Below are positions 1 to 36,786 of a DNA stretch of 36,786 bases, piece after piece; within the stretch, counting starts at the first letter, position 1, and each line of letters opens with the position of its first letter. Made by a program: the position numbers and the translations under genes. Origin of the DNA: Candidatus Woesebacteria bacterium GW2011_GWB1_38_8b. Its GTDB lineage: Bacteria; Patescibacteriota; Microgenomatia; UBA8517. The DNA lies in contig LBVN01000004.1 in assembly GCA_000993115.1 (NCBI GenBank), positions 1 through 36,786 of the forward strand. Reading direction: 5' to 3'. The notes beneath the pieces are model-generated. The model was not told the origin of the DNA, did no database searches, and was given only the letters and a program-made list of their open reading frames with translations.

Positions 1-1
1 C

Positions 2-211
2 GAAAGTTGGCTGGCGGCGGGGATTCCTGAAGGAATTGAAATATCACACAAATACGGTCGGGAAGTACACGTTGTTAACGACGGCGGAATTGTAAAAGCT
101 AAAGAGCCATATGTGATAGTTGTTTTAAGTGAAGGGATTGTAGATAAAGAAGCTGACGAAACACTACCCAAGATTTCAAAAAGTATTTATGAAATAGAAA
201 CTGCGAAGTAA
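2..211 (+). CDS. Class A beta-lactamase-like serine hydrolase, C-terminal fragment (5' truncated by window)
   Basis: Open frame 2 from window start to TAA at 209-211: ESWLAAGIPEGIEISHKYGREVHVVNDGGIVKAKEPYVIVVLSEG...; resembles the K-x-G / 'DGGIV...PYVIVVLS' C-terminal region of beta-lactamase2-type proteins. Confidence 0.6.
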   Translation, partial: ESWLAAGIPEGIEISHKYGREVHVVNDGGIVKAKEPYVIVVLSEGIVDKEADETLPKISKSIYEIETAK

Positions 212-213
212 GT

Positions 214-3072
214 TTACTCGTCGCTTCTCCATGCATGATCTAAAATTTGCGGCTTTTTGTTTTCGGTTAATATTTTTTGGATTTGCTCGCTGTTACAGGC
301 ATATGCCGGCTTATTGCTTTCCAAAAACCACTCCATTTTTACAGGACAACCTTGGCAGGCAAGTGAACCTGTGTACTGACAAATAGGAAGCTGAACCAGA
401 CCTGCTGGAACATTCCAGGCAAGACTTTCTTCGTTTGCAAGAAGTCCCGACATAATATTATTAAAAATTGTTGATGCACCCGTTACTCCCGACGCAATTC
501 GGCTCATTGGGGAGTTATCGTTATTTCCAACCCAAACTGCAACAACGTATTTTTGAGTGTAGCCAATGGTTAAATTGTCTCTTAAGTTATTGCTTGTCCC
601 TGTTTTTACTGCAACCTCCGGATGTTTTGGAATTACAAGCTGAGAGTTTGTTCCGAATGACGGTGCCCGCGCGGGGTTATCGCGAAGAATATCGGTAATT
701 AAATATGCAACTTCGGGTTTTAAAACCTCGCGGGTTTTACAGTTATCGTTTACGTTAATTGCCAGCGCAGACCCTGTAGCGTTGGCAATGTCGGTGAAAG
801 GAATGTTTTTTTCACTGCATCCTGCTTCTTCCAACAATTCTCCGTTGGCAGTAATTTTGAGTATAGATACGGGTTCCGGGAAATTTCCGTAATTTGCAAC
901 CGTTGCATAAACATAAGCCAGATCGAGAAGCTTTACATCACCTCCGCCGAGAGTTAACGACAACCCATAATTTTGAGGATTGTTCCATGTAGTGATTCCC
1001 ATTTTCTGGCCCAATTCAATCATGTTTTTGACTCCGTAGCTGTTAAGTACTTTTACTGCAGGAATGTTACGGGACTCAGCAAATGCGCTTCGAAGTGTTA
1101 GTTTTCCCCGGTAACCACCCTCGTAGTTTTTTGGTGTGTAAGGTTCCTGATTTGGTATAACAAATGTAACAGGAGAATCATCTAAAATACTGGCAGGTGT
1201 ATATCCGTTAGAAAGTGCATAAGCATAATTAATAATTTTTATTGACGAACCTGGTTGTCGAAGTGAAGTTGTAACATTAACATTTCCGTCTTTTGCCTGA
1301 TCAAAATAATTTCTTGAACCGACCATTGCGATAATCTCACCCGATTGCGGGTTTAAAACAACAGCTGCACCGTTTGTGACATTTAGCTTTGTTAATTTTT
1401 CGACCTCTGTTGATACGGCGTTTTCAGCAAGTCTTTGAATGTTATAATCAAGAGTTGTTCTTACTTCTAACCCTCCCTGCGCAACTACTTCTGCTCCGTA
1501 TTTTTTTTCTAAGAGGTCGCGGACATGCATTACAAAATGCGGAGCTTTAATATCCGTTTTATTTTCGGCATACGCTAAATCCTCTTTTTCTGCCTCGATT
1601 TTTTGCTCTTGTGTTATATATTTATTTACCTCCATTAAATGAAGCACCTCCTTTTGGCGGATTTTTGCATTTTCGGGGTATGCCCCAAAAGGGGAATATT
1701 GAGTGGGACTTTTGGGAATTCCCGCCAAAAGGGCGGCTTCCCCTAGCGTTAGATTCTCAACGTTTTTACCAAAATACAGTCTTGCACCTTCCTGGATGCC
1801 ATACGCAGTTGACCCATATCCAACTTCATTTAAATACATCTGAAATATCTGGTCTTTTGTAAATGTTTTTTCAACTTTTATTGCCAAAATAATTTCCTTA
1901 AGCTTGCGGGTTAATGTTTTTTCAGGGGTTAAAAGTGTGTTTTTTACCAACTGTTGTGTAATTGTAGAGCCTCCCGTAATTTGTCCTTTTTTCCAATTTT
2001 TATAAAGAGCTCTGGCTATTCCTCTTAAGGAAAATCCGGGATGGCTATAAAATTCGGCGTCTTCAATTGCCAAAGTTGAAAGTCTAACTTGTACCGGAAT
2101 TTCGGAGAGGGGGATTGGTGTTCTGTTGTAATCTTTGTAAATCGTATATAGAAGAATTCCGTTTCTATCATATATTTTTGTTGATACTGGTTGACTTCTC
2201 GTTGCCAAGTCGGAAACTGAGGGTAAATCTTTTAAGACATATTTCCAAAATGCAAATGAAACAGAAAGAGATAAGGTAAACATAAGAACTATTACGAGTC
2301 CAATTATTTTTAACCTTAAACATGAGGATTTTGGCTTTATGATATGTTTGATAGTTACTTTTTCCTTTGAGAAGCGATGCGTTTTTTGGTAAAGCTTTCT
2401 TAGAAACAAAACGTAAAAGTTAATTTGTATCGATAGTTTTTTTCTCTTGGAAACTAAGAATTCTGAAGGTTTAATTGCGCGTACTTTGCCTGCAATTTTT
2501 TTGATTGGTATTAACAACTGCGATTTTAAATGCGGTAGGTAGGTCGTGTATTTAGCCTTGTTACTTATTATTTTTGTTAGTATGTATTTATTGGAAGCAG
2601 ATAATATTTCCAAAGATTGCACTTTCCAGGAGGTAATCTTTTTTTTGGACTTATTAACCAAAACCAGAATTAATTTAAATGTTATAGAAACAAAAAAGAT
2701 AGTTAAGTTGTAAAACGAACGTAGTAAAAGCAGTTTTGTCTTTTTGATTTTTTTCAACAAGCCTGTTTCGCGGGGGAGAGTTTTTGAGCGGACGTAGGTC
2801 TTGTGTTTTTGAATTAGCAGTTTAGGTAAAGCAAGAATTAATGTCAGGAGAATGCTTGTGATATAACTGAAAATATTTTTTCCGATTGTCTTAAAAAAAT
2901 AACCTGTAATGTAGACAAAAAATATTAAACCAAGAGCAGCTAAATAAAAAGGTTTCCCGACATAAGAAATAAGCCTTAGCGGAAGCTTAAGGTTACGCGA
3001 ATTTATTTGTTGGGCATGGTTTTCATTTTGATTTGTCTTAACCACGAAAAATTTGTACCTATATTGTAGCAA
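214..3072 (-). CDS. Bifunctional class A penicillin-binding protein (GT51 transglycosylase + transpeptidase)
   Basis: 952 aa; GT51 motifs (AIEDAEFYSHPGFSLRGIARA, GGSTITQQLVKN), transpeptidase SxxK (PGSSIK), SxN (SRN), KTG (VKTGTSNN); long basic N-terminus with TM segments. Confidence 0.93.
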   Translation of the reverse strand: MLQYRYKFFVVKTNQNENHAQQINSRNLKLPLRLISYVGKPFYLAALGLIFFVYITGYFFKTIGKNIFSYITSILLTLILALPKLLIQKHKTYVRSKTLPRETGLLKKIKKTKLLLLRSFYNLTIFFVSITFKLILVLVNKSKKKITSWKVQSLEILSASNKYILTKIISNKAKYTTYLPHLKSQLLIPIKKIAGKVRAIKPSEFLVSKRKKLSIQINFYVLFLRKLYQKTHRFSKEKVTIKHIIKPKSSCLRLKIIGLVIVLMFTLSLSVSFAFWKYVLKDLPSVSDLATRSQPVSTKIYDRNGILLYTIYKDYNRTPIPLSEIPVQVRLSTLAIEDAEFYSHPGFSLRGIARALYKNWKKGQITGGSTITQQLVKNTLLTPEKTLTRKLKEIILAIKVEKTFTKDQIFQMYLNEVGYGSTAYGIQEGARLYFGKNVENLTLGEAALLAGIPKSPTQYSPFGAYPENAKIRQKEVLHLMEVNKYITQEQKIEAEKEDLAYAENKTDIKAPHFVMHVRDLLEKKYGAEVVAQGGLEVRTTLDYNIQRLAENAVSTEVEKLTKLNVTNGAAVVLNPQSGEIIAMVGSRNYFDQAKDGNVNVTTSLRQPGSSIKIINYAYALSNGYTPASILDDSPVTFVIPNQEPYTPKNYEGGYRGKLTLRSAFAESRNIPAVKVLNSYGVKNMIELGQKMGITTWNNPQNYGLSLTLGGGDVKLLDLAYVYATVANYGNFPEPVSILKITANGELLEEAGCSEKNIPFTDIANATGSALAINVNDNCKTREVLKPEVAYLITDILRDNPARAPSFGTNSQLVIPKHPEVAVKTGTSNNLRDNLTIGYTQKYVVAVWVGNNDNSPMSRIASGVTGASTIFNNIMSGLLANEESLAWNVPAGLVQLPICQYTGSLACQGCPVKMEWFLESNKPAYACNSEQIQKILTENKKPQILDHAWRSDE

Positions 3073-3113
3073 AAAAAACAGCGAAAATTAAGTGATCTTG
3101 CGGGTTTCTGGGG

Positions 3114-3884
3114 TTAGTCGATATAAAACTTGGCTTCGGAGTCGTAAATATTTATTTTTGTTACAATTTCCCGAAGAGTACTAATTTCATTTTTATCATT
3201 TGTTTCGAGAATAATTTGGTAGATCCACTTATCTTTTTTCACCAGGAGTGTGTTTTTATATCCAACTTCGTCTTCAAATTCGGTTTGGTATGCAATAAAG
3301 TTAGAAATGTGGATTTTTGAATATGTGTTAGAGCCATCTTTTATAGGTTGATTTGCATCGAATTTTTCCAACTGTTTTTTAAGGTTACTAATCGTATCTC
3401 TTAGAACTTTTGACGAAGTCATATAGACCTCTACTTTTGAAGTTTTACCATCCTGGGGGGTATTTGCAAAACGAACAACTCGTTCTTCGTGTGCAACCTC
3501 GTCCGGAATAAATTCCTGATTAAATGCCGGGGGAATTAAAAGGTCATAGTAATACTTTGTATTTGTGTAAAGTGTTGCGGTCTTTACCGGTGTTTCGGTT
3601 GGAGTTTGAGTTGGATTTAACTGCTCGGAAATAATAGGGGATTTAGGTTTTAAATATTTCAGATAATAAAACAAAAAACCTACAACCACGGCTCCAATAA
3701 GTATCAAAAAAATTATCACGGAAAGGGCTTTTTTTGGTGGTTTGGAAATTTGAGGATTTTGGTGGGGTTGGGGAATGTTGCTTGTATCTATTGGCGTGTT
3801 TACTAAAGGAACACTTTCAGGCAGAGTTTGTGGAGGAATGTTTTGGTTCTGACTCTCCGTATTTACCGGGCTTGGATTATCCAT
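3114..3884 (-). CDS. Hypothetical single-pass membrane protein with Pro-rich N-terminus
   Basis: 256 aa; N-terminal PSPVNTES..PPQTLP, TM segment ALSVIIFLILIGAVVVGFLFYYL, then soluble domain. Confidence 0.7.
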   Translation of the reverse strand: MDNPSPVNTESQNQNIPPQTLPESVPLVNTPIDTSNIPQPHQNPQISKPPKKALSVIIFLILIGAVVVGFLFYYLKYLKPKSPIISEQLNPTQTPTETPVKTATLYTNTKYYYDLLIPPAFNQEFIPDEVAHEERVVRFANTPQDGKTSKVEVYMTSSKVLRDTISNLKKQLEKFDANQPIKDGSNTYSKIHISNFIAYQTEFEDEVGYKNTLLVKKDKWIYQIILETNDKNEISTLREIVTKINIYDSEAKFYID

Positions 3885-3965
3885 ATTTAAAGGCTTATCA
3901 AAAGTATATCAATTTTATTGAGTCACAAGAAGAAGTGCTCAATAAATAAAGGAGACTCAACTAAT

Positions 3966-6380
3966 TTAAAGAGGATAACTGATTTTTGCGGATTGAGAAG
4001 CTGCAGGAACCGGACAATCAAGGCATACTAACGACCCCAGTGCGTCATACAAAACGCTTTGCTGACGGACCTCGACGTTTTCGGCCGGGGTGTCATCGTT
4101 CGCGATGGAATTTGTGGTTTTGTCAATCCTTACGTCAGCTCTGCCACCTTTTGAATCGGATGGCACTGAGTCTTTTAAGAAATACTCAAATCTTGTCGGA
4201 CATCCTGCACTTAACGGATCGGAAGGAAGAGCACCTGTGGTTGAACAAACACTTATTCCAACAACTCCGGTTGGTTGCTTTTGAGATGAGTGTCCGCTGT
4301 CTTTTTTGTTGTAAGTACCCGTTTCCGATTTGTCTAGGGCTTCTTTGATTATTTTGTTCCAAATAGGGGACGCTCCCGACACTCCCGAAACAGCTCCGCG
4401 CATCGGAGTATTATCGTTATTTCCAACCCAAGTTAGAACCAAAATTTGAGGAGTATAGCCAATTGTCCAGTTGTCTTTAAAGTCATTTGTGGTTCCTGTT
4501 TTTACTGACACTTCGCTGTGGCCTTTAACATTAAGAAAAGAGTTTGTACCGAAAGCCATCGAACGGGTTCCATTATCCGAAATAACGTGAGAGATAATAA
4601 ATGTTACGTTGGAGTCTAATACTTTTTCTCCCGACAACTCCAATTTTTCAAAATTATTTTCTTTCAGAACCTTGCCTTTCCAATCTTCAATTTTTATAAT
4701 TGGATTAAGATCTTCTTTTATTCCGCTGTTTGCAAGCACCCCGAATGCCGTTGCCATTTCAACCGGTTTTACTTCTCCACCTCCAAGTGTTAGTGATAAA
4801 CCATATCTGGAAGGGTCTGAGAACGATTTTATCCCCATTTTGTTTGCAAATTCAACAAAGTTTTTTAAACCGTTTAAAGCCAGAACCCGAACCGCAGGTA
4901 CGTTTAAAGAATTTCCAAGTGCATAACGAGCCTGTATCATTCCGTGGTAACTGCCGTCGTAGTTTTTCGGACAGTATTCTTTTTGACCAACAACACTAAA
5001 GCATGTGGGTATGTCCGCAAGAAGGGAAGATGCTGTAATTTTTTTATCACGAAGGGCGAGTGCGTAGTTGATTGGCTTTATTGACGAGCCCGGCTGCCGA
5101 TTTGAAAAAAGAATATTTACCTTACCGTCTTCATCCTCAGCATCATAATCTTTTGATCCGACCATAGCCAATATTTCGCCGCTTCCGGGTCTGACAACTA
5201 TAGCTGCACCATTTCCAACAGCCTGTTTTTTAAGCTTTGCTACTTCAGTTGCAACTGCATCCTGAGCAAAGCTTTGTAGATCCAAATCAAGTGTGGTGGT
5301 TACGCGGAGTCCTCCTTTTTCAACCACAGATTCCCCATATTCGTCTGAAAGAAGCTGTTTTACCCAAAGTGAAAAATGGGGGGCTTTTAGATTTTCCTGC
5401 TTGGAATACGAAATATTTTCATTTTTTGCCTTTTCCGCATCCTCTCCACTAACATATTTGTCTTCTACCATCCTACTAAGAACAAGTGCCTGTCTTTCTT
5501 TTGCGTATTCGGGATGTGCTCCGAACGGGGAATATAATGAGGGGGCAGCAGGTAGTCCTGCCAAAAGAGTTGCTTCAGCAAGGCTTAAATCTTTAGCACT
5601 TTTTCCAAAATATAGCTCGCTTGCAGCCCCTATTCCGTAGGCGGTAGAGCCGTAGGGAATTTGATTCAAATAAAGCTCAAGTATTTGGTTTTTGGAATAA
5701 ATCGTTTCAACAAATAGGGTTAGTGCAAATTCCCGAATTTTTCTCTTTACTGTTCGCTCGGGTGTTAAAAGTACATTTTTGACAAGCTGTTGAGTTAGGG
5801 TAGATCCTCCCTGAAGCCTGCCTTTGATGATAGTTTTATATAACGCACGTGTTATTCCTGTTACCGAAACGCCGTAATGCTTATAAAAATCTTTATCTTC
5901 AATTGATATGGTTGCTTCTTTTACATAATCAGGGAGGTCCTCAAGTGCAACAGGCGTACTTCTTTTATCGGAATAAATTTCAAATAAAAGTTTGCCGTTT
6001 CTGTCAAAAAGTTTTGTGGATACGGGAACACTGTCTTTGGTTAAGTTTGTAGGCAGGGGAATATCCCAGAAAAGCCAAAAGGAAATACCAAACAAAACTC
6101 CAAAATAAGCAAGTCTTTTAATCAGCTTTATTTTTTTTGTAAGGTCTTGATCAGAAGGATAAATTTGGCTTTTTAATGCTCTGAATTTCGATATTTTGGT
6201 TTTCTTAGCGTTACTTTTTATCCATGCAACCGTTTTTTTTGTTACTCCTATTCCAATCTGAAAAATATTTAATTTTGTTTTCCGCGTAATTCTTTGTATT
6301 GCTTTTGGATGTTTATTTTTTTTACTTCTATTTTTAGTCATATAAAGGTTGAATGAACCGGTATAGCGTTTTTGGTACAC
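3966..6380 (-). CDS. Second bifunctional class A penicillin-binding protein
   Basis: 804 aa; SIEDKDFYKHYGVSVTGITRA, GGSTLTQQLVKN, PGSSIKP, SLN, VKTGTTND; co-directional with the 214-3072 paralogue. Confidence 0.93.
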   Translation of the reverse strand: MYQKRYTGSFNLYMTKNRSKKNKHPKAIQRITRKTKLNIFQIGIGVTKKTVAWIKSNAKKTKISKFRALKSQIYPSDQDLTKKIKLIKRLAYFGVLFGISFWLFWDIPLPTNLTKDSVPVSTKLFDRNGKLLFEIYSDKRSTPVALEDLPDYVKEATISIEDKDFYKHYGVSVTGITRALYKTIIKGRLQGGSTLTQQLVKNVLLTPERTVKRKIREFALTLFVETIYSKNQILELYLNQIPYGSTAYGIGAASELYFGKSAKDLSLAEATLLAGLPAAPSLYSPFGAHPEYAKERQALVLSRMVEDKYVSGEDAEKAKNENISYSKQENLKAPHFSLWVKQLLSDEYGESVVEKGGLRVTTTLDLDLQSFAQDAVATEVAKLKKQAVGNGAAIVVRPGSGEILAMVGSKDYDAEDEDGKVNILFSNRQPGSSIKPINYALALRDKKITASSLLADIPTCFSVVGQKEYCPKNYDGSYHGMIQARYALGNSLNVPAVRVLALNGLKNFVEFANKMGIKSFSDPSRYGLSLTLGGGEVKPVEMATAFGVLANSGIKEDLNPIIKIEDWKGKVLKENNFEKLELSGEKVLDSNVTFIISHVISDNGTRSMAFGTNSFLNVKGHSEVSVKTGTTNDFKDNWTIGYTPQILVLTWVGNNDNTPMRGAVSGVSGASPIWNKIIKEALDKSETGTYNKKDSGHSSQKQPTGVVGISVCSTTGALPSDPLSAGCPTRFEYFLKDSVPSDSKGGRADVRIDKTTNSIANDDTPAENVEVRQQSVLYDALGSLVCLDCPVPAASQSAKISYPL

Positions 6381-6545
6381 AAAGCTTCGGAAAGAATCTT
6401 TTTTAGGTCTTTAAAAGCTCCTCAATAAGCCTGGAGACAAAAACGCTAAATTTAATGTGATATGAAAGATTATACTGTAACGTAAATAAAAAAGCTAAAA
6501 TCGACCTTGATAAAGGGTTGGTATTTGTAAGACAATACAAGATAC

Positions 6546-7124
6546 ATGGCGGGAGTCAAAAAAACAAAAACAGTATCAAGTAAGGCTGGTGATAATTTAA
6601 ATTTATTACCAGATTTTTTAAAAATTCTTTTTTCTGATAAAAATCCAAAGACTGCAAAAAATGTCATACTCGCGGGTATAACAATTGTTATAACTACGCT
6701 TGCGATTTTTTTGTATATGTTATTTGCAAGTCGCAATCAATGGGGTTTGGAAAATAAGGATACGGACTACCTCTCAGAAATTCAAAAGTCCAACGAAGCT
6801 CAAGGAAGTTTACCTCAATTTTTCCCAAGCGATTTTCCGGTTTTCGACGGGGCAACTCTTAAAAATAATTGGACTACCAAAAGCACTAATGTCACAGGTG
6901 TTTCAATAATTTGGGAGACCGACCAATTGCCTACGAAAGTGTTCAACTTCTATTTTACACAGTTGATATCCCTGGATTATAAAACTGAGGTAATTTCACA
7001 AACCGAAAATTCTTATACGTTGTCTTTTGAAAAACCCGGATTGAATGGTTTCGTTGGTATTACACAGGCCGAAGGTAAAACACTTATATCTGTAACACTT
7101 GGAATTAAAAATGAAGGACAATAA
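6546..7124 (+). CDS. Hypothetical membrane-anchored protein
   Basis: 192 aa ORF with one TM segment (NVILAGITIVITTLAIFLYMLFA); overlaps the downstream ORF start by 14 nt. Confidence 0.65.
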   Translation: MAGVKKTKTVSSKAGDNLNLLPDFLKILFSDKNPKTAKNVILAGITIVITTLAIFLYMLFASRNQWGLENKDTDYLSEIQKSNEAQGSLPQFFPSDFPVFDGATLKNNWTTKSTNVTGVSIIWETDQLPTKVFNFYFTQLISLDYKTEVISQTENSYTLSFEKPGLNGFVGITQAEGKTLISVTLGIKNEGQ

Positions 7125-7602
7125 TTTAGCTGAAAAAATCTGGTGGAATACTATTGATCACGATATACAAGAGCTTCTTCGGGAGTCTCAAAAATTAATT
7201 AATACCGCTAACAAGTGGGAAGAGGAGTTTCATGATTATGCTTTTATAGTATTTCCGGCTGCCAAGGCTTATGAAGGCTATCTGAAACATCTTTTTTTGA
7301 AAATGGGTTTTATCACCCAAGAAGATTATGACGGAAAACGTTTCCGTATAGGCAAGGCTCTTAACCCATCTTTGGAAAAACATTTGAGAGAAAACGAAAG
7401 TGTTTACGATAAAATCGTAAATTTCTGTAATGATGAGACTTTGGCGGATAAATTGTGGGAAGTTTGGAAAAATTCACGGAATATGATTTTTCACTGGTTT
7501 CCGAATGAAAAAAATTCTATTAGTTATGATGAAGCCGTTGACAGAGTAGGGCAGATAATTGCCGCTTTTGACATGGCTCACAAGGAATGTAGAATAGATT
7601 AA
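7111..7602 (+). CDS. HEPN-like protein, possibly related to the RnlA Dmd-binding/HEPN domain
   Basis: ATG at 7111 (the track's 7099 start is a TTG). Contains FIVFPAAKAYEGYLKHLFLKMGFI and an Rx4H motif (SRNMIFHWF) typical of HEPN RNases. Confidence 0.5.
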   Translation: MKDNNLAEKIWWNTIDHDIQELLRESQKLINTANKWEEEFHDYAFIVFPAAKAYEGYLKHLFLKMGFITQEDYDGKRFRIGKALNPSLEKHLRENESVYDKIVNFCNDETLADKLWEVWKNSRNMIFHWFPNEKNSISYDEAVDRVGQIIAAFDMAHKECRID

Positions 7603-7636
7603 AGCAGTAATTGTTGTATACGACCTTTTTTTATAT

Positions 7637-8317
7637 ATGCCCAAAAGAAAGAGTAAAAGTCACCAAAGTGTTGATAAAACTGAATCGATTATAAAAAACG
7701 TTACTTCTTATGTAGTTTACCTTTTTATTGTTTGGGGATTATACAGGTCACTTTTTAAGCTTCCCAATGAAATCGAAGAATTGTTTGTTAAACCCCTCAT
7801 CTGGCTTGGGCCGTTGGTTCTTATTCTTATTAAAGAAAAAAAAGGATTGTCAAGCTTGGGTTTAACTTTAAAAAATATGTTTCCTGCGGTTTACTATTCG
7901 CTGCTGCTTGGCATATTTTTTGCCTTTGAGGGTTTTCTTATAAACTACTTAAAGTATCAAGGCGGAGACTTTTCGGCAAATATCGGGGAGAATGCTTTTT
8001 TAATCGGGTTGGGACTCTCTTTTGCAACTGCAATTTCGGAAGAAATTTCTTTTAGGGGTTACGTTTTTGGCAGGGTCAGAGGGGTAATTAAAAATGAATG
8101 GGTTGCCAATATATTGGTTAGTATTGTCTGGGCTTTGGTACACTTGCCGATCACGATATTCTGGTGGAAACTCACAGCTGGAGAAACAATTGGATATCTT
8201 ATTCTCACAACGATTTTCGGAGTCGGGTCTTCGTTTGTATATGCCAGAACCGGAAATATAATCTCCTCAATCCTTCTTCATGTTGTCTGGCAATGGCCGA
8301 TAGTACTATTCAGGTAA
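7637..8317 (+). CDS. CPBP family intramembrane metalloprotease (CAAX protease-like)
   Basis: 226 aa, multiple TM; SEEISFRGYVFGRV (EExxxR), WALVHLPI and HVVWQW His motifs. Confidence 0.85.
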   Translation: MPKRKSKSHQSVDKTESIIKNVTSYVVYLFIVWGLYRSLFKLPNEIEELFVKPLIWLGPLVLILIKEKKGLSSLGLTLKNMFPAVYYSLLLGIFFAFEGFLINYLKYQGGDFSANIGENAFLIGLGLSFATAISEEISFRGYVFGRVRGVIKNEWVANILVSIVWALVHLPITIFWWKLTAGETIGYLILTTIFGVGSSFVYARTGNIISSILLHVVWQWPIVLFR

Positions 8318-8361
8318 GGTTTGACATTTTTCGTTGTCATTACTACTATTGAATAACTCGG

Positions 8362-8985
8362 ATGGTTAAAAATGTATTGTTTTCGATTCTATTAGTAGCT
8401 CTTGCATTCTCCGTACTTTTTTTATCAATTCTTCGGACTGCCTCGGTTCGTTATGAGTTTGGAGAGACTACAAACACGCTACCTAAAAAAAACATCGACA
8501 GCCAAGTTGATTATTTTTTGGCATATCCCGGTAAAGTGTTACCGGATTCATTTTTATGGCCTCTAAAAGTACTTAGGGATAAAATTTGGTTCATTATAAC
8601 TACCGATCAAGGTAAAAAAGCGGATCTTCTTCTCCTGTTCGCAGATAAACGGTTGGCTTCTGCGAAATTGTTATTTGAGAAAGGTAAGCCGGAAATTGCT
8701 TTTGCTACTTTAGAAAAATCACAGCAATATTTAATAGAAGCAGGAGAGAAAGAGTCAAAGAATTTTCAAGACGGATTGGATACCAGCGGGTTCAGTATAC
8801 GTTATGCGAAGGCTTCCTTAAAACACTTTGAGGTAATGGAACAAATCTTGATTACTGCACCTGATGATGCAAAACCAAAAATTATTGAACTGCAAAATAT
8901 CCCTAAAAAAGAGTTTGAACACGCCCGTAATGATCTGTTGGAGAAGGGGTTAGTGCCACCAAACAATCCATTTAATTGGCAATAA
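8362..8985 (+). CDS. DUF5667-like secreted/membrane protein
   Basis: 207 aa; N-terminal TM, then LPDSFLWPLKVLRDKIWFIITTDQGKKADLLLLFADKRLASAKLL, typical of DUF5667-like proteins. Confidence 0.6.
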   Translation: MVKNVLFSILLVALAFSVLFLSILRTASVRYEFGETTNTLPKKNIDSQVDYFLAYPGKVLPDSFLWPLKVLRDKIWFIITTDQGKKADLLLLFADKRLASAKLLFEKGKPEIAFATLEKSQQYLIEAGEKESKNFQDGLDTSGFSIRYAKASLKHFEVMEQILITAPDDAKPKIIELQNIPKKEFEHARNDLLEKGLVPPNNPFNWQ

Positions 8986-9239
8986 CTTCTAATATTGTAT
9001 AACAAAGAATTTGATAAACGTTAATCCCTGTAGTATTTAAATTTATTCATCTCCGTATAAACTCCGCGAGCAAATATTACCCAGCCTTATCATAGTCTCG
9101 CAGTGATATGTTTTGTGTCATTTACTATTAGTTGACAATCCATAAGTAGCGCATGATTATTACATCTATCACTAGTCGTAGTGTTTTTGTTTTACACAAG
9201 TGAAATAAGTTCTGCGTCCAAAACCAAGAATAAATCAAT

Positions 9240-9677
9240 ATGAAATGTCCATTTTGTGCCAAAGACGATACAGCGGTTTTGGAATCGAGAATTTTTGAAG
9301 AGGGAAAGGGAATAAGAAGAAGAAGGGAATGTACAAAGTGCGGTAAGCGCTTTACAACATACGAATCAGTAAGGGGTTCAACTTTGTGGGTAATTAAAAA
9401 AGACGGAAGACGCGAGGTGTTTGACAGGGAAAAAATCAAAAGAGGAATATTACGCTCTACTGAAAAAAGACCAATATCAATGGGACTCATTGACCAAATA
9501 GTAGAGGAGGTTGAAAGGGAAATGTTGCGGAAAGAGTCTGAAGAAGTTTCGTCAAAAGCGATAGGACGCTCAATAATGGCAAGACTTAAAAAAATTGATA
9601 AGGTAGCGTGGCTACGGTTTGCAAGTGTTTATCTGGAATTTGAAGATTTAGCTGATTTCGAAAAGGTGATTCGTTAA
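9240..9677 (+). CDS. nrdR: Transcriptional repressor NrdR
   Basis: 145 aa; MKCPFCAKDDTAVLESR...RRRRECTKCGKRFTTYE zinc ribbon plus ATP-cone. Confidence 0.95.
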   Translation: MKCPFCAKDDTAVLESRIFEEGKGIRRRRECTKCGKRFTTYESVRGSTLWVIKKDGRREVFDREKIKRGILRSTEKRPISMGLIDQIVEEVEREMLRKESEEVSSKAIGRSIMARLKKIDKVAWLRFASVYLEFEDLADFEKVIR

Positions 9678-9689
9678 AAATATTTATAG

Positions 9690-9737
9690 CAAACTCAAAA
9701 CAAAACGACTGTTTTAAATTTATAGGTTTTGAGTTTG
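9690..9737. repeat. 12-bp perfect inverted repeat downstream of nrdR
   Basis: CAAACTCAAAAC (9690-9701) / GTTTTGAGTTTG (9726-9737), 24-nt AT-rich spacer. Confidence 0.7.
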
Positions 9738-9761
9738 ATATATAGGAATTCTAAGGTTGCC

Positions 9762-9791
9762 AAACAAAATGTCAAAAATGACATATTGTTT
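9762..9791. promoter_or_regulatory. Palindromic operator-like site upstream of nrdJ (NrdR-box-like)
   Basis: AAACAAAATGTCA-AAAA-TGACATATTGTTT, 12/13 symmetric positions, ending 12 bp before the ATG; half-sites resemble NrdR-box halves (ACAAAATGT / ACATATTGT). Confidence 0.55.
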
Positions 9792-9803
9792 TAATATGAC
9801 TAT

Positions 9804-12350
9804 ATGAAAACAAAAAAACTTAGTCTAAACGATATAAAATTTACTCCGTATGTCGAAGTTCGGTCAAAGATCGAAAATAAAATTGGTGATCGACCCGCTC
9901 TTCCAAAAGATCTTCCGATAGGGAAATGGAGCGAACAGTCTATGAAAGTTTTATCGGAGCGATATTTAATGAAAGACGATGATGGTGTTGTTTTTGAGAC
10001 TCCGGAAGAAATGTGTTGGAGAGTGGCTTGGGAGATGGCTGGTGCAGAAGTTCTTTGGGGAGTAAGTAAAAAGAAGGTTCTGGAGAGCGCTCGTGAATTT
10101 TACAAAATGATTGTTAGTTGTGAATTTTTACCTAACTCTCCGACACTTATGAACGCAGGAACCGGCAACAATTTACAATATTCGGCATGTTTCGTCTTGC
10201 CTGTTGAGGATTCTATAGTTGGAATATTTGATGCAATAAAGTATCAGGCTCTTATTCACCAAACCGGAGGGGGAACTGGTTTTTCTTTCAGCAGACTTAG
10301 ACCTAAAGGTGCCATTGTAAAATCGACACGTGGAGTTGCGTCAGGACCGGTTTCTTTTATGAGAGTTTTTGATGCTGCGACTAACGAAATAAAACAAGGA
10401 GGAAAACGCCGCGGTGCAAATATGGGAATACTACGAGTTGATCATCCGGATATTATGGAATTTATCCGTTGTAAAGACGAAGGAGGGATTACAAATTTTA
10501 ATATCTCGGTTGCAATTACCGATAAATTTATGGAAGCCCTTGAACACGATGGGGAATATGAATTATATGCTCCAAAAACCGACAAGAACGGAAAGACACA
10601 AGTTGTTGTAGGTAGGCTTTCAGCGAAAAAAGTCTGGGAGCAAATTGCCGAAGGAGCTTGGAAAACGGGTGACCCGGGCTTAATTTTTATCGATAGGATA
10701 AATAGCGGAACTTCAAATCCTGTGCCGGCATTAGGACCAGTTGAGTCAACCAACCCTTGCGGAGAACAGCCGCTCTATCCGTGGGATTCTTGTAATTTAG
10801 GGAGTCTTTTTCTTAATTATTTTGTGAAAGTTCATAACGGAAAAAAAGATGTTGATTGGGAAAAGCTAAGGAAAGTTACGAGATTAGCAGCACGATTCAT
10901 GGATAATGTAATAGAGATGAACCCTTATCCTTTGGCCGAAATCCGCCAAACGTCACTTGCAATACGAAGGATTGGGATTGGAGTTGGCGGTTGGGCAGAT
11001 ATGCTTATCGATTTGGGAATTGCGTATGATTCGCAGGAAGCTTTAGTACTGGGAGAAAATATAATGAAAGTTGTTGAAGAGGAGGCTGATGCAGTCAGCC
11101 GCGAATTGGCGATTGAGCGGGGAGCATTTCCTCTTTGGTCAGAAAGCATTTATAAAACCAAAAAACCGAGAAGAAACTCAACTGTAACAACAATCGCTCC
11201 GACAGGATCTATTTCAATTATTGCCAACTCTTCAAGCGGTATCGAGCCTATATTTGCGATCGCTTACCAACATATTGTTAAAGACAAAAGCCTGGATAGA
11301 ACATTGACGTTTGTAAACCCGAAATTTACAGAGATTGCAAAAGATAGAGGCTTTTGGAGCGAAAAAATCGAAAAAATTGTGAGTGAAAAAGGACACGTCA
11401 GAGACATATCTGAAATTCCCGATGACATAAGAAATATTTTTGGAACTGCTCACGAAATTCATCACGATTGGCATATTAAAATGCAATCTGCCTTTCAGAA
11501 ATATACGGAAAATGCCGTGAGTAAAACCATAAATATGCGAAATGACGTAACCAGCGACGAAATTAAAAAGGCATATATCCTGGCTTGGAAAACAGGATGC
11601 AATGGAATAACGGTCTTTAGGGATGGTTGCAAAGATGCACAGGTTCTTAATCTTGGAATAAATAATAATAAAAAAGAGGAGGTTGGAAATGGTGTATCAA
11701 AAACGCTTGAGCCTTTGCAGGTAAGACCCCTTGTTGTTAGAGGAGCGACATACAGATTAAATACGCCAGTTGGAACCGCGTTTATAACCATAAATGAAGA
11801 CACCAGAGGTGAGCCGATGGAGCTCTTTATAAACGTAGGAAAAGCGGGAAGCGATGTTGCCGCAATGGCGGAGGCGCTGGGACGGACAATTTCTACAACC
11901 CTTCGTTTTATGGGGACACTAAATCCAAAAGAACGAGCCCGCGAAATCGCATTTCAATTAGCCGGTATTGGCGGTAGGAGATCGGTTGGATTCGGACCGA
12001 GTAAAATACTTTCCCTTCCTGATGCTATAGCCTGTGCTATCTCTAACCATTTTGGATTTCGGGTAAATGGGTTTTTAAGTAAAGATATGGGAATTGCTTC
12101 TGCCGAATCACCTGATATGAAAAACGGAAATGGCCATATTAACTCAAGCAGTAATGGTTTCGCCAATGGCACCACAGACAATCTCAACTTGGAAATTGCT
12201 GAAACAGGAACAAGTCAAACATCAATTTTTAATCACGCAGAGGTACACAAAGAAGGAATCGGGGATATTTGTCCGACATGCGGTGCTTCATCGTTCGTTT
12301 TTCAGGAGGGCTGCGGGAAATGTTATTCCTGCGGGTTTTCGGAATGCTAG
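9804..12350 (+). CDS. nrdJ: Adenosylcobalamin-dependent (class II) ribonucleoside-diphosphate reductase
   Basis: 848 aa; NSPTLMNAGTGNNLQYSACFVLPVEDS, NPCGEQPLYPWDSCNLGS, and C-terminal CPTCGASSFVFQEGCGKCYSCGFSEC zinc/Cys tail. Confidence 0.93.
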   Translation: MKTKKLSLNDIKFTPYVEVRSKIENKIGDRPALPKDLPIGKWSEQSMKVLSERYLMKDDDGVVFETPEEMCWRVAWEMAGAEVLWGVSKKKVLESAREFYKMIVSCEFLPNSPTLMNAGTGNNLQYSACFVLPVEDSIVGIFDAIKYQALIHQTGGGTGFSFSRLRPKGAIVKSTRGVASGPVSFMRVFDAATNEIKQGGKRRGANMGILRVDHPDIMEFIRCKDEGGITNFNISVAITDKFMEALEHDGEYELYAPKTDKNGKTQVVVGRLSAKKVWEQIAEGAWKTGDPGLIFIDRINSGTSNPVPALGPVESTNPCGEQPLYPWDSCNLGSLFLNYFVKVHNGKKDVDWEKLRKVTRLAARFMDNVIEMNPYPLAEIRQTSLAIRRIGIGVGGWADMLIDLGIAYDSQEALVLGENIMKVVEEEADAVSRELAIERGAFPLWSESIYKTKKPRRNSTVTTIAPTGSISIIANSSSGIEPIFAIAYQHIVKDKSLDRTLTFVNPKFTEIAKDRGFWSEKIEKIVSEKGHVRDISEIPDDIRNIFGTAHEIHHDWHIKMQSAFQKYTENAVSKTINMRNDVTSDEIKKAYILAWKTGCNGITVFRDGCKDAQVLNLGINNNKKEEVGNGVSKTLEPLQVRPLVVRGATYRLNTPVGTAFITINEDTRGEPMELFINVGKAGSDVAAMAEALGRTISTTLRFMGTLNPKERAREIAFQLAGIGGRRSVGFGPSKILSLPDAIACAISNHFGFRVNGFLSKDMGIASAESPDMKNGNGHINSSSNGFANGTTDNLNLEIAETGTSQTSIFNHAEVHKEGIGDICPTCGASSFVFQEGCGKCYSCGFSEC

Positions 12351-12429
12351 GCAAAACGTTGCTTCAACTTCGGACTTCTTGCCATCTGGACGAAATCAGT
12401 AAAGTCTGTTTTAATAAGTGCTAACTTAA

Positions 12430-14139
12430 ATGAAATTTATTATAGTCTCCGGCGGAGTTATATCAGGGTTAGGAAAGGGTGTCACAGCGGCTTCTTTAGG
12501 TATGCTTCTTAAGGCAAACGGCTTGAAAGTAACAGCAATGAAATGCGATATGTATCTAAATATCGATGCCGGAACGATGAATCCTGCGGAACACGGAGAA
12601 GTTTTCGTAACCCATGACGGGTTGGAAACGGACCAAGACTTGGGACATTACGAACGTTTTCTTGGTGAAACGTTAACAAAAGCTAATTATATTACTAACG
12701 GTCAGGTGTATAAAATTGTTTTGGATAAAGAACGATCGCTTGAATACGACGGCAAATGTGTTGAACCTTATCATCATATTCCTCCGGAAATAATTAAGAA
12801 GTGGTACGCGGCAGGTAAGGAAAACGATGCTGATGTTGTAATTGTTGAGTTAGGCGGAACTGTTGGAGAATACGAAGGACTGTTGTTTTTTGAGGCATTC
12901 AGAAGATTAAAATTATCAAATCCTAAAGATGTGTGCCTGGTACATGTAGGTTATCTTCCCGCTCCTCCTTCAATAGGCGAGTTAAAGTCCAAGCCTCTTC
13001 AACAGTCAGTTTCACTTCTTAATTCTTTAGGTCTTCAACCTGATTTTATTGTCGGCAGGGCAGAAAAAGTAGTTGATGATAAGCGTAAACAAAAAATTGC
13101 ACTTGCGTCTGGTTTATCTGTTGAAAATATAATTTCTGCCCCTGACGTAAAAAGTATTTATATGATCCCGTTAATATTAAATAAACAAGAAATGGATAAA
13201 AAGATTTTGAAAAAACTTGGTTTAAAAATCCGTAACAACGGATATAGGGAATGGGTGGAAATGACAAAAAAAATTGTAAATTCTAACAGAACAATTAGGA
13301 TAGGAATTGTTGGTAAGTACCAAAAGGTCGGAGATTACACACTCGAAGACAGCTATGTGTGTGTGGTCGAAGCGCTAAAACATGCAGGCTGGCATTTTGG
13401 TATAACACCCGAGCTTGTATGGCTTGACTCACAGGAGTTGGAAAATAAAAATGAAGCGCAAGTTAAAAAAATATTTTTAGGTATTGACGGAATTGTCGTA
13501 CCACAAGGTTGGGGGTCTAGAGGCACTGAGGGTAAAATTCTTGCAATAAAATATGTAAGAGAAAATAATGTAGCTTATTTAGGTCTTTGCTTTGGAATGC
13601 AAATGGCGACAATTGAATTTGCAAGAAATGTTTTGAAACTGGATAAAGCAAATTCGCAGGAAGTTAATGAAAAAACTCCTCACCCCGTTATCCATATAAT
13701 GCCAAAACAGATCGAGTATTTAAAGAAAAGACAATATGGGGGAACAATTAGATTGGGTGCTTGGCCGTGTAAGCTTAAACAAGGAACAATTTTGGCCGAA
13801 GCATTTAGAAAATATGGCGGGACCTTGAAAAATACTTGGTATTTGCTAAACCCTTTGCACACTCAAGCACCAAAGCCGGTTAAGGGCGAATTAGTTTACG
13901 AGCGCCATAGACACCGTTATGAATTTAATAACGTTTACAAAGAAAGGTATGAGAAAAAAGGATTTATATTTTCAGGGACCTCTCCCGATGGAGAATTAAT
14001 TGAGGCAATAGAGTTGAAAGGCCACCCATTTTTTGTTGGTACTCAGTTCCATCCGGAGTATGCCAGCCGCCCGCTCTCTCCGCACCCGATATTTCTTTCT
14101 TTTGTCGAACATATTTTAAGTAAAAAAAATGACGTATGA
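12430..14139 (+). CDS. pyrG: CTP synthase (divergent)
   Basis: 569 aa; KFIIVSGGVISGLGKGVTAASLG, HGEVFVTHDGLETDQDLGHYERF, GGTVGEYEG; glutaminase GLCFGMQ and GTQFHPEYASRP. Confidence 0.92.
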   Translation: MKFIIVSGGVISGLGKGVTAASLGMLLKANGLKVTAMKCDMYLNIDAGTMNPAEHGEVFVTHDGLETDQDLGHYERFLGETLTKANYITNGQVYKIVLDKERSLEYDGKCVEPYHHIPPEIIKKWYAAGKENDADVVIVELGGTVGEYEGLLFFEAFRRLKLSNPKDVCLVHVGYLPAPPSIGELKSKPLQQSVSLLNSLGLQPDFIVGRAEKVVDDKRKQKIALASGLSVENIISAPDVKSIYMIPLILNKQEMDKKILKKLGLKIRNNGYREWVEMTKKIVNSNRTIRIGIVGKYQKVGDYTLEDSYVCVVEALKHAGWHFGITPELVWLDSQELENKNEAQVKKIFLGIDGIVVPQGWGSRGTEGKILAIKYVRENNVAYLGLCFGMQMATIEFARNVLKLDKANSQEVNEKTPHPVIHIMPKQIEYLKKRQYGGTIRLGAWPCKLKQGTILAEAFRKYGGTLKNTWYLLNPLHTQAPKPVKGELVYERHRHRYEFNNVYKERYEKKGFIFSGTSPDGELIEAIELKGHPFFVGTQFHPEYASRPLSPHPIFLSFVEHILSKKNDV

Positions 14140-14260
14140 AAGAAACTAGCAGATTTTTATATTTTTGGAGTTTGAAAATAACAAATTTGATACATAGCGT
14201 TAGTGATTGATACGTTGAGTTTTTAAAAATTTCTAGTATCTTGTTATTAAGGTCAGTCGT

Positions 14261-14390
14261 TGGGGTTTAGTAAGATTCGGCTGGAGCTGTTATGCTGGCT
14301 GCCCAAATCCGTAAAAAGAAATGGAAATTAGTCAAGTCTAACTTGGTTGATGACCGCACAGTGGCTTCGGCTGAATCTTTCTGAACCCCA
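14261..14390 (+). ncRNA. Candidate structured RNA / leader hairpin upstream of the cobalamin adenosyltransferase
   Basis: Near-palindromic ends: TGGGGTTTAG/CTGAACCCCA, AAGATTC/GAATCTT, GGCTGGAGC/GCTTCGGCT, TGT/ACA, about 29 bp with G-U pairs; apical hairpin TTAGTCAAG-TCTAA-CTTGGTTGA (14328-14350). Confidence 0.5.
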
Positions 14391-14398
14391 TTTTGTAT

Positions 14399-14935
14399 AT
14401 GCCGATCTATACCAAAAAAGGAGATAAGGGGGAAACAGGTCTTTTCAGCCCAGATAAAAATAAAAAAATCCGGGTGTCAAAGTCTTCCCAAATAATAAAA
14501 ACAATTGGCGCAATTGATGAAGTAAACAGCTACATTGGAGTTGTAGTAAGCCAGTGCGAAGATAATTATTTAAAAGAAAAACTTACCGCGATTCAATCAG
14601 ATTTGTTAACAATTGGCTCCATAATTGCAGGATCAAGCTTGCGATTAAATAAGTTGAAAGTAGCTGTTTTTGAGAAAGAAATTGATGAATTGGATAAAGA
14701 ACTTTCGCCTCTAAAAAACTTCATACTTCCAGGAGGGACAAAAACTGCTTCGGAGTTACAATTTTTGCGGAGCTTGGTGCGCCGTGCCGAGCGCGAACTT
14801 GTAACTTTAAATGATGAGAAAAGTTTGCCGCCAAACGTTACTATATATCTGAACCGTCTATCGGATTATGTCTATACATTGGCCAGATATGAGAATTTCA
14901 GGAATCAATTTGTTGATGTAATTTGGAAAACTTAA
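14399..14935 (+). CDS. PduO-type ATP:cob(I)alamin adenosyltransferase
   Basis: MPIYTKKGDKGETGLFSPDKNKKIRVSKSS..IGAIDEVNSYIGVV ... RSLVRRAERELV; ATG at 14399 (track start 14393 is TTG). Confidence 0.92.
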   Translation: MPIYTKKGDKGETGLFSPDKNKKIRVSKSSQIIKTIGAIDEVNSYIGVVVSQCEDNYLKEKLTAIQSDLLTIGSIIAGSSLRLNKLKVAVFEKEIDELDKELSPLKNFILPGGTKTASELQFLRSLVRRAERELVTLNDEKSLPPNVTIYLNRLSDYVYTLARYENFRNQFVDVIWKT

Positions 14936-14972
14936 ATACTTTAATATTCTGATTACGTGTTAAAATTAGCCT

Positions 14973-15458
14973 ATGACGATTCCTGAAATTAATGAAATTC
15001 CCAAAGTTACCGAAGATTTAAAACCGCCGGAAATAGGAGGTGAAATTCCGGAGGTGGTTGAAAAGGGACAAATGGTTCAACAGCAGCCCCAACCGATTCC
15101 TCGTACAACAATAACTGCTACAGTTACAACTCCTCAACCGACATCCGTACCAACAGTAACGATTCCTGCGGACCCTGCTCAGTTGACCTCGCTTGCAAAA
15201 GGAAATCCGACCAACGCAATAACCTGGTTTGCGAATTTCTGGCTAAGAATAATTAAAAAAGCATTGGCAATAGGATCGGGAATTATGACTTCCCAGTCGA
15301 TTAAAATTCCTGCAGCAGGCACAGGCTTGCCTGCGGCTGCAACACCGACAGCTCCTCAAATACTCGCTGATAATTCGGCAGTTACAAGTGATGCAACAGA
15401 CCAAAATACGACACCCGAGACGGAAAGTGAATCATCGGCAAATAATCAGCCAGTTTAA
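14973..15458 (+). CDS. Hypothetical Pro/Thr-rich protein
   Basis: 161 aa low-complexity P/T/A-rich ORF directly upstream of the HerA/TraC-like ATPase. Confidence 0.55.
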   Translation: MTIPEINEIPKVTEDLKPPEIGGEIPEVVEKGQMVQQQPQPIPRTTITATVTTPQPTSVPTVTIPADPAQLTSLAKGNPTNAITWFANFWLRIIKKALAIGSGIMTSQSIKIPAAGTGLPAAATPTAPQILADNSAVTSDATDQNTTPETESESSANNQPV

Positions 15459-15519
15459 TCCCTTAATTTTTTATATTTAATCTTCATTCGGTCAATTGAT
15501 GAGTATATAATGAATTAAT

Positions 15520-17853
15520 ATGCAGGGACTGCCTTTTGACATGACGGTATTTTTTCTGACGCTTTTTTTCTCAGGATTTTTTTTAATCGGAATAATCGGA
15601 CTTGGAATTTTAGCTCTTATTTGGGTTAAAGCCCGCGGACGTGAGGAGGAATCTATAAAATCGGTTCTTCTTCAAATTGCAGTTCCGAAAAATAATGACA
15701 TTAAGATTGACGCGATGGAGCAGTTTTTCAGTGCTCTATATTCGATTAAAAAAGGTGGCTGGAAACAAAAATATAAACTTCAGCCCGCAATTTCTTTCGA
15801 AATTGTTGCGAAGAAAGAAGACATCAGGTTTTTTATATGGACCCCAACAAAACACCAGGACTTAATTGAAAAACAAGTTCATGGTGCTTACCCGGATGCA
15901 GAAATAAGAGTCATTGACGAATATAATATTTTTACTGAGGACGGAAAAGTTGCGTATAAATCACTTCAGCTTAAAAAAGAAAATTTTTATCCGTTAAAAA
16001 CATTTAAAGAGTTGGCAACAGACCCAATGGCTTCTTTAACTGCAGCATTGGCCAAAATGAATGATGGCGAAGCGGCTTCAATCCAAATAGTTATTTCTCC
16101 CGCGGAAAATGAATGGAAAAAAGCGGGGAGCGGATTTATTTCTGCAACCAGAAAGCGTGAGTCCGATCCTTCAAAGGCTAAGTTTTCCGTTCCTGCAAAA
16201 ACCCTGGAGGCTGTCGAAAATAAAATTGCAAAACCAGGATTTGAAACAAACATCCGTATAGTTGTTGTTTCACAGGAAGAAAGTTCAGCCAAGGCTCACT
16301 TAACGAATATAATGGGAGCATTTTCGCAGTTCAGCGGTGAGCTTAACGGCCTTGGCAGTAGAAAAATAAGACGCAAGGGAGCCTTTATTGAAAATTTTTT
16401 ATACCGTTATCAATCCCTTTTTCATTTTTGGGGGAACAGGGTTTCGGTACTAAATTCTGAAGAATTGGCAACAATATTCCATTTTCCAAATCGTCAGATT
16501 ACCACCCCGCATATCTTGTGGATTTATTCAAAATCAGCACCAGCCCCTTCGGAGATTCCGTCTGAAGGATTATATCTTGGAAGAAGTGTTTATCGTGGAG
16601 TGGAGCGGAACGTTTATATTTCTAAAGAAGATAGGCTTCGTCATATGTATGTGGTTGGAAAAACCGGTACGGGTAAATCAGAATTATTGAAGGACTGGAT
16701 ATTGCAGGATATGAAGGAAGGTAAAGGACTTTGCTTCATGGATCCTCATGGAGATGCAGTTGAAGAACTTCTGGAACTTGTCCCTCCGGAGCGGGCAGAG
16801 GATGTAATTTATTTGCGTCCGTCAGATATTGAAAGGCCGATGGGAATAAATCTTCTTGAGGCAAAAGATGATTATCAAAAACACTTTATAGCAGCAGCAA
16901 TTATTAATTTAATGTATAAACTTTTTGATCCTTACAAAACTGGCATAGTTGGGCCACGATTTGAGCATACAGTAAGAAATGCCATGCTTACGGTAATGTC
17001 GGAGCCGGGTGCAACTTTTGTGGAACTGATGCGTGTGCTTCAGGATCCGCATTATGTTCAGGAATTATTACCGAAAGTAGAAGATCCTATTGTGAGGCGA
17101 TTCTGGACTGACCAAATCGCACAGACATCGGACTTCCACAAATCAGAAGTTTTGGATTATATAACATCGAAATTCGGCCGCTTTGTTACAAATAAAATGA
17201 TAAGAAACATTGTCGGTCAATCAGAGTCCTCGTTTTCTTTCCGCGAAATAATGGATCAGGGGAAAATTTTATTTATAAACCTTTCAAAAGGGGAATTGGG
17301 TGAAGAAAACTCAAGCTTTTTAGGGCTTATACTTGTTCCGAGAATTCTAATGGCTGCCATGAGCCGCTCGGATATGCCGGAGGAACAAAGGCGAGATTTT
17401 TATTTGTATGTTGACGAGTTTCAGAACTTTGCCACCCCGGACTTTGCCCAAATTCTTTCCGAAGCCAGAAAATACAGGCTTGGTCTTTGTGTAGCCAATC
17501 AGTTTATAGGCCAGATCGATGACGATGTTAAGAATGCAATATTCGGAAACGTCGGTACACTCATGACTTTTCGAGTTGGTGTTTCTGACGCGCAGTATCT
17601 GGCTCACGAGTTTGCTCCTGTATTTACCGAAGATGATTTATTAAACATTGAGAAATACCATGTTTATATAAAAACAATAGTTAAGAATGAGCCGGTTCCA
17701 CCTTTTTCGATGAGTATCGCAAAAGATATGGACGCCTGGAGAGCTATGCGCAATCCGAAAGTGGGGGAGATTATAAAAGAAATGAGCAGGCTTAAATATG
17801 GCCGTGATGTAAAACTAGTTGAGGCTGAAATTACAAGGCGGGCGAGATTGTAA
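15520..17853 (+). CDS. HerA/TraC/VirD4-like membrane-associated P-loop ATPase (DUF87-type)
   Basis: 777 aa; N-terminal TM, Walker A VVGKTGTGKSELL, FMDPHGDAVEELLELVP, Walker B YLYVDEFQNFATPDFAQILSEARKYRL. Confidence 0.85.
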   Translation: MQGLPFDMTVFFLTLFFSGFFLIGIIGLGILALIWVKARGREEESIKSVLLQIAVPKNNDIKIDAMEQFFSALYSIKKGGWKQKYKLQPAISFEIVAKKEDIRFFIWTPTKHQDLIEKQVHGAYPDAEIRVIDEYNIFTEDGKVAYKSLQLKKENFYPLKTFKELATDPMASLTAALAKMNDGEAASIQIVISPAENEWKKAGSGFISATRKRESDPSKAKFSVPAKTLEAVENKIAKPGFETNIRIVVVSQEESSAKAHLTNIMGAFSQFSGELNGLGSRKIRRKGAFIENFLYRYQSLFHFWGNRVSVLNSEELATIFHFPNRQITTPHILWIYSKSAPAPSEIPSEGLYLGRSVYRGVERNVYISKEDRLRHMYVVGKTGTGKSELLKDWILQDMKEGKGLCFMDPHGDAVEELLELVPPERAEDVIYLRPSDIERPMGINLLEAKDDYQKHFIAAAIINLMYKLFDPYKTGIVGPRFEHTVRNAMLTVMSEPGATFVELMRVLQDPHYVQELLPKVEDPIVRRFWTDQIAQTSDFHKSEVLDYITSKFGRFVTNKMIRNIVGQSESSFSFREIMDQGKILFINLSKGELGEENSSFLGLILVPRILMAAMSRSDMPEEQRRDFYLYVDEFQNFATPDFAQILSEARKYRLGLCVANQFIGQIDDDVKNAIFGNVGTLMTFRVGVSDAQYLAHEFAPVFTEDDLLNIEKYHVYIKTIVKNEPVPPFSMSIAKDMDAWRAMRNPKVGEIIKEMSRLKYGRDVKLVEAEITRRARL

Positions 17854-17941
17854 TAATTTTATGAGGGTGTTTGACATTATGTGATTCCTCTTCGATTGCT
17901 ATTAATACTCCAGTCGGCAAATTTGATATAATAGCTTCACT

Positions 17942-18012
17942 GGATCTGTCGTTCAATGGTAGGACACCACTCTTATAAAGTGGACACGATGGTTCGATTC
18001 CATCCAGATCCA
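17942..18012 (+). tRNA. tRNA-Ile(UAU)
   Basis: GGATCTG/CAGATCC acceptor, GTTC/GGAC D-stem, CCACT-CTTATAA-AGTGG anticodon arm (TAT), GATGG-TTCGATT-CCATC T-arm; CCA not encoded. Confidence 0.9.
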
Positions 18013-18025
18013 CAAAAAACATAAC

Positions 18026-18189
18026 TTTAAAGTAGACGTCCAGGAGGTAAACCAATTTGGTTAAGCCAAATTGTCGAACCCATGCACGCCCACAATTTTC
18101 GACATGTCAACGAAGTTGCCATAAAGTGGACACTCAGGAGAGAAATCAATTTCTTATTGAAATTGTCGATTCCATCCAGATCCACAAAA
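18026..18189 (+). repeat. Two degenerate copies of a tRNA 3'-half-like unit, each containing an extra hairpin
   Basis: 18121-18133 and 18166-18189 are exact copies of tRNA positions 17975-17987 and 17994-18017, separated by 32 nt with hairpin CAATTTC-TTATT-GAAATTG. Upstream unit 18026-18094 has the same layout with hairpin CAATTTGG-TTAAG-CCAAATTG. Confidence 0.75.
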
Positions 18190-18191
18190 GT

Positions 18192-18974
18192 ATGTTAAAC
18201 ATTTCACTACAAACAAACCCCAAGGATATTTTAAAAGAAATATCTGTTTTGCGGGAGGAAAAGGGTAGAGAGGAAGATGTTGCGAAAGTTATCGAAAAAG
18301 CATTACGCGCCGGACACGATTGGGAAGTTAACTTGTTATTTGAAAAGGCATTAAATTATCAGCACATGGTAATGAATGAAGATGCAAAAAATGAAAACGA
18401 TAAAGATCTGGTTGCAAGGAAAACTTCACTATTGAACATGGAAGAAACAATTTTAGAGGCAAAGTTTTATATTGAAAAATATAAGTTGATGCAGTGGAAG
18501 TCTAGAATACATCGGTTTTTGGGGAGACTTTATGATTATAAAAACGAATCTAAAAAAGCAATTGCGGAATATGAAAAAGCTTTAACATTTGTTAATGAAG
18601 ATCCGGATTATGCTGAAAAGAAAATTCCAAGAAATCTTGAACTTGAAGCGTTTTTGGCATACTCGACATTACAAAGTGGTGATATGGAAAGGGGATTGGA
18701 AATGTCTAGAAGAACTTATGAGAAGTTTAATAAAACTGTGGAGGGTAAAAGATTAAAAAAGAAAGATTATGTAACCTGGGCAATATGGAAAAGTGGCGTT
18801 TCGATAAGAACAATAAAAGCTTTGCTTGAACAAAGTGTAGAATTTGACAAAAAGGTTATGTTGAATTGGCTAAATGAGGCTGAAAAAGATTTGAATCCAA
18901 TAAACAAAAAACTTTGGTCCGATTTTTCATATAGAAAAAACGAGATTAATTCTATAAAACTGAAGTTAATTTAA
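18192..18974 (+). CDS. TPR-like hypothetical protein
   Basis: ATG at 18192 gives MLNISLQTNPKDILKEISVLREEKG...; alpha-helical with TPR-like RFLGRLYDYKNESKKAIAEYEKALTFV. The 18057 start would read through tRNA-like repeats. Confidence 0.6.
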   Translation: MLNISLQTNPKDILKEISVLREEKGREEDVAKVIEKALRAGHDWEVNLLFEKALNYQHMVMNEDAKNENDKDLVARKTSLLNMEETILEAKFYIEKYKLMQWKSRIHRFLGRLYDYKNESKKAIAEYEKALTFVNEDPDYAEKKIPRNLELEAFLAYSTLQSGDMERGLEMSRRTYEKFNKTVEGKRLKKKDYVTWAIWKSGVSIRTIKALLEQSVEFDKKVMLNWLNEAEKDLNPINKKLWSDFSYRKNEINSIKLKLI

Positions 18975-19840
18975 AGCTCCATTAATTGCTGTTTCTTGCC
19001 GGGCTCTTTAATTCCAGCAAGCTCTAAATAGCGCTCGGTTGTGGAGAGTCTTTTATGTCCAGATACCTGAGAAATTAAAATCAAGTCAACCCCGTTTTTA
19101 ATGTTTTCCACAACAAATGTTGTTCTTAAATCGTTTACTGAGTACTGAGAAATATCAGCTCGTTGCATATATCGATCAATTGCTGCTCTGATGTTTCGTA
19201 CAGCCAAAGGTTTTCCGTTTTTACTAACAAAAACATATAAGGCGTCGGTTTTGGGCCTTTCGACTAAATAATGGTTTAGTGCTTCTTTTGCCGGTTGATT
19301 AAGAGGAATTTTCCTTTGAGGTTGGGTTGCATAAGCCTCGACTGTAATGTCAATTTCAGTTACATAAGCGGTTTTTAGATTTGCAACTTCGGAAATTCGT
19401 AGTCCTGTTTGTAAAAAAAGCTCAACTATTGCAGAAATCCTTACATCTCCACGTACCACATCACGAAGCGCTCTGTATTCTAAAGAAGAAAGAAATTTCG
19501 GCATGGCCATATCAATTTTTGGGTGGGATACGTTTTCCGAAGGATTTGAGGTTAAATAATTGTCAGTTACAAGCCACCTAAAAAAAGTTTTTATAGCATT
19601 TAATTTTCTCGATACTGATTTTGGTGTGTATTTATCATTTGCCAAATTATCACGAAAAGCTTCGATATCAGCCTGAAGAATTTGTTCGGCCAAAACCTTG
19701 TTTCGTTTCACAAAAAACTCAACCAATTGCTCGAGGTCGGCTCGGTATGCGAGAATAGTTGATGGGGAACGCCCTTTGTCTTCCAAGCTCTTCATGAACT
19801 TGGGCAAGACACTTTTAAGTGGTTCTTGTACCGTCATATT
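18971..19840 (-). CDS. Tyrosine recombinase (XerC/D-like)
   Basis: SAM-like N-domain (FMKSLEDKGRSPSTILAYRADLEQLVEFF), catalytic TGLRISEVANL, SVNDLRTTF, VSGHKRLSTTERYLEL; likely start Met at 19840. Confidence 0.88.
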   Translation of the reverse strand, partial: NMTVQEPLKSVLPKFMKSLEDKGRSPSTILAYRADLEQLVEFFVKRNKVLAEQILQADIEAFRDNLANDKYTPKSVSRKLNAIKTFFRWLVTDNYLTSNPSENVSHPKIDMAMPKFLSSLEYRALRDVVRGDVRISAIVELFLQTGLRISEVANLKTAYVTEIDITVEAYATQPQRKIPLNQPAKEALNHYLVERPKTDALYVFVSKNGKPLAVRNIRAAIDRYMQRADISQYSVNDLRTTFVVENIKNGVDLILISQVSGHKRLSTTERYLELAGIKEPGKKQQLMEL

Positions 19841-19929
19841 TTTACTAAGAGATATAATAACATAGTATAACAAAAAAGGTCAATAGATAAGAGTAAAATG
19901 AGGCTATATTTACAATACCAAACTCGAAT

Positions 19930-20322
19930 ATGAAAAAAACCTATAGGATTGATATTTTTAAAGCGAAGATGAACAAACTTGTAAGTTGGATTTTGATCTT
20001 GTCATTTGTTGGAGTGCTTTTTACAGTACTTAGAAATATTCAAAGTTTAAGCAGGAATAAGTTAAGAATCCTTGAAGCACAAGAAAGGCTTGAAAAGTTG
20101 GAAAAAGAACATGAAGAGCTGGAAGAAAAAGAACGAGCGGTACAAAGCACCGAGTTTAAAGAAGAACAAATCAGAGATAAATTAGGTTTGGTTAAAGAGG
20201 GGGAGATAATTGTAGTTCTGCCCGATCCTGAAATTGTAAAAAAGTTTGCTCCACCGCCGGAGGCTTCAGAAAATAAAAAAGAAGAACCTAATTGGAAAAA
20301 GTGGGTGGATTTGTTTATATGA
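19930..20322 (+). CDS. FtsB/DivIC-like septum formation initiator
   Basis: 130 aa; TM then coiled coil (RILEAQERLEKLEKEHEELEEKERAVQ) and EEQIRDKLGLVKEGEIIVVLPDP. Confidence 0.8.
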   Translation: MKKTYRIDIFKAKMNKLVSWILILSFVGVLFTVLRNIQSLSRNKLRILEAQERLEKLEKEHEELEEKERAVQSTEFKEEQIRDKLGLVKEGEIIVVLPDPEIVKKFAPPPEASENKKEEPNWKKWVDLFI

Positions 20323-20389
20323 CAGAGTTCCTTCGACCCCTTCGATTTTACTCAGGATTGTAATTCGCTCAGGACGATTTTTAAAAAAT

Positions 20390-20710
20390 TGGTTGCGGGG
20401 CTGGGAGTTGAACCCAGCCTGGGAGATTATGCATCTGTAATCTTCAGTTACCTGAAGTGTCGGACTATATCATCAACCTGTTAGACAATTTCCTTTCTAT
20501 ACATCTAATAGGTGCTCGGCGTCTAGTCTCTACGGAGTCCCGTTCGACTTATCTCGTGGTGTTGCCCCGAGTTTTATCGAAGGGTTCCCTCGGTATTGTC
20601 CTTAAAAATACTAAAGGGTGTCCACCGATATAGCCAAGTTTGCTACGACACATTACTGTGAAGAGGGCCCATAACTACTAGCCTCCCGTGCAGCCGTACA
20701 CTACCCCGCA
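20390..20710 (-). tRNA. tRNA-Met(CAU)-like gene interrupted by a group I intron
   Basis: Minus-strand exon 1 20710-20680 (TGCGGGG TA GTGT ACGGCT GCAC G GGAGG CT), exon 2 20431-20394 (CATAA TCTCC CAGG CTGGG TTCAACT CCCAG CCCCGCA) + A73 + CCA (20392-20390). Acceptor 7/7 paired; joined anticodon loop CTCATAA. Confidence 0.88.
20432..20679 (-). other. Group I intron (248 nt) in tRNA anticodon loop
   Basis: 5' exon ends in U33; intron ends in G (...ACAGATG|CATAA). R/S-like core elements GAGACTAGAC and GATGATATAGTCC, which can form P7 (GACTA/TAGTC). Confidence 0.85.
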
Positions 20711-20796
20711 TGTAAAGGAACAATGGTAATTATATTTGCTTTTAAAGAAAATAGCAATACAGTTTGTACTGGTATACTTGGTATATAATAACTTGA

Positions 20797-21483
20797 ATGG
20801 CAAAATCAAAAGAAAAATTAGAGGCTATTAAATTACGAAGTGGCGGAGAAAGTATCAAAGTGATTGCAAAAAATCTAAATGTGTCTCCGGGATCGGTTAG
20901 TAGCTGGTGCAAGAATGTAAAATTAACCAAAGAACAAATACACAAACTAGAATTAAGGGCAAAAGATCCTTATTATGGCAAGAGGCTTTCATATTCACTT
21001 AATCAACAAAGAATTAGGAAAGAAAAAACAAAAAAGCTACTAAATGAAGGGATAAAAGAGGTTGGAGAGTTGAATGATAGAGAATTTTTCTTGACTGGGG
21101 CTGCTTTGTATTGGGCAGAGGGGTTTAAAAAAGATAGTCAAGCTGGTTTAGCGAGTTTAGATCCGATCATGATTAAATTTTTTATTAAGTGGCTAAAATT
21201 GTGTTTTGGGTATAGTAATAATGATTTATCTTTTCGGATTACACTAAACGAAAGTCATAAATATAGACTTAAAGATATAGAGGGATTCTGGCAGAATTTG
21301 TTGGGAGTAGATAAAACTTATTTTCAGAAACCTTATTTTCAAAAAACAGTATGGAAAAAGGTTTATGAGAAGCCTGAAAATTATAAAGGAATACTACGGG
21401 TGAAAGTTAGAAAGAGTACAGATTTCTTGAGAAAAATACATGGATTTATTGAAGGGTTGAGATTAGAGGCTGAATTGGAGTAA
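20797..21483 (+). CDS. HTH + LAGLIDADG-like homing endonuclease-like protein
   Basis: 228 aa; N-terminal HTH (IKVIAKNLNVSPGSVSSWCKNV), then FFLTGAALYWAEGFKKDS..LASLDPIMIKFFIKWL, LAGLIDADG-like helix. Confidence 0.55.
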   Translation: MAKSKEKLEAIKLRSGGESIKVIAKNLNVSPGSVSSWCKNVKLTKEQIHKLELRAKDPYYGKRLSYSLNQQRIRKEKTKKLLNEGIKEVGELNDREFFLTGAALYWAEGFKKDSQAGLASLDPIMIKFFIKWLKLCFGYSNNDLSFRITLNESHKYRLKDIEGFWQNLLGVDKTYFQKPYFQKTVWKKVYEKPENYKGILRVKVRKSTDFLRKIHGFIEGLRLEAELE

Positions 21484-21495
21484 AATAAGCTCTGC

Positions 21496-21570
21496 GCCAA
21501 CGTAGCTCAGTGGTAGAGCAATCGTTTCATAAGCGATCGGTCACTGGTTCGAATCCAGTCGTTGGCACCA
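21496..21570 (+). tRNA. tRNA-Met(CAU) (elongator Met or lysidine-type Ile not resolved)
   Basis: GCCAACG/CGTTGGC acceptor, GCTC-AGTGGTA-GAGC D-arm, ATCGT-TTCATAA-GCGAT anticodon arm, ACTGG-TTCGAAT-CCAGT, encoded ACCA. Confidence 0.92.
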
Positions 21571-21684
21571 CGTCAAACGTGGTTAGCCGAGTTTGACTCG
21601 GCACAGTTTACCCCCTTTCTCTTTTAGTAAAAATTTGCTTACGAATCACTTTTTTAGTAATATGCTTATACATTATTACAAAAG

Positions 21685-21834
21685 CATTGATCCGGAAGGT
21701 TGGAACCGGGGAGCTGAGCAAAAGTATGCTACGGAGGCGAAACCGTAAAAAGACTTGCAACGAGTGTTGGAAATCAAAGCTCGTCAAGAATAAGGTTTAC
21801 TTATTTAGACGATCTCGCTTTGGCGAGATTTTTT
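21685..21834 (+). ncRNA. Candidate structured RNA ending in an intrinsic terminator
   Basis: Hairpins CCGG..CCGG, AGCA-AAAGTA-TGCT, TACGG..CCGTA, CTTG(CA)ACGAG..CTCGTCAAG, AATAAG-GTTTA-CTTATT, then terminator ATCTCGC-TTTG-GCGAGAT + T6; TATACAT box just upstream. Confidence 0.45.
21812..21834 (+). terminator. Rho-independent terminator
   Basis: ATCTCGC TTTG GCGAGAT followed by a T-tract. Confidence 0.75.
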
Positions 21835-21904
21835 ATTTAAGGCGACAAATTAAAGGTGGCAACGCCCTTCGCTAATGCTACGGAACGTCAAGCCGTAGAA
21901 GAAG

Positions 21905-21952
21905 AGCCCTTGTAAGATCATCAATTTATGGTGGTTTTACAAGGGCTTTTTT
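21905..21952 (+). terminator. Rho-independent terminator / attenuator candidate
   Basis: AGCCCTTGTAA (21905-21915) pairs with TTACAAGGGCT (21937-21947), then TTTTTT. Confidence 0.75.
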
Positions 21953-21983
21953 GTTGAAAAGCCCAGGAAAGGAGGTGAAAAAA

Positions 21984-22232
21984 ATGAAAGAGATCGTAAT
22001 TCCAACAATAAACAAATTCATTGCTGAAAAAAATGAGCGATTGAGGGTTGGGAGGATGAAAAACCACCCCCACAGTGAAGGTTGCGACATGTCTGGCGAT
22101 ATAGTCCTAGTTGAGAGAGACTATGTGCCAGGAACGGGTGGGGCGTGGGTACCTGGCGGGATTATGCGTGGCACGGTTACCGAATGTACATCCTGCAGAA
22201 GACAAGATCGCAGGGGTAGCTTGAGGCAGTGA
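21984..22232 (+). CDS. Small hypothetical protein (82 aa)
   Basis: Strong SD AAAGGAGGTG before ATG at 21984; MKEIVIPTINKFIAEKNERLRVGRMKNHPHSEGCDMSGDIVLVERDYVPGTGGAWVPGG..ECTSC. Confidence 0.6.
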   Translation: MKEIVIPTINKFIAEKNERLRVGRMKNHPHSEGCDMSGDIVLVERDYVPGTGGAWVPGGIMRGTVTECTSCRRQDRRGSLRQ

Positions 22233-22292
22233 AGGAAAAGGTGGCCACCTTGAATATTTGGAAATAACGAAAAATGATATAGAATAGGGTAT

Positions 22293-23276
22293 ATGAAAAA
22301 AAGAGTCCTATCTGGTATTAGAGCAACGGGAAAGCTGCATTTAGGAAATTACTTGGGTGCGGTTAAGGGTATGCTGGCTTTACAAGACGATCCGGGCTAC
22401 GAAACTCTATTTATGGTTGCAGATTTGCATTCGATAAATTCTCCCTATGATCCTAAAACGTTTCAGGAAAGTGTAAGAAGCGTGGTTATAGATTACCTTT
22501 CTGCGGGGTTAGATCCTGAAAAATCAACCATCTTTGTTCAGTCTCATGTTCCCGAACATATTGAACTTTCATATTTATTCTCATCGGTACTCACGGTTGC
22601 CAGAATGCTTCATCTACCGACCTATAAAGACAAACTGAAAGAAGACGCTGAGAATGCAAATATGGCAATGCTTTATTACCCGGTACTTATGGCTTCAGAC
22701 ATTCTTATTTATAAGGCTAATGAAGTTCCGGTTGGGGATGACCAGCTTCCTCACCTTGAGATTTCAAGGGAGGTTGCCAGAAAAATGAATGAGAAATTTG
22801 GGACAAACTTTCCGGAGCCCACTCAATTTAAAACTCAGGGGCATTCTGTTCCATCTCTTACGGGGGAGGGGAAGATGAGTAAGTCTGTTGAGGGAAGCTT
22901 CATTGCTTTGACTGATGAATTGGAAACTATCAGGAAAAAGTTGGCTTCTGTCCCGACCGATTCAGGTAAAGGAGAAAAAGTTCCAACTGAAGGTGGGGTT
23001 GCAACACTTCTAAAATTTGTTGAGCTGTTTATGGGAGCTGAAAAAAGACAAGAGTATGAGAATGCTTATGTGAGGGAGGGAATAAGATATAGTGAGTTAA
23101 AAAATGCGTTGGCAGAATCAATTTACAAAGAACTGGAACCTATTCAGAATAAAAGAAAAGAGCTTGAATCAAGCCCTGCATTTGTAAACCAAGTTATAAA
23201 AGACGGTGCAGAAAAAGCCGGCGCGATTGCAAAGGAGACTTTAGTTGAAGTGAAAGAAAAAATGGGTTTAATTTAG
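22293..23276 (+). CDS. trpS: Tryptophanyl-tRNA synthetase
   Basis: 327 aa; SGIRATGKLHLGNYLGAVKGM, MLYYPVLMASDILIYKANEVPVGDDQLPHLE, GKMSKS. Confidence 0.96.
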   Translation: MKKRVLSGIRATGKLHLGNYLGAVKGMLALQDDPGYETLFMVADLHSINSPYDPKTFQESVRSVVIDYLSAGLDPEKSTIFVQSHVPEHIELSYLFSSVLTVARMLHLPTYKDKLKEDAENANMAMLYYPVLMASDILIYKANEVPVGDDQLPHLEISREVARKMNEKFGTNFPEPTQFKTQGHSVPSLTGEGKMSKSVEGSFIALTDELETIRKKLASVPTDSGKGEKVPTEGGVATLLKFVELFMGAEKRQEYENAYVREGIRYSELKNALAESIYKELEPIQNKRKELESSPAFVNQVIKDGAEKAGAIAKETLVEVKEKMGLI

Positions 23277-23279
23277 ATT

Positions 23280-23657
23280 ATGGACAAAGTAAATTTTGCT
23301 GATTTTCAAAAATTAGATATTCGGATTGGAACAGTTGTCTCCGCAGAAGTGCCAGAGTGGAGCCATTGGGTAATGAAGTTGACAGTGGATTTAGGAGAAG
23401 AAATCGGTGAGCGGACTATTTTTGCCGGCATAATGCATTTTTACAAACCCGAAGATATCCAAGGTAAACAGTTGCCTTTTATTGTTAATTTGGAACCCAA
23501 AAAAATGGGGCCAGAGGGAGATTATAGTCAGGGGATGATGATGGCAGCAACTCAGGCATTAGAAAAGCCCATGATGATTGGTGAAGAAGAAGTATTAGAA
23601 AAACCGGTTCTTCTGAGCGTTTTAGAGAAAGTTCCTGATGGGACAAAAGTGCGTTAA
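23280..23657 (+). CDS. tRNA-binding (EMAPII/CsaA/MetG C-terminal-like) domain protein
   Basis: 125 aa; FADFQKLDIRIGTVVSAEVPEWS..KLTVDLGEEIGERTIFAGI...SQGMMMAA. Confidence 0.88.
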   Translation: MDKVNFADFQKLDIRIGTVVSAEVPEWSHWVMKLTVDLGEEIGERTIFAGIMHFYKPEDIQGKQLPFIVNLEPKKMGPEGDYSQGMMMAATQALEKPMMIGEEEVLEKPVLLSVLEKVPDGTKVR

Positions 23658-23761
23658 GGAAGCACAAATCTGTTAGCTTTTAACAAGTATTTCTGTTAAT
23701 ATAGCTTCGTGATGGTCTTGCGGCAACTTATTGCTTACTACTTATCACTTAATTCTTAATT

Positions 23762-25672
23762 ATGGATCCGTTAAAGTCCGTTAAAAATTTTAGAAATAAA
23801 AAAGTCGGCATTCCTAAAAATATTTTGGGACGCAACAAAAATAACAAGAGGGTGGAAGTTAAAGTTAGGATTAACCTTTGGAAAATTCTTATAGCTTTTT
23901 TAATCTTCATTTTCTTTTTGCCATTTTTGATTTCCGTTTTTGAAGTTGCGGGCGGAAACGGGAAAGTAGATACCTCGCAGGCGATATCTGACATTAAAGA
24001 CGGAAAAGTAAAAGAGTTGATGGTTCAGGGGCCGAAATTAATAATTACTTACAATGACGGCTCAACAAAAGTGGCTACAAAAGAGGACAACGAAAGCTTC
24101 ACCGATATTTTAAATGTAGCTAAAATCGATCCGACGAGCGTTAAATATACGGTTGTTGACCAATCAGCGACGAAAGTAATCGGTGAAATTTTGGGAGTAC
24201 TTCTTCCGATTCTTCTTATGGCGGGATTTTTCTTACTTATTCTTCGTTCGCAAAATAAAGGAGCACAGGATATTTTCTCTTTTGGTCGCAGCAAAGCAAA
24301 GCTTTTTGCAAAAGGAAAACAGTCTGTAACGTTTGCCGATGTTGCTGGAATTAATGATGCAAAAAAAGAGTTGGAAGAAATAGTTGACTTTCTAAAGAAC
24401 CCCACTAAATACCGAAAGATTGGTGCAAGAACTCCCAAAGGAGTACTTTTGTTTGGACCGGCTGGGGTTGGAAAGACCCTTTTGGCACGGGCGGTTGCAG
24501 GAGAGGCGGGGGTACCATTTTTCTCAATGGCGGGGTCCGAATTTATGGAAATGTTGGTTGGAGTTGGCGCATCGCGTGTACGCGATCTTTTTGCAACTGC
24601 AAAAGCGTCGGCCCCGGCAATTATTTTTATTGACGAAATTGATGCAATCGGAAGACAACGTGGTCGGGGACTAATGGGAGGACATGACGAGCGTGAGCAA
24701 ACCTTAAACCAGATTTTGGTTGAGATGGACGGATTTACTCCGAACGATAATGTTGTAGTTGTTGCTGCAACGAACCGCGGGGACTTACTTGACCCGGCAC
24801 TTCTTCGCCCCGGGCGCTTTGACAGGCGTGTAATGCTAGATATGCCCGACAAAGAAGGCCGTGAAGCAATTTTAAAAATTCATGCACGGGGCAAAAGATT
24901 TGTAAAAAATATTAATTGGGAGGGGGTTGCCGACCGCACTGTAGGATTTTCGGGAGCTGATTTGGAAAATATGTTGAACGAAGCTGCGATTTTAGCAGCC
25001 CGTGAAGATAAAGAAGATATTGAGCAGGAAGATATTGAAGAAGCAGCAACTAAAGTTAAATTAGGACCTGCAAAAAAGAGACTTCAATCCATAGAAGATA
25101 AAAAAATTACTGCTTATCATGAAGCAGGCCACGCTGTAGTCACGCACTTTTTGCCAAAAACCGACCCAGTCCAGAGAATTTCTATTGTTGCCCGCGGCAT
25201 GAGTTTGGGGCACACTTTTATTCCGCCAACTGCTGATCGCACTCACGATACAAAATCACGTTTATTGGAACAGATTGCTGCAATGCTCGGGGGGCGCGCA
25301 GCCGAGTCGAGTGTTTTTGATGAAATGACATCAGGGGCATCAAGCGATATTGAGCAGGCAACCAGAATTGCTCGCGCTATGGTCACTGATTTTGGAATGA
25401 GCGATTTAGGACCCGTTAATTTAGGTGCGCAATACGACGTTGATGACATGGGGAAGGCTCAGTGGTACGAACCTGCACAAATTAGCCAATCGATGCAGGA
25501 AAAAGTGGATTCGGAAGTCAGAAGAATAATTGATGAAGCCTATAAAAAGGCGCTTGCGATAGTTAAAAAAGAAAGAAAAACCCTTGATAAAGTTTCAAAA
25601 AAACTTCTTGAAGTAGAAACACTGGACCGTGAGGAATTTGAGAAAATTGTTGGGAAGAAAAATGGTGAGTAA
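23762..25672 (+). CDS. ftsH: ATP-dependent zinc metalloprotease FtsH
   Basis: 636 aa; [42 protein letters not shown]; two N-terminal TM. Confidence 0.97.
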
Positions 25673-25689
25673 TATATAATATTAGTAAT

Positions 25690-26063
25690 ATGGATGGGGC
25701 TGAAGGTCTTACTTTAAACGAGGATGGTTCACATTTAAATGCGGCCATTAGATCGTCCGTTCAAGAAATTGTTGGAAGTGAAGAGATGTCTCCGGAAGAA
25801 AGACATACCATTTTATTGGTGGTTTAGTTAGAGGGGCATTGATTGGATTAGGGCCTTCATTTGTTGCAGGTGCATTTGCTGCTGGTTCTACACCGGAGCC
25901 GAAATACAAGTTGCCCGTATTTATTGGAGTAACTATGGCAAGCCTGGTTACTTCTGGTGTAATAGGAGGATCTTCAGGTATGGGACAAGCGGAAGACGCA
26001 AGAGCAAAGTTTGCGCAACAATTAAAAGACAAAATATCAGAAAATTTACAAAAAAGCGACTAG
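25690..26063 (+). pseudogene. Small membrane protein split by an apparent frameshift
   Basis: Frame 25690-25827 encodes MDGAEGLTLNEDGSHLNAAIRSSVQEIVGSEEMSPEERHT..LLVV*; a different frame continues HFIGGLVRGALIGLGPSFVAGAFAAG..QKSD to 26063. Frame changes near ACCATTTTATT (~25808-25816). Confidence 0.5.
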
Positions 26064-26089
26064 TCCTTTAAAGTTTTATAAACAGTGTT

Positions 26090-26488
26090 ATGCAAGATGT
26101 ATTTGATAAATATTTAAGTGTCATCCTAGGAAATGCAGGCATCTCAAATACTGAGTCGGAAACGCTTAAAAGAGAAATTTATGTATGTTGGTTAGTGAGA
26201 GTGGGACGTCGTCTTGACTCTAAATTCACAAGTAGGCAAAAAGAAATTATTAATGAAATGCAAGCCAGTATAACTGAAGAAAGTTTTGATGAGGAGAAGA
26301 TGAGGAAATACTTAAAGGAGTATTTTAATTTAAGTAACAGTGACAACCCCCAAAATATTGAGGACGTTAAAGTTTTTTCGGAGGAGGCTGAAAAGATTGT
26401 TACACAGTTGTTAGACACATACTTCGTGAATGCTTCACCGGGAAAGATTGATAAAGTTAAGAGAGATTTGCAATTAATTTCTAAATGA
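26090..26488 (+). CDS. Hypothetical alpha-helical protein
   Basis: 132 aa ORF with good coding character; no family recognised. Confidence 0.55.
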   Translation: MQDVFDKYLSVILGNAGISNTESETLKREIYVCWLVRVGRRLDSKFTSRQKEIINEMQASITEESFDEEKMRKYLKEYFNLSNSDNPQNIEDVKVFSEEAEKIVTQLLDTYFVNASPGKIDKVKRDLQLISK

Positions 26489-26584
26489 TAATTAACTCTG
26501 CAATTGAATGATTGCTTTTCGAATATATTTAGGCTAATTAGTTGTTAGATTAATTGGGTCAATTTGAGTTAGAATATCTTCATA

Positions 26585-28069
26585 ATGTCTAAACTGGTTT
26601 TAATTGACGGAAACGCCATAATGCATCGCGCTTATCATGCTCTTCCTCCGCTTACTACACGCGACGGAGAACCTATTAACGCAGTCTATGGGTTGGTGTC
26701 AATGTTAATGCGCATAGTTACCGATTTAGCCCCAACTCATTTGGCAGTCTGTTTTGACCGCCCCGAACCGACTTTTAGAAAGCTGGAATTTAGTGCTTAT
26801 CAATCACATCGTCCAGAAACTGATAAAGAATTGTCTAGTCAATTTGAGAAAGCGCGAGATGTTTTGACTTCGATGAATATTGAGGTTTTTGAAAAACCGG
26901 GATTTGAAGCGGATGATTTAATCGGAACACTTGCAACACGGGCAACCAAAACTCAACTGAAAATCGACGAAGTAATCATTGTTACGGGAGACCGTGATAT
27001 TTTACAGCTTGTTGATGACGCGAAAAAAATTGCTGTTTTTATGCCTGTAAAGGGACTCGGCGAAGGCAGGATTTATTTCGAGCGAGATGTTGTTGAGCGG
27101 ATGGGAGTAAAGCCTTCTCAAATAGTGGATTACAAAGGATTGGTCGGAGATCCTTCAGATAATTACCCTGGAGTTTCCGGGATTGGACCTAAAACCGCAA
27201 TTAAGTTATTAGATAAATATGGTGGTTTTACAAATATTTATAAAAACATTGACGAAATTGAAGCGAAAACAAAGAATAAGTTGGAGTCGGGAAAAGAAAA
27301 AGGCGACATTTCATTTAAATTGGCGAAAATTATAACCGACATGAAAGTCGATTTTGATATAAAAAAGCTCGAAAATTGGGATTTGGCGGGAGAAGAAGTA
27401 ATTGCTGTTTTTAATAAAATCGGATTTAAGACTCTTCTTTCCCGAACAGTAAAAACTTTTGGGTTTGAAACTGAGAAGCCTCAAACAAGGAAAAAGTTGT
27501 CGAAAACCGAAGTAGAAAAAGTAGCTAAAATTCTTGCCAATAAGTTGTCCGGAAAAATTTATGTCTCCGACCCAAAAAAATCTTCTCCGAGCAGCAAAGC
27601 TCTCCGACCCGGAGGTCCGACCCGATGGGCAATTCGCGGAACGGCAAGTCTGGTCCTCCAAAACATAGAAATGGGTGTAGATGATATTGATTTAGTCTGC
27701 GATCAAAAAACCGCTGAATTTATAAACTCAGAATTTAAAAAGGAACTAGTAAAGAAAGTTGAATATTCGGAAACGGATAAATATAAATCATATTTTGGTC
27801 AGCTTATTGTTGACGGGATTTTGGTTGAAGTAATGGGAGAGTTGCAAATAAAAAGTAATAAAGGTTGGGGTGATGTTTATGACGGATCAGATGATGAAGT
27901 GAATGAGATTGAGGTTGGGGATGGGTATGGGTTTAAGGGTGAAAAAATTAAAGTTCGGGCTACAAAGCCGGAAATTGAGCTGAAAGTATCAGCAGAAATG
28001 GGAAGATGGAATGAGTTTCATAAAATGAAAAAACAAATTGGTTCAAAACTTCAAACAAGTTTGTTTTGA
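26585..28069 (+). CDS. PolA-type 5'-3' exonuclease (FEN-like) fused to a nucleotidyltransferase-like C-terminal domain
   Basis: 494 aa; KLVLIDGNAIMHRAYHALPPLTTRDGEPINAVYGL, FEADDLIGTLA, VTGDRDILQLV, GDPSDNYPGVSGIGPKTA; C-terminal RWAIRGTASLVLQNIEMGVDDIDLVCD resembles a minimal nucleotidyltransferase G[ST]..DxD motif. Confidence 0.85.
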   Translation: MSKLVLIDGNAIMHRAYHALPPLTTRDGEPINAVYGLVSMLMRIVTDLAPTHLAVCFDRPEPTFRKLEFSAYQSHRPETDKELSSQFEKARDVLTSMNIEVFEKPGFEADDLIGTLATRATKTQLKIDEVIIVTGDRDILQLVDDAKKIAVFMPVKGLGEGRIYFERDVVERMGVKPSQIVDYKGLVGDPSDNYPGVSGIGPKTAIKLLDKYGGFTNIYKNIDEIEAKTKNKLESGKEKGDISFKLAKIITDMKVDFDIKKLENWDLAGEEVIAVFNKIGFKTLLSRTVKTFGFETEKPQTRKKLSKTEVEKVAKILANKLSGKIYVSDPKKSSPSSKALRPGGPTRWAIRGTASLVLQNIEMGVDDIDLVCDQKTAEFINSEFKKELVKKVEYSETDKYKSYFGQLIVDGILVEVMGELQIKSNKGWGDVYDGSDDEVNEIEVGDGYGFKGEKIKVRATKPEIELKVSAEMGRWNEFHKMKKQIGSKLQTSLF

Positions 28070-28087
28070 GAAAGGAGGTGAAGAAAA

Positions 28088-28471
28088 ATGATAAAAGGAA
28101 TTGACATAATAACAATTTTTAGCGAAAGTGCAAAAAAGTTAGCTGAGTTTTATGAGAAAAAAGTTGGTCTGAAAAATAGTGAGGTTTTTGAGATGGGTGA
28201 AGGGGACGATGAAGCTTATATGTATGAGTTTAAAGGCTGCGGATTTGCGATTATTGATCACTCAAAAGTCAAAGGTAAAAATACAAATCCGGAGAGATGC
28301 ATTATAAATTTTGAGGTTGGCAATATTGATGAAGAAATTTCAAGGCTAAAAAAAGCAAAAGTAAAAGTGGTTCAGGATAAATATCACGTTGAAGGATACG
28401 GTTGGATTGCAACTTTTGAAGATCTGGACGGAAATTATTTTCAGTTTGTCCAAGTGAGAGCAAGTAAGTAA
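28088..28471 (+). CDS. VOC/glyoxalase-like protein
   Basis: 127 aa; IDIITIFSESAKKLAEFYEKKVGL...GYGWIATFEDLDGNYFQFVQV; SD GAAAGGAGGTG. Confidence 0.82.
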   Translation: MIKGIDIITIFSESAKKLAEFYEKKVGLKNSEVFEMGEGDDEAYMYEFKGCGFAIIDHSKVKGKNTNPERCIINFEVGNIDEEISRLKKAKVKVVQDKYHVEGYGWIATFEDLDGNYFQFVQVRASK

Positions 28472-28520
28472 CTTATTAAGAAGCTGGCAACTTACATACA
28501 GTAAAGGTAAAATACCTTTA

Positions 28521-29648
28521 ATGAAGGTAGCGCTGGTTCATGATTATATAAAAGAATACGGTGGGGCGGAGCGTGTCTTGGAGGGTCTTCATAAAATTTA
28601 TCCCGATGCTGATGTCTACACCACTGTTTATTTACCGAAATTTCTAGGTCCTCACGCAGCGCGTTTTGAAAATTGGAGTATTAAACCCTCAATCCTTCAG
28701 TTAATTCCCATGAAGGGAAAAATGATCAGTATATTCCGGTTTGTCGAACCAATTATCTTTCGCCTCATGGACCTACGATCTTACGATCTGATAATTGTTT
28801 CAAAGTGTGGGAATTACGCTTCAATCAACTCGTTTCGAAAGCGTAGAGGCGCACTTCATATTTGCTATTGTCATACTCCTCCCCGATATCTTTATGGATA
28901 TCCTGTGGCGAACCGCTGGGATAATAGTTTTGTCCGTAAAACTCTATTTGTGTTGGGACGAATTCCTATGTATTTTATGCGCAAACTTGATTACATTGAC
29001 GGCCAGAAACCGGATTATTTTATTGCCAATTCCGCTGAAATTGCAGGTCGGATTAAAAAGTTCTATGCCCGCGACGCGATTGTTATTCATCCGCCGATTG
29101 ATATTCCGAAAATTAATATACCGGTTCCTATGAAGGACAGAAAATATTATCTGACGGGGGGAAGATTATCCAGAAACAAAGCTTTTGATTTGGCGGTTGT
29201 TGCATGTACAAAACTTAATTTGCCACTTAAAGTTTTCGGAAAAGGATTTGGGGGATATGGGGAAAACGATCTTAAAAAACAGGCTGGACCAAATGTTGAA
29301 TTTTTGGGTGAAGTTTCACAAGCGCAAAAGTGGGAACTTATTAAAAACGCAAAAGCCTATATTTCCCCAAGTCTACAGGAAGATTTTGGAATGTTAAATC
29401 TCGAAGTTAATGCGGGTGGAACACCTGTTATTGCATATAACTCCGGAGGAGTCAAAGAAACTGTTATTGACGGGAAAACGGGTGTTCTTTTTGATGAGCC
29501 AAATGTAGAGTCAATAGTTTCTGCAATAAAGAGGTTTGAAAAAATTGGGTTTAGTCCTGAAACTTTGATTATTCATGCAAAAAAGTTTTCGAGTGAGACG
29601 TTTGAGAAGGAAATAAAAAGGTTTGTAGCTGATAAGATTAGTAAATAA
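28521..29648 (+). CDS. Glycosyltransferase family 4
   Basis: 375 aa; MKVALVHDYIKEYGGAERVLE..., SPSLQEDFGMLNLEVNAGGTPVIAYNSGGVKETVIDGKTGVLF. Confidence 0.92.
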   Translation: MKVALVHDYIKEYGGAERVLEGLHKIYPDADVYTTVYLPKFLGPHAARFENWSIKPSILQLIPMKGKMISIFRFVEPIIFRLMDLRSYDLIIVSKCGNYASINSFRKRRGALHICYCHTPPRYLYGYPVANRWDNSFVRKTLFVLGRIPMYFMRKLDYIDGQKPDYFIANSAEIAGRIKKFYARDAIVIHPPIDIPKINIPVPMKDRKYYLTGGRLSRNKAFDLAVVACTKLNLPLKVFGKGFGGYGENDLKKQAGPNVEFLGEVSQAQKWELIKNAKAYISPSLQEDFGMLNLEVNAGGTPVIAYNSGGVKETVIDGKTGVLFDEPNVESIVSAIKRFEKIGFSPETLIIHAKKFSSETFEKEIKRFVADKISK

Positions 29649-29654
29649 ATACTT

Positions 29655-30548
29655 ATGCCTGAATTACCTGAAGTAAATTCAATAAAATTACAATTGCAGA
29701 AATATTTGGTTGGACACACTATTGAAAAAGCCGAAGTCCGAAACACAAAAATTTTTGAAGGAAATCCGAAAGATATTGAAGGAGCAAAAGTAAGTGATGT
29801 CAGGAGATTTGCAAAGGTGCTCTCAATTGACTTGTCCAATGGTAAATCTTTGGTAATTCACATCAAGCTGACAGGCCAAATAATTTATCGCGGGCCGAAT
29901 CTAAAAAATCCCGGATCTTTATCAAAAAAAGTAGCAGGAGGAGTTCCCGGTCCACACACGTTAGTTATTTTCCATTTGGACAGAAGCGGCGTGCTTTATT
30001 ACAACGACATAAGACGCTTTGGTTGGATCAGAGTTTACGATACTGATAAAGTTGAAAAAGAAGGATTTGTAAATAAACTTGGACCTGAACCCTTCGGCGG
30101 TGCTCAGGGTAAACCCTTTGGTCAAGTTCAGGGAAAGCCAGAGCTTCTCACTTTAAATTATTTTCAGACAGTTCTTTCAAAAACAGCACGGGCGATAAAA
30201 GTAGTTTTAATGGATCAGAGTAAAATAGGGGGAGTCGGAAATATTTACGCTAATGACGCACTTTGGCTTTCCAAAATCAATCCACGAACCCAAGCAAAGA
30301 ATCTTGATGAGCAAAAATCCAAGGAGTTGTTTGATGCAATTCACACAGTCTTAAAAGCGGGTATGAAATACGGAGGTGCGAGTGAGCTTGCGTTTGTTAC
30401 CCCCGATGGGGCAGAAGGGCAATATCAGGAGCATACATTGGTTTATGGAAAACAGGGAACGATATGTAAAAATTGCAAAGGCAACAAAATAGAAAAGTAT
30501 TTTCTAAGCGGACGTGGAACTTATTGGTGCCCCACCTGCCAGAGCTAA
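29655..30548 (+). CDS. mutM: Formamidopyrimidine-DNA glycosylase
   Basis: 297 aa; MPELPEVNSIKLQL, DQSKIGGVGNIYANDALW, zinc finger CKNCKGNKIEKYFLSGRGTYWCPTCQS. Confidence 0.94.
   Translation: MPELPEVNSIKLQLQKYLVGHTIEKAEVRNTKIFEGNPKDIEGAKVSDVRRFAKVLSIDLSNGKSLVIHIKLTGQIIYRGPNLKNPGSLSKKVAGGVPGPHTLVIFHLDRSGVLYYNDIRRFGWIRVYDTDKVEKEGFVNKLGPEPFGGAQGKPFGQVQGKPELLTLNYFQTVLSKTARAIKVVLMDQSKIGGVGNIYANDALWLSKINPRTQAKNLDEQKSKELFDAIHTVLKAGMKYGGASELAFVTPDGAEGQYQEHTLVYGKQGTICKNCKGNKIEKYFLSGRGTYWCPTCQS
30082..30138 (+). repeat. Tandem ~24-bp repeat inside mutM encoding PFGGAQGK-PFGQVQGK
   Basis: CCCTTCGGCGGTGCTCAGGGTAAA followed by CCCTTTGGTCAAGTTCAGGGAAAG in frame between LGPE and PELLTL. Confidence 0.75.
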
Positions 30549-31648
30549 TTATCTGCCTTGTAGATCTTTATTAAATCTCTCGCGTAAGTTGTGACAGAGT
30601 GTTTTAAAGCCTCAAGTCGTGCATTTTTGGACATTTTATTCAGAAGTTTTTTATCACTTGCAAGCTTGATAATTTCTTCCGCAACTGCCCCTACTTTATT
30701 GGGAACAACAATTCCGTTTAAATTATTCGTAATTATCGATTCCAAATTAGAATTTTTTAAAACTCCAACAGGGACTCCACAGGCCAGAGATTCAAGGATG
30801 GTGATTGGCATTACCTCCGATGTTGAAGGAGTGAAAAAAATATCGGCTGAATTGTAAAGAATCGGGAGAACCTGATTGGGAACTTCTCCGCCAAGTTTAA
30901 CTTCATCTTCCAGTTTAAGTTTACTGATCCTTTGAGAAAGTTTTGCCCAGAGATTACCGGTGCCCACGATCAGCATTTCGAATTTAAATTTCCGTTTTTT
31001 TAACTCTCTGGCAATATCAATAAGAAATAGCGGATTTTTTTCTTTCTCAATTCGCCCTACATAAATAATTCTAAAAATTTCACTTTTTGGTTTTTTAATT
31101 GGGGAAAAAACTTCTGTATCAACGCTATTTAACATGAGAGTGGTATTTTTTACTCCGTGGTTTTTAAGTCTGGTTTGGGTTTCAGAGGATGGACAGATTA
31201 CAGTTTGGCATTTTGTAGCCAGATTTTTTATATCGTTTAAAATAAATTTTGAAGCTAGGAAATATCCTTTGGGAAAATAGTAATTTAAGTATTGTTCGTA
31301 ATTTGTGTGAGCGGTAAAAAATAAAGTAATACCAAGTTTTTCTGCAGCGCTGACAGCAAACTTTCCGATTACCAGCGGATGCTGAACATGGACGACATCG
31401 ATTTTTAGTTTTTGTAATTTGGACATGAGAACGATCGGAACTCCGAGCGGATACCTTTTAACTAAAGGATTTGGAAGTGAAGGGTAGCGTATAATATTTT
31501 TCTCCATATCCTTAAATCCCGGAAAAGAAGGAGCAAGAACAAAAACTTTGTGCCCGTTTTTTTCAAGTTCTTTTTTAAGCGTTTTAATATAGAAAGAAAC
31601 TCCATTTACAGTCGGATAATAAGTTGCAGTCACAAGGAGAATGTTCAT
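30545..31648 (-). CDS. Glycosyltransferase family 4
   Basis: MNILLVTATYYPTVNGVSFYIKTLKKELEKNGHKVFVLAPSFPG..., TPSTSEVMPITILESLACGVPVGV; likely start Met at 31648. Confidence 0.92.
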   Translation of the reverse strand: MNILLVTATYYPTVNGVSFYIKTLKKELEKNGHKVFVLAPSFPGFKDMEKNIIRYPSLPNPLVKRYPLGVPIVLMSKLQKLKIDVVHVQHPLVIGKFAVSAAEKLGITLFFTAHTNYEQYLNYYFPKGYFLASKFILNDIKNLATKCQTVICPSSETQTRLKNHGVKNTTLMLNSVDTEVFSPIKKPKSEIFRIIYVGRIEKEKNPLFLIDIARELKKRKFKFEMLIVGTGNLWAKLSQRISKLKLEDEVKLGGEVPNQVLPILYNSADIFFTPSTSEVMPITILESLACGVPVGVLKNSNLESIITNNLNGIVVPNKVGAVAEEIIKLASDKKLLNKMSKNARLEALKHSVTTYARDLIKIYKADN

Positions 31649-31781
31649 TTCTAGCGTATTATAACTCATTTCAAAATCACGAATCTCGCCAAAGGCGGAT
31701 GAGTGTAAGTTTTGAATTGGGTTATATGAGCTTGGCGAAACCTCAAAACCGACAGGTTTTGAAATAGCTCCTATACGCTAC

Positions 31782-31907
31782 TTATCTCTTTTTACTTTTT
31801 TTAGCTGGTCTTTTGGAGAATAATTTTTTTATCGCAAAAACTGTTGCCGCAGCCGCAACAAGACTTCCGAGAATTTGAAAAATTGGGTACTTATAATCTT
31901 TTGTCAT
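31782..31907 (-). CDS. Small membrane protein (41 aa)
   Basis: MTKDYKYPIFQILGSLVAAAATVFAIKKLFSKRPAKKSKKR*; TM plus basic tail; not in the ORF track. Confidence 0.45.
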   Translation of the reverse strand: MTKDYKYPIFQILGSLVAAAATVFAIKKLFSKRPAKKSKKR

Positions 31908-31972
31908 TAATTAAAGTTATATTTTTTTGAGCAGGACTTCAATAGGGTGTTCGTGCTGTTATAATTGGCTAC

Positions 31973-33124
31973 ATGTTAATTAATAAATTAGCACTTAATA
32001 ATTTCAGAAATTTTTCGAAGAAACATTTTGAATTTGGGAAAGGTGTTAATGTAATTGTTGGTCCTAATGCCATAGGAAAAACAAATATTTTGGAATCGAT
32101 TTATCTTCTTTCAACCGGAAAAAGTTTTAAAGCCAGACTTGAGGAGGAGATGATAGATTACAATTCTGATATTGCGAGAATCGTAGGAGAAGTCGGCCAC
32201 CGGCTCGTAGAGCACTCTGGCTTGGAAAGAAGTAAAAAGCAAAAAGAGGCAGAGGAATTACAAAAAACAAAGCTTGAAACAATTCTCACACGGGGGGAAA
32301 TACAAATAGGGGAAGATCCGGAAAATATACAAAAAGCACCCCGTAAAAAAATGTTGGTTAACGGTCTTCCCAAAAGGCTTATTGATTTTTCGGGAATTTT
32401 AAAAGTTGCACTTTTCGGTCCGTGGGATCTTGATTTGGTGACGGAATCCCCAAGCATAAGACGCAAATTTTTAGATTCAGTTTTGTCGCAGGTTGACAGG
32501 GAATATCGAAGGGCCTCCCTTTCTTATGAAAAAGGGCTGCGGCAAAGAAATAGACTTTTGTGGCGTATTCGTGAGGAAGGTTTGAGCCGTTCTCAGCTTT
32601 TATTTTGGAACCAGTTACTCATTAAAAACGGTGATTATATCAGTCGCAAAAGAGCTGAATTTATTGATTTTGTTAATGAGAGCCCTGATTTTTTGGATCA
32701 GGATTTTTCTTTGGAATATGACAGCAGTGCAATTAGCGAAGGAAGACTGATGCAATATAAAGATGAAGAGGTTGCTGCAGCGACAACGCTTGTTGGACCA
32801 CATAGGGACGATTTCATCTTTAAATTAAAAAATGCCAAAAACGCAAATGCTAAAAATGGGGATAGAGATCTTTCAAAGTATGGAAGCAGGGGGGAACAAC
32901 GGATGGGTGTGCTGTGGGTAAAATTGGCTGAGCTTAATTATATCGAAAAAAGTACAGGTGAACGGCCTGTTTTACTTCTGGATGATATTTTTTCTGAGCT
33001 TGACCACGAGCACAGAGCCGTTGTATCAGAACTCGCAAAAGCTCAGCAGACAATAATTACAACAGCAGATGAACATTATGTAAAAGGGATTAAGAGCGGG
33101 AATGAGATTATTATGTTGGGGTAA
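31973..33124 (+). CDS. recF: DNA replication and repair protein RecF
   Basis: 383 aa; LALNNFRNF..VGPNAIGKTNILESIYLLSTGKSF, SRGEQRMGVLWVKLAELNYI, LLLDDIFSELD. Confidence 0.93.
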   Translation: MLINKLALNNFRNFSKKHFEFGKGVNVIVGPNAIGKTNILESIYLLSTGKSFKARLEEEMIDYNSDIARIVGEVGHRLVEHSGLERSKKQKEAEELQKTKLETILTRGEIQIGEDPENIQKAPRKKMLVNGLPKRLIDFSGILKVALFGPWDLDLVTESPSIRRKFLDSVLSQVDREYRRASLSYEKGLRQRNRLLWRIREEGLSRSQLLFWNQLLIKNGDYISRKRAEFIDFVNESPDFLDQDFSLEYDSSAISEGRLMQYKDEEVAAATTLVGPHRDDFIFKLKNAKNANAKNGDRDLSKYGSRGEQRMGVLWVKLAELNYIEKSTGERPVLLLDDIFSELDHEHRAVVSELAKAQQTIITTADEHYVKGIKSGNEIIMLG

Positions 33125-33169
33125 AGTGTGTTTGTTAAACGTTGACTAATTGAGTAATATATACGATAT

Positions 33170-33400
33170 ATGGCAAAACAAAAACCACAGGAGGGTGAAC
33201 AAAAACTGCTGCAGGGTTTATCTTTACAGGAAAGAAAGGATTTAGCCACATCGAGTCTGGCAGAAAAAATTGCGAGAAGGTTGGGGACGGCAGGTAAAAA
33301 AAACATCTATGGTGTTAGCGCAACAGAAATGCATTTAAAAGCAGAAAAAGCAGGAACGCCAGAAACTATAGCAAGGATCGATGGAGAAGGTGAAGTTTAA
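33170..33400 (+). CDS. Small hypothetical protein
   Basis: 76 aa ORF, MAKQKPQEGEQKLLQGLSLQERKDLATSSLAEKIARRLG. Confidence 0.45.
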   Translation: MAKQKPQEGEQKLLQGLSLQERKDLATSSLAEKIARRLGTAGKKNIYGVSATEMHLKAEKAGTPETIARIDGEGEV

Positions 33401-33660
33401 TTTTTTTCTTCACTGAACTTACTTACCTGATAAGTAACAAATACCACTAAAATTGTAATTAACACAGCGTAAATCAGAAGTGAAATTAAACCAGACCCTT
33501 CACCGAAAAAAGGTTTTACATATACATTAACTATTTCCTGGATTACCTGATTCCATGCCAGTGCCGCAACCAATCCAAATGCTCCGGTTGCAAGTTTTAA
33601 TGTTTCAGAAATGGCACGTTTTCTAATTTCACCTGCTTCCTGTTTTATTTTTTCTTTCAT
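33397..33660 (-). CDS. DUF5654-like small membrane protein
   Basis: MKEKIKQEAGEIRKRAISETLKLATGAFGLVAALAWNQVIQEIVNVYVKPFF.. TM; start Met at ~33660. Confidence 0.65.
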   Translation of the reverse strand: MKEKIKQEAGEIRKRAISETLKLATGAFGLVAALAWNQVIQEIVNVYVKPFFGEGSGLISLLIYAVLITILVVFVTYQVSKFSEEKN

Positions 33661-33698
33661 ACCCAATTGTAACATGAACTGAAAATTATGTATGATGT

Positions 33699-34676
33699 AT
33701 GGGTTTACAAATTATGAAAGAATTTAAAAAAGAAGAACTTACAAAACTATTTCGCCCTCATGATAATTCAAATGGGGAAGATAACGGTCAGATTACAATT
33801 ATCGGTGGGTCCGAACTTTTCCACGGGGCTCCGATTTTAGCTTTAAAAACCGCATCAAGAATTGTTGATATGGTTTTTTTTGCAACCCCTGAAAAATCCG
33901 TTGGGATGGTTGCGGAATTAATTAAATCAAAATTAATGTCTTTTATCTGGATTCCCTGGGACGATTTATCAGCTTATATTGAAAAATCCGATGCGATTTT
34001 GATCGGACCGGGTTTTATGAGATTCGGGAGCGAAAAAACCCCCGAAAGTGATCGGCATTTTGACAATCATAATGAAGGAAAAACAACAAGAGAAATTACA
34101 GAAAAACTTTTGAAAAAGTTTCCACTTAAAAAATGGGTGATTGACGCAGGATCCTTACAGACAATGGATGCTGAATGGATACCTGAAAATGCAATAATTA
34201 CACCGAATAAAAAAGAATTCGAAACGCTTTTCGGTGCAAAGTTTTCTACCGGTTTAGCAACTGAAATGGCAAAAAAATACAAATGCATTATTGTTGCAAA
34301 AGGTCCCGAATCTTATGTTACAAGCGCAGACGAAACAGTTTTAATTAAGGGTGGAAATGCTGGTATGACAAAAGGGGGGACGGGCGATATTTTAGCCGGT
34401 TTGACAGTTGCGCTATTGGCAAAAAATGAGCCATTCCTATCAGCCTGTGCAGCAAGTTACATAGAAAAAGCTGCTGCCGATGAACTTTATTGCGGATATC
34501 AAGAAGACCACGGGCTTCAGCCTGTGGATGAATTGAGCTCCGATATGTCGTCCTCCTTAGGGAAACCCCGCTCTTCAGGGCGGGGAGGACGTCATAAAAA
34601 AGTTGGAACAAATTATAACGCTGATGACTTGGCCGATTTTATTCCTGAGTATTTTAAAATGGTGTTAGCCGATTAA
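33699..34676 (+). CDS. ADP/ATP-dependent NAD(P)HX dehydratase (YjeF C-terminal/NnrD-like)
   Basis: DNGQITIIGGSELFHGAPILALKTASRI, WVIDAGSLQ, ITPNKKEFETLF, NAGMTKGGTGDILAGLTVALLA. Confidence 0.88.
   Translation: MGLQIMKEFKKEELTKLFRPHDNSNGEDNGQITIIGGSELFHGAPILALKTASRIVDMVFFATPEKSVGMVAELIKSKLMSFIWIPWDDLSAYIEKSDAILIGPGFMRFGSEKTPESDRHFDNHNEGKTTREITEKLLKKFPLKKWVIDAGSLQTMDAEWIPENAIITPNKKEFETLFGAKFSTGLATEMAKKYKCIIVAKGPESYVTSADETVLIKGGNAGMTKGGTGDILAGLTVALLAKNEPFLSACAASYIEKAAADELYCGYQEDHGLQPVDELSSDMSSSLGKPRSSGRGGRHKKVGTNYNADDLADFIPEYFKMVLAD
34508..34590 (+). mobile_element. IS200/IS605-end-like hairpin pair (non-autonomous/PATE-like remnant) inside the NnrD-like ORF
   Basis: Hairpin CCACGGGC-TTCA-GCCTGTGG (34508-34527); hairpin CCCCGCTC-TTCA-GGGCGGGG (34566-34585) nested in GTCCTCC/GGAGGAC (34550-34556/34584-34590) with TTAGGGAAA between, typical of IS605-family right ends. 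Confidence 0.6.
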
Positions 34677-34738
34677 GACATTTTTTTATCAAGAATTCCT
34701 TTTAGCTTTCTAAATTCAGGAATATAATAATATCTAAA

Positions 34739-35032
34739 ATGCTACCGTATTTTAAAGATTTTGATCCAATTACTTTTCTTAATCTCGAAGGCAGGATTGA
34801 TGAAAAATCAAAACCTCTGACGAGAGTCCAGCTGACTCGTCAGATTGGGCAATATATTTTTTTTAAGTTGGCACCAAGTTTAACTGATGACCAATTGGAT
34901 TTAGTATTGAAAAGCCAAACCAGTTCGGACAAATTTGATCTAGTTAGTAAATATATACCCAACCTAGAAGAAAGGATGAAAGAGGAGCTGGAAAATTTTA
35001 AATTAGAATTTAATATAAATGGACGATATTGA
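34739..35032 (+). CDS. Hypothetical protein
   Basis: 97 aa ORF, overlaps the next ORF by 14 nt. Confidence 0.55.
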   Translation: MLPYFKDFDPITFLNLEGRIDEKSKPLTRVQLTRQIGQYIFFKLAPSLTDDQLDLVLKSQTSSDKFDLVSKYIPNLEERMKEELENFKLEFNINGRY

Positions 35033-36011
35033 CAGAGAAGGAATTATTGATCGCAACGATCCGGTTGGAGTGGGGGAAGAGGTGGTAAAATCAGCTCATA
35101 AGTTATTGATAGAAAAACGTCCCGGTTGGCGTTCTAAGATGGCAGCGATTGCCCTTGCGGGTACAATGTTGTTTGTTACTTCATGTGGAATTTCTCCAGT
35201 TAGTAGAGCCGCGCCTCCGGTAGAAACCCAGCCAGCGGTAACGCAATCAGTTGAAGCTCCAATTGACGAAGTTAGTCTCGGATGGGCAAATATATTGGAA
35301 TTTAGGTATCCGCTTCGGAGTAATGGTTTTGAACCGCGTTCCGCAGGTGAATTGAAAACGGATTCCAGCGAACGAACAATCTTAATTAATTATACAGATA
35401 CTGAAATAAACCTAGAAGCTGCAGAGTCTATTTACAATGCAGTTGAAAGTATTCCCTATAACTCCGAAACTAATCAAAATTTAAGATACACAATAGATGG
35501 AAAAGTATACGGATTTAAAATCGTACCTAATAATTTACCTTTAAGTATAATGGCAATAGTGCCAACATCAGATGCTTTACCTGAAGAGTTTGGCCCTGGG
35601 GCGCAAACTACCAACTATGACGCTGGAGAAGATACATTATCTGTAAGCTATTTAAAGTATCCCGAACCGGAAGATTGGCATTCATTGGAACTTAGATTGG
35701 CAGTTGAAGCTTGTCAACAAAGATTTGATTTTTTGCCGGTAGAGATACTAACCTCTGGAGAAATAAAAGATATTGTTATCGATCCGAATAATTTAAACGA
35801 TATTAGATTAAAGTTTCTAGCTCAGGATTTGGGATGTAATTCGTATGGTATTGCAATTGGTTCCAGGGCAAAAGGTAGATCATATGAAGAATACAAGTCG
35901 CATATTGAAAACACCCTATATAATAACAAAGGTGCGAATGACTCAAGACCCATACTTATTAATGAGGATGTATATACAGGGAGTTCATCTACCGTTTCAC
36001 TGAACAAATAG
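35019..36011 (+). CDS. Putative lipoprotein/secreted protein
   Basis: 330 aa; hydrophobic segment with lipobox-like MAAIALAGTMLFVTSC after basic KRPGWRSK; Pro/Ala-rich region then soluble domain. Confidence 0.6.
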   Translation: MDDIDREGIIDRNDPVGVGEEVVKSAHKLLIEKRPGWRSKMAAIALAGTMLFVTSCGISPVSRAAPPVETQPAVTQSVEAPIDEVSLGWANILEFRYPLRSNGFEPRSAGELKTDSSERTILINYTDTEINLEAAESIYNAVESIPYNSETNQNLRYTIDGKVYGFKIVPNNLPLSIMAIVPTSDALPEEFGPGAQTTNYDAGEDTLSVSYLKYPEPEDWHSLELRLAVEACQQRFDFLPVEILTSGEIKDIVIDPNNLNDIRLKFLAQDLGCNSYGIAIGSRAKGRSYEEYKSHIENTLYNNKGANDSRPILINEDVYTGSSSTVSLNK

Positions 36012-36051
36012 TACTTTAATTTCCGCAAGTTTTGCGGTAATATGAAGTATT

Positions 36052-36786
36052 ATGTATGCTCCAAAATTTGCAATAACAAACAGGATTCTCAAAAGTGTGG
36101 GCGAAATTGAGGCTGCAAAAGAAGTTATTGAAAATGCTCCTCTTGTACCTTATTACGAAAAGCAATTTCGAACCGACGCAATTGCGAGAACCGTTCATCA
36201 CGGAACCCATATTGAGGGAAATGATTTGTCACTTCTTGAAACTAAAAAGATTTTGGAGGGAATAGAAGTTGTTGCACATGAGCGCGATATTCAGGAAGTA
36301 ATAAATTACAGAAATGTAACAAAACTTCTTGATGAACTGGCGGTGAAGCGGGGGGGATATGACTCCGATATGTTGCTGGACATTCACCGCGAAACAGTAA
36401 ATAAAATTGTAGCTCCGGAAAAAGTCGGAGTGTTTCGGCAAACCCAGGTTGTAATTAAAGAAGAAAACACGGGAAGGATAATTTTAGCTCCTCCGCAAGC
36501 AACAGAAGTGCCGGCATATATTGATAATTTTTTGGAATGGCTAAATAGTGCAGAAGCGCGGGAACTACATCCGATTCTTCGGGCAGGGATTGCCCACTAT
36601 ATTCTTGTTTCAATTCACCCTTTTGTTGAGGGTAATGGCCGGACCGTCCGAGCTTTCGCAAACTTGATTCTCAATCGTGAAGGCTATGATATTAAGCGAT
36701 TTTTCTCACTCGAGGAACATTTTGATAATGACTTGGCTTCGTATTACGAAGCTTTTGCGGGTGTTGATAATCAGTCATCAAATGTT
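36052..36786 (+). CDS. Fic family protein (3' truncated by window)
   Basis: ATG at 36052; Fic motif HPFVEGNGRTVRAFANLIL; N-terminal THIEGNDLS resembling the (S/T)xxxE(G/N) inhibitory motif. Confidence 0.9.
   Translation, partial: MYAPKFAITNRILKSVGEIEAAKEVIENAPLVPYYEKQFRTDAIARTVHHGTHIEGNDLSLLETKKILEGIEVVAHERDIQEVINYRNVTKLLDELAVKRGGYDSDMLLDIHRETVNKIVAPEKVGVFRQTQVVIKEENTGRIILAPPQATEVPAYIDNFLEWLNSAEARELHPILRAGIAHYILVSIHPFVEGNGRTVRAFANLILNREGYDIKRFFSLEEHFDNDLASYYEAFAGVDNQSSNV

What the first reader, a model, noticed from the sequence alone, without database searches (positions are those of the whole stretch)
34505..34595. IS200/IS605-like palindromes carried in frame inside an NAD(P)HX dehydratase gene
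Two hairpins with identical TTCA loops, one nested in GTCCTCC/GGAGGAC, look like IS605-type ends. They add an HGLQPVDELSSDMSSSLGKPRSSGRGGRHKK segment between the conserved 'AADELY' helix and a normal-looking C-terminus (VGTNYNADDLADFIPEYF). The ORF stays open, suggesting a small non-autonomous element (PATE-like) tolerated within a protein, or an omegaRNA-like remnant.
Basis: partly seen in the sequence, partly recalled or inferred. Interest (0 to 1): 0.7.

Follow-up and report, generated by a model that had tools for sequence, protein, structure and literature searches.

The report
In-frame palindromic jumping element in CPR
A 105-letter folded, selfish piece of DNA has jumped into a metabolic-repair gene of an uncultured, very small bacterium without breaking it, and dozens of relatives of the same piece sit in related bacteria, often also harmlessly in frame inside genes, including a tRNA-charging gene and a DNA-repair gene.

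Summary
A 105-nt insert (34491-34595) carrying two hairpins sits in frame in an nnrD gene. Relatives have the exact empty site: GATGAACTTTAT|AAAAAAGT(C/T)GG, with no separable duplication. It belongs to a dispersed repeat family of Microgenomates/Woesebacteria (CPR). The own genome holds 6 good copies, and about 90 copies were examined. The secondary structure shows very strong compensatory covariation. At least 15 copies interrupt ORFs in frame, including ArgS, a P-type ATPase and, in this same genome, UvrC (antisense). Relatives' UvrC and NnrD lack the segment. Insertion is 3' of TTAT, the right end is TCAT, and tetranucleotides 5' of each hairpin match the IS608 cleavage-site/guide grammar. 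The flanking target base covaries with the element's guide base: TTAT with A in 80/80 copies, TCAT with G in 10/11 (Fisher p about 2e-12). Best reading: a non-autonomous, PATE-like element moved as single-stranded DNA by a Y1/HUH transposase in trans, tolerated in genes like Rickettsia palindromic elements. The omegaRNA-remnant idea is not supported (no TnpB detected in this genome). No autonomous partner was found, and several copy-bearing genomes lack a detectable Y1 transposase, so the mobilising enzyme is inferred. New variant of a known kind.

The parts
33699..34676 (+). host gene: NAD(P)H-hydrate dehydratase (nnrD-like), 325 aa, intact reading frame
   Evidence: Pfam PF01256 E 1.2e-31 over aa 33-263; 52-70% identity to relatives
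34487..34490 (+). target tetranucleotide TTAT (left cleavage-site equivalent, CL), part of the host gene (end of Leu-Tyr codons CTT TAT)
   Evidence: present in the empty sites GATGAACTTTAT|AAAAAAGTCGGA (L005) and GATGAACTTTAT|AAAAAAGTTGGG (L019)
34491..34595 (+). inserted palindromic element, 105 nt = 35 codons, in frame
   Evidence: absent from 16 aligned relatives; covariance-model hit 34487-34597, 116.7 bits, E 2e-21; 88% DNA identity to a copy in G014
34493..34502 (+). 5' arm of the outer stem of stem-loop 1 (CGGATATCAA), pairs with 34533-34542 (TTGAGCTCCG); carries the compensatory CGG/CCG variant of the family's CAG/CTG
   Evidence: alignment A1; helix 1 columns 7-16/48-57, 6 of 9 pairs with changes on both sides
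34504..34507 (+). left guide equivalent (GL), AAGA here, AAAA in the family consensus, immediately 5' of hairpin 1
   Evidence: position as the IS608 guide; first base covaries with second base of the target
34508..34527 (+). hairpin 1 (CCACGGGC TTCA GCCTGTGG)
   Evidence: fold; helix 2 has changes on both sides at 7 of 8 pairs
34549..34556 (+). 5' basal arm of stem-loop 2 (CGTCCTCC), pairs with 34584-34591 (GGAGGACG)
   Evidence: helix 3 has changes on both sides at 3 of 8 pairs, e.g. A-U to G-C in 7 sequences
34562..34565 (+). right guide equivalent (GR), GAAA, immediately 5' of hairpin 2
   Evidence: position as the IS608 right guide GAAT (PMC5934647); inferred role
34566..34585 (+). hairpin 2 (CCCCGCTC TTCA GGGCGGGG)
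   Evidence: fold; helix 5 has changes on both sides at 5 of 6 pairs
34592..34595 (+). right end TCAT (right cleavage-site equivalent, CR)
   Evidence: last conserved bases of nearly all copies; junction with host DNA follows directly

Best explanation
The segment is one copy of a non-autonomous, structure-conserved palindromic mobile element of Microgenomates (CPR) genomes. Shown: it inserted into nnrD directly 3' of TTAT, without a separable target duplication, as 105 nt. Because its length is a multiple of three and one frame is free of stops, it added a 35-residue tail-proximal loop instead of breaking the gene. Inferred: it moves as folded single-stranded DNA, its two hairpins recognised by a Y1/HUH transposase (IS200/IS605 TnpA or the related RAYT type) acting in trans. 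The bases 5' of the left hairpin would choose the target tetranucleotide by base pairing, as in IS608. Insertions in genes persist only where they read through in frame; otherwise selection removes them. The peptide itself is probably neutral ballast.
For: Exact empty sites in relatives at protein and DNA level. Dispersed family: 6 strong copies in the own genome, 64 of 374 genomes of the class, and all 46 stretches of an exact-pattern scan of 84,980 species come from records labelled Woesebacteria, Blackburnbacteria or other Microgenomates/Patescibacteria, plus one labelled only 'bacterium'. Near-identical copies within single genomes (96-98% among most G013 copies, 95-97% in G069) point to recent spread. 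Covariation: 22 of 34 pairs have changes on both sides; covariation score 0.370 against 0.137 shuffled and at most 0.095 slid. Guide/target covariation across insertions: TTAT flank with guide base A in 80/80, TCAT flank with G in 10/11, p 1.7e-12, at sites with unrelated flanks; geometry as IS608 (PMC5934647). In-frame insertion: 15 of 24 genic copies read through; with at least 40 codons on both sides 13 of 16 against 4.0 expected. Hosts include ArgS (inside DALR_1), a P-type ATPase, DUF192, and the own UvrC. Copies avoid genes: 28% genic against 71% of random TTAT sites. AlphaFold keeps the NnrD fold and leaves residues 277-304 unstructured (pLDDT below 50).
Against: No autonomous element with the same ends was found. 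Five copy-bearing genomes (G027, G007, G015, G065, G002) show no Y1 transposase at E 0.1; the own genome's single Y1 protein is RAYT-like with other palindromes at its ends. The right-hand guide pairing does not covary clearly. The target/guide covariation may reflect few changes of guide, and no empty site was seen for a TCAT insertion. The shared AT at TTAT/TCAT leaves a 2-nt ambiguity, so a 2-bp duplication is not excluded. Translation and activity of the interrupted proteins are not shown. Nine of 24 genic copies are disrupted, mostly in short ORFs or near the N-terminus.
Confidence: 0.72

Rival explanations
1. The segment is a remnant of an IS605-type transposon: the tnpB-side right end or an omegaRNA, left after loss of the transposase genes.
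For: Terminal hairpins and the GGAGGAC foot resemble IS605 right ends (from memory); one relative (G031) has canonical tnpA and tnpB genes.
Against: TnpB (PF07282) is absent from the own genome and from 53 of 56 genomes searched. Copies are whole, about 100-115 nt, with two defined ends and recent amplification, so the short form is the mobile unit. The region upstream of G031's tnpA shows no related end.
Confidence: 0.08
2. A MITE of a DDE transposase with short imperfect terminal inverted repeats (TTATRACA) and a 2-bp AT (or TA) duplication.
For: Both ends begin TTATRACA when read inwards and AT is shared at both borders.
Against: Left TTAT or TCAT covaries with an internal base 5' of the hairpin, which DDE targeting does not predict; conserved internal hairpins with heavy covariation; the base after GTCAT is free, so no TA duplication.
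Confidence: 0.12
3. REP/BIME-like element served by the RAYT (TnpA_REP) proteins that are common in these genomes, rather than by an IS200-type TnpA. This is a sub-case of the best explanation (which Y1 enzyme), not exclusive of it.
For: Y1 proteins, nearly all RAYT-like in length, occur in 34 of 56 genomes searched, one in the own genome; CGTC/TGTC-tagged REPs including Rickettsia RPE-4/6 have no known transposase and also enter uvr genes (PMC3733652); this element ends GGA(C/T)GTC.
Against: RAYT genes whose flanks were read carry different short palindromes; tetranucleotide guide/target pairing is more IS200-like than the GTAG/CT system; several copy-bearing genomes have no detectable RAYT.
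Confidence: 0.3
4. A functional structured RNA or a co-opted protein loop under positive function rather than a selfish insertion.
For: Strong structural covariation; presence in conserved genes.
Against: The hosts are unrelated proteins and the insert is absent in the orthologues checked; genes are avoided overall; the model shows a disordered loop.
Confidence: 0.05

Closest known systems
Rickettsia palindromic elements (RPE)
   Same: 105-146 bp, stem-loop forming, dispersed, with an open frame, inserted in frame in many unrelated conserved protein genes, host protein tolerated (PMC2229807); RPE-4/6-type repeats also in uvr genes (PMC3733652)
   Different: Other phylum; homology to RPE sequences not tested; here two adjacent stem-loops, fixed TTAT/TCAT target, guide/target covariation, and in-frame reading in several frames and in antisense
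PATEs (palindrome-associated transposable elements) of Haloquadratum
   Same: No transposase gene, palindromes near both ends, no target duplication, IS605-like (PMC3119063)
   Different: No parent IS605 transposon with the same ends found; short imperfect terminal inverted similarity; in-frame insertion in genes
IS608 / IS200-IS605 family
   Same: Insertion 3' of a tetranucleotide kept in the left flank, hairpin near each end, tetranucleotide guide 5' of each hairpin; CL/GL TTAC/AAAG and CR/GR TCAA/GAAT in IS608 against TTAT/AAAA and TCAT/GAAA here (PMC5934647)
   Different: No TnpA or TnpB encoded; about 105 nt in all
REP/BIME sequences with RAYT (TnpA_REP)
   Same: Paired palindromes, single-strand recognition inferred, RAYT genes present in many of these genomes
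   Different: No GTAG tag at these hairpins; RAYT genes here have other palindromes; element boundaries are fixed

Membership tests
PATE | palindromic sequences close to both termini | tested here: met
   hairpins 1 and 2, covariation in all helices
PATE | no target duplication | tested here: met
   empty site TTAT|AAAAAAG in L005 and L019; 2-nt AT ambiguity remains
PATE | no terminal inverted repeats | tested here: inconclusive
   ends TTATAACA / TTATGACA are imperfectly inverted, partly in the target
PATE | palindromes related to those of IS605-type transposons of the genome | tested here: not met
   no full-length element with these ends found; Y1/TnpB loci lack them
IS200/IS605 family (autonomous) | encodes a Y1 transposase TnpA | tested here: not met
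   105 nt, no such gene
IS200/IS605-type mobility | target tetranucleotide chosen by pairing with a guide 5' of the left hairpin | tested here: met
   flank/guide covariation 80/80 and 10/11, p 1.7e-12; bioinformatic only
IS200/IS605-type mobility | binding and cleavage of the folded single strand by the transposase | not testable with these tools
   needs biochemistry
omegaRNA / TnpB system | tnpB gene in the element or genome | tested here: not met
   PF07282 no match in the own genome (genome 86% complete); no Rfam match on the segment
Rickettsia palindromic element | short palindromic repeat inserted in frame in several unrelated genes | tested here: met
   15 read-through genic copies, among them ArgS and UvrC
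Rickettsia palindromic element | sequence homology to RPE-1 to RPE-8 | not tested
   no RPE sequences fetched; the copies found lie almost entirely within one class of Patescibacteria
Rickettsia palindromic element | insert is translated and the host protein works | not testable with these tools
   only predicted structure

The most novel reading that the evidence does not exclude
A CPR-wide class of coding palindromic elements moved as single-stranded DNA with IS608-like programmable target choice, whose sequence is under selection to keep a stop-free frame of length 3n so that it can live inside essential genes. This would be a gene-tolerant transposon strategy and would give a concrete mechanism for the long-unexplained mobility of Rickettsia-type coding palindromes.
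Probability: 0.3. Interest if true: 0.8.

Novelty: new variant of a known kind. Interest (0 to 1): 0.6.

Why it matters
Palindromic selfish DNA inside working protein genes is best known from Rickettsia, and how those elements move is unknown. Here a second bacterial group, distantly related and with tiny genomes, shows the same habit in essential and repair genes, and the copies carry a readable signature of guide-directed insertion. That makes the mechanism testable in vitro and warns annotators that CPR proteins can carry 35-37-residue mobile-element loops.

Tried and rejected
A DNA search of the own genome found only the window copy plus a 24-nt partial match; the covariance model was needed to see the other five. 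Full-length parent sought by: one-ended copies (L127, L129, L135, L151, L154), which looked short, truncated, or (L135/L065) split around an unrelated NUDIX gene; Y1 loci with +-1.5 kb flanks, none with the element; IS605-type locus of G031, different upstream sequence. Tight RAYT association rejected: other palindromes flank the RAYT genes that could be read. Exact left-end pattern in viral contigs: none. Literature searches for such elements in CPR or Microgenomates returned nothing on point, but the library is open-access only. A preference for 3n length (58 of 87 copies) was considered as selection for reading frame, but shared descent of 105/108-nt forms explains it as well. Right-end cleavage/guide covariation was looked for and is unclear. 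One notebook entry states 16 read-through copies; the correct number is 15 (noted in the last entry).

Full report
What is there. Window ORF 33699-34676 (+) encodes a 325-aa NAD(P)H-hydrate dehydratase (Carb_kinase). Its relatives read AADELY|KKVGTNYNADDL; the window protein has 35 extra residues at that point. At DNA level two relatives keep the empty site letter for letter on the left and nearly so on the right: GATGAACTTTAT|AAAAAAGTCGGA (L005) and GATGAACTTTAT|AAAAAAGTTGGG (L019), against GATGAACTTTAT[105 nt]AAAAAAGTTGGA in the window. The insert is therefore 34491-34595. It folds into two stem-loops, well beyond chance.

It is a mobile family. A DNA search of relatives found about 100-nt matches at 72-92% identity all over related genomes. 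An alignment of 48 copies gives a consensus TTATAACAGCATTCAAGAAAACC[hp1]GGATGAATTGAACGCTGATATGTCATCCTCCTTTAGAGGAAACCCCGC[hp2]GCGGGGAGGATGTCAT. A covariance model finds six good copies in the own genome (E 2e-21 to 1e-10), copies in 64 of 374 genomes of the class and very few elsewhere in the phylum (two genomes outside the class, E about 1e-6). An exact left-end pattern gave 46 stretches among 84,980 species, all from Woesebacteria, Blackburnbacteria or other Microgenomates/Patescibacteria records except one labelled only 'bacterium'. Most copies within G013 are 96-98% alike and those in G069 95-97%, so movement is recent in places; the own genome's copies are older and diverged.

The structure is what is conserved. 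22 of 34 pairs show changes on both sides; 95.7% of cells pair, against 82.8% in shuffles and at most 45% when slid. The window copy itself carries a compensatory variant (CGG/CCG for CAG/CTG) in the outer stem.

How it inserts. The left flank is TTAT in most copies and the element ends in (G)TCAT; no duplication separable from a 2-nt AT ambiguity is seen. This is the layout of IS608: insertion 3' of TTAC retained in the left flank, right site TCAA, and guides AAAG and GAAT directly 5' of the two hairpins (PMC5934647). Here the same positions read TTAT with AAAA and TCAT with GAAA, which keeps the position-4 complement (C-G becomes T-A, A-T becomes T-A). A natural test comes from variant copies: where the flank is TCAT, the guide begins with G in 10 of 11 copies; where it is TTAT, it begins with A in 80 of 80 (p 1.7e-12). 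The ten matching variant sites have unrelated flanks and lie in five genomes, one being the own genome. Because this base belongs to the target and not to the element under every possible reading of the junction (shown for nnrD; assumed for TCAT copies), the association argues for target choice by base pairing. The pairing scheme (second target base with first guide base) is my inference; PMC8266576 speaks of linear and cross complementarity. The right end does not give an equally clean signal.

What it does to genes. Of 87 copies with flanks, 24 lie in ORFs of 100 aa or more (28%; random TTAT sites 71%), so genes are mostly avoided or cleared. Of these 24, 15 read through in frame. For ORFs with at least 40 codons on both sides it is 13 of 16 against 4.0 expected from the frames that happen to be open. 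Hosts include arginyl-tRNA synthetase (insert inside DALR_1), a P-type cation ATPase, a PGA_cap protein, a DUF192 protein, a GIY-YIG protein, a dTDP-sugar epimerase family protein and membrane glycosyltransferase-like proteins. In the own genome a second copy (C7:5603-5719) lies antisense and in frame in uvrC; the eight relatives aligned lack it. In the sense orientation two entry phases dominate, both giving (V/G)DELNADMSSS in the middle. AlphaFold keeps the NnrD fold and leaves residues 277-304 unstructured (pLDDT below 50).

Who moves it is open. No element with these ends and a transposase was found. TnpB is missing in the own genome and in 53 of the 56 genomes searched. Y1 genes, nearly all RAYT-like, occur in 34 of 56 and once in the own genome, but those whose flanks were read bear their own palindromes, and five copy-bearing genomes have none detectable. 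Mobilisation in trans by a Y1/HUH enzyme is therefore an inference from target grammar and structure, at about 0.65; the insertion history and family are near certain.

Known comparisons. Rickettsia palindromic elements are the closest in habit (PMC2229807), PATEs in build (PMC3119063), IS608 in inferred target choice. CGTC/TGTC-tagged REPs, which include two RPEs and also enter uvr genes without a known transposase (PMC3733652), are a suggestive parallel, since this element ends GGA(C/T)GTCAT. I file it as a new variant: it works like an RPE and like a PATE, but failed or could not take one defining test of each.

Noticed in passing
window 20441-20757 (-): Group I intron (Rfam RF00028, 67.3 bits) next to a 228-aa ORF with an N-terminal helix-turn-helix look (20797-21483 +); the interrupted gene was not identified.
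   Followed up: partly
L003:3107-3230 (own genome C1 about 60106-60230) and L065 minus strand about 5975-5890: A second two-hairpin repeat family, [hp]GAAGCAAGAATC..TCGTCGACAAAATACCATGG..GTGGTAGTTTAT, with a GTAG motif; in G013 several copies of the main element sit at the TTTAT of similar GTAG(TT)TAT sequences.
   Followed up: no
L109 (own genome C3, RAYT-like gene 1264-1953 -): RAYT-like Y1 transposase gene closely flanked on both sides by its own short palindrome (CTACGAGGGATAATCCCTCGTA type); the same layout with other palindromes recurs at many RAYT genes of relatives.
   Followed up: partly
L158 7469 (+), L161 3953 (-), L134, L139, L155: Other hairpin repeats (e.g. ..GATACTGAGCTTGTCGAAGTATCAT.., or CCGCCTGCTTAGCTGCGCAAGCTAGCGGGC) are inserted inside copies of the element.
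   Followed up: no
L065 (G013:C30) 5097-6104 (-): An element copy split by about 0.9 kb that holds a complete NUDIX hydrolase gene and a copy of the second repeat family.
   Followed up: no
L238 1421-1555 and 1704-1820 (own genome C7): Two element copies with the same hairpin 1 sequence lie 148 nt apart, one inside the 3' part of uvrC and one just downstream of it, suggesting local duplication.
   Followed up: partly
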